A DNA stretch of 64,000 bases from Sphingomonas changnyeongensis (lineage in GTDB: Bacteria > Pseudomonadota > Alphaproteobacteria > Sphingomonadales > Sphingomonadaceae). The number at the start of each line of letters is the position of its first letter. Position 1 is the first letter of the stretch. Both the position numbers and the translations under genes were made by a program. The notes below the pieces were generated by a model. That model searched no databases, had not been told where the DNA came from, and was given only the letters and a program-made list of their open reading frames with translations. The stretch is from the NCBI RefSeq assembly GCF_009913435.1, contig NZ_CP047895.1, forward strand, positions 2,240,501 to 2,304,500, given 5' to 3'. This document shows positions 1 through 64,000 of the stretch, piece by piece.

Positions 1-2
1 AC

Positions 3-920
3 AGCTACTCGCGTGGCGGCTCTGAAATCACCGGCCCGTCGATCCGGCTGGCGGAGGCGCTGGCCCAGAACTGGGGCAATATTCAGTTCGGCATCCGCGA
101 AATCGAGCAGCGGCACGGCGAATCTGTCGTTCAGGCCTTCGCTTGGGACGTGGAAACGAATGTCCGCCGCGAAATGACTTTCTCGGTTCCGCACACCCGA
201 CACACCAAGCGCGGCTCCTACAAGCTGGAAGACCCGCGCGACGTCTACGAGCTCGTCGCCAATAACGGCTCGCGTCGGCTGCGCTCGTGCATCCTCGCCG
301 TGATCCCTGGCGACGTTATCGACACGGCGGTTCAGCAGTGCGAGGCGACGATGCGCGCCAAGGCTGACACGTCGCCGGAAGCGCTCCAGAAGATGGTCAA
401 CGCCTTCGCCGAGTTCGGCGTGAGCCAGCACCAGCTCGAGGCGCGCATTCAGCGTCGGTTCGACACGATCCAGCCAGCGCAGATCGTCGCACTACGCAAG
501 ATCTACCAGAGCCTTCGCGACAACATGTCCGTTCCCGCCGACTGGTTCGACCCTGCAGAAGGCGATGCTGCCGACGAAGCGAAGTCGACCGGCAACGAGG
601 CTGCCAAAGAGGCGCTTCGCAAGCAGACCCGCGCCCGTTCACCCCAGTCCACCGAAACCGCCACTCCCCCGGCAGCGGCCGCCGGCCCCTCAACGTCGTC
701 CGAACCCGTGGCGGACGGCGACCGAGGGGATGCGAATGACGACCGCGCTGAGGCCGTGACCTTGGCCGACGCTCTGGATCAGATCGACCAGGCGACGTCC
801 CCGATGGACGTCAACTCGCGCGTCTCGGCGCTCCTGCCGGGCCTGACCGAAGAGGAAGGTGGGGTGCTGCGCGATCGCGCGGTGGAGCGGATCGCCAAGC
901 TGAAGGAAGCGGCGAAGTGA
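3..920 (+). CDS. Phage-type conserved protein, 5' end missing
   Basis: The frame is open from the first complete codon at position 3, so the start lies upstream; a GTG at 150 is internal. The visible 305 residues include the conserved-looking stretches YSRGGSEITGPSIRLAEAL and DPRDVYELVANNGSRRLR, an acidic Ala/Pro-rich linker around residues 190-240, and a charged C-terminal helix. I recognise the N-terminal type as a conserved protein of temperate phages, found among early genes, but cannot name its function. A single-strand-annealing or recombination role would fit the location but is only a guess. Its stop overlaps the next start by 4 bases (GTGA). Confidence 0.7.
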   Translation, partial: SYSRGGSEITGPSIRLAEALAQNWGNIQFGIREIEQRHGESVVQAFAWDVETNVRREMTFSVPHTRHTKRGSYKLEDPRDVYELVANNGSRRLRSCILAVIPGDVIDTAVQQCEATMRAKADTSPEALQKMVNAFAEFGVSQHQLEARIQRRFDTIQPAQIVALRKIYQSLRDNMSVPADWFDPAEGDAADEAKSTGNEAAKEALRKQTRARSPQSTETATPPAAAAGPSTSSEPVADGDRGDANDDRAEAVTLADALDQIDQATSPMDVNSRVSALLPGLTEEEGGVLRDRAVERIAKLKEAAK

Positions 921-1105
921 GCCCGGCCCGCGATGCCGCAGAGGTCCGCCGGCTCATGGCCCGGAAGGCGGTGCTGGTCGCCCAGTTGCGCGAGGTCGAG
1001 GCGAGGCTTGCCGATCATGGTGCCCGCCTGAGCCGCGCCAATGGCCTGGTCGTGCCCCTCAAGGGCGCGGCGCTGGCCCGGCTGGCGGAGCATGGTCGTG
1101 GGTAA
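917..1105 (+). CDS. Small phage protein, coiled-coil-like
   Basis: A 62-residue protein starting at GTG within the GTGA overlap of the upstream stop. It is rich in Ala, Arg, Leu and Glu (RRLMARKAVLVAQLREVEA), which suggests one long amphipathic helix and hence a small coiled-coil protein. No domain is recognised. Translational coupling to the upstream gene and overlap with the next gene support it as real. Confidence 0.55.
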   Translation: MSPARDAAEVRRLMARKAVLVAQLREVEARLADHGARLSRANGLVVPLKGAALARLAEHGRG

Positions 1106-1307
1106 TCGCAGCGCGGCTGTCCCGGCGCGCGCCGACGGCCGGCCGCGCATCCACCTGCGGGCGACACGATCGGGCGCGCGATTTCGCCACGGGGCGACCG
1201 GCATCGACCACGATGCCGCGAGCCTCGGCGAGGCCGTCGAGCGCGCGCTTGAAGCCATCGGCGGCCGTGATGCCGTCATCATCTTCTCGGGAGAGCAGAA
1301 TGCCTGA
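1092..1307 (+). CDS. Small hypothetical phage protein
   Basis: A 71-residue ORF from ATG 1092, overlapping the upstream gene by 14 bases and the downstream gene by 8. The N-terminal half is Arg-rich; the second half (SLGEAVERALEAIGGRDAVI) looks like a helix followed by a beta strand. No family is recognised. An earlier in-frame ATG at 1041 would overlap the previous gene much more and was not chosen. Confidence 0.5.
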   Translation: MVVGNRSAAVPARADGRPRIHLRATRSGARFRHGATGIDHDAASLGEAVERALEAIGGRDAVIIFSGEQNA

Positions 1308-1773
1308 TCGTCCCCATTGTCGGCGGCCAGAAGCCTGCGAGGCCAAGGGTGCCGGCCACTGCCGGCGGTGCGCCGCCGCCGCGATGCACGCAGATCCGCA
1401 CCGTGCGGCCAAGGTCAGCGCGAGCCTGAAAGCCCGGTTCGCCGATCCCGAGTTCAAGGCGCGCCACATGGAAAGGCTGATGGCGGTCCACAAAGACCCC
1501 GTCGTGATCGAGATCAGGCGCGAAAGCGGCAGGCGTTATGGCGCGGCCAACATTGCCACGACACGCACCCCCGAAGCGCGCGCGAAGGCAGGCAGATCGA
1601 TCCGGCAGACCAGGTCCGGCTGGTGCCCGATCGATCTCCGTCCGCTCTACATCAAGCTGCGCAACACGTTCGGTGCGGCCGAAGCCCGGCGCATGATCGA
1701 GGATCAGATGCGCACCGACGCCAGGCGCGCGGCGGCGGCCATCGCCAAGTCGATCGAAAGGCTGGCGGCATGA
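1300..1773 (+). CDS. Phage protein with N-terminal Cys-rich motif
   Basis: A 157-residue protein from ATG 1300. The first 25 residues carry four cysteines and a histidine (PHCRRPEACEAKGAGHCRRC), likely a small zinc site. Next is a basic repeat-like helix region (SASLKARFADPEFKARHMER) of the kind seen in DNA-binding modules of phage proteins. The rest is basic and helical. No catalytic motif is seen. Nucleic-acid binding is inferred from charge and the Cys cluster. It overlaps the next start by 4 bases (ATGA). Confidence 0.55.
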   Translation: MPDRPHCRRPEACEAKGAGHCRRCAAAAMHADPHRAAKVSASLKARFADPEFKARHMERLMAVHKDPVVIEIRRESGRRYGAANIATTRTPEARAKAGRSIRQTRSGWCPIDLRPLYIKLRNTFGAAEARRMIEDQMRTDARRAAAAIAKSIERLAA

Positions 1774-2030
1774 CTGGCGCTTACACCCATGTTGGCAAGC
1801 AGGTGCTGCTCGATGGCCTGCACTTCGCGGATGCTCGGGGCGAGCGCGCCGCCGAGCAAATCGCCGATCGCATGAACTCGATGTCTGCACTGATCGATGT
1901 GCTGGACGAGTGCGCCGAGTATCTCGCCCGGTTCTCGGATGCGGATGATCGCGGCCCGAACGAGGCAGCGATTTTGGAGGACCGGGTCCGCATCGCCATC
2001 GCCAGCGCGGAGGGCCGGGACAATGGCTGA
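1770..2030 (+). CDS. Hypothetical small phage protein
   Basis: An 86-residue protein beginning in the ATGA overlap with the upstream stop. It is largely helical and acidic (MSALIDVLDECAEYLARF) and has no recognised domain. It belongs to the same translationally coupled run and overlaps the next gene by 8 bases. Confidence 0.5.
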   Translation: MTGAYTHVGKQVLLDGLHFADARGERAAEQIADRMNSMSALIDVLDECAEYLARFSDADDRGPNEAAILEDRVRIAIASAEGRDNG

Positions 2031-2271
2031 CGCAGCACAATCGGCAGTTGTCCACTGGATCAAAGCCGATCCGAGCGGCTCTGGTAATGTTACGGCATGT
2101 GGCAGGCGACACGTATTCCCAATGCGCGGCACAGGCTGGCGAGTGGGCGATATCACCTGCCCTGAATGTGATCGGGCTATCGTAGCGGCTCTGTCTAGAA
2201 GGCTGGCGGAGAGCACGGAGGCCGCTCTGCTTAGAGAGCTGGCGAACGCGCCGGAGGCCGCCCATGGCTGA
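2023..2271 (+). CDS. Small phage protein with CPEC zinc-like motif
   Basis: An 82-residue protein from ATG 2023. The Cys/His content is concentrated in ACGRRHVF and ITCPECDRAI, which could form one zinc ribbon-like site in the middle of the protein. A helical C-terminal third follows. No specific family is recognised. It overlaps both neighbours by 8 bases, which supports expression as part of the same operon. Confidence 0.5.
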   Translation: MADAAQSAVVHWIKADPSGSGNVTACGRRHVFPMRGTGWRVGDITCPECDRAIVAALSRRLAESTEAALLRELANAPEAAHG

Positions 2272-2908
2272 CCGCCCCCAGCGCGTCTTGGTCGCCTGCG
2301 AATTCTCCGGCACCGTGCGCGATGCGTTTCTGGCGCGCGGCTTCGACGCTTGGAGCTGCGATCTGCTCGCGGACGAGCGCGGCAGCAATCGGCACATCCG
2401 CGGTGACGTGCGCGACATCCTCGGGGACGGCTGGGATCTGCTGATCGTGGCACACCCGCCTTGCACGCGGCTGTGCAACAGCGGCGTGCGCTGGCTGTCG
2501 GCCCCGCCGCCGGGTCGCACCCGTGCCGAAATGTGGGCCGAGCTGGACGAAGGCGCGGCGCTGTTCTCGACGCTGTGGAACGCGCCGATCCCGCATGTCG
2601 CGGTGGAGAACCCGGTGATGCACAAGCACGCCAAGGCGCGGATCCGCAACTATGCCGCACCGGCGCAGTCGGTGCAGCCGTGGCAGTTCGGGCATGGCGA
2701 GACGAAGCGCACATGCCTGTGGCTGCGCAACCTGCCGCCGCTTCGGCCCACGCTGATCGTGGCGGGCCGCCAGCCGCGCGTTCACCACATGTCTCCGGGG
2801 CCTGACCGCTGGCGCGAACGGTCGCGGTTTTTCCCCGGCATCGCCGCCGCCATGGCTGACCAGTGGGGCGATCACATCGCCCAGAGCGAGGAGCGCGAGG
2901 CAGCATGA
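2264..2908 (+). CDS. Phage DNA cytosine methyltransferase-like protein
   Basis: A 214-residue protein with an N-terminal Rossmann-type strand (RVLVACEFSGTVRDAF) like the cofactor-binding loop of C5-cytosine methyltransferases. It also has a PPC motif (AHPPCTRLCNSG, about residues 65-77) holding the candidate catalytic Cys, and a later VENP motif (about 108-111) resembling methyltransferase motif VI. It is much shorter than full-length C5 methyltransferases and lacks an obvious target-recognition domain. Proteins of this form occur in phage early regions and are often annotated as DNA methylases. An orphan, possibly anti-restriction, methylase is plausible; loss of activity cannot be excluded. 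It overlaps its neighbours by 8 and 4 bases. Confidence 0.6.
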   Translation: MADRPQRVLVACEFSGTVRDAFLARGFDAWSCDLLADERGSNRHIRGDVRDILGDGWDLLIVAHPPCTRLCNSGVRWLSAPPPGRTRAEMWAELDEGAALFSTLWNAPIPHVAVENPVMHKHAKARIRNYAAPAQSVQPWQFGHGETKRTCLWLRNLPPLRPTLIVAGRQPRVHHMSPGPDRWRERSRFFPGIAAAMADQWGDHIAQSEEREAA

Positions 2909-3363
2909 GCTACGCCGAAACCACCAAGGTGCCGTTCGACAACAGCATCGCCGAGATCGTGGGCATCGTCCGCAAGTGCGGCGGCACCCAGATCGTGCAG
3001 GCCGACCTGGGCGACCATTTCGTGCTGCAGTTCACCCTGACCGGCCGGATGATCCGATTCCGCGTCGCGTTCCCGACAGACGCCCAGATCGCTGAGATGA
3101 TCGGCCCCCGCCAGGATCCTGTGCGGTTCGCCGAGCAATGGCGCCGCCAGCGCGGCCGCGCGCTGCTTCTCGTCATTAAGGCGAAGTTCGAGAGCGTGGT
3201 CAGCAACGTCGAGACGGTCGAAGAGGCGTTCCTGGCCAATGTCGTCATGTCCGACGGCCAGACGCTGTACGACAGGGTGCGCGAGCCGATCGCACTCGAA
3301 TACCAGTCCGGCGCGCCTTCGCCGCTGCTGATTAGCGGGCCGCCGTCGGGAGGGCGCGCATGA
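2905..3363 (+). CDS. Conserved phage protein of unknown function
   Basis: A 152-residue protein starting in the ATGA overlap at 2905. It opens with MSYAETTKVPFDNSIAEIV and continues with alternating strands (FVLQFTLTGRMIRFRVAFP) and a central helix rich in Arg and Gln. This matches in style a family of roughly 150-residue early phage proteins that I know only as hypothetical. No catalytic motif is evident. The C-terminus is Pro/Gly/Ser-rich and probably disordered. Confidence 0.55.
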   Translation: MSYAETTKVPFDNSIAEIVGIVRKCGGTQIVQADLGDHFVLQFTLTGRMIRFRVAFPTDAQIAEMIGPRQDPVRFAEQWRRQRGRALLLVIKAKFESVVSNVETVEEAFLANVVMSDGQTLYDRVREPIALEYQSGAPSPLLISGPPSGGRA

Positions 3364-3491
3364 TCCCCCGCCTCACCTTCTACCGCTGGGGCGGCCACGA
3401 CGACGAGTGCGACAGCTCCGTCGACGGGCGCGGCGTCGAGCTGCGCTGGCTCGGCCTCTACATCGAACTCAACTTTGGACGACGGAAATGA
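3360..3491 (+). CDS. Very small phage protein (43 aa)
   Basis: A 43-codon ORF from ATG 3360, inside the GCATGA overlap with the upstream stop, to TGA at 3489. It fills the gap before the excisionase gene and overlaps that gene's start by 4 bases. The product is Trp/Arg/Asp-rich (FYRWGGHDDECD near the start, RWLGLYIELNFG near the end). No function is recognised. Overlap at both ends and the lack of any other gene here support it. Confidence 0.5.
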   Translation: MIPRLTFYRWGGHDDECDSSVDGRGVELRWLGLYIELNFGRRK

Positions 3492-3757
3492 GATCGCCCC
3501 GCCTTCTGGACAGCGCAGCCGCTGCCGATCGGCTCGGGATCAGCGAGCGCACCTTGCGCGACCTGCGCAAGCGTGGCCTGATCCGCTACGTCGCCGTGAC
3601 GGAGCGCAAGATCATGTATCGACCCGAGGACTGCGAATCGTACATCGAAGGCCGAACGAAGATCGACACCCCGGCGGAGGCGAACCGATCGGCGCGCCCC
3701 CAGCCCGCACGCCGGCGGCCCGGTAACGTCGTGCCATTCACGGCAATGGCGAGATGA
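3488..3757 (+). CDS. Excisionase-like helix-turn-helix protein
   Basis: An 89-residue protein from ATG 3488. Residues 5-55 form a MerR/AlpA-type winged helix-turn-helix (AAADRLGISERTLRDLRKRG, then a wing with a conserved Tyr-Arg pair). Its position directly upstream of, and overlapping, the integrase gene is typical of excisionases (recombination directionality factors) or of small regulators of int. The C-terminal third is Arg/Pro-rich. Function is inferred from fold and position; no recombination site is demonstrated. Confidence 0.65.
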   Translation: MRSPRLLDSAAAADRLGISERTLRDLRKRGLIRYVAVTERKIMYRPEDCESYIEGRTKIDTPAEANRSARPQPARRRPGNVVPFTAMAR

Positions 3758-4841
3758 GCGTCTATCGAGACCCGCGCTCGCCTTACTGGGTGTACGAGTT
3801 TCAGTTCCGCGGGCGCCGTTACAAGGGCTCCACCGGCTGCAAGGCCAAGCGCGACGCCGAACGGTTCGAGCGCGAGGAAAGACGGCGTGTCGCCCTCGGA
3901 GACGACATCAAGCGCAGCCTCACGCTGGATGAAGCCTTCGGGCTTTGGTGGGAGGCGCGCGGGCGGCATCACGCCAGCCAGGCGACAGAGAACTATCAGC
4001 TGAAGAACCTGCTCGCCGGGCTGGGCAAGACCACCGCCCTGGCCGACTTGGGCATGGTCGAGCTCAATCACTACGTCGCGCGCCGGAGGGCGAGCGTGGC
4101 CGATTCCAGCGTCAACCGTGAAGTCGAGCTGCTCCGCCGCGTCGTGCGGTACCTGGCGGCCTTGAAGGCCTATGAGACGCCGGAGATCGAATGGGGCCAG
4201 CTGCTGCTGAAAGAGCCCAAAGAGCGTGTCCGAGAGCTTTCCGCCGACGAAGAGGCGGCGCTGTTCGCCCAGCTGCCGGATGATCTTGCGGCGGTCGCAG
4301 AGTTCGCCCTGCTGTCCGGTCAGCGCCGGACGTCGGTCATCACCCTGCTGTGGAGCAAGGTCGATCTTGCAGGCCGCCGCGCCGAAGTCCGCGTAAAGGG
4401 CGGCGGCTGGCACAGCTTCCCCCTCACCCCCGGATGGTGGCGATAATCGCGAACCGCCCGAAGGTCGCTCCGCAGGTCTTCACTTACGACTGCCGCCGGA
4501 CAGCACCGCCACGCGCCGGCCGACCGAAGCGGATCAAGGGGCAGCGATACCCCTTCAGCAAACAGGGCTGGATGCGGGACTGGCGGCGTGCGCTGACCAA
4601 CGCGGGAATCGAGGACTTCCGGTTCCATGACCTCCGGCACACGGCGGCGACCCGGGTTGTGCGCTCGAGCGGCAACCTGAAGGCGGCGCAACGGATGCTC
4701 GGGCACACCGATATCGCGACAACCGCGCGCTATGCCCACGTGATCGAAGACGACCTCCGGCGCATCATGGATGCGGCCCACTCCCCGAATAGTCCCCGAC
4801 AGGTGAACGAGGCCACCGATGAAAACCGCAGAAAAGCGTGA
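3754..4841 (+). pseudogene. int: Tyrosine-family integrase, split by a one-base frameshift
   Basis: The 5' frame (3754-4446) encodes an Arm-type DNA-binding domain, a SAM-like core-binding domain and the first half of the catalytic domain, including GQRRTSVITLLW with the first catalytic Arg. The 3' half continues in another frame (to 4841) with HDLRHTAATR (His-x-x-Arg) and GHTDIATTARYAHV (third His and the Tyr nucleophile). The frames join at the C5 run 4427-4431; one additional C gives a continuous protein of about 362 residues, normal for the family. All catalytic residues are therefore present. The break is a real inactivation or, more likely, a homopolymer under-call like five others in this window. 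It would direct integration at the nearby tRNA. Confidence 0.85.
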
Positions 4842-4861
4842 CTTTTTGGGGTGTGGCGGGG

Positions 4862-4904
<43 letters not shown>

Positions 4905-4971
4905 ACACGGGACCGTCCAGACAGGATCGCACGCCTCATGCGCGTTTCGCCCGCCTGCCGCAAGCGTCCGG

Positions 4972-5047
4972 TGGTAGGCCCGGAGGGACTCGAACCCCCA
5001 ACCTAGCCGTTATGAGCGGCCAGCTCTAACCATTGAGCTACAGGCCC
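4972..5047 (-). tRNA. tRNA with CAU anticodon, probably tRNA-Ile2
   Basis: On the minus strand a complete 76-nt cloverleaf runs from GGGCCTGTAGCTC to an encoded CCA end. The acceptor stem GGGCCTG pairs with CGGGCCT (one G-T at the tip), the anticodon stem GGCCG/CGGCT encloses loop CTCATAA (anticodon CAT), and the T arm contains TTCGAGT. CAU tRNAs decode Met, or Ile (AUA) after lysidine modification. The acceptor resembles tRNA-Ile species, so Ile2 is preferred over elongator Met. The choice should be made by an identity-element model. Confidence 0.9.
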
Positions 5048-5123
5048 GGCCCGGAACCCTGCCGATAGCGGAGCGGCGGCGCGACTGGCAAGGGAGGATC
5101 GGCGCGCGGCGGCCGTTCACCGC

Positions 5124-6860
5124 TCAGCGCTGCTCCAGTTCGGCGGCAGCGGCCGCCCCGGCGACCGCCGGCAGGGTCAGGGCGATGCGCTCCGCCTCGA
5201 TCACCAGCCGTCCGCCCGCCGCCTCGGCCAGCCCGCGCACGAGCCTGAGCGTGAAGCCGAGGCCGAGCACCGGCGCATCGGGCCAGTCGCCATCGGGGCC
5301 GTGGGCAGGATCGAGCAGCGAGCGTTCGTCGCGCCCGGCGAGCACGGCAGGCCGCGACACGCTGAGCCGGATCTGGCCGATGATGCCGGGATCGAGCCGC
5401 GCCTCGACGGTCTCGCCCGCCCCGGCCAGCCCGACCATCGCGCCCAGCAGCCGCACGAGCATCCGTTCCGTCGACACCGGATCGGCGGTGATCGTCGGCA
5501 GATCGGGCGCGAGGCGGAGCGCAAAGGCGACGCCGCGCAGATCGGCCAGATCGCTGAGCGCCGGGCCGAGGCTGGCGAGCAGCGCGCCCAGATCAAGCGG
5601 CCTTGGCGCCAGGCGCAGCGCGCGTGCCTCGATCCGCGCGGCGGTTTCCAGATCGTCAATGGTCGCCAGCAGCGCGCGCCCCTCGCCCAATATCTCGGCC
5701 GCCAGCTGGCGGTAGCGCACATTGACCGGGCCCATGATCTGCTGCTCGATCAGCTCGGCAAAGCCGATGATCGCATTGAGCGGCGTACGAATCTCATGCG
5801 CCAGCTGGCGCAGCGCCTCGCCGGGCAGGCTGGTGCCGAACAGGCCGGGCAGCTCGGCCCGTTCGTCGAGCCGGGGCCGGCGCGCGCTGCCGCGATAACC
5901 GGAAAAGCGGCCGATCGCCGGGTCGAACACGGGCACGGCGGAAATCCGCCATTCGCCGCCAATCGCTCCCTCGCCCGCGAGCGTCAGCCGCGCGTCGCGG
6001 AACGAGGCGCGGCGGCGGAATGCCCCCGCCGCATGACCATCGACGCCGTGCGCGCTGGTTTCGTCAGCCGAGGCGATTGACAGGCCGATCACCGCACCGC
6101 GCGCGTCGAGATCGCACCAGTGAATCACCCCGTCAGGCCCGGTTTCGAACAGAAACTCGCGCACCCTGGCCGGCGGCGGCGCGGCAAATGCGGTGTCCGC
6201 TCGCCCCTCGCGGAACGCCGCGATGCGCGCGACCAGCTCGGCGATCGGCGGAGAAGCCCGGCCGGCCATAGCCTCGGTTTGCCCGGCGGGGCTGCCGGGG
6301 ACGGTTTCGGGGTCGGCCTGCGCGTGATCGTCCGGCAGCGCGTCCGTCTCGCCTGCACCGCCCGCTTCCACGTCGATGCCCATGTCCTCGGAGCTGCCCG
6401 CCGCATCATTGGCAGGCACCGGCCCCGCCCCGATCATCAGATCGCTGGGGCCAAAGGCATCAAGGGCATGGCGCGCCTTGGGCCCAAGATCGCGGCGATG
6501 GCGCAGCAGCGCCCGGGCGATGGGCGACAGGCGCGGGATCATCACCGCCCAGGCTTCGTCGTCCATCGCGGCGCGCGCTAGGACAGGCGCTGCGATCGAC
6601 GCCTCGTCCTCGGCAAAGAAATGCACGAGATCGGCGGGCACCGCCTCCCCGGCCAGCGCGAGTGCTGCGCCGCGCCGCGCCGCATCGGGCACCTCGCCCC
6701 GCCAGTCGCGCAGCCGGGCCAGCGCCTCGTCGCGGCGGGGCGATGAGGTGCGGTCCGCCTGCGCAAGCAGATCGACCAGCTGACGCCACAGCGCCAGCCG
6801 CTCTGTTCTGCCCGAGGCCGGCAGGCCAAGGACGGTTGCCAGACGGTCGTCGAATCGCAC
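5124..6860 (-). CDS. Sensor histidine kinase with degenerate ATPase domain
   Basis: A 578-residue protein with no obvious membrane segment. The N-terminal 170 residues are helical and repeat-like, a Gly/Asp-rich linker follows (about 180-230), then a PAS-like sensor region. The phosphoacceptor helix is LAHEIRTPLNAIIGF with His near residue 355. The C-terminal ATPase retains a G2-like box (GLGFTLRLVRGLAEAAGG), but the N-box (TERMLVRLLGAMV) lacks the usual Asn and no DxGxG is visible. The start is taken as GTG 6860 (VRFDDRLATV), preceded by AAGG on the coding strand; an in-frame ATG at 6959 would add a poorly conserved leader and intrude on the lrp promoter. No partner response regulator lies next to it. 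Confidence 0.75.
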   Translation of the reverse strand: MRFDDRLATVLGLPASGRTERLALWRQLVDLLAQADRTSSPRRDEALARLRDWRGEVPDAARRGAALALAGEAVPADLVHFFAEDEASIAAPVLARAAMDDEAWAVMIPRLSPIARALLRHRRDLGPKARHALDAFGPSDLMIGAGPVPANDAAGSSEDMGIDVEAGGAGETDALPDDHAQADPETVPGSPAGQTEAMAGRASPPIAELVARIAAFREGRADTAFAAPPPARVREFLFETGPDGVIHWCDLDARGAVIGLSIASADETSAHGVDGHAAGAFRRRASFRDARLTLAGEGAIGGEWRISAVPVFDPAIGRFSGYRGSARRPRLDERAELPGLFGTSLPGEALRQLAHEIRTPLNAIIGFAELIEQQIMGPVNVRYRQLAAEILGEGRALLATIDDLETAARIEARALRLAPRPLDLGALLASLGPALSDLADLRGVAFALRLAPDLPTITADPVSTERMLVRLLGAMVGLAGAGETVEARLDPGIIGQIRLSVSRPAVLAGRDERSLLDPAHGPDGDWPDAPVLGLGFTLRLVRGLAEAAGGRLVIEAERIALTLPAVAGAAAAAELEQR

Positions 6861-7018
6861 CCTTACACCCCTTGGCGGCCAGCAAGGGCCGCGCCGCGAA
6901 CGATAAGCCACGGAAACCGGGCGCAACAGGGGGGAAAGTGCGCCGTCACATTGTGGCACAATTGCGCTTGCCCGTAATATTCTTATAGATAGCGCATCAT
7001 TTTGGAGAACAAGCTTAC

Positions 7019-7510
7019 ATGGCCGGCCCGGTGCTCGACGAAGTGGATTATGAAATTCTGGCAGCTCTTCAAGAGGATGGCCGAATTACCAATGTCGATC
7101 TCGCCGCGCGGGTCGGCCTGACGGCGCCGCCCTGCCTGCGCCGCGTCCGCAGCCTCGAGCAGCGCGGGGTGATCAAGGGCTATCACGCCCGGCTCGATCC
7201 GACTTCGCTCGGCTATGGGATCAGCGTGTTCGCGATGGTCAGCCTGCGCAGCCAGGCAGAGGCGGACCTGCAGGCGTTCGAGGAGCATGTGACCAACCTG
7301 CCCGAGGTGCGGGAATGCCACATGCTGAACGGCGAGATCGATTTCATCCTGAAGATCGTCTCGCCCGATTTGCAGGAATTCCAGCATTTCCTGACGACGA
7401 AGCTGACGACCGCCCCCAATGTCGCGAGCGTCAAAACGTCGCTCACCATCCGCACGTCGAAGGACAGCCCGGGCGTCCCGGTGCCCGGCGGCACCCGCTC
7501 CGCCGCCTGA
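7019..7510 (+). CDS. Lrp/AsnC-family transcriptional regulator
   Basis: A 163-residue protein. Residues 5-65 are the AsnC-type helix-turn-helix (LDEVDYEILAALQEDGRITN, LAARVGLTAPPCLRRVRSLE), and residues 75-150 are the RAM/AsnC ligand-binding beta-alpha-beta domain. ATG 7019 is preceded by GGAGAA at good spacing. Family members are small-molecule (usually amino-acid) responsive regulators of amino-acid metabolism. No target operon is adjacent, so effector and regulon cannot be assigned. It is divergent from the histidine kinase and convergent with the TPR gene. Confidence 0.9.
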   Translation: MAGPVLDEVDYEILAALQEDGRITNVDLAARVGLTAPPCLRRVRSLEQRGVIKGYHARLDPTSLGYGISVFAMVSLRSQAEADLQAFEEHVTNLPEVRECHMLNGEIDFILKIVSPDLQEFQHFLTTKLTTAPNVASVKTSLTIRTSKDSPGVPVPGGTRSAA

Positions 7511-7525
7511 CCGGCAGCTGCGTTT

Positions 7526-7551
7526 CCCGGCCGGGCACAGGCCCGGCCGGG
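7526..7551. terminator. Bidirectional hairpin between convergent genes
   Basis: A perfect 11-bp stem (CCCGGCCGGGC / GCCCGGCCGGG) with a 4-base loop sits between the stops of the Lrp gene and the convergent TPR gene. There is no T tract on either side, so it is a likely intrinsic hairpin serving both genes, not a canonical rho-independent terminator. Confidence 0.6.
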
Positions 7552-7561
7552 GCTGCATGGC

Positions 7562-8848
7562 TCAGGCCTGCTGGTCGAGCCAGATCGTCCAGAACTTCGC
7601 GATTTCACCGCGCTGACCGGTCGCGACCTGGGCGAAAGCCTGGCGGGCCGCATCCTTCTGGCCAGCCCGGGCGAGCGCCATGCCGAGGCGCAGATTGGCG
7701 ACATTGGCATCAACGCCGCCCTTCTGGATCGCGAGGCGATACAGCTCGGCGGCCTTGGCGAACTCGCCATAACCGAAAAACGCATCGGCGGTGCTGAGCG
7801 CGATCTTGCCATTGGCGGCGGTCGCCGCGCTGCGCTCGGCGGCGGGCAGCGACTTCTTGTCCTCGGGCACGCGGCTGGCGGCAAGGTTGCCGATCTCGTT
7901 GATCGCCTTGCTCGACTTGTCGAAGCTGCCCTTGGCCAGGCCTTCCTTGACGACGCCGTCGGCCTCGCCGGGCAGACCGACCTTGTCGGCCAGCAGCGCA
8001 TATTCGAAATAGTCGCGCTCACCCGCGAGCGCCCCGGCCGCGCGCATCAGGCGCATCAGGTCGAGGTTGGTCTGGTCGTCCATCTTCTGGCTGTCGCCAT
8101 AGATGACCAGCGCCGAACGCCAGTTTTCAGCGGTCGGGTAATCGACGATCTGCATCCGCGTCCAGCGGGCGACCTGGTCCATCATCTTCGCGCTGTAGGC
8201 GACCGATGAGGCCCGGCTGTACCAGTCGGCCGGAGCCTTGCGGCCGGCTGCCTTTTCAGCCTTCACGGCTTCGTCGAGCACGGCCAGCCCCTCGACCGTC
8301 TGGTTGGTGCGGAAATGGCTTTCCGCCAGCAGCAGCTCGATGTCGTGGCTGGGCAGCCCCTGGGCGGTGACGGGGGCATAGCCGGCCTGGCGGGCCTGGG
8401 TCAGCCGCTGGATCGCGCCCGCAAAATCCTTGTCCTGATAGGCGAACTGACCGGCGAAAAACGCAAACCGGCCCAGATCCGGCGTCGCGCCCGCGGAGCC
8501 GGAGTTCAGGATGTCGTTGAGCGCTTCCTTCTGCAGCGGCCGGTCGCTGGTGCCGAGGCCGATCTGCAGCTTGAACTGGCCGAGGAAGAATTTGTCATCG
8601 GCCTCGGTCGCCCCGGTCTGGGCGGCGGGCAGCGCCGCCTTGGCAGCCGCGAAATCCTTCGCCTCGATCGCCTTTTGCAGCGGGCCGGCGGCGGCGCGGA
8701 ATTCCTTGCTCAGCTTGGGCGTGAACTTCGCTTCGCCCGCCGCTTCGGCCTTGCCCTTCTTCTGGGCCAGCGCCGGCTGGCCGGCCACGGCGCCCATGCC
8801 GATCGCGATTGCCGCGCCCAGCGCCAGTTTCGACACCAACTTCATCAT
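7562..8848 (-). CDS. Exported tetratricopeptide-repeat protein
   Basis: A 428-residue protein with a Sec signal peptide (LVSKLALGAAIAIGMGAVAG, cleavage after ALA near residue 28). Helical TPR-like repeats cover most of the remainder (for example FFGYGEFAKAAELYRLAIQK near the C-terminus). ATG 8848 (or the next codon, ATG 8845) follows a strong GGAGGAG. It is probably periplasmic. The family is common and uncharacterised in sphingomonads; TPRs suggest a protein-interaction scaffold. No operon partner: the neighbours are convergent (lrp) and divergent (yaaA). Confidence 0.8.
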   Translation of the reverse strand: MMKLVSKLALGAAIAIGMGAVAGQPALAQKKGKAEAAGEAKFTPKLSKEFRAAAGPLQKAIEAKDFAAAKAALPAAQTGATEADDKFFLGQFKLQIGLGTSDRPLQKEALNDILNSGSAGATPDLGRFAFFAGQFAYQDKDFAGAIQRLTQARQAGYAPVTAQGLPSHDIELLLAESHFRTNQTVEGLAVLDEAVKAEKAAGRKAPADWYSRASSVAYSAKMMDQVARWTRMQIVDYPTAENWRSALVIYGDSQKMDDQTNLDLMRLMRAAGALAGERDYFEYALLADKVGLPGEADGVVKEGLAKGSFDKSSKAINEIGNLAASRVPEDKKSLPAAERSAATAANGKIALSTADAFFGYGEFAKAAELYRLAIQKGGVDANVANLRLGMALARAGQKDAARQAFAQVATGQRGEIAKFWTIWLDQQA

Positions 8849-9010
8849 GATCTCCTCCAGAACCCTGTTCGCCGGGTTTCCCCCGTCTCGGGCGGATCGA
8901 TACCGTCCCGCCGCACCGCGAACAAGCAGCCACTTTCGCCCCCCGCCTGACCGCCGCGCAATGAACCTTGCTTGAACCCGGGGCCAAGCTTGGCTAACCG
9001 CACGCCCACG

Positions 9011-9766
9011 ATGATCGCGATCATTTCTCCGGCGAAAACGCTCGACTATAAAAAGCCGATCCCCGGCCTGCCGGTGACCGCGCCGCGCTATGCCGCCGAT
9101 GCGGCGCTGCTTGCGGGCGCGGCGGCGCGGCTGTCGCCGGAGCGGCTGTCGGCGCTGATGGGCATTTCGGACAATCTGGCGACGCTCAACGCCGAGCGGT
9201 TCCGCAACTTCGACACGCTGCCCGAGCGGCCGGCCATCTATGCCTTTGCCGGCGACGTCTATGCGGGGTTCGAGGCGCACAGCCTGGCGGAAGAGGCGAT
9301 CCTGTTCGCCCAGGATCATCTGCGCATCCTGTCGGGGCTTTACGGCCTGCTGCGCCCGCTCGACGCGATCCGGCCCTACCGGCTCGAAATGGGCACCAAA
9401 TGGGCGCCCGAGCGCGGCGATCTCTATGGCTATTGGGGCGACCGGGTCGGCGGGCTGCTGGCCACCGATCTCGACGCGCAGGATGACCGCGTGGTGATCA
9501 ACCTGGCCAGCCGCGAATATTGGCACGCGGTCGAGGCCGCCCCGCCGGCGGGCGCGCGCATCATCACCGTCGATTTCCGCGAACAGGGCCCGGCGGGCCT
9601 CAGGTTCAACAGCTTTGCCGCCAAGCGTGCGCGCGGGATGATGGCGCGCTTCATGTGCGAACACCGGCTGACCGAGGCCGAGGCACTCAAGGGCTTCGAC
9701 ACCGACGGCTACCGGTTCGACGGCGACGGATCGACCGACACGCTGTGGCGGTTCGTGCGGACATGA
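9011..9766 (+). CDS. yaaA: YaaA peroxide-stress protein
   Basis: A 251-residue protein of the DUF328/YaaA family, with the characteristic start MIAIISPAKTLDY and the conserved centre HLRILSGLYGLLRPLD followed by RLEMG and INLASREYW. In Escherichia coli YaaA limits free intracellular iron and DNA damage during peroxide stress; the cytoplasmic protein binds DNA. ATG 9011 matches the family start; an in-frame TTG at 8972 would add 13 atypical residues. The stop overlaps the start of the SDR gene by 4 bases, so the two are co-translated. Confidence 0.93.
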   Translation: MIAIISPAKTLDYKKPIPGLPVTAPRYAADAALLAGAAARLSPERLSALMGISDNLATLNAERFRNFDTLPERPAIYAFAGDVYAGFEAHSLAEEAILFAQDHLRILSGLYGLLRPLDAIRPYRLEMGTKWAPERGDLYGYWGDRVGGLLATDLDAQDDRVVINLASREYWHAVEAAPPAGARIITVDFREQGPAGLRFNSFAAKRARGMMARFMCEHRLTEAEALKGFDTDGYRFDGDGSTDTLWRFVRT

Positions 9767-10446
9767 GCCGCAGCGCGGTCGTCATCGGCGCGCGCGGCGG
9801 CATTGGCGGCGCGCTGGCGGCGGCGCTGGTCGAGGAAGGCCAGTTTGCAACCGTCCATGCGCTGGCGCGCCCCGACATCGACATCCTCGACGAAGCCAGC
9901 ATCGCTGCAGCAGCGGCACGCGTGGCTGCCGGCCCGCCGCCCGCGCTGGTGATCGTCGCCACCGGCCTGCTGCATTCGGCAACACGCGGGCCGGAAAAAA
10001 GCCTGAAGGAACTCGACGCCGCCTGGCTGACCGAGGTGATCGGCGTCAATGCGATCGGCCCGGCGCTGGTCGCCAAGCATTTCCTGCCGCTGCTGCCGCG
10101 AGGCGAGCGCACGGTGTTCGCCGCGCTGTCGGCGCGGGTGGGCAGCATTTCCGACAACCGGCTGGGCGGCTGGTATGGCTACCGCGCCGGCAAGGCGGCG
10201 CTCAACCAGCTGATCCGCACGCTGTCGGTTGAGATGAAGCGGCTGAACGACCGCGCGATCGTGATCGGCTTGCATCCGGGCACGGTCGACACCCGCCTGT
10301 CGCAGCCGTTCCAGAAGAATGTCGCCCCCGGCCAGCTGTTCGACGCGGAGCGCGCCGCCGTCCAGCTGCTCGACGTGATCGAGGGGCTGGGCGTCAAGGA
10401 CAGCGGCAATCTGATCGCCTGGGACGGGGTGACGATCACGCCCTAA
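9763..10446 (+). CDS. Short-chain dehydrogenase/reductase (CsgA/C-factor type)
   Basis: A 227-residue SDR. The N-terminal cofactor loop is VVIGARGGIGGALAAAL, a variant of the Gly-rich motif that fits NAD(P). The catalytic Ser lies in FAALSARVGS and the Tyr-x3-Lys in GWYGYRAGKAALNQ. The C-terminus carries LHPGTVDTRLSQPF, typical of the C-factor-like SDR subgroup. The substrate is unknown. It starts inside the yaaA stop (ATGA), suggesting a two-gene operon; a functional link to peroxide stress is not established. Confidence 0.85.
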   Translation: MSRSAVVIGARGGIGGALAAALVEEGQFATVHALARPDIDILDEASIAAAAARVAAGPPPALVIVATGLLHSATRGPEKSLKELDAAWLTEVIGVNAIGPALVAKHFLPLLPRGERTVFAALSARVGSISDNRLGGWYGYRAGKAALNQLIRTLSVEMKRLNDRAIVIGLHPGTVDTRLSQPFQKNVAPGQLFDAERAAVQLLDVIEGLGVKDSGNLIAWDGVTITP

Positions 10447-10622
10447 GCGCGCGCGCCGGCCTATGGCCGGGGCGGACCGGCCGGGGCTGACGGGACAAGC
10501 CTGTGGATAAGCCTGTGGGCCGGGTGCCGGCGGCGGCCTCAGGGACGGCGCGGGGGTGGCGTTCCCCCGCCACAGCCGCTAAGCCCAAGGGCAGGTTCCA
10601 CCATTTTTGAAAGCGCAACGCC

Positions 10623-13370
10623 TTGAGCAGCGACGACACCGTCATCGCCGAACCGTCCGACATTCGACCGATCAGCATCGTCGATGAAATGAAGTCGAGC
10701 TATCTCGACTATGCGATGTCGGTGATCGTGGCCCGTGCGCTGCCCGATGTGCGCGACGGGCTGAAGCCCGTTCACCGCCGCATCCTCTATGCCTGCCAGG
10801 AAGCGGGCTATGTCGCGGGCAAGCCTTATCGCAAGTGCAGCCGCATCGTCGGCGACGTCATGGGTAAATATCACCCGCATGGCGACGCCGCGATCTACCT
10901 GACCCTCGCGCGCATGGCGCAGGACTGGTCGATGCGGGTGACGCTGATCGACGGCCAGGGCAATTTCGGGTCGATGGACCCCGATGAACCGGCGGCGATG
11001 CGCTATACCGAAGCGCGTCTCGCCAAAGTCGCGGGCAGCCTGCTTGAGGATCTCGACAAGGACACCGTCGATTTCCAGCCCAACTATGACGCGTCGGAAC
11101 GCGAGCCGCAGGTGCTGCCGGCGCGGTTCCCGAACCTGCTCGTCAACGGCGCGGGCGGCATCGCGGTCGGCATGGCGACCAACATTCCGCCGCACAATCT
11201 GGGCGAGGTCATCCGCGCCTGCCTTGCCTATATCGACAATCCGGCGATCAGCCTGGAAGAGCTGATGGCGATCGTGCCGGGGCCGGATTTCCCGACCGGG
11301 GCGATCATCCTTGGTCAGGCGGGGGCGCGCGCCGCCTATCAGCAGGGTCGCGGGTCGGTCATCGTCCGGTCGCGCCACGAGATCGAGGAAGGCCGGGGCG
11401 ACCGGCGCTCGATCGTGCTCACCGAAATTCCCTATCAGCAGGGCAAGAATGCGCTGGTCGAGCGGATCGCCGAAGCAGCCAAGGACAAGCGGATCGAGGG
11501 CATTGCCGACATCCGCGACGAATCCAACCGCATGGGCGTGCGCATCGTCATCGACCTGAAGCGCGACGCGACGCCCGAAGTGGTACTCAACCAGCTGTGG
11601 CGGCACACCCCGGCGCAGCAGAGCTTTGCCGCCAACATGCTCGCCATTCGCGGCGGCCGGCCCGAGCTGCTGACGCTGCGCGAGATCATCCAGAGCTTCA
11701 TCCAGTTCCGCGAGGAGGTGATCACCCGCCGCTCGAAGTTCGAACTGGCAAAGGCGCGCGAACGTGCGCACCTGTTGCTCGGCCTTGTCATCGCGGTCAC
11801 CAATCTTGACGAGGTGGTGCGGATCATCCGTGGTTCGGCCAGCCCCGCCGAGGCGCGCGCCGCGCTTCTCGCGCGCGACTGGCCGGTCGCTGAAATCGCC
11901 CCCTATATCCGGCTGGTCGAGGCGATCGACCATGAGGTGGAGGGCGACACCTACCGCATGTCCGAAGCGCAGGTGCGCGCGATCCTCGATCTGCGCCTGC
12001 ACCGTCTGACCGCGCTCGGCCGCGACGAGATCGGCGACGAGCTGAAGCAGCTCGCCGCCAATATCGGCGAGCTGCTGGCGATCCTCGCCGACCGGGTGAA
12101 GCTCTATGCGGTGATGCGCACCGAGCTGGAAGCGGTCGCCGCCGAGTTCGCGACGCCGCGCCGCACGCAGATCGCCCCCGCCGCCGACGGCATCGAGGAC
12201 GAGGACCTGATCGAGCGCGAGGACATGGTCGTCACCGTGACCCTGGGCGGCTATATCAAGCGCACGCCGCTCGATGCGTTCCGCGCCCAGAAGCGCGGCG
12301 GCAAGGGCCGGGCCGGCATGGCCACCAAGGACGAGGATGCGATCACCAACCTGTTCGTCACCTCGACGCACACGCCGGTGCTGTTCTTCTCCAATCTCGG
12401 CCGGGTGTACCGGATGAAGGTGTGGCGCCTGCCCGAAGGCGGGCCGAGCACGCGCGGGCGGCCGATGATCAACCTGCTGCCGCTGGCAGAGGGCGAGACG
12501 ATCGCCACCGTGCTGCCGCTGCCGGAGGACGAGGCCGAATGGGGCCGGCTGCACGTGATGTTCGCGACCGCGCGGGGCAGCGTGCGCCGCAACAGCATGG
12601 ATGCGTTCGCCAACATCCCGTCCAACGGCAAGATCGCGATGAAGTTCGAGGGCGAGGACGCCGATGACCGGCTGATCGGTGTCGCGCTGCTCGAGGAAGG
12701 CGATGACGTGCTGCTGGCGACCCAGTCCGGCAAGGCGATCCGCTTTGCCGCCGACGAGGTGCGCGAGTTCCAGAGCCGGTCGTCGACCGGGGTGCGCGGC
12801 ATCACGCTCAAACCCGGCGACGAGGTGATGTCGCTGTCGACGCTGCACCGCGTCGGCGTGGCCGATCAGGACGAGCGCGAGGATTATCTGCGCCACGCGC
12901 CGTGGAAGGGCGAAGACCCCGACCGCGCGCCGCGGCGGATGGACGATGCGCGCTATGCCGAACTGGTCGCGCGCGAACAGTTCGTGCTCACCGTCTGCGC
13001 CAATGGCTATGGCAAGCTGTCGAGCGCCTATGAATATCGGCGCACCGGCCGCGGCGGCCAGGGTATCGTCAACATCGACAATATCGAACGCAACGGCCCG
13101 GTGGTCGCCAGCTTCCCGGCCACGACCGCGCACCAGATCATCCTGGTGACCGATCAGGCGAAGATGATCCGCATCCCGCTCGACAGCCTCAGGGTGATCG
13201 GGCGCGGCAGCGCCGGCGTCAGGCTGTTCGACGTCGCCGCCGACGAACATGTGGTCGGCGCGGCGCGGATCGAGGAAAGCGACGAGCCGGAAGACACCGC
13301 AGACGCGGGTGCTGCCGAAGGCGCCGCCGGACCGGACGGGGCGCAGGACGGGACGGGCGGCGACGCGTGA
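10623..13370 (+). CDS. gyrA: DNA gyrase subunit A
   Basis: A 915-residue type II topoisomerase A subunit: breakage-reunion domain with the catalytic Tyr in [12 protein letters not shown], then a C-terminal beta-pinwheel with the GyrA box variant QKRGGKG (about residue 558), which separates it from ParC. TTG 10623 is chosen because an in-frame TGA lies 15 bases upstream (10608) and the next ATG would delete conserved residues. The quinolone-determining region reads [17 protein letters not shown]: Ala at residue 89 and Leu at residue 93 stand where E. coli has Ser83 and Asp87. The C-terminal tail is acidic, as in many gyrases. It works with GyrB, not in this window, to introduce negative supercoils. 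Confidence 0.95.
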
Positions 13371-14350
13371 TGCGGCGCCGCAGCACCGCCCCGGCAGGGC
13401 TTGCCGCCCTGATGCCGGCAGTGCTGCTGCTTCTCGCCGCGCCGCTGCGGGCGCAGACGCCGGCACCGGCGGCACCAGCACAGGCAGCCCCGGCCCCAGC
13501 CGACGACATCATCGTGTCCGCCCGGCTGTCGGGCGCACCAATCTGGACCGCGACCCGCGACGGGCGCAGGCTGGTGCTGGTCGGCGCGCTGGAGCCGGTG
13601 CCCAAGGGGCTGGACTGGAATGTCGTGCCGCTCGAACAGGCGGCGGCCCGCGCGGACCGGGTGCTCTATCCGGTCAGCGCGTCCTTTTCGGTCGGCGATG
13701 TGTTCCGCCTGCTGTTTCGCGGCGGCAAGATCACCGATCTGCCCAAAGGCCGGACGATCGCGGACTATCTGCCCCCGCCGCTGATGGCCCGGCTGGAACG
13801 GGTGATGGCGGCGGAAAAATCGGATGAATGGCGCCGCAAAAGCCCCGTCATCCTCGCCTTCCGCCTGCTTGGCCGCCATGCCGGGCTGGCGCGCGGCGGA
13901 CGGTCGATCCGCGACGTCGTGGCCGATTCCGCCCGCCGCGCGGGCGTGCCGGGGCGCAGCATCGGCACGGTGCGCGGCAAAGAGGTGATCGACAATCTGA
14001 TGGCGCAGGATCCGGCCGCCTATCGCGACTGCATGGCCGCGAGCATCGCGGCGGCCGAGGCCGGGCGTGACGCCGCCGCTGACCGCGCCGATGCCTGGCG
14101 CGCGCGCGACATCCCTGCCCTGCTTGCCGATCCGCTCGACACCGCGCTCAGCCGCTGCTGGCCCTGGGCGGATCCGGCCATCGGTCCAAGGCTCAAGCGC
14201 AACTGGACCGACGCGCTCGACACCGCGCTGGCCGCCCCTGGCACGACCCTGGCCGTGGCACCTGCCCGGCTTGCCGCCGAACCGGGGGGGCTGCTCGACC
14301 GGCTGGCAGCTGCAGGCTATGCGGTCGACGGGCCGCGCTGGCGCGACTGA
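13370..14350 (+). CDS. Exported TraB/GumN-family protein
   Basis: A 326-residue protein with a Sec signal peptide (LAALMPAVLLLLAAPLRAQ, cleavage near residue 29) and an Ala/Pro spacer. The body has TraB/GumN features: GAPIWTATRDGRRLVLVGAL at the N-terminus, a central GRTIADYLPPPLMARLE, and a helical second half. Distant relatives include GumN of xanthan clusters and TraB/TIKI metalloprotease-like proteins, but the Gly-x-x-His motifs of TIKI are not clear here. ATG 13370 shares its A with the gyrA stop, so it is probably translated with gyrA. The function is unknown. Confidence 0.7.
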   Translation: MRRRSTAPAGLAALMPAVLLLLAAPLRAQTPAPAAPAQAAPAPADDIIVSARLSGAPIWTATRDGRRLVLVGALEPVPKGLDWNVVPLEQAAARADRVLYPVSASFSVGDVFRLLFRGGKITDLPKGRTIADYLPPPLMARLERVMAAEKSDEWRRKSPVILAFRLLGRHAGLARGGRSIRDVVADSARRAGVPGRSIGTVRGKEVIDNLMAQDPAAYRDCMAASIAAAEAGRDAAADRADAWRARDIPALLADPLDTALSRCWPWADPAIGPRLKRNWTDALDTALAAPGTTLAVAPARLAAEPGGLLDRLAAAGYAVDGPRWRD

Positions 14351-14369
14351 CGCGGGCCGGGCCGGCCGG

Positions 14370-15050
14370 TCAGCCCAGCTTGCGGCCCACCCAGACGACG
14401 CGGCCGATGATGTTGATGTCTTCAGCCGGGCAGTCCGGCCAGGACGGATAGGCGGGATTGTCGCTGCGCACGGCAACGCGGCCGCCGACCGGGTTGAGCG
14501 CCAGCCGCTTGACCATCAGCGCATCTTCGAGCCTGAGCACATAGACGCCGTCGCGCAGGCGCTCGGCCCCGTCGCTGCGGTCGATCATGATGTCGTCGCC
14601 GTCCGCCAGCGTCGGCTGCATCGAATCTCCCTGCACGCGGATGATCGACAGCCGCTCGGCCGGCGCGCGCGTCAGCCGGCGCAGCCAGGCGCGGTCGAAG
14701 CTCATCGGATACAGCGGCTGTTCGCGGTCGATCACCGCCCCCGCCCCTGCCGATGCCCCGATATCGAGCCGGGCGATGGGCAGCAGCCGTTCGGCACCGG
14801 TTTGCATCGCGCCGCTGGCATCGGCCGCGCCCAGCACCGTCTCGCTGACGCCGAAATAACGGGCGAGCGTGCGGCGATCATCGCCGTCCAGCTTGCGCGG
14901 CACGCCGCGCTTGATGAACTGCTGGATATAGGCGGCGTTGCGGCCGATCAGGCGGGAAATGCCGGCATAGTCCTCGCCACGGGAGCGGATCAGGCGGTCC
15001 AGCTCGGCACGCGGATCAATGCTGGTCATATCCTCATCTATCATAGGCAT
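14370..15050 (-). CDS. XRE/S24 LexA-like transcriptional regulator
   Basis: About 226 residues. The N-terminal half is a helix-turn-helix (YAGISRLIGRNAAYIQQFIK); the C-terminal half is a Peptidase S24/LexA-like domain with the catalytic Ser in IIRVQGDSMQPTLADGDDIM and the Lys in ALMVKRLAL. An Ala-Gly pair in ASAGAGAVID could be the self-cleavage site. Such proteins are phage-repressor-like, and some respond to RecA. In sphingomonads a chromosomal copy of this kind is common. The start is uncertain: ATG 15050, 15044 and 15029 are all in frame, and 15029 gives the most typical N-terminus (MTSIDPRAELDRLI). It is divergent from the TonB receptor gene. Confidence 0.75.
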   Translation of the reverse strand: MPMIDEDMTSIDPRAELDRLIRSRGEDYAGISRLIGRNAAYIQQFIKRGVPRKLDGDDRRTLARYFGVSETVLGAADASGAMQTGAERLLPIARLDIGASAGAGAVIDREQPLYPMSFDRAWLRRLTRAPAERLSIIRVQGDSMQPTLADGDDIMIDRSDGAERLRDGVYVLRLEDALMVKRLALNPVGGRVAVRSDNPAYPSWPDCPAEDINIIGRVVWVGRKLG

Positions 15051-15400
15051 TACCCTATACCAACAGGGTTTTGACGATCCATGCCCTGATCGGGGGACCG
15101 CGCGCACATGCCGGGGAGTCGCGCCCAGAATAGCCATTTTGCGCACCTCTGTCCGCCTGTCGCGTCCAGAGTCGAGCCATTCGCGCCCCGCCTCCGCCGG
15201 TCGGTGCCGGATCCGATCTTTCTGCCGTGCCGGTGCCGCCCGACCCACAAATGGTTAACCGAACGTCCAGTGTGACTGCGATGTCACAATATTGGTTAAA
15301 CTTACCGCTTCCGCATTCTGAATCGCCCCCGCGCCCCCGGCGCCGCTCCCCGCCTTTCTATGATGCCAGGAGTTTTGACAGCCTGAGGCAGGATTTTGGA
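15051..15400. other. Intergenic region between divergent S24 regulator and TonB receptor genes
   Basis: About 350 bases without a supported gene; it must hold both divergent promoters. It contains the dyad at 15271-15288 and two copies of TGGTTAA (around 15252 and 15293) flanking that dyad. No riboswitch-like structure, such as a cobalamin box, was seen. AT content rises near 15285-15310, where a promoter for the receptor is likely. Confidence 0.5.
15271..15288. promoter_or_regulatory. Palindromic operator upstream of TonB receptor
   Basis: TGTGAC and GTCACA form a perfect 6-bp dyad around a 6-base spacer, about 115 bases before the receptor start. The half-sites resemble CRP/FNR-family TGTGA/TCACA, but the spacing between those pentamers is 8 instead of 6. 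The regulator is unknown; the divergently encoded S24-type protein is another candidate. Confidence 0.4.
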
Positions 15401-17914
15401 ATGAAGACGACGGTTTGGTTGGCATCGGTGGCAATCGGCTCGCTCATGGTGCCGGTCACGGGTGCCCTGGCGGCGGCCGACACGGCATTAGCCCACAGCG
15501 AGGCTTCCGAAGCTGCGGAGCCGCAGGATGCCAAGAATGCGCCGCCGGCCGAGATTTTCTCCACCGGCGTTGCCAAGGGCCGCGACCGGCTGGACAGCGC
15601 CACCTCGACCAGCTCGCTGCGCGCGACCGAGATCGAGAAGTTCGGCGCCCGTTCGCTCGCCGAAGTGTTCCGCAACATCCCCGGCATCCGCGCCGAAGCG
15701 ATCGGCGAGGGCCTGGGCAACTACACGATCCGCGGCCTGCCGCTCGCCTCGAGCGGTTCGAAGTGGCTCAACTTCCAGGAAGACGGCCTTCCGGTCGTCG
15801 AGTTTGGCGACCTTAATCTGTTGACGCCTGACTCGCTGATGCGCTTCGACCTCAATGTCGGCCAGATCGAGACCATCCGTGGCGGTTCGGCCTCGACCTT
15901 CGCGTCCAACTCGCCGGGCGGGGTGATCAACCTCATCTCCAAGACCGGCGATGTCGAAGGCGGCGCGCTGCAGGCCTCGACCGGCATCGACTATCAGGAT
16001 TACCGCGTCGACTTCTCCTATGGCGCGCGCCTCAGCGAAACCGTCCGCTTCCATGTCGGCGGCTATTACCGCGAGGGCGAAGGCCCGCGTGACAATGGCT
16101 TCACCGCCTATCGCGGCGGCCAGATCAAGTTCAACATCACCAAGGACCTGCCGACCGGCTATATCCGCCTGTACGGTAAGTATCTGAGCGACCGCACCCC
16201 GCTTTACCAGGGCGTGCCGATCGCGGTGACCGGCACCAACGAGGATCCGCGCTATTCGAACGTCGCGGGCTTCGACGCGTCGCGCGACGTGCTCCAGGGT
16301 CGCAACATCAGCAACTATGTGATCCCGAACGGCCAGAACAACCTCACCCGGTTCGACGCGCGCCAGGGCATCAACCCGACCGTCAAGTCGATCGGCCTTG
16401 AGGCGCAGTTCGACGTCGGCGACTGGACCATCACCGAACGCTTCCGTTATTCCGACATCGGCGGCAGCGTGCAGATCGCTCTGCCGCTGGCGACGGCGCC
16501 GGCCCCGCTGCTGATGGGCGCACTCGGCGCGCCGGGGGGCCGCCTGCGCTATGCCAATGGCGACCGCGCCGGCCAGCTGGTCGCAAACCCCGCGACGATC
16601 AACGGCAACGGCCTGCTGGTCAACAACATGCTCTTCAACACCCAGATGAAGAACATGGACAACATCACCAACGACCTGCGCGCCAGCCGCGTGTGGAAGG
16701 CCGGTGCTGGAGAGCTGACAACGACCGTTGGTCTCTACACGTCGCGCCAGTCGGTGTTCAACGACTTCCTGGGTTCGAGCATCATCAATGATGTGCGTGG
16801 CGGTGGCAACACGGCGCTGGTCGACCTGATCACCGCCGGCGGAACCCAGCTGACCCAGGGCGGTTTCTTCAACTTCAACGGCACGGTCGCGGCAAGCTTT
16901 GATGCGGACTATCAGGTCCTCGCGCCCTATGCCTCGGTCAACTACAAGGTCGGCAAGTTCTCGTTCGGCGGCAGTGTCCGCTTCGATCGCGGCAATGTCG
17001 AGGGCCAGGCCTTTGGCTACACGATCGGTGCGACCAACCTGCCGACCCGCCCCGTCGACATCAACCGCGACGGGACGATTTCGCCGGCCGAAACCCGCAC
17101 CACGCGGTTTGACTTCAATGCCCCGTCGCTGGTCGACTATAACTACAACTATGTCAGCTATTCGGCGAGCGTGAACTACCGCGCGTCGGACTCGCTGGCT
17201 GCCTTTGCCCGCTACAGCCGCGGTGGCCGTGCGGCGGCTGACCGCATCCTGCTGACCCCGGCGATCAATCCGGTGACCGGCCGACTGGCGGCGGGCGAGG
17301 ACGGCTATGACGCCGTCACCCAGACCGAGCTGGGCCTGAAGTTCCGCAAGTCGAACGTCACGCTGAACGTCACCGGCTTCCTTGCCGACACCAGCGAGAG
17401 CAACCTGCAGGTGACCTCGAACGCGGCAGGCGACACCATCGCGGTGCTGCTTGCCCGCGATTACCGGGCCTATGGTCTGGAGTTTGAAGGTGCGGTCACC
17501 TTCGGCGGGTTCAGCCTGACGGCCGGTGCCACCTACACTAAGGCGGAAATCCGCGCCGACCGCACCCAGCCGCAGTTCGTCGGCAACACCCCGCGCCGTC
17601 AGCCGCACCTGATCTTCCAGGCGACGCCGCAGTACAGCACCGATCTGTTCACGGTCGGCGTCAATGTGGTCGGTCACACCGACAGCTACACCCAGGACCA
17701 GAACCAGCTGCGCCTGCCGGGCTTCACCATCGTGAGCCCCTTCCTGCAGGTGCGGCCGGCCGACCGGGTGACGGTGATGCTCAACGTCAACAATGTGTTC
17801 GACACCATGGGCATCGTCGAAATCTCGCAGGGCGCGCTACCGGCCACCGGCGTCGTGACCGGGCGAACGATCAACCCGCGCACCGTCTCGGCCGCGGTCC
17901 GGTTCAACTTCTGA
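15401..17914 (+). CDS. TonB-dependent outer-membrane receptor
   Basis: An 837-residue receptor with a Sec signal (LASVAIGSLMVPVTGALAA), plug domain (EVFRNIPGIRAEAIGEGLGN, IRGLPLASSGS, then IETIRGGSASTFASNSPGG near residues 165-185) and a 22-strand-type barrel ending VRFNF with terminal Phe. The start is ATG 15401. Plug and barrel are complete, so it should import a large ligand across the outer membrane using TonB-ExbBD (not in the window). The gene is followed by a strong terminator and then by genes for a TbpB-like lipoprotein and a Slam protein, which suggests it is the transport half of a receptor/lipoprotein pair. The ligand cannot be read from the sequence. Its 3' end is duplicated as a relic at 26304. 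Confidence 0.92.
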   Translation: MKTTVWLASVAIGSLMVPVTGALAAADTALAHSEASEAAEPQDAKNAPPAEIFSTGVAKGRDRLDSATSTSSLRATEIEKFGARSLAEVFRNIPGIRAEAIGEGLGNYTIRGLPLASSGSKWLNFQEDGLPVVEFGDLNLLTPDSLMRFDLNVGQIETIRGGSASTFASNSPGGVINLISKTGDVEGGALQASTGIDYQDYRVDFSYGARLSETVRFHVGGYYREGEGPRDNGFTAYRGGQIKFNITKDLPTGYIRLYGKYLSDRTPLYQGVPIAVTGTNEDPRYSNVAGFDASRDVLQGRNISNYVIPNGQNNLTRFDARQGINPTVKSIGLEAQFDVGDWTITERFRYSDIGGSVQIALPLATAPAPLLMGALGAPGGRLRYANGDRAGQLVANPATINGNGLLVNNMLFNTQMKNMDNITNDLRASRVWKAGAGELTTTVGLYTSRQSVFNDFLGSSIINDVRGGGNTALVDLITAGGTQLTQGGFFNFNGTVAASFDADYQVLAPYASVNYKVGKFSFGGSVRFDRGNVEGQAFGYTIGATNLPTRPVDINRDGTISPAETRTTRFDFNAPSLVDYNYNYVSYSASVNYRASDSLAAFARYSRGGRAAADRILLTPAINPVTGRLAAGEDGYDAVTQTELGLKFRKSNVTLNVTGFLADTSESNLQVTSNAAGDTIAVLLARDYRAYGLEFEGAVTFGGFSLTAGATYTKAEIRADRTQPQFVGNTPRRQPHLIFQATPQYSTDLFTVGVNVVGHTDSYTQDQNQLRLPGFTIVSPFLQVRPADRVTVMLNVNNVFDTMGIVEISQGALPATGVVTGRTINPRTVSAAVRFNF

Positions 17915-17996
17915 GGAACGCCGTCCCGGTCGGGGCATAACGCCCAGGCCGAACGAAGAATGCGCGGGCCGCCACGGCGCGGCCCGCGTTTTTTTT
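17850..17996. repeat. Dispersed duplication, copy 1: 3' end of TonB receptor gene plus terminator
   Basis: The last roughly 20 codons of the receptor gene, its stop and the following terminator hairpin recur at 26304-26444. The match includes 42 identical bases at 17888-17929 against 26342-26383. Copy 1 is the functional one, with an intact frame and T tract. Confidence 0.85.
17963..17996 (+). terminator. Rho-independent terminator after TonB receptor gene
   Basis: A 9-bp G+C stem (CGCGGGCCG / CGGCCCGCG) with an 8-base loop is followed directly by eight Ts (17989-17996). This is a canonical intrinsic terminator and separates the receptor transcript from the lipoprotein gene. The remaining bases 17997-18222 hold no recognised feature and probably carry the promoter of the lipoprotein gene. 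Confidence 0.88.
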
Positions 17997-18222
17997 GAGG
18001 AAGGCCCGGAGTGGCACCGCATGACGCGCTGCCGCCGGGGCCATAACACCGATCTTCCCCAAACCGAGCCACCGGACCGAAGCGCCAAAACCCCGCGAGA
18101 TCGCCCAACTCGCTTGAGACTGGTTCCAAAATGGTCGCTTTTTCTGTGCGTTGACCGCCAATCCGGACGTTGATTGAAGCGCGGGAGATTGCCATGACCG
18201 CCGCAAACACAAGGGGGCGTAA

Positions 18223-21200
18223 ATGCGCAGCGTTTCGGTCGCATCGGTTATTGCTAGTCTGTTTACCCTGGCGGCGTGCGGGGGTGGCGGTGGCGGGTCG
18301 GGTGTCAACCCTACGCCCGCGCCCCCGGTTGCGTCGCCCTCACCCAGTCCGAGCCCCGCCCCGGCACCAAGTCCTGCGCCAGCCCCGGCACCAAGTCCTG
18401 CGCCAGCCCCGGCACCAAGCCCTGCGCCCGCACCGGCGCCAAGCCCTGCGCCCGCACCGAGCCCGGCGCCGGCAGCGCCGCCACTCAACAACACATCCCT
18501 TGCCCCGATCCTGTTGTCCGACACCTTTCCGGCTGAAGCGTCGCGGGTGACGGCAACCTATTCTGCGGGCGGCATTGTCGCTGCCAACCGGCCGACGGCA
18601 CCCGTGCCTTTGTCGGTCCAATACGATGCCTCGGCCCGCAGCTATGCGATCCTTTCGGGCCAGGATACGCTTGCGACGCTGCAGACACAGGGTTCGGGCG
18701 CCATCGACGGCAACCCGATCTTCGACGTGTTTCGCGCGATCGGCGGCCTTGTGACCAGCACATTGAGCCTCACGCGAACGGGCGAGACCAGCCGTTACGG
18801 CACCCGCTTCGTGGCCGGCGGCACCCTGCAGAACAGCGAACCATTTGCCGGATCGACTCTCAACCAGCTGACGAGTTTCGTATTCGGCCTGCGAACAGCG
18901 GAGGCTGAGGTGCCGCGCACGGGCAGTGCGAGCTTCGGTGTCGGCCTCCTGGGCGCGCTGACCGGGTTGAATGACTTTCAGCCCATCACCGGCAGCGGGC
19001 TGCTGACACTCGATTTCAGCACCGGCCGCACCACCGGCAATGGTGTCGCATCAACCCGTTTCGCAACCTTCTCGGGCTTTTCATCCCCCAGCTATTTCCG
19101 GTGGTCGACAAACGGCAACTTCTCGGTGGCATCGAACAGGCTGCAGGGAGACATCCAGCTCGAGCTCAATCCGGGATCGCCTTTGCCGGGAACGATCGAA
19201 GGCCGGCTGTTCGGCCCGTCGGGCAGCGAGCTGGGGGCGTCGTTCAGCGCCGGCTTCGGCCAGCAGATGGCGGCAGGCACATTGACCGGCACGCGCGGCA
19301 CAGCCGCGCCGGCATTTGAAACGCTTGCAACGCTGCTATCGAACACCAGTCTGCAGCAGTTGGAGACGGAGGTTCTTTACGACGCGTCGGCAACTGCCGG
19401 GCGGTTCACGGCCACTGGCGTCCGGCCGATATCACAAAGCGAAATCCGCATCCGCACGCTTGGCCCAGACGCGCAGGCGATCGAAATGTTCGCAAACCCG
19501 CTGACGCCGGCAACACGGGTCGATGCACTGTCGGACCCGCTGTTCGTCGCCTATCGCAACACCGGCACAACCTTCCCCACCGTCCGAACGACGCGGCTTT
19601 ATCGTTACATGACGCCGAACCCGGAACTGGCGCTGACCTACTCGACGTTCGCCATGACCGAAATGGACCTGGGCAACCAGTTCATTGACTATACGACGGT
19701 TTTCGGGCTCGCAACCGGGTTCGTTAATGCACCGCGTAGTGGCAGCGGCGTCTATCAGGGCGTGCTTCATGGCACCGCTGTTGGTGCCGGTCCGGATGGC
19801 GACAGGTTCAGCCTGCAGGGTAGCGCCCGGCTTGAGTTCGACTGGCAGGCGCAGACGATCGGTGGGCGGCTTTCGCCGGTCGCCACCAACCTGCGCACCA
19901 GAACCGCAACGCCGCTCGGCGACTTTACGCTGCGCGGTTCAACCCCGTTCCTGTCGGCTTCGTTCGATGCGGTCATCAGCGGACAGCCAGGTGCTGCGGG
20001 TCGGCTGAAGGGCGCGTTCTACGGCCCCAATGCCGAAGAGGCCACGGGTGCGTTCTCGCTGTTCACGCCGGGCGCGGGCACCGTGCTCGCAGCGCAGGGC
20101 GCGGTCGCGACCCGGCTGATTTCAACCGGCCCGTCATCGGGGCAGCCGGTGGGAACACCGCCACCCCGGGTTCCGCTGACCGAGCCATGGCCGACACCGC
20201 TCAATCCCGGCCTCGACAACCTGACGGCGAGCGAGACCTTCCTGGCCGATGCAAGACGGGCGAGTCTCTTCTACCCCTTCTCCGGAACCAGCGCTCTGAC
20301 TTCGGAGGAAGGGCAACTTACCGTCAGCTTCGATGCGGCAACGGGCAGCTACACGGTATCGTCGCCCGGCTCCCCTGCCCTGCCGGCAGCCAGCGAGACC
20401 TTCGCACCCGCGACGCGCGACATTGCCGCCAGCAACTCTGGCACGACCATTTTCCGGACCGCCAACGGTAGCACGCGCAACGAACTTAGGCTGAGCGTGG
20501 CGGGCGCCCAGGGCCTGATCGGAACCCGCCATGTTGGTGGGGGCATCTGGCGCCAGATCGACACTCAGGGCGGTATCGAACGCAACACGCTGCACGGGTT
20601 CACCTTTGGCTATCGCACCCCGAATGTCGACATCCCCCGAGCCACGGCGGCCGATTTTGCAATCGCGATCGAAGCACTGCAGCCGATGCAGGACGGACTG
20701 CGCCTGCTGAACGGCACCGGCATGCTCCGCATCGACTGGGCATCGGGACAGATGGTCGGTGTCGGGACCTCAATCGTCCGGGGTGAACTTGACAATGGAG
20801 CACCCCGCGCAACGTTGGCGGGCTTCACGCTGGAGGGGCGCACGACGTCGATCAATCTTTTTCAGACGTCGCTGAGCATCCGGAATGTATCGTCGGCCTT
20901 CGGCCAAGGCTATTTCTATGGCCCGGGCGGCAGCGAACTGGGGAGCGCGCTGACCTTTGGTACGGGAGGTGCACCGGGAACGGTGTTCAGCGGCTATCTG
21001 ATCGGCGCGCGCGGAACCAGCGCACCGCCGCCCGAGACGCTCGCCCGACTGCGCGATGCGGCCAGCCTGGACAGCCAGAGCGCCGGGATCGACTATGTGC
21101 GCGGCACGGGCAGTCCGACGACGGTCGGCCAGGCGTCGACCGTGCTGGATAGCGGCCGGGTCCGGTTGTTCCCCGGAACCGGCATCACCCAGTTCTCCCA

Positions 21201-21852
21201 ACGCGATCTGCCGGCCGCAGCAGCAACCGAAGTCGGCCCGTCCAGCCGCGTGGCGGCGGAAAGCGATGCCCGCTTCACCACCTATCGCGTCACCGGCGGC
21301 AACGGGGTCACCACCTGGCGGGTCTATAACAGCGGTGCGGGCAATGATCAGCTTGCGCTGAGCTATGCCAGCTTCGCCCAGATGGAGTTTGCGGGAACGA
21401 ACGGCGCGGCTGCGGACCGGTCGATCATGTTCGGCCTCGGCACACCGCTCGATCGCATTCCGCGCACGGGCAGCGCGACCTATAACGGGGTCGTCCACGG
21501 CACCGCCGCAGGGCTTGGTGCCGCAGGGCAAGACCGCTTCCTGCTGGCCGGAACCGGGCGGCTGGAGGTTGACTGGGCATCATTCGGCTTCGGGGCCACG
21601 CTGAACCTGAGCGCGACGAACCTGCGCACGAACACAAACGTCACCATGGATCCGCTGATCGTCAATAACGGGTCAATATCGGGCGGCAGCCTGTCGGGTA
21701 TGTTTGGCGGCATATATTCGGGCGATTTCCGGGGCGCATTCTTCGGGCCCGATGCCAACGAGGCGGCGGCACATATGCGGTTCACGTCCACCCCGGCGGG
21801 GACGCTGCCGGGCCTGGCCGGCCAGGCCGCCTTTGTGGGCCGGCGGCAGTAA
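18223..21852 (+). CDS. Giant four-lobed TbpB-like, Slam-dependent surface lipoprotein (predicted)
   Basis: A 1209-residue lipoprotein. The lipobox LAAC places the lipidated Cys at residue 19, followed by a Gly tract and a Pro/Ala/Ser spacer to about residue 87 (PAPAPSPA repeats). The rest is beta-rich with four modules, each ending in an x-(F/Y)-GPxxxE-type barrel hairpin: RLFGPSGSELGAS (about 327), GAFYGPNAEEATG (about 597), GYFYGPGGSELGS (about 895) and GAFFGPDANEAAA (about 1171). That motif is the hallmark of the beta-barrels of TbpB and related Slam-dependent lipoproteins. TbpB has two such lobes; here a two-lobe unit (about 95-645) seems duplicated (about 665-1209). The gene lies 6 bases upstream of a Slam-like gene. 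Surface display and ligand capture are inferred. Confidence 0.8.
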   Translation: MRSVSVASVIASLFTLAACGGGGGGSGVNPTPAPPVASPSPSPSPAPAPSPAPAPAPSPAPAPAPSPAPAPAPSPAPAPSPAPAAPPLNNTSLAPILLSDTFPAEASRVTATYSAGGIVAANRPTAPVPLSVQYDASARSYAILSGQDTLATLQTQGSGAIDGNPIFDVFRAIGGLVTSTLSLTRTGETSRYGTRFVAGGTLQNSEPFAGSTLNQLTSFVFGLRTAEAEVPRTGSASFGVGLLGALTGLNDFQPITGSGLLTLDFSTGRTTGNGVASTRFATFSGFSSPSYFRWSTNGNFSVASNRLQGDIQLELNPGSPLPGTIEGRLFGPSGSELGASFSAGFGQQMAAGTLTGTRGTAAPAFETLATLLSNTSLQQLETEVLYDASATAGRFTATGVRPISQSEIRIRTLGPDAQAIEMFANPLTPATRVDALSDPLFVAYRNTGTTFPTVRTTRLYRYMTPNPELALTYSTFAMTEMDLGNQFIDYTTVFGLATGFVNAPRSGSGVYQGVLHGTAVGAGPDGDRFSLQGSARLEFDWQAQTIGGRLSPVATNLRTRTATPLGDFTLRGSTPFLSASFDAVISGQPGAAGRLKGAFYGPNAEEATGAFSLFTPGAGTVLAAQGAVATRLISTGPSSGQPVGTPPPRVPLTEPWPTPLNPGLDNLTASETFLADARRASLFYPFSGTSALTSEEGQLTVSFDAATGSYTVSSPGSPALPAASETFAPATRDIAASNSGTTIFRTANGSTRNELRLSVAGAQGLIGTRHVGGGIWRQIDTQGGIERNTLHGFTFGYRTPNVDIPRATAADFAIAIEALQPMQDGLRLLNGTGMLRIDWASGQMVGVGTSIVRGELDNGAPRATLAGFTLEGRTTSINLFQTSLSIRNVSSAFGQGYFYGPGGSELGSALTFGTGGAPGTVFSGYLIGARGTSAPPPETLARLRDAASLDSQSAGIDYVRGTGSPTTVGQASTVLDSGRVRLFPGTGITQFSQRDLPAAAATEVGPSSRVAAESDARFTTYRVTGGNGVTTWRVYNSGAGNDQLALSYASFAQMEFAGTNGAAADRSIMFGLGTPLDRIPRTGSATYNGVVHGTAAGLGAAGQDRFLLAGTGRLEVDWASFGFGATLNLSATNLRTNTNVTMDPLIVNNGSISGGSLSGMFGGIYSGDFRGAFFGPDANEAAAHMRFTSTPAGTLPGLAGQAAFVGRRQ
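18358..18478 (+). repeat. 24-bp tandem repeat encoding the Pro/Ala/Ser stalk
   Basis: About five near-copies of a 24-base unit (CCCCGGCACCAAG followed by TCCTGCGCCAG, with a few substitutions) encode eight-residue units of the type PAPAPSPA. The first two full units are identical and later ones diverge. The unit length is a multiple of three, so slippage would lengthen or shorten the stalk without breaking the frame. Confidence 0.85.
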
Positions 21853-21858
21853 ACCCGC

Positions 21859-23169
21859 ATGCCAGGCTGGTTAGCGGCAGCGGCCTTCGCCGCCACCCAA
21901 AGCATGCCGGTCGCACCGGCGGCTGAACTGACGGGCCTCAACCCGGCCCAGCTGTTCGCGCTGGCGGAACGCGCCCGCGCGAATGGCCGGCCACGTGACG
22001 CGCAAACCCTGCTCGAAGCACTCACGACCGATCCTGACCCGGAAATCCGCGCGGAGGCGCGGTTCCGGCTTGCCGGGCTGCTGGAAGCGCAGGGCCGACG
22101 CGCCGAGGCGGCGACGCTGCTCCGCCGGATCCTTGATGAAAAACCTGACGCTGCGCGCGTGCGGGTGGAGCTCGCGCGGCTGTTGACGGCGATGGGTGAC
22201 ACCGGTGCGGCCGCGCGTGAACTGCGCCAGGCGCAGGCCGCCGGCCTGCCACCCGACATTGCCCGCATCGTCGATCAGTTCCGCACCGCGCTGCGCTCGC
22301 GCGCGCCGATCGGTGCCACTTTCGAGATTGCGATTGCGCCTGACAGCAACGTCAACCGGGCCACCGGTCGTCAGACGCTCGACACCGGACTGTTCCCGAT
22401 CGAACTGAGCCCGGATGCCCGCGCCCGCTCCGGCATCGGTGTTGCGCCGTCGGGCCAGCTTTATCTGCGCCTGCCACTGTCGTCGCGCCTGAGCGTGCTT
22501 CCCCGCCTGAGTGGCAGCGCGCGGCTCTATGAGGAGGACAGTTTCAACGACATTCAGATCGAACCCAAAATCGGGCTCGAACACCAAGGCGCCGATGGCA
22601 GCCGTGTAACCCTGTCGGGCGGCCATGACTGGCGCTGGTTCGGCGGCTCCATCTTTTCACGTGCCCGCAGCGTGACGATCGACTGGCTGCGCCCGATCGG
22701 CCGCCGCGGGCAACTGACCGCGAGCGCCGGGACCAGCTGGGCACGCTTTCCGCGCAACAGCGGCCAGGACGGCACCGGCCATCAGATCTCGGCAACCTAT
22801 GAGTTCGCGGTCAGCGCACGCGCCGGGGCTGCGCTGACCCTGAGCGGCGCACGGCAGGAAGCCCGGGATCCGGGATTCGCAAGCTGGTCCGGCGGCCTGT
22901 CGGCCCTCTATTTCCACCAGCTCGGCCGGGCGAGCCTGTTCGGATCGGCTGCCATCCGCCGGCTGGCGGGCGACGGCCCGCTGTTCATTTTCCCGCAGCC
23001 CCGGCGCGAATGGTTCCTGCGCGGGGTGGTCGGCGGCACGTTCCGCCAGCTGAGCGTGCGCGGCTTTGCCCCCGTCGTCCGTGTCGTGGCAGAACGCAAC
23101 ATCTCGACAGTCGGCTTGTTCGATTATCGCCGACTGGCGGTCGAGGCCGGCCTGAGCCGCACATTCTGA
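21859..23169 (+). CDS. Slam-type surface lipoprotein assembly modifier (TPR plus DUF560 barrel)
   Basis: A 436-residue outer-membrane protein. A short signal peptide (WLAAAAFAATQSMPVAPAA) precedes about 120 residues of TPR helices (LFALAERARANGRPRDAQTL, RVRVELARLLTAMGDTGAA). From about residue 150 a 14-strand-type barrel starts with FEIAIAPDSNVNRATGRQTL, a Slam/DUF560 signature in style, and ends in SRTF with terminal Phe. Slam proteins translocate lipoproteins carrying TbpB-like barrels to the cell surface in Neisseria and other proteobacteria. ATG 21859 follows the lipoprotein stop by 6 bases, so the two genes are co-transcribed and very likely partners. The assignment is by architecture and context. 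Confidence 0.85.
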   Translation: MPGWLAAAAFAATQSMPVAPAAELTGLNPAQLFALAERARANGRPRDAQTLLEALTTDPDPEIRAEARFRLAGLLEAQGRRAEAATLLRRILDEKPDAARVRVELARLLTAMGDTGAAARELRQAQAAGLPPDIARIVDQFRTALRSRAPIGATFEIAIAPDSNVNRATGRQTLDTGLFPIELSPDARARSGIGVAPSGQLYLRLPLSSRLSVLPRLSGSARLYEEDSFNDIQIEPKIGLEHQGADGSRVTLSGGHDWRWFGGSIFSRARSVTIDWLRPIGRRGQLTASAGTSWARFPRNSGQDGTGHQISATYEFAVSARAGAALTLSGARQEARDPGFASWSGGLSALYFHQLGRASLFGSAAIRRLAGDGPLFIFPQPRREWFLRGVVGGTFRQLSVRGFAPVVRVVAERNISTVGLFDYRRLAVEAGLSRTF

Positions 23170-23226
23170 CCATAGCGCGCCCGGCATGAAAGCGATCGGC
23201 GGAACCCGGCCGTTTCCGCAGCAGAT

Positions 23227-26177
23227 CTAGGCCGCTTTCACGCCGGTATCGTCCGCGCCGCGCGAGAGCTGGCGCGAATAGACCCAGCCAATGCCGATCA
23301 GGCTGAAGCCGAGCGCCATGAAGCTGGCGATCCGCAGCAGGCCCTCGAGCCTTGCAGCGTCGATCAGAAACACCTTGATCACCGCCACCAGCATCAGCAC
23401 CAGCGAGCCGATCCGCCAGCTGCGCGACGCGCGCAACGATCCCCACCAAAGGAAGCCAAGCGCCAGCAGGATCCCGATCAGCGAAATCAGCAGACTTTCG
23501 GTCGGCCCGATGCCGTGCGCGGTCAGCACAGATCCGGCGAAGGCCTGCCGGAGGAGCGAGAAAGCGAGCAGCGTAATCAGCACCATTGCCGCCGCATCGC
23601 CTGCGGTCCGGGCGGCGGGAGGCGCGTCATCCCATTGCCGGTGCCCGATCCGGAGCGCGACGATCGCGGCCAGATAGGCCGGGGGCAGCCAGTTAACGAT
23701 TGGGATCGGGCCGACATGCTGGAGTGCCCATAGCGGATTGTGGAGGAACAGGGTGAACATCGCGAAATGCGCCAGCGCCGCTGTCGCAAGCCCCAGGCTG
23801 ACGGGGCGTCGCAGCCCTGCCGGCAGGCTCCGTCCGGCGGCATAGGCCCCCGCGACCAGCAGGGCCTGCCAGATGCTGCGTTCGCCCATGCCATGGTCCT
23901 CGAACTGGACCGGCGAGGTGATGGCAAAGATCTGCTTGTAGAGGCTGTGGAGCGCGATCATGCCGGGAACCGCCAGTCCGGCCAATCCATGCGCGCGGAG
24001 GTTGGCCGGCAGATCCCGCCCCTTTGTCAGCAGCATCGCCAGCGCCACAACCAGCGGCGCGACACGCAGCACGATATCGAGCGGCTTGACGGCCGAGGTC
24101 ACCATGAACGGGGCACCAGTGAGCGCCATGATCCCGCCAGTCGCCCATCCGATCAGCGGCTCCAGGCTCCAGATGGCCGTGATGGCGAGCGCGGTCCCCC
24201 ATGCCGCCACGCGCTGCGGGACGACGACGAACAGTCCACTGGCGAAGATTGCGGCGATCCACGCCAGTGCCGCGCTCGGCAGCAGCTGCGCGGCAAGGCC
24301 GTAGCCGAGCGCCACGGCCAGCGTTTCTCCGACCGACCGTGACAGTGCGGGGCGGGAGAGGCGCGCCTTCGCGGCAAAGATCGTGCCCGCCGCCGCCCAT
24401 CGCAGGCCGGCGCGCAGCATGTCCACGGGCTCGGCAAGGTTGCCAAGCTGGGACAGCTCCACACTGAAATCGGGCGTCACGGCCAGCGCGGTCAGCGCCA
24501 TCGCCGCCCCCAGCCAGGCCGCCGCATGCAGCGCCGGCGCATCGCGGCGCGCCTCGCACCACAGCAGCGGACCAGTTGCTAAGAGTGCCATCGCCGGGGC
24601 CAGCCACGCGGGGGTGACGAGCAGCAGCGCACCGAACGCGAGCATCACCGCCGGGACGAGCACGGTCAGCACCGTGCGCGTCTCGCCTTCCTGCCCGCGG
24701 CGCCACATCAGCATGAAGGCTGTCGCCGGAATGACCGCCAGCACCGCAACGGTGGCCGCGAGCAGCGGCGCGAAATCATCAGCCTGCCCGAAGCCGAACC
24801 GGCCATAGATGGCCAGCGCCATGACCAGCGAGACCAATGACAGCTGCGCCAGATCGAGCGGCTGCGCGCGCCCACGCACATGGTGCGCGAGCGGGACGCC
24901 GGCGAAAATCGCCACCTGCGCAAAGGCGACCAGCGCGAAGAATCCGTCGTCGGGATCGGGCCAGACGAACAGCAGCCACAGCCCCAGCCCGGCGGTCACC
25001 AGCGTCCCCGGTCGCAGCGCCTCGAACCGCCACCCCAGTGCGGTCAGCGCCGCGCCGATCAGCAGGTAAAGCCCCAGGTGAGCGGCGCAAAGCCCGCATC
25101 GCTGACCATCACTGCCATCTGCAGGGTCGCGATCCCGCCCGCCGCGAGCTGGGGGAGCGTGGGGCCGCCGCGCGACTGGAGAAAGGCCGGCAGCACTGCG
25201 CCCAGCACCACCAGATAGATCCCCAGCGCCGCGAGGTCCGACGTGCTGGAAACGCCCGCGACCATCATCAGCACGCCCCAGCCAAGGCCGGCCGCGAGCG
25301 CCGCATAACTCATCCAGCGTTGCCGCTGGCGCGCGCCGGTCCATGTCAGTCCGCCCGTGATCAGCGCGAGGTAGAAGGAGAGCAGCGGCACATTGCCGCT
25401 GTCGCTTTCGACCAGCAGTGGGGCAGCAAAGCCCCCGACCAGCCCGATCACCGCGCTCGGCAGGCCAAATCGGAACGAGAGCCCGATCGCCGCTATCGTC
25501 ACGCCGCCAAGGCCGAGAAATGCCGGCCCCGCACCGATCAGGCCATAGGTCGTGCCCGCAAGATAGAAGGCACCGTAAAGCGTCGCCAGCCCCGCCCCCG
25601 CGAGCGCCTGCCTGACTCGCGGATCGGCAAGCCGTGCATCAAGACGGAAGGCGGCCTCCGCCGCTGCAAGCAGACCGAGGCCGAAGACGAAGCTCATCGC
25701 CACCCGCACCGGCGGGGTCAGCAATCCTGCCTCGATCGAGAAACGGACGAGGAATATGCCGGCGATTGCCAGTGCGAAGCCGCCGCCCCAGATCGGGAGT
25801 CGGCGTCCGAATATGTCCTCGAAATCGAAGGTGAAGCCACCGGCCGGTGCTTCCGGAAGCGCTTCGTCGAGCGCGGCAGCGGCAATGGGGGCGCTCGCTA
25901 CCGGTTCCGGGGCTGCAGGCTCGGACGGGCGGCTCTCGCTCGGGGCCGGACCGGGCACGCTCGCTGGTGGCATTGGGGCTTGCTTGGCCCATGGCGCGGA
26001 CGGCGCTTCGGCGGCTGCCCTGATCTGGTGGATGTCGTCCTGCTCCGGCGCGCGGAGTGCATCGCGCAGATTCTCGAGCTCAAGCGAAAGGCGGGAAACG
26101 CGCTGTTGCAGCCTGTCGATCCGCAGCCACGCGGCTCCGATCAGGCCGACAATCAGAAGAGTGATGAAAATGCCCAT
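23227..26177 (-). pseudogene. DUF2339 multi-spanning membrane protein, one-base frameshift
   Basis: The N-terminal frame runs from 26177 to 25059 and the C-terminal frame from about 25075 to 23227. They join at the G4 run (plus-strand C4 at 25072-25075), where one more G gives a continuous LTWGLYLLIGAAL and a protein of about 983 residues. The N-terminus has one membrane helix (GIFITLLIVGLIGAAWL), a coiled coil and a Pro/Ala-rich linker, then more than twenty hydrophobic helices. DUF2339 proteins are large inner-membrane proteins of unknown function. ATG 26177 follows GGGGGG on the coding strand. Uninterrupted frames elsewhere suggest a sequencing under-call instead of decay. It is convergent with the Slam gene. 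Confidence 0.8.
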
Positions 26178-26303
26178 GATCCCCCCGGCCCTCATCGCCA
26201 AGCTTCAAACGCTTTGCAATCACGAGATCGGCTGGCGGGGCACGGGGACGCGTTCCCGATTGTCGGAGATACCCGTAATGCTCCCCGCGCGGCAATCACT
26301 GGG

Positions 26304-26444
26304 GCGTCATCGCCGGGTGAACGATCAACCCGCGAACCGTTTCGGCCGCGGTCCGGTTCAACTTCTGAGGAACGCCGTCCCGGCCGGGGCATGACGCCCC
26401 GGCCGGGCTCATCAATGCGCGGGCCGCCAACTGTCCCGGCCCGC
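26304..26444 (+). pseudogene. Relic of the 3' end of a TonB receptor gene (duplication copy 2)
   Basis: The sequence repeats the end of the receptor gene at 15401-17914: GVIAG, then a TGA in place of the Arg codon, then TINPRTVSAAVRFNF and stop. It continues into the downstream flank and the terminator stem (GCGGGCCG / CGGCCCGC at 26419-26444) but lacks the T tract. Differences from copy 1 within the coding part are mostly third-base changes, so the copy derives from a once-coding paralogue. Nothing upstream of it matches the receptor. Confidence 0.85.
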
Positions 26445-26673
26445 CAATCACCATATATTCGACGCTACCGAGCATGTCCTGCCGACCAAAATCTAAGACA
26501 AGCCATTGATGTGCTGACTATATGCGCCTGGCACATATGAAAATGACGCATGACAAAGCGGGGGTGTTTGCTCCGCTTCGTTTTGAGACAGGCCAGAATT
26601 TCATCTTGACGATCATCTCATCTTCGACGACCCCGGAAATCCACCGTGACTGGTCTGCTGACTTGGGGGCATT
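26445..26673. other. Intergenic region upstream of PEP-CTERM gene
   Basis: About 230 bases, noticeably A+T-richer than the surroundings. It contains a weak hairpin (AAGCGG / CCGCTT at 26556-26578 followed by CGTTTT) and an ATATG/CATAT dyad near 26520-26538. No gene is supported. It probably contains the promoter of the PEP-CTERM gene, whose ATG is preceded by GGGGG. Confidence 0.4.
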
Positions 26674-27198
26674 ATGAAAATCAGACATGTCTTGATGAGT
26701 GCGATTGCGCTGGGTTCGGCAGCCTTGTCGGCACCCGCATCGGCCGCCGTTATTTATGATTGGTCGGGCTCATCGACAGGCGGCGGCGTCCGCATGGAAG
26801 CCTCTTTTTCATTTCAGAGTGATAGCCCGCTTGGCGACGAGCAGATCCTCAATCTCAGCACGGCAAATTGCGTGTTCCGCCTGAATGGTTCCAATGTTGG
26901 GTGCGCACGCATCATCATGGGGCGTTCGTTCGGTGTGAACTTGAACTCCATCAGTGTCATGGCAAACCCGGTTGGCATCGTTGCCTTCTCGATCAACAGC
27001 GGATTTACGCTGGCATCGCTTGACACCACCGGGTCTTATCAGTCGATCAACGGCAGCCCTTCGACCCTGACGGTGACCAACACCGCTCCCGCTGTGCCGG
27101 AACCTGCGACCTGGGCCATGCTTATTGTCGGCTTCGGCCTGATCGGTGGCACGCTGCGTCAACCGAAAGCCTCGACCGCAGCGACATCGCACGCGTAA
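26674..27198 (+). CDS. PEP-CTERM sorting-domain protein
   Basis: A 174-residue secreted protein: Sec signal (MSAIALGSAALSAPASA), a beta-rich body with one likely disulfide (ANCVFRLNGSNVGCARI), and a C-terminal PEP-CTERM tail (VPEPATWAMLIVGFGLIGG followed by Arg). The PEP motif, hydrophobic segment and basic cluster are processed by exosortase, linking the protein to the outer surface or exopolysaccharide matrix. No exosortase gene is in the window. The tail after the basic residue is unusually long (about ten residues). It is a monocistronic gene with its own terminator. Confidence 0.88.
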   Translation: MKIRHVLMSAIALGSAALSAPASAAVIYDWSGSSTGGGVRMEASFSFQSDSPLGDEQILNLSTANCVFRLNGSNVGCARIIMGRSFGVNLNSISVMANPVGIVAFSINSGFTLASLDTTGSYQSINGSPSTLTVTNTAPAVPEPATWAMLIVGFGLIGGTLRQPKASTAATSHA

Positions 27199-27223
27199 CT
27201 GCATTCCGCAACGCGATGAATGA

Positions 27224-27255
27224 AACCCCGCTGGAGAGATCCGGCGGGGTTTTTT
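27224..27255 (+). terminator. Rho-independent terminator of PEP-CTERM gene
   Basis: An 8-bp stem (AACCCCGC / GCGGGGTT) with a 12-base loop runs into a T tract (27250-27255), starting 26 bases after the stop codon. It has canonical intrinsic-terminator form. Confidence 0.85.
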
Positions 27256-27373
27256 GACTCACGCTCGGCACCGGCCAGATATCGCAGACCCCGGCCCGCG
27301 GGACGCAAGCGTCGCACAGCCCGCGACAAACAACATATCGCGCGCCTGAGCGGCGAACTGGCGGATCGGAAAA

Positions 27374-27450
27374 TGGCGCACCCAAGAGGATTCGAACCTC
27401 TGGCCTCTGCCTTCGGAGGGCAGCGCTCTATCCAGCTGAGCTATGGGTGC
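27374..27450 (-). tRNA. tRNA-Arg(CCG)
   Basis: A complete 77-nt minus-strand cloverleaf from GCACCCATAGCTCAGC to an encoded CCA. The anticodon stem CTGCC/GGCAG encloses loop CTCCGAA, giving anticodon CCG (Arg, codon CGG). The T arm has TTCGAAT and the acceptor GCACCCA pairs with TGGGTGC. Confidence 0.95.
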
Positions 27451-27508
27451 GTGGAGGGGCCGCTTAGCAGGCGATTTCGCATGGCGCCAGCCCCTTATCG
27501 CACAAGCT

Positions 27509-27949
27509 TTACCGAAGTCCGGCGCGCGGCGGCGGGGTGATCGGCTGGAACGGGGCGAGCGCGCAGGCCGGCCCCGGCTGTGCGCTTGGGCCCTGCAGCA
27601 CGGTGATGATGTCCTGCGCGCACAGCTGGGTCAGCGACGTCTGATAGGCAAAACGCTGTTCAAATCCGAGCGTCGGGCAGGATTGGGGCAGCACGGTGCG
27701 ATAGGTGCGGCCGCTGCCGCCGCTCCAATCGATCACCCGGTCGCTGCGCACACGGCTCTGCCGCAGATCGTTGATCGGCACGCAGTTGCGCGCCGGCCCG
27801 GCAAAGCGCGCACCATCGGCATAGCCCTGGCCGTCGGCGCTCAGCTGCGCCGCAGCCTCGGCCGCTGCACGGGCGGCAGCGCGCTGATCGTCGCTCGCAC
27901 AGGCAGCAAGCGGCACTGCCGCCGCCATGATCATCGTTAAAACGCGCAT
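27509..27949 (-). CDS. Small predicted lipoprotein
   Basis: A 146-residue protein with a lipoprotein signal [17 protein letters not shown] (lipid Cys at residue 17). An Ala-rich helix follows, then a compact domain with four cysteines (NCVPIN, SCPTL, LCAQD, ACALAP) that could form two disulfides in the periplasm. ATG 27949 gives the signal peptide; a longer frame to 28018 adds only charged residues. The function is unknown. It lies between tRNA-Arg and nth on the same strand. Confidence 0.7.
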
Positions 27950-28039
27950 CGGCCCGTCCTCCTGCTCACGCGCGCCCCGCGCACGCGTCGTCAGCTCATC
28001 GGCCCCCTGCCTGGCCAAGGCTGCACCGATCAGGCGGGA

Positions 28040-29383
<1,344 letters not shown>

Positions 29384-29433
29384 GCCCGTTCCGTTCCCCC
29401 AATGACCGCAAAAGCGCAAGGACCAAAAAATAT

Positions 29434-29449
29434 GTTGTGTTTACACAAC
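29434..29449. promoter_or_regulatory. Palindromic operator between dapB and XRE gene
   Basis: GTTGTGT and ACACAAC form a perfect 7-bp dyad around a TT spacer, 33 bases before the XRE-family start and about 50 bases upstream of dapB. Position and symmetry suit autoregulation by the XRE protein. Confidence 0.55.
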
Positions 29450-29481
29450 GAATCGCGTTATACAGAGCATCATAGGACGCC

Positions 29482-29718
29482 ATGCACAACAGACTCTCCC
29501 TTTTCCGCGCCGAAGCCGGCCTGTCGCGCAAGGATCTTGCCGCCCGGGTCGACGTCAATCCGCAGACGATCGGCTATCTCGAACGCGGTGATTACAAGCC
29601 CAGCCTGGAGCTGGCGCTGCGCATCGCCCGGGTGTTCGACGTGCCGGTGGAGGCGCTGTTCTCGCTCGACCCGTTCGAGCCGGTGGCGGAGCTGATCCGC
29701 CGTTCACAGAAAGGCTGA
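29482..29718 (+). CDS. Small XRE-family transcriptional regulator
   Basis: A 78-residue protein that is almost entirely one Cro/C1-type helix-turn-helix: LSRKDLAARVDVNPQTIGYL is the core, followed by the motif ERGDYKPSLELALRIARVFD. AGGA precedes the ATG. Single-domain regulators of this type commonly sit in front of a small membrane-protein gene, as here (3-base gap), and control that pair. The upstream dyad 29434-29449 is the likely binding site. Confidence 0.88.
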   Translation: MHNRLSLFRAEAGLSRKDLAARVDVNPQTIGYLERGDYKPSLELALRIARVFDVPVEALFSLDPFEPVAELIRRSQKG

Positions 29719-29721
29719 ACC

Positions 29722-30195
29722 ATGATCTTCTACAGGTCCCCGACCGGCGAGGGCGGGTCGCCAATGTCCACCGGCCGGCTGCGGCTGCTGACCGGGCTGG
29801 CGCTTGGCCTCTATCCGGCAGGCGGCATCATCCTGGCGGCCGCACCCGGCGCGCCGGCGGAAATCGCCGGACTGGTGATGATCGCCACCGCGATCCTGTG
29901 CGCCCTGCCCATCTATCAAAGCTCCGCCCAGCGCATCGTCGCCGAAGAGGCTGTGCGGCTGGACGAACGCGAACGCCAGCTGCGCGAACGGATCCTGTCG
30001 CGCAGCTATTTCATCCTGTCGGCGCTGATGCTGCTCGGCATCGCCTATGCCGGCGCGGCCAGCGACACCGGCTGGTGGACGCCCGCCGGCTATGGCGCGT
30101 GGAACATGCTGTTCTGGGGCCTGTTCCTGACCGCATCGCTGCTGCCAACGGCCCTTCTCGCCTGGTCGATGACCGATGAGGATGCGGACGGCTGA
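29722..30195 (+). CDS. Four-helix membrane protein next to XRE regulator
   Basis: A 157-residue protein with two hydrophobic hairpins: LLTGLALGLYPAGGIILAA and GLVMIATAILCALPIY before a charged cytoplasmic helix (RLDERERQLRERILSRSYF), then ILSALMLLGIAYAGAA and NMLFWGLFLTASLLPTALL after it. The first ATG may be 29722 or 29764. The layout resembles DUF2178-like or related small membrane proteins paired with XRE regulators. The function is unknown; co-transcription with 29482-29718 is likely. Confidence 0.65.
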   Translation: MIFYRSPTGEGGSPMSTGRLRLLTGLALGLYPAGGIILAAAPGAPAEIAGLVMIATAILCALPIYQSSAQRIVAEEAVRLDERERQLRERILSRSYFILSALMLLGIAYAGAASDTGWWTPAGYGAWNMLFWGLFLTASLLPTALLAWSMTDEDADG

Positions 30196-30221
30196 GGGGC
30201 GGCACCAGGCCGCTGACATTC

Positions 30222-30398
30222 ATGCTGGCCGCTTTCCTGGCGACGATGGTATGGGCGACGCTTTACGTTGCTCGTGGCGACGGGATCCAGTTTTCTGCCC
30301 TGATTATTGGGGTTGTGACCTTCGTCATTTGCACCGCGGCCAGCATTGCCTGGGAACGGATTTACCGCGCTGCGCTGCTTCGTCGGGACCGGGCATGA
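30222..30398 (+). CDS. 58-residue two-helix membrane protein
   Basis: A short ORF from ATG 30222 with two hydrophobic segments (MLAAFLATMVWATLYVA and FSALIIGVVTFVICTAASIA) and a basic C-terminus. Its stop overlaps the start of the winged-helix gene by four bases (ATGA). No Shine-Dalgarno is obvious, but the composition and overlap support it. It is probably an inner-membrane partner regulated with, or by, the downstream gene. Confidence 0.6.
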   Translation: MLAAFLATMVWATLYVARGDGIQFSALIIGVVTFVICTAASIAWERIYRAALLRRDRA

Positions 30399-30706
30399 TG
30401 ATTGGCGGCTTTGACGCGACCCTGCACCCGGCGGCCCGGCTTCAGATTGCGGCATTGCTCGCGCGCGTGGACGAGGCCGAGTTCGCAACCATCAGAGATA
30501 TTGTTGAAGTGAGCGACTCTGTCCTTTCAAAGCACCTGTCCGTGCTGGTAGAGGATGGCCATGTTCGGCTTCGCAAGGCGTCGCTGGGTGGCCGACAGAG
30601 AACCTGGGCAGCACTGACCCGAAACGGCCGTCAAGCGTTCACCGCACACATCGCCGCTCTTCAGCGGCTGGTTGATGATGCCCAGGCCAGGATCACAGCT
30701 GATTAG
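30395..30706 (+). CDS. Winged-helix transcriptional regulator (HTH_34 type)
   Basis: A 103-residue winged-helix protein: FDATLHPAARLQIAALLARV, the recognition region VEVSDSVLSKHLSVLVEDGH, and a wing with GGRQRTWAALT. This is the pattern of the ArsR/MarR-related HTH_34 family. ATG 30395 is inside the upstream ATGA overlap, coupling it to the 58-residue membrane protein. The effector and targets are unknown. Confidence 0.85.
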   Translation: MMIGGFDATLHPAARLQIAALLARVDEAEFATIRDIVEVSDSVLSKHLSVLVEDGHVRLRKASLGGRQRTWAALTRNGRQAFTAHIAALQRLVDDAQARITAD

Positions 30707-30762
30707 CACATTTTGAGGCCGGGTTGGATCACTTGGCAACCGACAGGAGCGAGGCCGGAGCG

Positions 30763-31296
30763 ATGGACGAGAGATGCTTTGCGTGCGGAGGCATGTTCGA
30801 AGCCATGTCGGGTCCGACGCATGAATATATGCAGTCATCTCCCGGGTGCTGGCACGGCTATGGCACATTGCTGGCCCGTGAATATCAGGATCGGGCGCTG
30901 TTCGGTGCCGTTCACCGGCTGACCGTCGATGCCTATGCGCTTCAGCACCCCGGCGACCCGACCGATCGACGCGCCCGGCAATCCATATGGGTTCATTATG
31001 CGGCGCTTCATCTTGCCCTGGACGCGCGGACAGATCATGCGCGCATCGCCCCGATAATGCAAAAACTCGTCAAAGCCAGTCTTCCGCCGCTGCCGCCCCG
31101 GCCCGTGCAGTTTGACGTGACCCTGGCTGACGTCCTCGCGCGCGGAAAAAGCGATCATGTGCCGGCGGTGACAGCATGGGCCAACTCTGCATTCCGCGCA
31201 TGGGCGGCGCTTGCCGAACAGACCGCCACGTTGCTGAGGGCCGTTCAAGATCGTTCAGACGATCTTCGCTTCGCGGACGCTCGCCCGATCCGCTAG
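30763..31296 (+). CDS. DUF5946-family protein
   Basis: A 177-residue protein beginning MDERCFACGGMFEAMSGPTH, with a Cys pair, then SPGCWHGYG, all near the N-terminus, possibly a metal site. A helical region follows with an SIWVHYAALHLALDA segment and a conserved-looking Pro-rich turn. The pattern matches DUF5946, a small family without known function. ATG 30763 is preferred to ATG 30724 because the Cys-rich start is the conserved part. Confidence 0.7.
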   Translation: MDERCFACGGMFEAMSGPTHEYMQSSPGCWHGYGTLLAREYQDRALFGAVHRLTVDAYALQHPGDPTDRRARQSIWVHYAALHLALDARTDHARIAPIMQKLVKASLPPLPPRPVQFDVTLADVLARGKSDHVPAVTAWANSAFRAWAALAEQTATLLRAVQDRSDDLRFADARPIR

Positions 31297-31305
31297 AACG
31301 GCACC

Positions 31306-32025
31306 ATGCACGACATCCAAAACATCGTCATCCTGACCGGGGCGGGCATCTCGGCCGAGAGCGGGCTGGAGACGTTTCGCGCGGCCGACGGGCTGTGGGC
31401 GTCGCACCGGATCGAGGATGTGTGCACGCCAGAGGCGCTGGCGCGCGATCGGGCGCTGGTCCACCGTTTCTATGATGCGCGGCGGGCGCAGCTTGATGCG
31501 GTCAGCCCGAATGCTGCGCATCATGCGCTGGCGCGGCTTGATGCCGACTGGCCGGGCGATCTGCTAATCGTCACCCAGAATGTCGATGATCTGCACGAGC
31601 GCGCGGGTGGGGCGCGCCTCGTTCACATGCATGGCGCGCTGCGTTCGGCCTGGTGCCTGGCCTGTGACGGGCGCAGCGAATGGCATGGGCCGATGGGCGC
31701 GGCACAGGCGGGTGACTGGCCGCCCTGCCCGGCCTGCGGCGCCCGCGCGCTCAGGCCCGACATCGTGTTCTTCGGCGAAATGCCCTATCAGATGGAGCGG
31801 ATCGAAGCCGCGCTCGCAAGGGCCGATCTGTTCGTGTCGATCGGCACATCGGGGGCCGTCTATCCGGCGGCGGGCTTTGTCCGCGTGGCGGCGGCGCATG
31901 GCGCGCGCACGCTTGAACTCAATCTCGAACCCTCGGCGGGAAGCGGGCTGTTCGACGACAGCCGGTTCGGCCCGGCCACCGAGTTGGTGCCGACATGGGT
32001 GGCCGAGATGACCGGCCGCGTTTGA
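31306..32025 (+). CDS. cobB: NAD-dependent protein deacylase, sirtuin class III
   Basis: A 239-residue SIR2 protein. The NAD site is ILTGAGISAESGLETFR and the catalytic His is in HMHGALRSAWC. Zinc ligands are CLAC and CPAC. The segment HRFYDARRAQL has the Tyr-x2-Arg pair that in CobB/SIRT5 recognises succinyl- or malonyl-lysine, so desuccinylase as well as deacetylase activity is expected. The length is normal for CobB. It is probably monocistronic; the next gene is convergent. Confidence 0.93.
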   Translation: MHDIQNIVILTGAGISAESGLETFRAADGLWASHRIEDVCTPEALARDRALVHRFYDARRAQLDAVSPNAAHHALARLDADWPGDLLIVTQNVDDLHERAGGARLVHMHGALRSAWCLACDGRSEWHGPMGAAQAGDWPPCPACGARALRPDIVFFGEMPYQMERIEAALARADLFVSIGTSGAVYPAAGFVRVAAAHGARTLELNLEPSAGSGLFDDSRFGPATELVPTWVAEMTGRV

Positions 32026-32085
32026 CTGGCAGCGGCTGACCGGCGGACGATCCGGCACGGGCGATGCCCGTGCCGGATCCCCGGA

Positions 32086-34434
32086 TCAGAAGTTCACCCG
32101 GGCGGTGACGCCGTAATAACGGTCGGCGTCGCGCGGGATGATGTAGCGATAGCTGCCCGCCGGCCCGCCGCTCACGATCGAGGCGGCGAAGCTTTCGTCG
32201 AACAGGTTGCGGACCTGGAAGGTCACCCGGTAGCGGTCTTCCGGATCGACCAGCCCGGCCTGCAGGTTGACGAGCGCATAGCCGTCGATCGTCGTGCGTT
32301 CCCGCACCACCGGATCGGGCGAGAACTGGCCGAGCTGGCTCGACTGGATGTTCGCCTGACCGCCGAAGAACAGATCGACCGAACCGCCGGTGCGCCAGCG
32401 ATAATCGGCACCGATCGACCCCTTCCACTTCGGCGCGAACGCCAGTTCGGTGCCCGAGGGAATGACCTGGGTCGGGAGCGCGCCCGGCGGCAGCTGGAAC
32501 CGGTCGACCCTGGCATCGGTATAGGCAAGGCCGCCGGTGATGCTGAGGTCGCTGGCCGGACGCCAGATCAGGTCAAGCTCTGCACCGCGCGTCGATACCG
32601 AGCCGGCATTGGTGAAGCGCGTGACGATCACGCCCGCCACCAGATCCGGGTTGTTCGCCTGGAAGTTGCGATATTTGGCGTAGAAGGCCGCGAGGTTCAG
32701 CACCAGCTTGCCGCCGAACAGCGTGTTCTTCATGCCCAGTTCAAAGGCATCCGACTCTTCCGGGTCGAGCGGATCGGTGCCGACCTGGGTCAGGTTGAAG
32801 AACACGTTGAACGCCGGCCCCTTATAGCCGCGCGTATACATGCCGTAGACCATCGAGTCGTCGAGCACGTCGAGCTGCAGGCCCACCCGGCCCGACAGAT
32901 TTTCCGCATCCGTCTTGCTGCGGAACGGGGCCGCAGGCTGGCCGACGCCGCCCGGCATGACCGGGAAGCTGGGCTGGATGCCCGGACCGGCGAGCGTCGT
33001 GTTGCGGCTGTGGAACACGTCGAGCTGGTCGAGCGTGAAGCGCAGCCCGGCAATCGCGCGGAGGCGTTCGGTGAAGTTGAACGTCGCCTGGCCGAACAGC
33101 GCGGTCGTCTTGAACACCGACCCGAAATCGGCAACCCCGGTCGGGAAGGTGCTGGCCGGTGCCCCCGCGGCGCCGCAGGTGACGAGCGGGCTGGGCGTCG
33201 GATTGCCGGCGGTGTTGCAGGCGATCACGTCACGCTGGAAAATCCGGCGGTTCTCGGCGCGCGAATAATAGGCACCGACGACATAGTCGATGAACTCACC
33301 GCCCGGCGAGGCAAGGCGCAGTTCCTGCGAGAAGGTGCTGCTTTCCTGCGGGCCGCGATCATGCAGCTGCTGCAGCCCGGCACCCTGGAAGGCGGCCGGC
33401 AGCCAGTCGCCGTCGCGGATCTCGGTGTTGCGCCAGTCGCGATAGGCGGTGATCGAGGTCACCGTCTGCGTGCCGACCTGCGCGTCGAGCTGCAGCGAGG
33501 CGCCCCAGCCGCGCTCTTCGGTGCGGGTGACGAGGTTCTGGTTGATCTGGCGGGTCTCGTCGCCGCGCGGCGTCGGCAGCACGCTGAACACCGGGTTGGT
33601 GGCCGGCAGGCCCGCGCCGGTTAGCGCCCCGGTGCCGATCACCTCGGCGCAGCAATCGTCGCTGTTCTTGTAATAGTCGAAGATGAAGGTCGCCTTGACG
33701 TTCGTCCAGTCGCCGCGCGCCTTGATGCGGCCGCCATAGCGTTCATAGCCGTTGACGGTGCGGTTGCGGGTCAGCGCGACATTGGTGATGTTGCCGTCCC
33801 AGTTGGCGTAATAGCCGGTGGCGCGGATCGCGACAGTGTCGGTGACCGGCACGTTGACGAGCATGCGGCCGCGATATTCGTCGTCGGAGAACCAGCCGGC
33901 CTCGACATAGCCTTCATAATCCTTGCCCGGCGCGCGGGTGATGATGTTGATCACGCCCGCCGATGCGTTCTTGCCGAACAGCGTGCCCTGCGGGCCGCGC
34001 AGCACTTCGAGCCGGTCGACATCGACCAGTTCCTGAAACGCTTCGCCCGACCGGGCGAGCACGACGCCGTCGAGCACGGTCGACACCGACGGCTCGCCGG
34101 CGATCGAGAAGGTCGAGGTGCCGACGCCGCGCAGGAACAGCGACTGGTTGAGCGTGGTGCCCGACTTGAGGAAGTTGAACGACGGGATCAGATTGACCGC
34201 GCCTTCAAGATTGACGCGCCCCTGCGCCTCGAGCGCGTTGCCGCTGAGCACGGTGATCGCGACCGGCACGTCCTGCAGCCGTTCGGAGCGCAGCTGCGCG
34301 GTGACGACGATATCGGCCGGCTCGGCAGCGGCCTGTTCAGGCGCGGCACCGTCCTGGCCGGAGGCGTTCTGGGCAAATGCCGGCGTTGCGGCGGCAAGCG
34401 CGATAATGCTGGAGGTCAGCCAGACAGATTTCAT
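32086..34434 (-). CDS. TonB-dependent outer-membrane receptor
   Basis: A 782-residue receptor: Sec signal (WLTSSIIALAAATPAFAQ), TonB box-like ADIVVTAQLRSERLQDVPVA, plug with LRGVGTSTFSIAGEPSVST and VEVLRG-type motif (RLEVLRGPQGTLFGKNASAG), and a full barrel ending YGVTARVNF. It is of the sphingomonad type that imports diverse organic substrates. ATG 34434 gives the signal peptide. It lies 234 bases downstream of the Gfo/Idh gene on the same strand, so it may be co-expressed with that sugar or sulfosugar-like catabolic cluster; the intervening bases hold no recognised feature. The substrate is inferred only from context. Confidence 0.92.
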   Translation of the reverse strand: MKSVWLTSSIIALAAATPAFAQNASGQDGAAPEQAAAEPADIVVTAQLRSERLQDVPVAITVLSGNALEAQGRVNLEGAVNLIPSFNFLKSGTTLNQSLFLRGVGTSTFSIAGEPSVSTVLDGVVLARSGEAFQELVDVDRLEVLRGPQGTLFGKNASAGVINIITRAPGKDYEGYVEAGWFSDDEYRGRMLVNVPVTDTVAIRATGYYANWDGNITNVALTRNRTVNGYERYGGRIKARGDWTNVKATFIFDYYKNSDDCCAEVIGTGALTGAGLPATNPVFSVLPTPRGDETRQINQNLVTRTEERGWGASLQLDAQVGTQTVTSITAYRDWRNTEIRDGDWLPAAFQGAGLQQLHDRGPQESSTFSQELRLASPGGEFIDYVVGAYYSRAENRRIFQRDVIACNTAGNPTPSPLVTCGAAGAPASTFPTGVADFGSVFKTTALFGQATFNFTERLRAIAGLRFTLDQLDVFHSRNTTLAGPGIQPSFPVMPGGVGQPAAPFRSKTDAENLSGRVGLQLDVLDDSMVYGMYTRGYKGPAFNVFFNLTQVGTDPLDPEESDAFELGMKNTLFGGKLVLNLAAFYAKYRNFQANNPDLVAGVIVTRFTNAGSVSTRGAELDLIWRPASDLSITGGLAYTDARVDRFQLPPGALPTQVIPSGTELAFAPKWKGSIGADYRWRTGGSVDLFFGGQANIQSSQLGQFSPDPVVRERTTIDGYALVNLQAGLVDPEDRYRVTFQVRNLFDESFAASIVSGGPAGSYRYIIPRDADRYYGVTARVNF

Positions 34435-34668
34435 TGCGGTTTCCCCTCGGACAGACGTCGCCGCTTTCTTTGGCAGCGTTGTCATAAATGCTAAGCAGAA
34501 ATCCTTATGGCGCGAAAGACCATCGCGAGTCCGCAAAGCATTTGTTTGAACAAGCGTTGCGCGGCTGCATCACCTCCCGCTGCACGCCGTGCGCGCAATC
34601 CGGCGGAGGGAGTGCGGAGGCGGGGGCAAACACCCTGGCCCCCGCCCCCCTCGCTCAAGATCGCTGCG

Positions 34669-35754
34669 TCAGCCGCGCAGCTCGGCCAGCTCGACGACGC
34701 GCTTTTCCCGCGCGCTCAGTTCGGCGGCGGCACCGATCTCGACCGCGCGCAGGCCATCTTCGGCCGACACGATCACCGGCCCCTGCCCGCGCACCGCAGC
34801 GTTGAACGCCTGATGCTGATAATAGGTCGAGCCGTGATGCTGCCCGGCCTTGAGCGCGGTCTCGTCAACCGGCACCGTCTCGCGCGTCGCCTGTTTGGGG
34901 TTCATAAAGCCGGTGCGCGGCGAATGGACGATCACGCTTTCGGGGATCAGCACGTCAAGCCGTGCCTTGTCGCCCACCGCAGTGATCTCTTCCTGATTTT
35001 CCGCGCCGTCGGCGAACATGCACAGATCGAGCATCGCGCGCACGCCATTGTCGAAATCGACGACCGTATAGCTGTTGTCGATGATGTCGGGCTTTTCGCC
35101 GCCATAACGCTCGTCCTGATGATTGACGTCCATCGCCCCCGAACAATAGACCCTGACCGCTTCGGCGCGGACGATCAGCCGCATCAGATCGAAGAAATGG
35201 CAGCATTTCTCGACCATCGTGCCGCCGGTGTTGCGGCTGAACCGGTTCCAGTCGCCAACCTTGGGCAGGAACGGGAACCGGTGCTCGCGGATCGACAGCA
35301 TCTGCAGGCGGCCGATGCGCCCGCCATGCACCTGCTCGATGAAGCGCGCGGCGGGCGGCATGAAGCGATATTCCATCGCCGTCCAGAACAGATGGTCGCG
35401 CGCCGCCGCCTGTTCGGCCACCCAGCGCGCATCGGCCACCGTGGTCGCCAGCGGCTTTTCGCACAGGATATGGACGGGCAGGTCCATCAGCGGCTCCAGC
35501 ACCGCCCGGTGCGTGTGGTTGGGCGCGGCGATGATCACCGCGTCGACCGCGCCCGAACGCACCATCTCCTCACCCGATGCGAACACCCTGGGGTCCGACC
35601 AGCCGGCAGCGGCATCGCGCGCCCAGCCGAGCGAGGTTTCGACCGGATCGCTGATCGCCGTCAGCTCGGCACCCGGCGTCACGCGCAGATTCTGGATGTG
35701 TTCGACGCCCATCATTCCGGTGCCGATCAATCCATAGCGAACCCTGCTTCCCAT
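34669..35754 (-). CDS. Gfo/Idh/MocA-family oxidoreductase
   Basis: A 361-residue NAD(P)-dependent oxidoreductase: Rossmann loop YGLIGTGMMGVEHIQNL, the hallmark HILCEKPLATTVADARW with the catalytic Lys, and a C-terminal alpha/beta domain with EKCCHFFDLMRLIV and a likely catalytic His. Family members oxidise or reduce sugars, inositols and related hydroxy acids. GGGAGAGGA lies just upstream of ATG 35754. It is transcribed away from an aldo-keto reductase/monooxygenase pair with only about 20-30 bases between the starts, so the three genes should be co-regulated. Confidence 0.88.
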   Translation of the reverse strand: MGSRVRYGLIGTGMMGVEHIQNLRVTPGAELTAISDPVETSLGWARDAAAGWSDPRVFASGEEMVRSGAVDAVIIAAPNHTHRAVLEPLMDLPVHILCEKPLATTVADARWVAEQAAARDHLFWTAMEYRFMPPAARFIEQVHGGRIGRLQMLSIREHRFPFLPKVGDWNRFSRNTGGTMVEKCCHFFDLMRLIVRAEAVRVYCSGAMDVNHQDERYGGEKPDIIDNSYTVVDFDNGVRAMLDLCMFADGAENQEEITAVGDKARLDVLIPESVIVHSPRTGFMNPKQATRETVPVDETALKAGQHHGSTYYQHQAFNAAVRGQGPVIVSAEDGLRAVEIGAAAELSAREKRVVELAELRG

Positions 35755-35768
35755 TTCCTCTCCCTTCG

Positions 35769-35780
35769 TGTCATATGACA
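35769..35780. promoter_or_regulatory. Palindrome in the divergent Gfo/Idh - AKR promoter region
   Basis: TGTCATATGACA is a perfect 12-bp palindrome between the divergent starts. It overlaps the first possible AKR start (ATG 35775) and lies just before the second (ATG 35784). A dimeric regulator, for example of the GntR family, could bind here and control both directions. No regulator gene is adjacent. Confidence 0.45.
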
Positions 35781-36692
35781 ACGATGACATACCTTCCCTT
35801 CTCACCCGATCCGCGCCCGCTCGGCAAGAGCGGGATCATGGTTTCCCCAATCGCCTGGGGGATGTGGCGCTTTGCCGGCGACGATGTCGCCGCCGCCCAG
35901 GCCAAGGTCGAAGCCGCACTCGCCGCCGGTGTCACGCTGTTCGACACCGCCGATATCTACGGCCCCGACAATGGCGAGCCGTTCGGCGCGGCGGAAGCCC
36001 TGCTCGGCCGGGTGTTTGCCGCCGCGCCGGGCCTGCGCGAACGGATGGCGCTCGCGACCAAGGGCGGCATCGTGATCGGCACCCCCTATGATTCGAGCGC
36101 GGCCTATATCGGCGCGGCGATCGACGCGTCGCTGAAGCGGCTGGGCGTCGAGCGGGTGGAGCTGTGGCAGATCCACCGTCCCGATATCCTCACCCACCCG
36201 CAGGAAGTGGCCCGCGCGCTCGAGGCCGCCCATGCCGCCGGCAAGATCATGGCAGTCGGCGTGTCCAACTTCACCCCCGCGCAGACCGCAGCGCTCCAGC
36301 ATTTCCTGCCCGTGCCGATCGCCGCGACCCAGCCCGAATTCTCGGCGCTGGCGCTGGCGCCGCTGCACAGCGGCCTGTTCGATCAGGCGATGACGATGGG
36401 CCTGACCCCGCTTGCCTGGTCGCCGCTCGGCGGCGGGCGGATCGCGACGCCGGGCACTGCGCGCGAACAGGCGGTCGCCGATCTGCTCGATACCAAGGCG
36501 GCGGCACACGGCGTCGGCCGCGGGGCGGCGGCGCTCAGCTGGATCATGGCGCACCCCGCCCGGCCGATCCCGATCGTCGGCACCCAGCGGGTCGAACGGA
36601 TCGCCGAAATCGGAGACGCGCTCAAGCCGCGCTGGACGAGAGCTGAATGGTACGCCGTGCTCGAAGCATCGATGGGAGAGAGACTGCCGTGA
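35775..36692 (+). CDS. Aldo-keto reductase (YdhF/SmoB-like)
   Basis: A 305-residue AKR TIM barrel with the catalytic set visible: Asp and Tyr in LFDTADIYGPDNG, Lys in LATKGGIV and His in LWQIHRPDIL. SPIAWGMWRFAG and KIMAVGVSNFTPAQ are typical of the YdhF subgroup, which includes SmoB, the 6-oxo-glucose reductase of the sulfoquinovose monooxygenase pathway. ATG 35775 or ATG 35784 may be used; neither has a clear Shine-Dalgarno. Its stop overlaps the GTG start of the monooxygenase gene by 4 bases, tying the two functions together. The substrate assignment is an inference. Confidence 0.88.
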   Translation: MTTMTYLPFSPDPRPLGKSGIMVSPIAWGMWRFAGDDVAAAQAKVEAALAAGVTLFDTADIYGPDNGEPFGAAEALLGRVFAAAPGLRERMALATKGGIVIGTPYDSSAAYIGAAIDASLKRLGVERVELWQIHRPDILTHPQEVARALEAAHAAGKIMAVGVSNFTPAQTAALQHFLPVPIAATQPEFSALALAPLHSGLFDQAMTMGLTPLAWSPLGGGRIATPGTAREQAVADLLDTKAAAHGVGRGAAALSWIMAHPARPIPIVGTQRVERIAEIGDALKPRWTRAEWYAVLEASMGERLP

Positions 36693-37747
36693 AACCTTGC
36701 GAAATCAGCTGGTTCTCAGCGCTTTGCGACGATGATTACGAGTTTCTGGGCGTTCCGGATCCAAAGCTTGCATCAAGCTGGGAGCATTGCCGCGACATCG
36801 TTCTGCAGGCCGAAAGCGGCGGCTTCGACAATATTCTGCTGCCCTCGGGCTATACGCTTGGCATCGACACCACCGCCTTTGCCGCGGCAATCGCGACGCT
36901 GGTCAAGCGGATCAGGCTGCTGATGGCGGTCCGGGTCGGCGAAAGCTGGCCGCCCCAGCTTGCCCGGCAGATCGCGACCATCGACCGGATTCTGGGCGGG
37001 CGGCTGACCGTCAACATCATCTCGTCCGACATGCCGGGCGAAACCCTTCCCTCGGCCCCGCGCTACCAGCGCTGCGTCGAGGTGATGCAGATCCTGAAGA
37101 CGCTGCTCAACGGCGAGCCGCTCGACCATCAGGGCGAGTTTTACAAGATCGCCATCGATCCGCCGCGCATCGGCACCGTGTCGGGCAAATGCCCGCCGCT
37201 CTATTTCGGCGGCCTGTCGCCCGATGCGCGCGACGCGGCGGCGCGCGCCGCCGACGTCTATCTGATGTGGCCGGATACCGAGGCCAATGTGCAGGCGATC
37301 ATCGCCGACATGACGGCGCGGGCCGCCGCCTATGGCCGCACGCTGCGCTTTGGCTACCGCGCCCATGTCATCGTGCGGGAAAGCGAGGACGAGGCACGGG
37401 CCTATGCCCGGCGGCTGCTGTCGCGCCTCGATGCTGAAACGGGCGCGGCGATCCGCCAGAAGTCGCTCGATTCGGCGTCGGTTGGCGTCACCGCCCAGGC
37501 GATGCTGCGTGAGAACGCCGATGATGAGGGCTTTGCCGAACCGCAGCTGTGGACCGGCATCGGCCGTGCCCGTTCGGGCTGCGGCGCGGCGATCGTCGGC
37601 GATCCCGATCAGGTGCTTGCCAAGCTCGAACGCTATCGCGCGCTCGGCATCGAGGCCTTCATCCTGTCGGGCTATCCGCACGCCGCCGAGGCCGATCTGT
37701 TCGCCCGGCACGTGCTGCCGCGGATCGATCACGCGCCGCTCGGCTGA
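36689..37747 (+). CDS. LLM-class flavin-dependent monooxygenase (SsuD/SmoC-like)
   Basis: A 352-residue luciferase-like monooxygenase of the SsuD alkanesulfonate type. Visible features are CEISWFSALCDDDY, GGFDNILLPSGYTLGIDTTA, RLTVNIISSDMPGE, and GIGRARSGCGAAIVG near the C-terminus, where SsuD-family enzymes carry conserved Arg residues for FMNH2 and sulfonate binding. The reaction would be oxygenolytic C-S cleavage releasing sulfite and an aldehyde. GTG 36689 lies in the GTGA overlap with the AKR stop; coupling to an aldehyde-reducing AKR is what sulfo-SMO (SmoC/SmoB) shows. No flavin reductase is in the window. A different sulfonate is equally possible. Confidence 0.82.
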   Translation: MKPCEISWFSALCDDDYEFLGVPDPKLASSWEHCRDIVLQAESGGFDNILLPSGYTLGIDTTAFAAAIATLVKRIRLLMAVRVGESWPPQLARQIATIDRILGGRLTVNIISSDMPGETLPSAPRYQRCVEVMQILKTLLNGEPLDHQGEFYKIAIDPPRIGTVSGKCPPLYFGGLSPDARDAAARAADVYLMWPDTEANVQAIIADMTARAAAYGRTLRFGYRAHVIVRESEDEARAYARRLLSRLDAETGAAIRQKSLDSASVGVTAQAMLRENADDEGFAEPQLWTGIGRARSGCGAAIVGDPDQVLAKLERYRALGIEAFILSGYPHAAEADLFARHVLPRIDHAPLG

Positions 37748-37769
37748 GCCGATATCATTCTGTTGACGA

Positions 37770-37800
37770 GCGGCCCGGACGCCCAGCGCGTCCGGGCCGC
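37770..37800 (+). terminator. Strong hairpin after monooxygenase gene
   Basis: A perfect 13-bp G+C stem (GCGGCCCGGACGC / GCGTCCGGGCCGC) with a 5-base loop sits 22 bases after the stop and is followed by TTCG. It is a probable terminator without a full T tract. Confidence 0.7.
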
Positions 37801-37885
37801 TTCGCATTGCGGCGGCCGCGATGTGCCGGAGCAACCAGCTGTTAAGCACCTTGGCGGCAAGATCGGGCGACAACAGCCTTGTGCG

Positions 37886-37907
37886 GACATAAAGATATCT
37901 TTATGTC
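37886..37907. promoter_or_regulatory. SahR-type operator in front of the methionine operon
   Basis: A perfect 22-bp palindrome made of GACATAAAGAT and ATCTTTATGTC ends 7 bases before the GTG start of the ArsR/methyltransferase gene. Its size and symmetry suit an ArsR-family dimer, and its position would block transcription or translation of the whole operon, giving autoregulation. Confidence 0.75.
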
Positions 37908-37914
37908 CTGAAAC

Positions 37915-38853
37915 GTGGACCGGCTGATCGAAATCTTCCGCGCGCTCGGCGACCCGACGCGGCTGCGCATCTTCGCGCTGCTGCGGGCGATGGAGCTGTC
38001 CGTCGGCGAACTCGCGCAGGTGCTGGGGCAAAGCCAGCCGCGCGTGTCACGCCATGTCCGCATCCTCGCCGATGCCGGGCTGACCGTCCGGCGGCGCGAG
38101 GGCAGCTGGGTTTTTCTCGCCCTGGCCGAGGACGCGCATGTCGCGCCGCTGCTGGCGGCGATCGACCGGGCAACGGGCGACTGGGCGGATGAGGATGCGC
38201 AGCGCCTTGCCGCCGTCCGCGCCGACCGGGCAGAGGCGGCATCGCTTTATTTCGCCGCCCGCGCCGAGGAATGGGACGCGATCCGCTCGCTCTACGCGCC
38301 CGAGGAAACGGTCGAGGCGGCAATGGCCGCGATGCTGGGCGACGCGCCCATTGGCCGGCTCGTCGATCTCGGCACCGGCACGGGCCGGATGCTCGAACTG
38401 TTCGGCGCGCGCGCGGTGAAGGCGATCGGCATCGACCGCAGCCCGGAAATGCTCCGCCTTGCCCGCGCCAAGCTGGCCGAAACCGTGCCGGGGGCCGAGC
38501 TTCGCCAGGGCGACCTGACCGCGCTGCCGCTGGGCGAAGCGGTGGCCGACACGGTGATCCTGCACCAGGTGCTGCATTTCATGAGCCAGCCGGCAAGCGC
38601 CCTGGCAGAAGCCGCGCGGCTGCTTGGCCCGGGAGGGCGGATGCTGATCGTCGATTTTGCGCCGCACGACCGGGAAGAGCTGCGCGCGCGCGACGCGCAT
38701 GCCCGGCTGGGCTTTTCCGATGAACAGATTGCCGGCTGGCTGGCGGCGGCGGGGCTTGCGCTCGGCCGGACCGACACGCTCGACGGCGGAGAACTGACCG
38801 TCAAACTCTGGCTGGGGCACCGCCCCGGGCTGATCCAGGAGATCGCCGCATGA
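37915..38853 (+). CDS. sahR: ArsR-family regulator fused to a SAM-methyltransferase fold (SahR-like)
   Basis: A 312-residue fusion. Residues 1-90 are an ArsR winged helix (EIFRALGDPTRLRIFALLRA, QVLGQSQPRVSRHVRILADA) without an obvious metal-binding Cys pair. Residues 130-300 are a class I methyltransferase fold (LVDLGTGTGRMLELFG, IGIDRSPEMLRLARAKLAE, GGRMLIVDFAPHDRE). SahR regulators have this architecture: the methyltransferase-like domain senses S-adenosylhomocysteine and derepresses SAM-cycle genes. Here the gene leads metF and both metH parts, overlapping metF by 4 bases, and follows a 22-bp palindrome. GTG 37915 is the only good start. True methyltransferase activity cannot be excluded. 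Confidence 0.85.
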   Translation: MDRLIEIFRALGDPTRLRIFALLRAMELSVGELAQVLGQSQPRVSRHVRILADAGLTVRRREGSWVFLALAEDAHVAPLLAAIDRATGDWADEDAQRLAAVRADRAEAASLYFAARAEEWDAIRSLYAPEETVEAAMAAMLGDAPIGRLVDLGTGTGRMLELFGARAVKAIGIDRSPEMLRLARAKLAETVPGAELRQGDLTALPLGEAVADTVILHQVLHFMSQPASALAEAARLLGPGGRMLIVDFAPHDREELRARDAHARLGFSDEQIAGWLAAAGLALGRTDTLDGGELTVKLWLGHRPGLIQEIAA

Positions 38854-39791
38854 CACCATCCCTCGCCCAGCTCGAAGAGGCGCGCCGCGCCCTCGATGCG
38901 CCGCTGTTTGCCGATCTGTCGGGCGATATCGGCGTGTCGTTCGAGTTTTTTCCGCCCAAGACCGAGAAAATGGACACCCAGCTGTGGGACGCGGTGCAGA
39001 CGCTTGCCCCGCTCGGCCCGCGTTTCGTGTCGGTGACCTATGGCGCCGGCGGATCGACGCGCGAGCGCACCCATGCCACGGTCGCCCGCATCGTCCGCGA
39101 AACCTCGCTCGCCGCCGCCGCGCACCTGACCTGCGTCGAGGCGACGCGTGAGGAAATCGACGCGATCGCCGATGAATATTGGGCGGCGGGCGTGCGCCAC
39201 ATCGTCGCGCTGCGCGGCGATCCGCCGGTCGCGGGCCAGGGCTTTGCGCCGCATCCCGGCGGCTATGCGAGCGCGGCCGATCTGGTCGCGGGGCTGAAGC
39301 GGCTGCACCCGTTCGAGATTTCGGTCGCCGCCTATCCCGAGGCGCACCCCGAGGCGCGCAGCCTTGACGATGACATCGACAATCTGAAGCGCAAGATCGA
39401 CGCCGGCGGCACGCGCGCGATCAGCCAGTTCTTCTTCTCGCCCGACTGTTTCTTCCGGTTCCGCGACAAGGCGGCGGCGCGCGGCGTGACCGCGGAGATC
39501 GTGCCGGGCATCCTGCCGGTGTCGAACGTCGCCCAGACGCGGCGCTTCGCCGCCCAGTGCGGCGCGACCATTCCGGGCTGGATGGACCGGCTGTTCGAGG
39601 GGCTGGACGATCTGCCGGCCGCGCGCCAGCTGGTCGCCGCCACCATCGCCGCCGAGCTGTGCCGGCGGCTCTATGCGGGCGGCGTGCGCGATTTTCACTT
39701 CTACACGCTCAACCGCGCCGAACTGGCCTATGCGATCTGTCATATGCTGGGCGTGCGCGGCAACGCGCAGGTGACGGAGAAGGCGGCATGA
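38850..39791 (+). CDS. metF: 5,10-methylenetetrahydrofolate reductase
   Basis: A 313-residue TIM-barrel flavoenzyme. VSFEFFPPKTEKMD near the N-terminus carries the catalytic Glu, VSVTYGAGGSTRERT and HIVALRGDPP follow, and KRKIDAGGTRAISQFFF is the FAD/substrate segment. It makes 5-methyl-THF, the methyl donor for the methionine synthase encoded immediately downstream. ATG 38850 is in a 4-base overlap with the regulator gene, and its stop overlaps the next start, so the operon is fully coupled. Confidence 0.96.
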   Translation: MTPSLAQLEEARRALDAPLFADLSGDIGVSFEFFPPKTEKMDTQLWDAVQTLAPLGPRFVSVTYGAGGSTRERTHATVARIVRETSLAAAAHLTCVEATREEIDAIADEYWAAGVRHIVALRGDPPVAGQGFAPHPGGYASAADLVAGLKRLHPFEISVAAYPEAHPEARSLDDDIDNLKRKIDAGGTRAISQFFFSPDCFFRFRDKAAARGVTAEIVPGILPVSNVAQTRRFAAQCGATIPGWMDRLFEGLDDLPAARQLVAATIAAELCRRLYAGGVRDFHFYTLNRAELAYAICHMLGVRGNAQVTEKAA

Positions 39792-40846
39792 TCACGGCAT
39801 CCGAAGCCGCGCGGCGGCTGCGCGAGGAAGCGCGGTCCCGCATCCTGCTGACCGACGGCGCGTTCGGCACGATGATCCAGTCCTATCGGCTGACCGAGGC
39901 GGATTATCGCGGCGGCCTGACGCTCAGCCATGACCAGAAGGGCAATAACGACCTGCTGGCGCTCACCTGCCCGCATGTGGTGGCGGAAATCACCGAGGCC
40001 TATCTGGCCGCCGGGTCCGACATCGTGTCGACCAACACGTTCAACGCCAACACCATCAGCCAGGCCGATTATGGTGCCGAGCATCTGGTGCGCGACATCA
40101 ACCTGGCCTCAGCCCAGATCGCGCGCGACGCCGCCCGCACTGCCGAGGCGGCGGACGGGCGCCCGCGCTTCGTCGCCGGGGCGCTGGGGCCGACCAACAA
40201 GACGCTGTCGCTGTCGCCCGACGTCAACGATCCCGGCTATCGGGCGATCGGGTTCGACGAGCTGAAGCAGGTCTATCGCGAGCAGACCGATGCGCTGCTC
40301 GACGGCGGGGTCGATTTCATCCTGATCGAAACGATCTTCGACACGCTCAATGCCAAGGCGGGGATCATGGCGGTGCTGGAAGCCGGCATGGCCCGCGGCG
40401 TCGAAGTGCCGCTGATGATCAGCTTTACCGTCACCGACATGTCGGGGCGCAACCTGTCGGGCCATTCGGTCGAAAGCTTCTGGGCCTCGGTGCGCCATGC
40501 CCGGCCGCTGACCATCGGGCTCAATTGTTCGTTCGGCGCGCCGCAGCTGCGTCCGCATGTCGCCGCGCTCAATCCGGTCGCCGACACGCTGATGATGGTC
40601 TATCCCAATGCCGGCCTGCCCAATGATCTGGGGCAATATGACGAAGCGCCCGAAACCACGGCGGGCTTCATCGGCGACTGGGCGAAGGAAGGGCTGATCA
40701 ACATCGTCGGCGGCTGTTGCGGGACGACCCCCGACCATATCGCGCAGATGGCGCGCGCCGTGGCCGGCCATGCGCCCCGCGCGGTCCCCGCGCCGCGGCG
40801 GCAGACGATGCTGGCCGGGCTGGACCCGTTCCTGGTTCCGGCATGA
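39788..40846 (+). CDS. metH: Methionine synthase, homocysteine-binding part (split MetH, N-terminal)
   Basis: A 352-residue homocysteine S-methyltransferase module: [38 protein letters not shown], and the zinc ligands Cys in GLNCSFGA and Cys-Cys in [13 protein letters not shown]. It corresponds to the first domain of one-chain MetH. The frame has its own start (ATG 39788, coupled to metF) and its own stop, so this is a natural split, as known in many alphaproteobacteria. It must act with the 41411-44041 protein. A GNAT gene now separates the two. Confidence 0.92.
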
Positions 40847-41388
40847 CCGACGGCGCGCCGGGCTGGCGCATCCGCAGTGCCGGGGCGGCGGACGCCGCTG
40901 CCCTCGCCCTGGTCGGCAGCGCGACATTTCTGGATGGCTTTGCCGGCATCCTGCCCGGGGCGGCGATCATCGCCCATTGCACGCGCGCGAGCAGCAGCGA
41001 CGCCTTTGCCGCGATGCTGGGCGGTGGCGGCCGTGCCTGGCTGGGTCTGGCCGAGCCGGGCGAGGCCCCGGTCGGCTATGCGCTGCTGATGCCGCCCGAC
41101 CTGCCGGGTGCCGCGCCCGGCGATATCGAGCTGCGGCGCATCTACACGCTCAGCCGCTATCACGGTTCCGGCCTCGGCCCGGCGCTGATGGCGACCGCGA
41201 TCGCCGATGCGCAGGCGCGTGCCGCCGCCGATGCGCGGCTGCTGCTCGGCGTGCATACCGGCAATGCCCGCGCCCGCGCCTTCTATACCCGGCACGGCTT
41301 CACCCAGATCGCCACCCGCCGCTTCGATGTCGGCGGCACGATCTGCGACGATGTCGTGCTCGCCCGCCCGCTCAACGCCAACCGCTAA
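40843..41388 (+). CDS. GNAT-family N-acetyltransferase
   Basis: A 181-residue acyltransferase with the acetyl-CoA loop in [20 protein letters not shown] (an R/Q-x-x-G-x-G/A variant) and the C-terminal [18 protein letters not shown] strand-helix. It starts in the ATGA overlap with the first metH part and ends 22 bases before the second, so it belongs to the methionine operon. The substrate is unknown; a link to methionine or a toxic homocysteine derivative is only suggested by position. Confidence 0.88.
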
Positions 41389-41410
41389 ACGCTGGACACC
41401 CCAAAGCCCC

Positions 41411-44041
41411 ATGTCTGGAACCGGACCCTCCGCCGTCTTCGTCAATATCGGCGAGCGCACCAACGTCACCGGATCGGCGGCGTTCAAGAAACTGATCATG
41501 GCCGGCGACTATACGCGCGCGGTCGAGGTCGCGCGCCAGCAGGTCGAAAACGGCGCGCAGATCATCGACGTCAACATGGACGAAGGGCTGCTCGACGCCG
41601 AACAGGCGATGACCACCTTTTTGAAGCTGATCGCCGCCGAACCGGACATTGCCCGCGTGCCGGTGATGATCGACAGTTCCAAATGGTCGGTGATCGAAGC
41701 CGGCCTGAAATGCGTGTCGGGCAAGCCGATCGTCAATTCGATCTCGATGAAGGAAGGCGAGGAGCCGTTCCTGGAGCAGGCCCGGCGCATCATGGCCTAT
41801 GGTGCCGCCGTCGTCGTCATGGCGTTTGACGAGGTCGGCCAGGCGGACACGCGCGACCGCAAGGTCGAGATCTGCGAGCGTGCCTATAAGCTGCTGACCG
41901 GCATCGGCTTTCTGCCCGAAGACATCATCTTTGATCCCAATATCTTCGCGGTCGCGACCGGGATTGACGAGCATCGCCGCTACGCGATCGACTTCATCGA
42001 GGCGACGCGCGAGATCAAGGCCCGCTGCCCGCATGTCCATATTTCAGGCGGCGTTTCCAACCTGTCGTTCAGCTTCCGCGGCAACGAGCCGGTCCGGCGC
42101 GCGATGCACAGCGTGTTCCTCTATCACGCCATCCAGGCGGGGATGGACATGGGCATCGTCAATGCCGGCCAGCTCGACGTCTATGACGCGATCGACCCGG
42201 AACTGCGCGAAGCCTGTGAGGATGTGATCTGGGACCGGCGCGACGATGCGACCGAACGGCTGATCGCGCTGGCCGAAAAATATCGCGGCGGCGACGCCGT
42301 GGCGGAAAAACAGGCCGAGGAATGGCGCAGCTGGCCGGTCGCGCGGCGGCTGGAACATGCGCTGGTCAAGGGCATCGACGCCCATGTGGTGGACGATACC
42401 GAGGAAGCGCGCCAGGCCTTTGCCCGCCCCATCGAGGTGATCGAAGGCCCGCTGATGGACGGGATGAACGTCGTCGGCGACCTGTTCGGCGCGGGCAAGA
42501 TGTTCCTGCCCCAGGTCGTGAAATCGGCCCGCGTGATGAAAAAGGCGGTCGCCCATCTGCTGCCCTATATCGAGGCCGAAAAGGACGAGAACGCCAAGGG
42601 CAAGGGGCGGATCGTGCTCGCCACCGTCAAGGGCGATGTGCACGATATCGGCAAGAACATCGTCGGCGTCGTCCTCCAGTGCAACGGGTTCGAGGTCATC
42701 GATCTGGGCGTGATGGTGCCCTGGACCCGCATTCTCGAAGCGGCCAACGAGAATGAGGCCGACATGATCGGCCTGTCTGGGCTGATCACCCCGTCGCTTG
42801 ATGAAATGGTGACGGTGGCGGAGGAAATGCAGCGCGCGGGCATGACGATGCCGCTGCTGATCGGCGGGGCGACCACGTCCAAGGTCCATACCGCGCTGCG
42901 CATCGACCCGGCCTATAAGGGGCCGGTCATCCATGTGCTCGATGCCAGCCGCGCCGTCGGCGTCGCATCGGCGCTGGTCAGCGACACCCAGGCGGAGCCG
43001 TTCATCGACCGCACGGCGGAGGATTATGCCGCCGTGCGCGCCGCGCGCGAGGGCAAGGGCCAGAACGAGCTGCTGCCGATCGCCGAAGCGCGGGCGCGCG
43101 GCATGACCATCGATCCGGCGCTGAAGCCGCCCGCGCCGCGCCAGCCCGGCCTGCATGTGTTCGACGACTGGCCGCTCGAGCATCTGCGCGACTTCATCGA
43201 CTGGACGCCGTTCTTCCGCGCCTGGGAACTGGCGGGCAACTTCCCGGCGATCCTCGATGACGAGATTGTCGGGGAAAGCGCGCGCAGCCTTTATGCCGAT
43301 GCGCAGAAGATGCTCGACACGATCATCGCCGAAAAATGGCTGACCGCGCGGGGCGTCGCGGCGCTCTGGCCGTGCGCGCGCCATGGCGACGATGTGCTCG
43401 TCTATCCCGATGGCCACCGCCCTGGGGCAGGTGCCGCCCCGCCCGAACGCGCGGTGGTGCTGCCGTTCCTGCGCCAGCAAATGGCCAAGAACACCGCCAA
43501 GCCCAATATGTGCCTGGCTGACTTTATCGACACCGCCGATGACTGGCTGGGCGGCTTTACCGTCGCCATTCACGGCATCGATCCGCACATCGCCCGGTTC
43601 AAGGCCGCGCATGACGATTATCAGGACATTCTGTTGAAGGCGCTGGCCGACCGGCTGGCCGAAGCCTTTGCCGAGGCGCTGCACAGCCATGTCCGCACGA
43701 CCCTGTGGGGCTATGCGCCAGATGAGCAGCTGACCAACGAGGCGCTGATCCGCGAACAGTATCGCGGCATCCGCCCTGCCCCCGGCTATCCGGCCTGCCC
43801 GGACCACAGCCTGAAGCCGATCCTGTTCGACATGCTGGGCGGCACGCCGGCCGGCGCGACGCTGACCGAAAGCTTTGCGATGCTGCCGACGGCGGCGGTT
43901 TCGGGCTTTTATTTCGGCCATCCGCAGTCCGCCTATTTCGGCGTCGCGCGGATCGGGCAGGACCAGCTGGCCGACTATGCGGTGCGGCGCGGGGTCAGCC
44001 TCGATCAGGCGCAGCGCTGGCTGCGGCCCAATCTCGACTGA
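41411..44041 (+). CDS. metH: Methionine synthase, folate, cobalamin and reactivation domains (split MetH, C-terminal)
   Basis: An 876-residue protein. In order: pterin-binding domain ([33 protein letters not shown]), cobalamin cap (about 310-400), B12-binding domain with the axial His motif [13 protein letters not shown] and the following [13 protein letters not shown] and LLIGGATTS, and the SAM-dependent activation domain (about 560-876, [42 protein letters not shown]). Together with the 39788-40846 protein it makes cobalamin-dependent methionine synthase. ATG 41411 gives the conserved start. Confidence 0.95.
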
Positions 44042-44103
44042 TCCCGGCCTGAACGGGCCGCCGCGCGCGGGGGCGTGCGCGGCGGCCCGGCGATGGACCG
44101 CGA

Positions 44104-44528
44104 TCAGCCGCGCAGAAAGCGCTGCAGCTCGTCCTGGCTCACGCTTTTGCTGCGGTCGGCATCGGCCTGGGCGAAAGCGGCATTGGCCCAGGCGCTGATA
44201 TCGGCCACCGGCTGCTGTTCGGGGCCTTGGCGCGCAGCGCGACCATCCATTTGGTGAACTCGGACCTGGACAGGCTGCCGCTGCCATCGGCGTCATAGGT
44301 CGCCCATTCGGCGGCGACCGTGGCCGCGACCGGATCGGCGGCCGCGCCGGGCTGCGGCTCGATCGGGGCGACGGCCTGTGCTGCACCGGTCTGTGCGGTG
44401 TCGGTCGGCATGGACGTCGGCGACGTCGGCGAGCTGGTCGACTGGGGCGCTGCGGGGGTGGTCGCATCCTGCGCCACGGCCGGAGCCGCGATCAGCGCCG
44501 CGCTCGCAAGCATGAGGCTCTTCAACAT
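44104..44528 (-). pseudogene. Secreted EF-hand protein, one-base frameshift
   Basis: A signal peptide (LMLASAALIAAPAVAQ) and a Thr/Ser/Pro-rich linker precede an EF-hand loop YDADGSGSLSRSEF. The frame then breaks in a C4 run (plus-strand G4 44221-44224). Adding one C gives KAPEQQPVADISAWANAAF, a second EF-hand-like loop (DADRSKSVSQDEL) and a stop at 44104, a protein of about 141 residues. Uncorrected, the ORF would end at 44139 with a nonsense tail. It is likely a periplasmic calcium-binding protein; the family is common in sphingomonads with unknown role. It is convergent with metH. Confidence 0.8.
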
Positions 44529-44743
44529 GATAAACTCCTGAATAGCATTGGCTTTGGCTGATCAACCACGGGCGTGAACGCCGCCCCGCTTTCGTCCGTT
44601 CCGCCCCGGCGACCATTTGCCGCCCCTGCCCGTCCCTGCTATCGCGCGGCTCGCCGCGAGTCCGTGCGACGCGCGCGACGAACCGTTCGACCCTGCCCGC
44701 AACCAGAGGCCCGCGACCACCGGCCCGCAACCAGAGACAGCGC

Positions 44744-46060
44744 ATGATCCCCCGCTATTCCCGGCCCGAAATGGTCGCCATCTGGGCGCCCGAGACCCGT
44801 TTCCAGATCTGGTTCGAGATCGAGGCCCATGCCCTTGATGCGATGGCCGAGCTGGGCATCGTGCCGCGCGCGGCGGCGGAAAAGGTCTGGGCAGCCCATG
44901 CAGCCGCGCCGCCGTTCGACATTGCGCGCATCGATGCGATCGAGGCCGAGACCAAGCATGACGTGATCGCGTTCCTCACCCATGTCGCCGAACGCACCGG
45001 TGAGGAGGCGCGCTTCCTGCATCAGGGCATGACCAGCTCGGACGTGCTCGACACCTGCCTTGCCGTGCAGCTGAAGCGCGCGGCCGATCTGCTGATTGCC
45101 GATCTCGACGCGCTGCTGGCGGTGCTCAAGCGCCGCGCCTTTGAGCACAAGCTCACCCCGACCATCGGCCGCAGCCACGGCATCCATGCCGAACCGGTGA
45201 CCTTCGGGCTGAAGCTTGCCCAGGCCTATGCCGAGTTCGCGCGCAACCGCGCCCGGCTGATCGCGGCGCGCGACGATGTCGCGACCTGCGCGATTTCCGG
45301 CGCGGTCGGCACCTTTGCCAATATCGATCCGCGCGTCGAAGCGCATGTCGCGGAGAAAATGGGCCTGACCATCGAGCCGGTGTCGACCCAGGTGATCCCG
45401 CGTGACCGCCATGCGATGTTCTTTGCCACGCTGGGCGTCATCGCCTCGTCGGTCGAACGGCTGGCGACCGAGGTGCGGCATCTGCAGCGCACCGAAGTGC
45501 TGGAGGCGGAGGAATATTTCTCCCCCGGCCAGAAGGGCTCGTCGGCGATGCCGCACAAGCGCAATCCGGTGCTGACTGAAAATCTGACCGGGCTCGCCCG
45601 CATGGTGCGCGGCTATGTGACCCCGGCGCTTGAAAATGTCGCGCTGTGGCATGAACGCGACATCAGCCATTCGTCGGTCGAACGGATGATCGGCCCCGAC
45701 GCGACGGTGACGCTCGACTTCGCGCTCGCCCGGCTGACCGGGGTGATCGACAAGCTGCTCGTCTATCCGGAGCGGATGGCGCGCAACATGAACCGCATGG
45801 GCGGCCTCATCCATTCGCAGCGCGTGCTGCTGGCGCTGACCCAGGCGGGGGCATCGCGCGAGGACGCCTATCGCCTGGTCCAGCGCAACGCGATGAAGGT
45901 GTGGGAATCCGACGGCGCGCTGTCGCTGGAGGAGCTGCTCAAGGCCGATCCGGACGTCACCGCCCGGCTGTCGCCCGCCGAGATCGCCGAGCGGTTCGAC
46001 CTCGATTATCATCTGAAGCACGTCGACACGATCTTCGCGCGCGTGTTCGGGGCGGACTGA
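44744..46060 (+). CDS. purB: Adenylosuccinate lyase
   Basis: A 438-residue fumarase/aspartase-superfamily enzyme acting twice in purine synthesis (SAICAR and adenylosuccinate cleavage). Visible are [19 protein letters not shown], the catalytic His region [16 protein letters not shown], and the signature loop [17 protein letters not shown] with the catalytic Ser. The length is normal. The preceding 215 bases (44529-44743) carry the divergent promoters of the EF-hand gene and purB; nothing else is seen there. A terminator follows. Confidence 0.96.
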
Positions 46061-46071
46061 CCCGAAAACAA

Positions 46072-46097
46072 CCGCCGGGGCCCCGGCGGCTGTTTTT
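46072..46097 (+). terminator. Rho-independent terminator after purB
   Basis: The perfect palindrome CCGCCGGGG/CCCCGGCGG starts 12 bases after the purB stop and is followed by CTG and five Ts. The rest of the gap to dnaJ (46098-46252) shows no gene; it contains another inverted G+C-rich pair (CCCACCCGGC near 46175 and GCCGGGTGGGG near 46211) that could terminate the convergent dnaJ transcript. Confidence 0.85.
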
Positions 46098-46252
46098 ATC
46101 TGGCTGATCGTGCGTTTCGTGCGGCGGAGTCTGTGCTGCGCCCGACGGCGCAAGGGCTGCACCGGCCCGCTCCCCCACCCGGCCTCCCACAGGATATGGC
46201 CGTTGGGACGCCGGGTGGGGAAGCGGGCCGGTGCCGGGTCAGTGCGCCCCCG

Positions 46253-47370
46253 TCATTCCCCCGACCACATCGCCTTCAGCTTGTCGAAAAAGCCGTGGCT
46301 CTGCGGGCATTCCTCACCGGTTTCGGTGGCGCGGAATTGTTCCAGCAGCTCGCGCTGCTTGGCGTTGAGCTTGGTCGGCGTCTCGACCTCGACCTGGATC
46401 ACCAGATCGCCCTGGCCGCGCCCGTTCAGCACCGGCATGCCCGCCCCGCGCTGACGGATCTGCTTGCCGGACTGGATGCCGGCCGGGATGCGGATCTCGT
46501 GGCGCTGCTTGTCGAGGCCGGGAACGACGATCGTGCCACCGAGCGCCGCCGTCGTGAAGCTGATCGGCGCGCGCGCGAACAACGTCGTGCCATCGCGTTC
46601 GAAGATCGCATGGCGGCGGACATGGAGGAAGATGTAGAGGTCGCCGCACGGTGCCCCGCGCGCGCCGCATTCGCCCTCGCCGCTCAGGCGGATGCGCGTG
46701 CCGTCATCGACCCCGGGCGGGATGTTGACCGACAGCGTCTTCTGCTGGTCCACCCGGCCTTCGCCATGGCAGGTCTGGCACGGATCGGCGATCACCTCGC
46801 CCATGCCGTGACAGGTCGGGCAGGTGCGTTCGACGACGAAAAAACCCTGCTGCGAACGGATCTTGCCCATCCCGCCGCAGGTGTTGCAGGCGCGCACGCC
46901 CGCCCCGCCTTGGCCCCGGTGCCGGCACAGGTGCCGCAGGCCGCCGAAACGTCGAGCGTCACCTCGGTCGTCGTGCCGTGATAGGCTTCTTCCAGCGTGA
47001 TCTCGAGATCATAGCGCAGATCGGCACCGCGCCGGGGCTGGCGCCCGCCGCGCTGCTGGCCGCCGCCGAAAATGCTCTCGAAAATGTCGGCAAAGCCGTC
47101 AAAGCCCTGGCCGGCGTGGAAACCGCCGCCCCCGCCGCCATTCTGGAACGCGGCCTTGCCAAACCGGTCATAGGCGGCGCGCTTCTGCGGATCCTTCAGA
47201 CAGTCATAGGCCTCGCTGACCGCCTTGAACTGCGCCTCGGCATCGCGGCAGCCGCCATTCTTGTCCGGGTGATATTTCATCGCGAGCTTGCGATAGGCGG
47301 ACTTGATCGTCGCATCGTCGGCGGTGCGCTCGACGCCCAGCAGCTCGTAATAGTCGATTTCGGTGCTCAT
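46253..47370 (-). pseudogene. dnaJ: Molecular chaperone DnaJ, one-base frameshift
   Basis: The J domain carries the HPD motif ([16 protein letters not shown]), followed by a G/F-rich region, the Cys-rich zinc domain ([32 protein letters not shown]) and the substrate-binding C-terminal domain. The frame shifts between the first and second zinc repeats at a G4 run (plus-strand C4 46903-46906). One added G gives [14 protein letters not shown] and a normal protein of about 372 residues. All domains are otherwise intact, so an under-call is likely. It is the co-chaperone of DnaK, which lies 112 bases upstream on the same strand. Confidence 0.92.
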
Positions 47371-47482
47371 GCTGACCCCAGAGCCTGGCGAAGCCCGATG
47401 CCGGCCGGGCGGGCCGGGCGGAACGCGTCATGCGCCCCGCCCCTTCCCGCGCCGACCGGCATGGGCTTGCGTTTCACGGGAC

Positions 47483-49378
<1,896 letters not shown>

Positions 49379-49572
49379 TTTACCTCTTTGCACCCCTGCG
49401 ATGAAGCTGGTCGCGGCGACCCCCCTGGGCCAGCCCCGACCGGACTGATGAAGCGGATATAGGCAGGCTATTGCTTGCCGCAAGTCGCGCCGGACCCTAG
49501 ACTTTGGCCGACCGTCCGGCGCGCGCGCCACTGCTGTCGCGGTGCGCCGGCCATGCCAGAGGAGATCACCCG

Positions 49573-50058
49573 ATGTTGCGTCCGTTTGTTGGGCTTTGTG
49601 CCGCCGGCATTGCGCTGGCAACCGCCGGCTGCACGCAGGAAGAAGCGCAGCTGCAGGTGACCGATGCCTGGGTGCGCATCTCGCCGGTGGCGTCCAATCC
49701 GTCTGCCGGCTATTTCACGGTCAAGGGCGGGGAAAAGGCCGTCCAGCTGATCGGCGTCAGCTCGCCGGTCGCGATCCGCACCGAAATGCACGAAACGATG
49801 GCCGATCACGGTGCTGGTGATGGCAATAGCGATGGCAAGGGCCATGGCATGACGATGATGAAGCCGGTGACCAGCGTCGATGTGCCGGCGCGCGGCACCG
49901 TCGCGTTCGCGCCCGGCGGGCGCCATGCGATGTTCTGGAACATCAATCCCGGCATCGTGCCGCCGCGCACCATGCCGCTCGTCTTCACCTTCTCCGATGG
50001 CACCCAGATCGAGGTCGCGGCGCGCACCGTTGCGGTGGGTGCGCCCGCACCCAAATGA
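49573..50058 (+). CDS. PCuAC-family copper chaperone-like lipoprotein
   Basis: A 161-residue protein with a lipoprotein signal ([14 protein letters not shown], lipid Cys near residue 20) and a cupredoxin-like PCu(A)C domain ([20 protein letters not shown]). Metal-ligand candidates are the Met/His in [17 protein letters not shown] and [10 protein letters not shown] His/Gly/Asp insertion lies between them ([15 protein letters not shown]), adding extra metal-binding potential. Relatives deliver Cu(I) to cytochrome oxidase in the periplasm. ATG 49573 gives the signal peptide. It is followed by a metalloprotease-like gene on the same strand. Confidence 0.85.
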
Positions 50059-50106
50059 CGCGACCGGCGTGGCTGGTGGCAACGGGCCGATAAGGGCCGG
50101 ACGGCG

Positions 50107-50607
50107 ATGATCCGCGCCGCCCTGATCCGCCGGGCACAGGCCGGCGGCAGGCCGCTGACCGGCGGCGAGATCGATCTTGGCCGGTCAGTGTTCGGCGATG
50201 CGGTCGATTACGCGGCCATCCGCATCCATCGGCGCTGCTGGTGGCCCCTCCAGCCGCGCCGGGTGGTGATGGCACCCGATGGCGCGATCTGGTTCCACCC
50301 CGAAAGCCCCGCCTATCACGCCGATTTCAGCGCCGCGCCGCGTGCCGCGCAGGGGCTGTTCATCCATGAAATGGTGCATGTCTGGCAGCACCAGACCGGC
50401 CTGTTCCTGCCCTGGCGGCGGCATCCCTTCTGCCGCTACACCTATCGGCTGGAGCCGGGCCGGCCCTTCGCCCGATATGGCATCGAGCAGCAGGCGGAGA
50501 TTGTCCGCCACGCCTTTCTGGCCGCAGGATCATGGCCTTCGGGCGAGGACGGCGGAGACGCGATGCGCCTCGCCGCACTGCTGCCGTTCGGCACCCTCTC
50601 GGGCTAG
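50107..50607 (+). CDS. Zinc-metalloprotease-like protein (vgr-related type)
   Basis: A 166-residue protein with an HExxH-type motif in GLFIHEMVHVWQHQTGLF (about residues 93-110) and a later Glu in YGIEQQAEIVRHAF that could be the third zinc ligand. The N-terminus (RPLTGGEIDLGRSVFGDAVD) resembles DUF4157-type peptidase-like domains. Sphingomonad homologues are often named vgr-related protein, a label without functional support. No signal peptide is visible. The function is unknown. Confidence 0.7.
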   Translation: MIRAALIRRAQAGGRPLTGGEIDLGRSVFGDAVDYAAIRIHRRCWWPLQPRRVVMAPDGAIWFHPESPAYHADFSAAPRAAQGLFIHEMVHVWQHQTGLFLPWRRHPFCRYTYRLEPGRPFARYGIEQQAEIVRHAFLAAGSWPSGEDGGDAMRLAALLPFGTLSG

Positions 50608-50705
50608 GGTGTTTTCAAGCCGGGTGGAATCACCTGACGGTTCGGAAAACGCCGCAAAACAGAGACCTGGAGGGCCGGCCCGATGCAATCGGATCGAAAG
50701 CCGCT

Positions 50706-51455
50706 CTAGGCGGCGGCGATGATCGGCACGAAATCGGCTGCCTTGAGGCTCGCCCCGCCGACCAGCGCGCCATCGACATCGGGCAGGCCGAGCAGCTCGG
50801 CCGCGTTGGCGGGCTTGACCGACCCGCCATAAAGGATGCGCACCCCGTCCGCCTCCGGCCCGAGCAGCGCACGCAGCCGGGTGCGGATGCCGGCATGCAT
50901 CGCCGCGACATCGCCCGGCGTCGGCGTGCGCCCGGTGCCGATCGCCCAGACCGGTTCATACGCAATGACAAGCGCATCCGCCTTCGCCCCCGGCGGCACC
51001 GATCCGGCCAGCTGGGCCGCGACCACATCCTCGGCCCGCCCGGCATCGCGCTCGGCCTCGGTCTCGCCGACGCACAGGATGGCGATCATCCCGGCCGCCA
51101 TCACCGCTTCGGCCTTGGCGCGCACCTCGGCATCGCTTTCATGCTGATCGGCGCGGCGCTCGCTATGGCCGACAATGGCAAGCCGCGCCCCCGCCTCGAC
51201 CAGCATCGCCGCCGACACGCAGCCGGTGTGCGCGCCGCTCGCCCGCGCATGGCAATCCTGCGCGCCGATGGGCAGCGCCGTCCGCGCTGCCGCCGGCGCG
51301 ATCAGCGTAAAGGGCGGGCAGATGGCGACATCGACATGCGGGTGGAGGGCGGCGGCGGCTGCAATCGCATCCAGCTCGGCGAGCGCTGCCATGTCGCCGT
51401 TCATCTTCCAATTGCCCGCGACCAGCTTGCGCCGCGCCTGTGTTCCGGTGCTCAT
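50706..51455 (-). CDS. tpiA: Triosephosphate isomerase
   Basis: A 249-residue TIM barrel of glycolysis, with substrate Lys in VAGNWKMNG, catalytic His in [11 protein letters not shown], catalytic Glu in [13 protein letters not shown], and the phosphate loop [18 protein letters not shown] 51455 ([10 protein letters not shown]) is preferred to ATG 51467. The 98 bases between this gene and the convergent neighbour show no feature. It is divergent from ppiD, with about 230 bases between them for both promoters. Confidence 0.96.
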
Positions 51456-51682
51456 CTGCCCTCGCATCCCTCAAGATCGGTCTCCGACCGGGTGGCCCCC
51501 GGATCGGTCTCCGCCCGCCCGGTAGAGGATCGCATGCGGCACGCGCAACCGTTCCGCGAGCCCGCCCGCCATGCGCCCGATGCTTGTCCCGCTGCGCGAC
51601 AATGCCTAAAGCCCTTGCCCTGCACCGGGGCGCATGTTCCGGCGCGTCCGTCTGCCCTGCCCATTTTTGTTGCGGAACATCG

Positions 51683-53620
51683 ATGCTCAACGCGCTTCGC
51701 AGTCTGTCCAAATCCAAGTTCGGCGTGGTGCTGCTTGGGCTGTTCCTTGCCGCGATCGCCGCCGGCTTTGTGCTGGCGGACATCCAGAATGTCGGGGTCC
51801 CGGGCAGCGCGACCGGCGACAATGCGGCACGGGTCGGGCGGACGACGATTTCCCAGGCCGATCTGCGCCAGCGGGTGCAGCGTGCCTATGAGTCCGCGCG
51901 GCGGCAGGATCCGGCGCTGACCATCCAGAGCTTTGTCGCCCAGGGCGGGGTGGAGGCGGTGCTCAACCGCATGATCGACGATCTCGTCATCGAACAGTTT
52001 GCGCGCGGCGCGGGCATGGGCGTCAGCCGTAAGCTCGAAGACGGGCTGATCGCCGGCGCGCAGGCGTTTCGCGGCCTCGACGGGCGGTTCGACCAGTCGC
52101 AATATGAAGCGTTTCTGGCGCGCGAGGGGCTGAGCGAAAAGCAGGTCCGCGCGGAACTCGCTCGCGATCTATATTCCAACCAGCTGATCGTGCCGGCGGC
52201 TGGCGGCACGCGCGCGCCGCTTGGCCTCGCGCTGCCCTATGCGTCGATGCTGCTCGAACAGCGGCGCGGCCAGGCGCTGTTCGTGCCGACGGCGGCGTTC
52301 GCGCCCAAGGCACCCGGCGAGGCCGAGCTGACCGCCTATTACCGGCAGAATATCGGCCGTTACACGATCCCGGAACGCCGGGTGCTCCGCTATGCGGTGA
52401 TCGAGCGCGCGGCGCTTGCCGTGCCCGCGCCGACCGATGCGGAAATCGCCAAGGCCTATGATGCGGCCAAGGCCGAATATGCCCCGCGTGAAACCCGCGA
52501 TCTGAGCCAGGTGATCCTGCCGTCCGAAAGCGCGGCGCGCGATTTCGCCCGGCGGATCGAAGGCGGGGCGACGATCGATGCCGCCGCGCGGGCCATCGGG
52601 CTGGAAGCCGCGCGGCTGACCGGCCAGACCCGCCAGGCCTATGCGACGGCAAGCGCCGATGCAGTCGCCGCGGCGGCGTTCCAGACCGCGCAGGGCCGGA
52701 TCGCCGCGCCGACGCGCTCGCCGCTCGGCTGGCATGTCGTCCGCGTCGATCAGGTCCGCACCGTGCCGGGCAAGACGATTGCCGATGTGCGCGGCGAACT
52801 CGCCGCCGGCATCCTCAAAACCAAGAGCGAACAGGCCTTTGCCGATCTGATCGCGCGGATCGACGATGCGATCGCCAATGGCGGGACGTTCGACGAAGTG
52901 GTCGCCGCCAACAAGCTGACCGGCATCACCACCCAGCCGCTGCTCGCGACCGGGCGCACCGCCGATGCTGCGCCCGACGCGCCGGTCGCGCCGGAACTGG
53001 CCGCCGTGCTCAAGGTCGCGTTCGACAGCGAGGCGGATGATGATCCGGTGGTCGAACAGGTCGCAGCCAATGAACGGGCGGTGATCCTGAAGGTCGGCCA
53101 GATCGTCGCGCCGACGCCGCGCCCGATGGCGTCGATCCGCGACCGGCTGGTCGCCGATCTTGGCCGCGATCAGGGCTTTGCCGCCGCCCGCGCCGCCGCC
53201 GACCGGGTGCTCGCCCGGCTGAAGGCCGGCGACAATCTTGCCGCCGCCGCCCGCGCGGCGGGGGCCGCCCTGCCCGCGCCTGCGGCCATTGCAGGGCAGC
53301 GGCGCGAGCTGCTGCAGGCGGGCCGGCCGGTCGATCCCCGGCTCGATGCGCTGTTCGGCCCGCGCGCCGGCGGGGCGCGGCTCGCGCCCGCCGCCGACAT
53401 GGCGGGCTGGTATGTGGTGCGCGTCGACCAGATCGTCCCCGGCGATGCGCGCGGCCAGCCGGCGCTGATCCAGGCGTCGCAGGCGCAGTTCGGCCCGGTG
53501 CTGGGCCAGGAATATGCGCAGCAGCTGATCGCCGCCGCCCGCCGCGAACTGGGCAGCGAAATCAACCAGGCAGCGGTCGGCGCGCTGAAGCGCGACCTGA
53601 TCGGCCCGGCAGCGCCCTGA
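51683..53620 (+). CDS. ppiD: Membrane-anchored peptidyl-prolyl isomerase PpiD/SurA type
   Basis: A 645-residue periplasmic folding factor. One N-terminal membrane anchor (FGVVLLGLFLAAIAAGFVL) is followed by a SurA-N-like chaperone domain (to about 240) and a degenerate parvulin domain (about 270-370, RDLSQVILPSESAARDFARR then RSPLGWHVVRVDQV). A second parvulin-like unit is near the C-terminus (MAGWYVVRVDQIVP). It assists folding of secreted and outer-membrane proteins at the Sec translocon. ATG 51683 gives the anchor. Its stop overlaps trpE by 1 base (TGATG), so it leads the tryptophan operon, a common order in this group. Confidence 0.88.
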   Translation: MLNALRSLSKSKFGVVLLGLFLAAIAAGFVLADIQNVGVPGSATGDNAARVGRTTISQADLRQRVQRAYESARRQDPALTIQSFVAQGGVEAVLNRMIDDLVIEQFARGAGMGVSRKLEDGLIAGAQAFRGLDGRFDQSQYEAFLAREGLSEKQVRAELARDLYSNQLIVPAAGGTRAPLGLALPYASMLLEQRRGQALFVPTAAFAPKAPGEAELTAYYRQNIGRYTIPERRVLRYAVIERAALAVPAPTDAEIAKAYDAAKAEYAPRETRDLSQVILPSESAARDFARRIEGGATIDAAARAIGLEAARLTGQTRQAYATASADAVAAAAFQTAQGRIAAPTRSPLGWHVVRVDQVRTVPGKTIADVRGELAAGILKTKSEQAFADLIARIDDAIANGGTFDEVVAANKLTGITTQPLLATGRTADAAPDAPVAPELAAVLKVAFDSEADDDPVVEQVAANERAVILKVGQIVAPTPRPMASIRDRLVADLGRDQGFAAARAAADRVLARLKAGDNLAAAARAAGAALPAPAAIAGQRRELLQAGRPVDPRLDALFGPRAGGARLAPAADMAGWYVVRVDQIVPGDARGQPALIQASQAQFGPVLGQEYAQQLIAAARRELGSEINQAAVGALKRDLIGPAAP

Positions 53621-55197
53621 TGACACAGCACGGCGTGGGCGCTGCCCCGGCGGGCGCGGGCGCGGGCATGGGAACGGGCACGGCCATGGCAAGCGACGAT
53701 CAGGCGGTGGCGCAGGCGCTGGCCGAAGGGCGGCCCGCCTTTGTCTGGCGGCGGCAGATCGCCGATGTCCACACCCCGGTCGGCGCGGCGCTTGCGCTGA
53801 TCGAGCCGGGGCGCGGCGATTTCCTGCTGGAATCGGTCGAGGGCGGGCAGACGCGCGGCCGCCACAGCCTGATCGGGCTGGCACCGGACCTCGTCTTCCG
53901 CGCCGTCGGCGACACGGCCGAGATCAACCGCAACTGGCTGCACGACCGGGACGATTTCATCCCCGCCGGCCCGGCAATCGCGGCACTGCGCACGCTGGTC
54001 GGCGAATGCCGTGCCGATGTGCCGGCGGAACTGCCCCCGGCGCTCGCCTGTCTGGTCGGCTATTTCGGCTATGAGACGTTCGGCCTGATCGAAAACCTGC
54101 CCCGGCCGCCGGCCAATCCGCTGGCGCTGCCCGACATGCTGTTCGTGCGCCCGACCCTGATCCTGGTGTTCGACCGGCTGACCGACGAGCTGTTCCTGAT
54201 CGCCCCGCTCTGGCCGGGTGACGGCGCTGCCGATCCGGCAGCCCGCATCGCCGACGCGCGGGAGCGGATCGACGCCGCCGCCGCCCGGCTGGCGGCGCGC
54301 GGCGATACCGCAGCGCGCACCGCACCGCCGGCCGTCACCGACCTGAGCGTGACGCCGCACCTTGCGCCCGGCCAGTACCGCGACATGGTCGTGCGCGCGC
54401 AGGACTATATCCGCGCCGGCGATATCTTTCAGGTCGTGCTCGCCCAGCGCTTCACCGCGCCCTTCCCGCTGCCGCCGTTCGATCTTTACCGCGCGCTCAG
54501 GCGGATCAATCCGTCGCCCTTCCTTTATTTCCTCGACCTGCCGGGCTTTGCGCTCACCGGCAGCAGCCCGGAGATTCTGGTGCGCGCGCGCGGCGGCGAG
54601 GTGACGATCCGCCCGATCGCCGGCACCCGGCCGCGCGGGCGGACCGCGACCGAAGATGCCGAGAATCGCGACAGCCTGCTCGCCGATCCCAAGGAACGGG
54701 CCGAGCATCTGATGCTGCTCGACCTTGGCCGCAACGATGTCGGCCGGGTGGCCGCGCCGGGCAGCGTGCGCGTGACCGACAGCTACACGATCGAGTTTTA
54801 CAGCCACGTCATGCACATCGTGTCGAACGTGGTCGGGCGGCTGGCCGACGGGCGCGACGCGCTCGATGCGCTGTTCGCCGGCTTTCCGGCCGGCACGGTG
54901 TCGGGCGCGCCCAAGGTCCGCGCGTGCGAGATCATTGCCGAGCTGGAGCCGGAAACGCGCGGTGCCTATGCGGGCGGCGTCGGCTATTTCTCGGCCGACG
55001 GGTCGATGGACAGCTGCATCGTGCTGCGCACCGCCGTGGTCAAGGACGGGCAGATGCACGTCCAGGCCGGGGCCGGCATCGTCGCCGACAGCGATCCCGC
55101 CGCCGAACAGCGCGAGTGCGAGGCCAAATCGGGCGCGCTGTTCGCCGCCGCGCGCGAGGCGCTTGTTCGCGCGCTCGATCCCGGTTTCGGGCAATAG
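53620..55197 (+). CDS. trpE: Anthranilate synthase component I
   Basis: A 525-residue chorismate-utilising enzyme. The N-terminal LLESVEGGQTRGRHSLIG includes the LLES Trp-feedback motif. The catalytic domain has RPIAGTRPRGRTATEDAE, LLDLGRNDVGRVA, FPAGTVSGAPKVRA and QAGAGIVADSDPAAE. It converts chorismate and ammonia from TrpG to anthranilate. It carries an unusual Gly/Ala/Met-rich N-terminal extension of about 25 residues; a start at a later codon is possible. It is coupled to ppiD. Confidence 0.95.
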   Translation: MTQHGVGAAPAGAGAGMGTGTAMASDDQAVAQALAEGRPAFVWRRQIADVHTPVGAALALIEPGRGDFLLESVEGGQTRGRHSLIGLAPDLVFRAVGDTAEINRNWLHDRDDFIPAGPAIAALRTLVGECRADVPAELPPALACLVGYFGYETFGLIENLPRPPANPLALPDMLFVRPTLILVFDRLTDELFLIAPLWPGDGAADPAARIADARERIDAAAARLAARGDTAARTAPPAVTDLSVTPHLAPGQYRDMVVRAQDYIRAGDIFQVVLAQRFTAPFPLPPFDLYRALRRINPSPFLYFLDLPGFALTGSSPEILVRARGGEVTIRPIAGTRPRGRTATEDAENRDSLLADPKERAEHLMLLDLGRNDVGRVAAPGSVRVTDSYTIEFYSHVMHIVSNVVGRLADGRDALDALFAGFPAGTVSGAPKVRACEIIAELEPETRGAYAGGVGYFSADGSMDSCIVLRTAVVKDGQMHVQAGAGIVADSDPAAEQRECEAKSGALFAAAREALVRALDPGFGQ

Positions 55198-55243
55198 CCT
55201 GAGGGGTGTGGATTCGCGCCGTGGTCGCCCCTAACATGGAAGA

Positions 55244-56371
55244 ATGAGCACAGCCCGCCCGCCCCGCCGCCCGACTGCTTCCCGGCTCCGCCGCCTGCTC
55301 AGCTTATGGCCCGGCGCGGCGATGCTCGCGGCACTCGCGCTCAGCCAGCCGGCATCCGCCGCCCCGGCGGGCGCGCGCGAGCAGGATCTGACGCTCAGGA
55401 ACTTCCGCTTCCACACCGGGGAAGTGCTGCCGGAGCTGAAGCTGCATTACACGACGCTCGGCACGCCGCAGCGCGACGCATCGGGCGCGGTCACGAATGC
55501 GGTGATGATCCTCCACGGCACCGGCGGATCGGGGCATCAGTTCTTCCAGCCCCAGTTCGCCGATGCGCTGTTCGGGCCGGGCCAGCCGCTCGACACAGCG
55601 CGCTATTTCATCATCCTGCCCGACAATATCGGCCATGGCGCGTCGTCCAAGCCCAGCGACGGGCTGAAGGCGCGCTTTCCCGCCTATGACTATGCCGACA
55701 TGGTCGATGCGCAGGCCCGGCTGCTCGACCATCTGGGCGTCAGGCGGCTCCGGCTGCTGATGGGCACATCGATGGGCTGCATGCACGGCTTTGTCTGGGG
55801 CACCACCCGGCCCGAACGCGTACAGGCGATGATGCCGATGGCGTGCCTGCCGGTCGAGATCGCCGGCCAGAACCGCATGTGGCGCAAGCTGGCGATCGAT
55901 GCCGTGCGCGCCGATCCCGCCTATCGCGGCGGCGATTACACGGCCCAGCCGCTCGCTGGGCTGCGCACCGCCGCCAGCCTGCTGCTCGTCGCCGGGCTGA
56001 ACCCGGTTCAGGCCCAGGCGCAGGCCCCGACGCGCATTGCCGCCGAAGCCGCGCTCGACACCGCATTTGCGCGCACCATCGCCGGGCGCGATGCCAATGA
56101 CCTGATCTGGCAGCTCGACAGTTCCAGGACCTACAATCCGGCGGCAGGGCTCGAGCGGATGACGATGCCCGTCACCTGGGTGAACTCGGCCGATGATTTC
56201 ATCAATCCGCCGGGCCTGGGCATTGCCGAGGCGGCGGCCCGCCGCCTGCCGCAGGGCAAGTTCATCCTGATCCCGCAAAGCGCCGAGACGCGCGGCCACG
56301 GCACCCATACATGGGCGCGGTTCTGGCAGCATGAGCTGGTGGCGCTGCTCGCGCGCAGCGAAGGGCGCTGA
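55244..56371 (+). CDS. Exported alpha/beta-hydrolase (MetX-like)
   Basis: A 375-residue alpha/beta hydrolase with an N-terminal Sec signal ([20 protein letters not shown]). The fold and triad are visible: oxyanion [11 protein letters not shown], nucleophile Ser in [16 protein letters not shown], Asp in [11 protein letters not shown] and His in [13 protein letters not shown]. It resembles homoserine O-acetyltransferase (MetX) in fold but is secreted and lies between trpE and trpG (gaps of 46 and 79 bases). Secretion makes a role in methionine synthesis unlikely; an esterase or acyltransferase acting in the periplasm is more probable. The substrate is unknown. Confidence 0.8.
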
Positions 56372-56450
56372 ACATGGCCCCGACAGGCAGGCGCAGCGCC
56401 CGGATTCCGTGCGTGACGAACCGGGGGCATGGCGGCTAAAGCCCCCGGCC

Positions 56451-57041
56451 ATGATCCTTGTCATCGATAACTATGACAGCTTCACCTGGAACCTCGTCCA
56501 TTATCTGATGGAGCTGGGGGCCGAGGTCGATGTGGTGCGCAACGACGCGCTGTCGGCCGGTCAGGCGCTGTCATCGGGCGCGCAGGCCTTTCTGATTTCG
56601 CCCGGCCCCTGCACGCCCAACGAAGCGGGCATCTCGCTCGATCTGGTCGCCGCCTGTGCTGCTGCCGGGCGGCCGCTGCTCGGCGTGTGCCTTGGCCATC
56701 AGGCGATCGGCCAGCATTTCGGCGGCAAGGTGGTGCGCGGCGGGCTGATGCACGGCAAGACGTCGCCGGTCACCCATGACGGCACCGGGCTGTTCGCAGG
56801 CCTGCCCTCGCCCTTCACCGCCACCCGCTATCATTCGCTGGTCGTGCCCGAAGACACGCTGCCGCCCGAACTGGTCGTCAATGCGCGCAGCGATGACGGC
56901 CATGTGATGGGCTTTCGCCATCAGAGCCTGCCGATCCACGGCGTCCAGTTCCATCCCGAGAGCATCGCGACCGAGCATGGCCACCGGATGCTGGCCAATT
57001 TCATGCGCGCGGCCGGCCTGCCGGTCAGGGAGCCGGCATGA
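56451..57041 (+). CDS. trpG: Anthranilate synthase component II (glutamine amidotransferase)
   Basis: A 196-residue class I glutamine amidotransferase: start [19 protein letters not shown], catalytic Cys in [17 protein letters not shown] and the His-x-Glu in [13 protein letters not shown]. It supplies ammonia to TrpE, and in bacteria with one copy also to PabB. Its stop overlaps the trpD start by 4 bases. Confidence 0.95.
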
Positions 57042-58036
57042 CGACGATCACCATCCTGCCCGATGCCAGCGTCCCGCTCGACGCCGACACCGCGGCGCGC
57101 GCCTTTGGCGACATTCTGGACGGCAAGCCCGCCCATGACGATATCGCCCGTTTCCTTGCCGACATGTCGCTGCGCGACGAGACGGCGGCGGAAATCGCCG
57201 CCTGCGCGCAGGCGATGCGCGCCCGGATGCTGCCGGTCGATGCGCCGCCAAACGCCATCGACGTCTGTGGCACCGGGGCGGATGCACAGCACAGCCTCAA
57301 CATCTCGACCGCCGTCGCGATCGTCGTCGCGGCCTGCGGCGTGCCCGTCGCCAAGCACGGCAACCGCGCGGCCTCGTCCAAGGCCGGGGCGGCGGACACG
57401 CTCGAGGCGCTCGGGCTGAACCTCGATGTCGCCTCGGCAACCGCCGAGCGCAGCCTGAATGACCTGGGCATCGCGTTCCTGTTTGCGCAGATCCACCATC
57501 CGGCGCTGGCCCCGCTGGCCCCGATCCGCCGCGCGCTCGGGCGGCGGACGGTGTTCAACCTGGTCGGCCCGCTGTGCAACCCGGCGCGGGTGTCGCGGCA
57601 GCTGATCGGCATTGCGCGGCCCGATTTCATGCCCGTCTATGCCGATGCCGCGCGGCGTGTCGGGCTGCAAGCGGCGCTGCTGGTCGCGGGCGACGAGCCG
57701 CTCGATGAACTGTCGATCGCGGGACCGAGCACGATGGTGTCGGTCGGCATGCTGGGCGACAGCGTCCACCGCGTCATGCCGCGCGATGCGGGCCTTCAGC
57801 CGCACGCCCTTGATGCGCTGAAAGGGGATGATGCCGCCTATAACGCGGCTGCGCTGCGCCGCCTGCTGATGGGCAGCCCCGGCGCCTATCGCGACGCGGT
57901 GCTGCTCAATGCCGCCGCCGCGCTGATGGTGGCGGGCGAGGCCGCCGATCTGAAGGACGGCGCCCGTCGCGCCGCCCATGCGATCGACGACCAGAGCGCG
58001 CTGCACCTGCTCGAACGCTGGATCGCCTATCGATGA
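57038..58036 (+). CDS. trpD: Anthranilate phosphoribosyltransferase
   Basis: A 332-residue enzyme with the PRPP loop [18 protein letters not shown] (a GTGAD variant of the usual GTGGD), [17 protein letters not shown], and [15 protein letters not shown]. It transfers phosphoribose to anthranilate in the second step of the Trp pathway. ATG 57038 overlaps trpG and its stop overlaps trpC. Confidence 0.95.
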
Positions 58037-58803
58037 ACAAGCTTCAGGAAATCTGCGCCTTCAAGGTGACGGACACCGCCCGTCGCCGCGCGCTCAACCC
58101 CGATCTCGATGCGCTGATCGCCGCCCAGTCGCCGCCGCGCGGGTTTCGCCGCGCGCTCGATTCCGCGCCCGGCTATGGCCTGATCGCCGAAATCAAGAAG
58201 GCCAGCCCGTCCAAAGGGCTGATCCGCGCCGATTTCGACCCGCCCGCCCATGCCCGCGCCTATCAGGCGGGCGGCGCATCCTGCCTGTCGGTGCTGACCG
58301 ACGAGCCTTATTTCCAGGGCCGCGATGCCGATCTGGTCGCCGCGCGCGCGGCCTGTGCGCTGCCGGTGCTGCGCAAGGATTTCATCGTCGATCCGTGGCA
58401 GGTGCGCGAGGCGCGCGCGCTGGGCGCGGACGCGATCCTGATCATCGTCGCCGCGCTCGACGATGGCCAGATGGCCGAAATCGAAGCGGCGGCGATCGAA
58501 CTGGGCATGGACGCGCTGGTCGAGGTGCACAGCGCCGCCGAGCTGGACCGGGCGCTTGCGCTCAAGTCGCGGCTGATCGGGGTCAATAACCGCGATCTCA
58601 GGGACTTTTCGGTCAGTTTTGAGCGGACATATGAACTTGTCGGCCGCGCCCCCGCCGGGTGCACCTTTGTCGCCGAAAGCGGGCTGACGCACCGCGCCGA
58701 TCTGAACGCGATGGCCGAACGCGGCGTGCGCTGCTTCCTGATCGGCGAAACGCTGATGCGCGCCGACGATGTCGAGGCCGCGACCCGGGCACTGGTCGGC
58801 TGA
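58033..58803 (+). CDS. trpC: Indole-3-glycerol phosphate synthase
   Basis: A 256-residue TIM barrel with [19 protein letters not shown] (catalytic Lys and phosphate site), [27 protein letters not shown] and [13 protein letters not shown]. It closes the indole ring in Trp synthesis. The length is normal and it is not fused to TrpF. It is coupled to trpD; moaC follows after 2 bases. trpF, trpB and trpA are not in this window. Confidence 0.95.
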
Positions 58804-58805
58804 CC

Positions 58806-59309
58806 ATGGCCGGGGAGCGGGACGCAGAGGGTGGCGGCGACAGGGAAGGCCTGACCCATCTCGACGCCGCCGGCCATGCCCGGATGGTCGATGTGTCGGC
58901 CAAGCCCGCCACCCTGCGCACCGCCATTGCCGCGGGACGCATCCTGATGTCGGCAGAGGCGGCGGCGGCGATCGCGGCGGGCACGGTGGTGAAGGGCGAC
59001 GTGCTGGCCGCCGCGCGCATCGCCGGCATCATGGCCGCCAAGCGCACCGCCGATCTGATCCCGCTCTGTCATCCGGTCGCCCTGTCGGGCGTCACGATCG
59101 ATCTCGATGCCGCACCCGACGGGGTGACCGCCACCGCCACCGCGCGCACCACCGGGCCGACGGGCGTGGAGATGGAGGCGCTGACCGCCGTGTCGGTCGC
59201 GCTGCTGACGGTCTATGACATGGCGAAAGCGCTCGACCGGGGAATGCGGATCGACGGCATCGGGCTGGTTGCCAAAAGCGGCGGCCGGTCGGGCGACTGG
59301 CAGGCCTGA
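58806..59309 (+). CDS. moaC: Cyclic pyranopterin monophosphate synthase
   Basis: A 167-residue molybdenum-cofactor enzyme. Visible are [39 protein letters not shown] with the active-site His and Lys, and [20 protein letters not shown]. It forms cPMP, the first cofactor intermediate, from the MoaA product. It starts 2 bases after trpC and is followed by moeA, so Mo-cofactor and Trp genes probably share a transcript. Confidence 0.95.
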
Positions 59310-59378
59310 GGCGACGAAAGCCTCCGGCACCACAGGGCGCACGATGACGCGCGCGCCCTGCTGTGGCAGGAACCGGCG

Positions 59379-60578
59379 ATGACGCCCGCCCCGTCCCTCC
59401 TTCCCGTATCCGAAGCCCAGGCGCGGCTGATTGCCGTAGCGCCGCTGCTTCCCCCCGCGCTGCTGCCGCTGGCCGAGGCCGCCGGCCGCTGGGCGGCGGA
59501 GGATGTTGTCGCGCGGGTCGATCACCCCTTTGCCGACCTGTCGGCGATGGATGGTTATGCGATCCGCCATGCCGATCTGCCCGGACCATGGCAGGTGACC
59601 GCCACCATCGCCGCCGGCCGGATGCCCGCCGCACCGATCGGCCCGGGCATGGCGGCGCGCATCTTTACCGGCGCCCCGCTGCCAGCCGGGGCAGACACCA
59701 TCCTTGTCCAGGAAGACGCCCGGCGCGACGGCGACCGGCTGACCCTGGCCGGGGACGGGCCCGACCGGCGGGGCGCGCATGTCCGCCGCCGGGCGATGAA
59801 CTTTGCCGCCGGCGATACGCTGATCCCTGCCGGGGCACGGATCGCCCCGGCCCGGATCGGGCTGGCGGCGCTTGGCGGCCATGCCGTGCTGCCGGTGCGC
59901 GGCCGGGCACGCATCGCGCTGTTGTCGACCGGGGACGAGCTGGCGGCACCGGGCGCGCCGCTTCGCCCCGGCCAGATCCACGCCGCCAATGCCGCGATGA
60001 TCGCGGCGCAGCTCGCCGCCCTGCCGGTCATGGTCAGCGACTGCGGGATCATCGCTGACGACCGCGCCGCGCTCGCCCGCGCGATCGCCGATGCGGCGGC
60101 GCAGGCGGACATTCTGGTGACGATCGGCGGCGCATCGGTGGGCGACCATGATCTGGTGCAGCCGGCGCTTGCCGATTGCGGGGCGACGCTCGATTTCTGG
60201 CGGATCGCGATGCGGCCGGGCAAGCCGCTGATGGCCGGGCAGCTGAGCGCGACGATGGTGCTCGGCCTGCCGGGCAACCCGGTCTCGGCCTTTGTCACCT
60301 CGGCGCTGTTCCTGATGCCGCTGATCGCGGCGATGGGCGGGGCGACTGCGCCGCTGCCGCCCACCCTGTCGCTGCCGCTTGGCGAGGCGCTGCCCGCAGT
60401 CGGGCCACGCGCCGATTATCTGCGCGGTCGCGTGGCCGATGGGCGTGTTTTTCCGGTGGGGGTTCAGGACAGCGGGGTGCTGACCGGGCTTGCCCGCGCC
60501 GATGCGCTGATCATCCGCCCCGCTCATGCCCCGGCATTGCCTGCCGGCGCGTTCGCCGATGTTCACATCATTGCTTGA
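59379..60578 (+). CDS. moeA: Molybdopterin molybdenumtransferase
   Basis: A 399-residue MoeA. The N-terminal domain has DLSAMDGYAIRHAD and RIFTGAPLPAGADTILVQED; the MogA-like domain has LLSTGDELAAPG and the signature TIGGASVGDHDLVQ; domain IV follows (RADYLRGRVADGRVFPVG). It inserts molybdate into adenylylated molybdopterin. ATG 59379 lies 69 bases after moaC. Confidence 0.94.
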   Translation: MTPAPSLLPVSEAQARLIAVAPLLPPALLPLAEAAGRWAAEDVVARVDHPFADLSAMDGYAIRHADLPGPWQVTATIAAGRMPAAPIGPGMAARIFTGAPLPAGADTILVQEDARRDGDRLTLAGDGPDRRGAHVRRRAMNFAAGDTLIPAGARIAPARIGLAALGGHAVLPVRGRARIALLSTGDELAAPGAPLRPGQIHAANAAMIAAQLAALPVMVSDCGIIADDRAALARAIADAAAQADILVTIGGASVGDHDLVQPALADCGATLDFWRIAMRPGKPLMAGQLSATMVLGLPGNPVSAFVTSALFLMPLIAAMGGATAPLPPTLSLPLGEALPAVGPRADYLRGRVADGRVFPVGVQDSGVLTGLARADALIIRPAHAPALPAGAFADVHIIA

Positions 60579-60602
60579 CGCGTCTGCGCATGTTTCCTAC
60601 AC

Positions 60603-60617
60603 GTTCCTTGTTCGTTC
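60603..60617 (+). promoter_or_regulatory. SOS box of lexA
   Basis: GTTC, seven bases, GTTC is an exact match to the alphaproteobacterial LexA box. It lies 18 bases before the lexA ATG, as expected for autorepression. Confidence 0.88.
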
Positions 60618-60635
60618 CCAGCCAAGGGCGAGGCG

Positions 60636-61298
60636 ATGCTGACGCGCAAGCAACATGAACTGCTCCTTTTCATCCAAGACCGCCTCGCCAAAAGTGGCGT
60701 GTCGCCCTCGTTCGAGGAGATGAAGGAGGCGCTCGACCTCAAGTCCAAATCGGGTGTCCACCGCCTGATCGGCGCGCTGGAGGAGCGGCAGTTCATCCGC
60801 CGCCTGCCCAACCGCGCCCGCGCGCTTGAGGTGCTGCGCCTGCCCGATGGCGGCGGTGCCCCGGCGGAAAAGACGCGCGCGCCCAGCCCCGCCGCCCCGC
60901 CGGTGGCCGCCAACGAAAATGTGCTCGACATCCCGCTTCATGGCCGGATCGCCGCGGGCAGCCCGATCGAGGCGCTGGAGGGGCAGTCGAGCCTGTCGGT
61001 TCCCGCCGCTCTGCTGGGGCCGGGCGAACATTATGCGCTTGAAGTGGCTGGCGATTCGATGGTCGAAGCCGGGATCCTCGACGGCGATTATGCGCTGATC
61101 CGCCGCGCCGAGACGGCGCGCGACGGGCAGATCGTGGTCGCGCTGATCGACGATGAGGAAGCAACCCTCAAATTTTTCCGCCGCGAGGGCGCGATGGTGC
61201 GGCTCGATCCGGCCAACCGCGCTTATGATCCGCAGCGCTACACGCCCAACCGCGTCCGCGTGCAGGGCTGTCTGGCGGGGCTGCTGCGCCGCTACTGA
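60636..61298 (+). CDS. lexA: SOS repressor LexA
   Basis: A 220-residue repressor. The winged helix is at residues 1-65 ([37 protein letters not shown]). An Ala/Pro linker follows, then the cleavage Ala-Gly in [12 protein letters not shown], the catalytic Ser in [20 protein letters not shown], and the catalytic Lys in ATLKFFRRE. RecA-stimulated self-cleavage induces the DNA-damage response. The gene has its own GTTC-N7-GTTC box. Its last 7 bases overlap the 3' end of the convergent comEC. Confidence 0.96.
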
Positions 61299-63477
61299 GC
61301 GGCGATGCTCCACCCACGCGGCTGCGGGCGGGAGATGCGCCACGGGTGCCGGTCATCCGGGCGAATGGCATGGGCCAGCGATGGCTGGCGGCCGAAGCGG
61401 ATGGCAACGCCGCCGCTGCGCGCCAGCGCCGGCCGGTCAAGCTTCAACCAGCGCGGGCGGCAGCCGGCCGGCAGGCGGCGATCGCTGACGACGATGTCGG
61501 CGGCGGCGCATGCGGCAACCAATGGCTGGAAAGGCATCATCAGATCGGTGCGGGTCACCATCATCCGCCATGTCCGGCCCTGACGGATGATCGTCACCAC
61601 ACAGGCATCGGGGCTGCACCGCGCATCAGGTGACAGCGCAAGGCTGGCCAGCGGGCTGTCGCTTGCCACCGCATCGGCCAGCATCATGTCGACGAAGCCG
61701 CCATTGCCCGCGCGGATGCCCGCATAGTCGCCCGCCGGGCCGCGCACGGCGACATGCCGGCCATCGCCGGTGACGATCAGGTCCGGCGGCGGCGGCGCCA
61801 CCGCCCAGACCGCGCCGCCCAGCGCCGGGGCCAGCCCCAGCCAGCGGTGCGTCCTTGTCCAGAGCAGCATCCACAGTCCGCCGGCCAGCATCGCCAGCGC
61901 CGCCCCGCCCGGCATCAGCGGCAGACGGAGGACCGCCCCGGGGGCCGCCGCCGTCAGCTGCGCCAGCGCCAGCAGCAGGTCGATGGCCCGGCCCGTGATC
62001 CACCAGAGCGGCGCGCCCAGCCCGGCGGCGTCGAGCGCCAGCGCCAGCGCTTCTGCCGGCATGATGACGAAGGTCGTCAGCGGGATGGCGGCCAGATTGG
62101 CGAGCGCGCCATACACGCCCTGCTGGTGAAAATGATACAGCGCGATCGGCGCAAGCGCGATCTCGACCGCCAGCCCGCTGGCAAGGATCGCCGCCAGTGC
62201 GCGCAGCGCGGCTGCCAGCGCCGCCTCCTCCCGCCGCGCGAACAGGCGACGGGACGCGGGATGATCGTGCAGCGCGACAATCGCCGTCACCGCGGCAAAG
62301 CTGAACTGGAAGCTCGCGCCAATCAGCGCTTCGGGCCAGAGCGCCAGCACGACCAGCGCCCCGGCCGCGACCAGCCTGAGCGTGATCGCCTCGCGCCCCA
62401 GCGCAAGCCCGGCCAGCACCAGCAGGGCGGCCACCAGCGCGCGCACCGTCGGCACCTCGGCCCCGGTCAGCCAGGCATAGCCCGCGCCGGCCATCGCGCC
62501 GGCCGCCGCCGCGACCAGCGGCAGCGACCAGCGCAGCGCCAGCCCGGGGCTGAGCGCCAGCAGCCGCAGCACGACAAACATCACCGCCCCACCAGCGCGG
62601 TCACATGCAGGCCGCTGACGGACAGCAAATGGGCCAGTCCCGCGCGACGCAGCGCGTCCTGATCCCCGGCGCTGACCCGTCCCTGATCGCCGGTCGCCAG
62701 CGCCACCGCAATGCCGGCGGGGCGCGCCGCCAGGGCACCCGCGATATGCGCGGACAGGCGGACGCGCAGCCCGGATGCGCGGTCCGGCGGCGCGCGCGCC
62801 AGCCGGGCCACGGGGCCGAGCGCACGGCCGCTCGCGCCGATCGCGGCAAACCAGGCCGCGCGCGCCGGATCATGCGCGCCGGGCATGGCCGGCGGCAGCG
62901 GCGGGGCCAGCCGGGCGGTCAGGCGGATGCGGTCGCCGGGCATCAGGTCGGCGGGGGCCATCTCCTGCTTCGCGGTCAGCCTGACGCGCGGCGGCAGGTC
63001 CGGCCGGTCGAGCGGGCGCAGGACAAGGCGGAGCGAGCGCCTCGACGTCAGCTGCCCGACCGAGTCGATCTCGGCGGCAAAGCCGGTGACGACCGGCCGG
63101 TCGAGCACCGGTGCCGCCACGATCAGCGCCCGCCCCCAGACGAGCGCACAGCCCAGCGCCAGCACCATCCCGGCCCAGATCAGGCCGTGCCCCAGCCGCC
63201 GATGCGCGCCGAGAGCGAGCCCGAGCGCCGCCACCGCCGCGCCCGACAGGATCAGCACGCACCATTCAACCGGCCCGGGCAAGGCGAACCAGCCGCCGAT
63301 ACCGGCCGCCAACGCGACCGGCAGCCACAGCGGCAGCTGATCACGCTCACCATCGAGCCAGCTCTCGATCCGGCTCAAGGCCCGTTGCAGGGGGGCAGCG
63401 ACGCCCCGGCCCGCCCCGGGCAACCCCGTGGTTTGTCGCGGCCAGACGGCCATGCTAGGGGCGTCGCCGGTCACCAT
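61292..63477 (-). pseudogene. comEC: ComEC/Rec2 competence channel, one-base frameshift
   Basis: The N-terminal frame (63477 to about 62590) has two membrane helices, the DUF4131 OB-like region and the start of the competence domain (LAHLLSVSGLHVTALVG). The C-terminal frame continues MFVVLRLLALSPGLALRW with further membrane helices (GASFQFSFAAVTAIVAL; LANLAAIPLTTFVIMPAEAL) and a beta-lactamase-like tail to 61292. The frames join at a G4 run (plus-strand C4 62587-62590); one G restores about 728 residues. The product would carry single-stranded DNA across the inner membrane during transformation. The metallo-hydrolase motifs in the tail are not clear. The start (63477 or 63453) is uncertain. 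Confidence 0.85.
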
Positions 63478-63508
63478 CACGTTCTTCACAGCCTGGGAGC
63501 AACCGCGC

Positions 63509-64000
63509 GTGAGCGCAAGCAGCGTCGTCACCCGTTTCGCCCCGTCGCCGACGGGGTTCCTGCACATCGGCGGTGCGCGCACCGCATTGTTCAACCTGCT
63601 GTTCGCCCGCCATCATGGCGGCAAGTTCCTGCTGCGCATCGAGGATACCGACAAGGCGCGCTCGACCCAGGCGGCGATCGACGCGATCCTCGACGGGATG
63701 ACCTGGCTGGACCTGAACTGGGACGGCGACGTGGTCTATCAGTCGCAGCGCGCCGCCCGCCATGCCGAGGTGGCCGAGGCGCTGCTGGCGAGCGGCCATG
63801 CCTATCGCTGCTATGCGACGCCCGAGGAACTGGCCGAACTGCGCGAGGCGCAGCGCGCGGCGAAACAGCCGATGCGCTATGACGGCCGCTGGCGCGACCG
63901 CGCGCCGGGGCCGGAGCAGGACGGCAAGCCCTTTGCCGTGCGGCTGAAGGCCCCGCGCGACGGCGAAACGGTGATCGACGATCTGGTGCAGGGCCGCGTG
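63509..64000 (+). CDS. gltX: Glutamyl-tRNA synthetase, 3' end outside window
   Basis: The first 164 codons of a class I aminoacyl-tRNA synthetase. [20 protein letters not shown] contains the HIGH-type motif (HIGG), followed by [20 protein letters not shown] and [18 protein letters not shown] 63509 is the evident start, about 30 bases from the divergent comEC start. It charges tRNA-Glu (and possibly tRNA-Gln where GatCAB is used). The KMSKS loop is beyond the window. Confidence 0.95.

Follow-up and report, generated by a model that had tools for sequence, protein, structure and literature searches.

Pairs of a type XI secretion (T11SS, Slam) exporter and its cargo are already known from sphingomonads, as are the two- to three-lobed 'Sphingomonas surface proteins', both being described in the accessible parts of papers of 2021 and 2025 (PMC8406197, PMC12282271). 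The sphingomonad setting, to which an initial annotation of the locus analysed here drew attention, is not new. The accessible text of PMC8406197 groups DUF560 proteins largely from environmental Sphingomonadaceae as TXISS subcluster 1C, which was without a characterised member at publication, and that of PMC12282271 counts seven experimentally verified T11SS exporters, all in the animal-associated cluster 1. What is new at our locus is a larger, four-lobed cargo.

The locus lies in a stretch of 64,000 nucleotides of Sphingomonas changnyeongensis (the window), where three consecutive genes, all on the plus strand as first described, encode a TonB-dependent receptor, a lipoprotein and a TPR-plus-barrel protein (Table 1). 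The closest relative of the lipoprotein is the architecture of the 'Sphingomonas surface proteins', a group to which we leave its membership unassigned. It shares with them several TbpB-type handle-barrel pairs, a Pro-rich N-terminus and co-occurring DUF560 genes; within the accessible part of PMC12282271, theirs have two to three copies and N-terminal Pro-Thr repeats, whereas the window protein has four copies in the order N-C-N-C and a Pro/Ala/Ser stalk. Its neighbour is likewise a DUF560 protein of a sphingomonad and may belong to subcluster 1C. The Slam and TbpB of Neisseria resemble our proteins in the TPR-plus-barrel exporter, the TbpB-type lobes and the lipoprotein nature of the cargo, but there are two lobes there and four here, we found no cognate receptor here, and the host of the window, judging by its relatives, is probably environmental. 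Hemophilin with HrpC (TXISS-1B) has a barrel of the same family and a DUF560 exporter; in contrast, according to the accessible part of PMC8406197, that cargo is soluble with one barrel domain, and its locus includes TonB and a TonB receptor.

We read the lipoprotein and Slam genes as a Slam (type XI secretion) cargo-exporter pair with a four-lobed cargo, working without the adjacent receptor (probability about 0.8).

Table 1. Features of the locus, in window coordinates
Feature	Position	Strand	Remarks
TonB-dependent receptor, 837 aa	15401..17914	+	Pfam Plug and TonB barrel; judged outside the system
103-bp direct repeat, left copy	17849..17951	+	Receptor 3' end, stop codon and bases after it
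Intrinsic-terminator-like hairpin and T run, 3' of receptor	17962..17989	+	11 pairs
TbpB-type surface lipoprotein (predicted), four lobes, 1209 aa	18223..21852	+	PF01298, Foldseek/VIA, lobe profile
Lipobox LAAC, presumed acylated Cys19	18268..18279	+	In the signal peptide; read by eye from the translation
Pro/Ala/Ser-rich linker (stalk) with 24-bp DNA repeats (D1, D3)	18307..18486	+	
Lobe 1, N-type, residues 129-356	18607..19290	+	
Lobe 2, C-type, residues 425-627	19495..20103	+	
Lobe 3, N-type, residues 694-928	20302..21006	+	Best within-protein match: lobe 1
Lobe 4, C-type, residues 994-1195	21202..21807	+	Best within-protein match: lobe 2
Slam/T11SS outer-membrane protein (DUF560; predicted), 436 aa	21859..23169	+	SlipAM; AlphaFold2 model
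Slam TPR domain, seven helices, residues 29-146	21943..22296	+	
Slam barrel, 14 strands, residues 151-435	22309..23163	+	AlphaFold2 model
DUF2339 membrane protein	23227..26201	-	Two overlapping frames (25059-26201, then 23227-25344); in lineage-specific block
103-bp direct repeat, right copy	26303..26405	+	91% identical; receptor 3'-end fragment

The TbpB-type character proposed for the lipoprotein is borne out by family, fold and profile comparisons. It matches Pfam TbpB_B_D (PF01298), a model independent of the window protein, at 50.4 bits (cut-off 26), while its score against the NCBIfam equivalog slam_lipo (NF041636), 64.6, lies below the cut-off of 80, so it is not filed there. A lobe profile, seeded from the same protein, finds four lobes that score alike, each at 3.9e-43 or better. 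By this result and the independent PF01298 match, the four GPxxxE motifs, which we located at residues 331, 601, 900 and 1175, are not a matter of chance. Self-BLAST of the whole lipoprotein revealed no internal repeat; the repeat became visible once the protein was cut at these motifs, and by the resulting lobe similarities the protein is a duplicated two-lobed unit in the order N-C-N-C. Fold searches with its barrels (Foldseek, VIA) led to TbpB, LbpB, NHBA and fHbp, the last two being equally good matches; all 50 VIA matches listed are TbpB, LbpB, NHBA, fHbp or HpuA, a list that excludes no other family. The structure model of the lipoprotein is reliable only in parts of the barrels (mean pLDDT 51.2, pTM 0.30, 4 sequences aligned). 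A profile of related lobes matches TbpB at 3.1e-21 and hemophilin at 2.5e-4. The genome has a second cargo gene, which is broken across frames.

A C-terminal 14-stranded barrel is a feature of Slam/T11SS proteins, and the AlphaFold2 model of the third gene's product (mean pLDDT 84.1) shows TPR helices followed by such a barrel. The protein scores 27 bits against Pfam SlipAM (PF04575; cut-off 22; 27.7 in the genome search), and its N-terminus exceeds the cut-off for TPR_19 with 49 bits and stays below that for TPR_Slam (26.1 versus 35.2). A sequence-profile search of the PDB returned TPR-type proteins only, with no outer-membrane barrel among the matches. In a quick tree the window Slam sits among rows mostly from Sphingomonadales. 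Family match and model together support its identification as a Slam/DUF560 (T11SS) protein, in agreement with the first description, as is the spacing of 6 bases from the lipoprotein gene.

We infer lipidation, export and surface exposure in the following way. The lipoprotein would cross the inner membrane via Sec, be lipidated at Cys19 and be delivered to the outer membrane, where the Slam barrel would transfer it to the cell surface. There the Pro-rich stalk may hold up the four lobes, in effect the common two-lobed cargo (N-type then C-type) repeated in tandem. That the pair is instead decaying and non-functional is highly improbable: both the adjoining DUF2339 gene and the second cargo gene are broken across frames, yet the two genes of the pair have uninterrupted frames of 1209 and 436 codons, and the four lobes score alike. 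We found no evidence that the DUF2339 protein acts together with the pair.

The initial annotation had united all three genes in a single system for nutrient capture, with the lipoprotein supposed to hand its ligand to the adjacent receptor. The identities of the lipoprotein and of Slam have stood; the membership of the receptor has not, and we now regard the three-gene system as very unlikely. Its attraction is that the genes are close together on the same strand, that TbpB, LbpB and HpuA partner a TonB receptor in Neisseria, and that 120 of 185 Slam clusters hold a TonB receptor gene in the part of PMC5449769 available; moreover, in another sphingomonad clade (L053, L055, L057, L059, L061, L066) a receptor lies 1.7 to 4.5 kb upstream of a one-lobe cargo and Slam. 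The receptor is a genuine family member (Plug 52.1 bits, TonB barrel 80.4 bits, each above cut-off) but is not TbpA-like, reaching only 39.1 bits against the transferrin/lactoferrin-type receptor model TIGR01786 (cut-off 323.75). It is separated from the lipoprotein gene by the terminator that had been claimed for it, a hairpin with the most pairs listed in a scan giving 10 such sites versus a mean of 6.6 in shuffles. Of 80 related loci, 76 retain the pair of lipoprotein and Slam genes, and in none of the 80 does a receptor stand directly upstream as in the window, the nearest same-strand upstream one being 1.7 kb off; conservation of the pair with no neighbouring receptor had been named beforehand as an outcome that would refute the system. 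Stretches fetched around a paralogue (90%) of the receptor elsewhere in the same genome and around the receptors of G149, G162 and G161 contained no lobe protein or Slam, a check made with an older query set in which 14 of the 30 receptor queries were antisense or other-frame ORFs.

Comparison with one congener (G149) points in the same direction. Its receptor is 97% identical over residues 96-837 and is followed by the window DNA from about 26.3 kb on, so that the lipoprotein, Slam and DUF2339 genes are all absent there. The missing block in the window measures 8.45 kb and is flanked by a 103-bp direct repeat whose copies are 91% identical. It should be noted that the congener assembly is 80% complete in 280 contigs, with a contig ending within the receptor gene; in principle the junction could be an assembly fault and the missing genes missing data. 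The arrangement suggests that the block entered the DNA behind the receptor gene in the window lineage, a gain rather than a loss, and that the pair was probably acquired. Since the congener has the receptor without the pair and related loci keep the pair without the receptor, we judge the receptor not to be part of the system; it looks like an accidental neighbour. The outcome cautions against deducing a nutrient system from a neighbouring TonB receptor in a single genome.

The likeliest use of the lipoprotein is either adhesion or the multivalent binding of a ligand, be it a protein or of heme type. It might capture a nutrient and hand it to a TonB receptor encoded elsewhere, as the genome has 39 Plug matches (that of the window receptor included) and same-fold cargoes with a known function, in the accessible part of PMC8406197, include TonB-uptake co-receptors and hemophores. 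We consider this rather unlikely: a receptor lies within 0.5, 1, 3 and 5 kb of the pair in only 2, 3, 12 and 19 of the 80 related loci, respectively. To our knowledge, moreover, fHbp and NHBA are not nutrient proteins, yet they are equally good fold matches. An adhesin, or a surface array binding other cells, plants, polysaccharide or matrix, is a tentative alternative, for which speak the varying lobe number on a Pro-rich stalk, which fits multivalent binding, the several cargo genes in loci such as L021 and L068, and NHBA, named in its entry title for heparin binding; the lobes would, however, be expected just as much of ligand-capture proteins.

A service of sphingomonad Slam cargoes in vitamin B12 uptake was also considered and is rejected; we give it almost no credence. 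The idea arises from seven Novosphingobium/Erythrobacteraceae loci with a receptor upstream of Slam, preceded in six by a cobalamin riboswitch (in L081 the receptor touches the locus end). A B12 receptor model was the best match, always below cut-off, for the three receptors tested (L068, L080, L082), and the genes tested gave Peripla_BP_2 in two loci (L080, L081) and an ABC ATPase in a third (L068). Of 20 hand-chosen stretches that we examined, 3 came from genomes with Slam (G019, G126, G012) and the other 17 from genomes without a detected Slam; G068, which has a TPR-region match only (3.7e-4), is counted as Slam-less. The order BtuB-BtuF-BtuD-M13 peptidase-uvrA is kept in 10 of the 17 Slam-less genomes, M13 and uvrA not being seen within the stretch in the other 7. 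The pair therefore slipped into an older neighbourhood, and as the gene order is present without Slam, the link looks positional only. Cobalamin regulator sites had been suggested for our locus; the window has no cobalamin riboswitch (its RNA families are two tRNAs and nothing else), nor do 15 further loci, and the genome's own lies 0.62 Mb from the pair.

Iron and zinc regulation, suggested likewise, was assessed with consensus strings for Fur, Zur, Irr and RirA scanned in the two upstream regions (12 tests in total, each region shuffled 200 times). The best two Fur-like matches upstream of the receptor are not convincing, since 15 and 10 of the shuffled sequences, respectively, did as well. 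Upstream of the lipoprotein an Irr/ICE-like match of 12 of 15 was equalled by 0 of 200; upstream regions of other cargo genes peak at 11, with a distribution like that of shuffles, and we treat this unshared match as a weak lead.

Lobe number in the cargoes of the relatives runs from one through two and three to four, a natural series in which to ask what part of a cargo is recognised by Slam and what length of chain it lets through. With lobe types called by similarity to the window protein's own lobes, the C-type lobe is terminal in every classified multi-lobe relative, one tie excepted, and is probably the part recognised by the exporter. It is possible, if doubtful as a general rule, that sphingomonad cargoes grow by addition of N-type lobes in front, with the closing C-type lobe as export address and the N-type lobes as exchangeable payload; the window protein, having two C-type lobes, would then be a fused double cargo that travels as a receptor-free cassette. 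Were this true, the Slam recognition signal would become testable by lobe swapping. The lobe orders on which the rule draws are N-C, N-N-C and N-C-N-C.

The receptor, the lipoprotein and the third protein are all present as the initial annotation had described them, and their coordinates are collected in the table. Pfam assigns the third protein (P0002) to SlipAM with 27 bits versus a cut-off of 22, TPR repeats being located N-terminal to this domain. Among 8000 candidates scored, 602 homologues were found at E ≤1e–3, and within the top 120 of these, several of those with a name are called 'surface lipoprotein assembly modifier'. Slam proteins follow a TPR-plus-14-strand plan. The same plan is seen in the predicted AlphaFold2 model of P0002 (22 sequences, mean pLDDT 84.1), with seven helices at residues 29–146 and 14 strands at 151–435; a sequence search of the P0002 profile against PDB gave TPR-type proteins as sole matches.

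Features of the receptor, lipoprotein and Slam region (window positions)
Feature	Position	Remarks
TonB receptor, 837 aa	15401-17914	Plug and TonB barrel domains (Pfam)
Direct repeat, left copy, 103 bp	17849-17951	
Terminator-like hairpin and T run	17962-17989	between receptor and lipoprotein
Lipoprotein, 1209 aa	18223-21852	lipobox LAAC at Cys19; Pro/Ala/Ser linker
Third protein (Slam), 436 aa	21859-23169	starts 6 bases past the lipoprotein stop
Direct repeat, right copy, 103 bp	26303-26405	

The lipoprotein and P0002 are a real Slam–cargo pair of a kind that is already known. Subcluster 1C of DUF560 proteins is described as largely from environmental Sphingomonadaceae (PMC8406197), and 'Sphingomonas surface proteins' as combining a Pro-Thr N-terminus with two to three handle-barrel pairs (PMC12282271). 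When genome contigs were scanned with the Slam alignment, 145 relatives turned up, and the best 80 were kept; by title these are mostly Sphingomonadales, a few bear a class or phylum name alone, and one is Brevundimonas (L043). Judged by its relatives, the source of the window is itself a sphingomonad. With a lobe profile grown from the four lobes of the window lipoprotein, 76 of the 80 loci show a protein with lobes no more than 300 bases from Slam; it lies upstream of Slam in 60 of them, and the other 16 have one on the downstream side alone. In three of the other four (L012, L069 and L071), the DNA upstream of the Slam match extends for ∼360 bases at most; the fourth, L084, has ∼10 kb of DNA on either side.

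Slam-adjacent cargo of the related loci carries one to three lobes and the window lipoprotein four. Just three whole-length relatives of the latter were found (P0123, P0124 and P0125; 50, 50 and 33% identity), each aligning over the whole length and having four lobes. At L067 the second cargo gene is also a four-lobe ORF, which may be a piece of a broken longer gene, since it has no lipobox of its own and lies behind a short lobe-bearing ORF. The window lipoprotein has the top lobe number among the cargoes counted here, equalled by its three whole-length relatives and this possibly broken ORF. When each lobe was assigned to the N-type (window lobes 1 and 3) or C-type (lobes 2 and 4), with 172 of 180 non-window lobes matched, two-lobe cargoes had N first in 50/51 and C second in 51/52 cases (the remainder are ties), three-lobe cargoes were N-N-C in 16/16, and the L067 ORF read N-C-N-C; single-lobe cargoes are of either type (5 N, 9 C, 3 ties). 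In the literature surveyed, titles and abstract openings mention neither a four-lobed cargo nor lobe order. Sphingomonas sp. NFR04 (L021:7422-19184) has a three-lobe cargo adjoining Slam and three more two-lobe cargo genes downstream. Relatives of the window Slam, all <60% identical, also occur in 9 of 72,556 plasmid records (including NC_015583.1, AP026900.1 and NZ_CP117882.1): four from Novosphingobium, three from Sagittula and one each from Ponticoccus and Sulfitobacter.

A TonB receptor gene is reported in 120 of 185 Slam clusters (PMC5449769), and the initial annotation had read the receptor, lipoprotein and Slam as a three-gene nutrient system. This reading is unsupported, as a congeneric genome (G149) has the receptor without the pair and receptors are seldom near the pair in the 80 loci: the receptor at 15401 is a neighbour of the pair, not its partner. 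The G149 receptor is 97% identical over residues 96–837, where its contig ends. This 9.9-kb contig continues from the receptor through the 3′ repeat region and ∼200 unmatched bases to sequence that matches the window from position 26568 onwards, and the window's 17.97 to 26.3 kb are absent from it. In the whole G149 genome, which is 80% complete, the lipoprotein has no whole-length match and the DUF2339 protein encoded behind Slam has none; Slam is matched there by a single fragment, whose contig gives no blastn alignment with the window. No lobe protein and no Slam is encoded in the 9.9- to 15-kb regions around the receptors of G149 and two other genomes (G161 and G162) and around a 90% identical paralogue in the own genome. 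The paralogue (within L179, G000 C1:1738500-1751500) has a CHASE3-HAMP-MCP chemoreceptor gene as its same-strand neighbour. The number of loci, out of 80, with a receptor of at least 450 aa near the pair is 2 at distances of up to 500 bp, 3 up to 1 kb, 12 up to 3 kb and 19 up to 5 kb; detection was by phmmer with 30 own-genome receptors as queries, which very distant receptors may escape, and some loci are short. The closest same-strand upstream receptor is 1.7 kb away (L061). Chance neighbours are expected, because the own 3.0-Mb genome has 39 Plug matches.

The proposed division of labour could apply in another clade (L053, L055, L057, L059, L061 and L066), where a receptor, a CadC-like regulator family and one-lobe lipoproteins are found upstream of Slam; at L053, the sole locus of the clade so named by Pfam, these include a Trans_reg_C regulator, a small outer-membrane barrel and a TbpB_B_D lipoprotein. 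As a Slam-dependent nutrient system, this clade is a stronger candidate than the window. Seven loci (L065, L067, L068, L080, L081, L082 and L083) have a B12-type receptor group upstream of Slam and cargo, with a cobalamin riboswitch in 6/7, and in several of them Slam and cargo stand just before uvrA. This B12-receptor/uvrA neighbourhood is kept in 10 of 17 genomes without Slam.

The block behind the receptor is flanked by a direct repeat (copies 91% identical) that comprises the receptor's final codons, the stop and the bases after it. Six genomes of the genus were compared, including the window's own, and only the latter has the lipoprotein at whole length and DUF2339; this favours a gain of the block in this lineage. 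A single crossover would give a repeat-flanked block if the incoming DNA were a circle with a receptor end of this kind; no integrase was found among five block ORFs scanned with Pfam. A second Slam with a one-lobe cargo is located at C1:566-569 kb of the same genome, and its counterpart, cargo and Slam included, is kept in four congeners, whose 15-kb stretches around it contain no receptor. In a quick tree (110 rows) the second Slam clusters with those congeners and Sphingomonas flavalba, and the window Slam with the related Slams P0003 and P0004 and, further out, Polymorphobacter multimanifer. Given the conserved second pair and this separate grouping, the window pair appears to have come in later, from a different sphingomonad line. 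The second cargo gene (L180:5601-6754; G000 C1:566100-567253) is split over two frames right behind a Pro/Ala repeat, its Slam being open; in the four congeners the pieces are joined in a single open frame.

The DUF2339 membrane protein (23227-26201, minus strand) is likewise in two overlapping frames (25059-26201 and 23227-25344), by frameshift or sequencing error. About 100 bp 5′ of the lipoprotein start, an Irr/ICE-like palindrome at 18114-18130, not common to relatives, agrees with the consensus in 12/15 positions. Just past the right repeat, a small protein (26674-27198), present in G149 too, has what is presumably a PEP-CTERM-like end.
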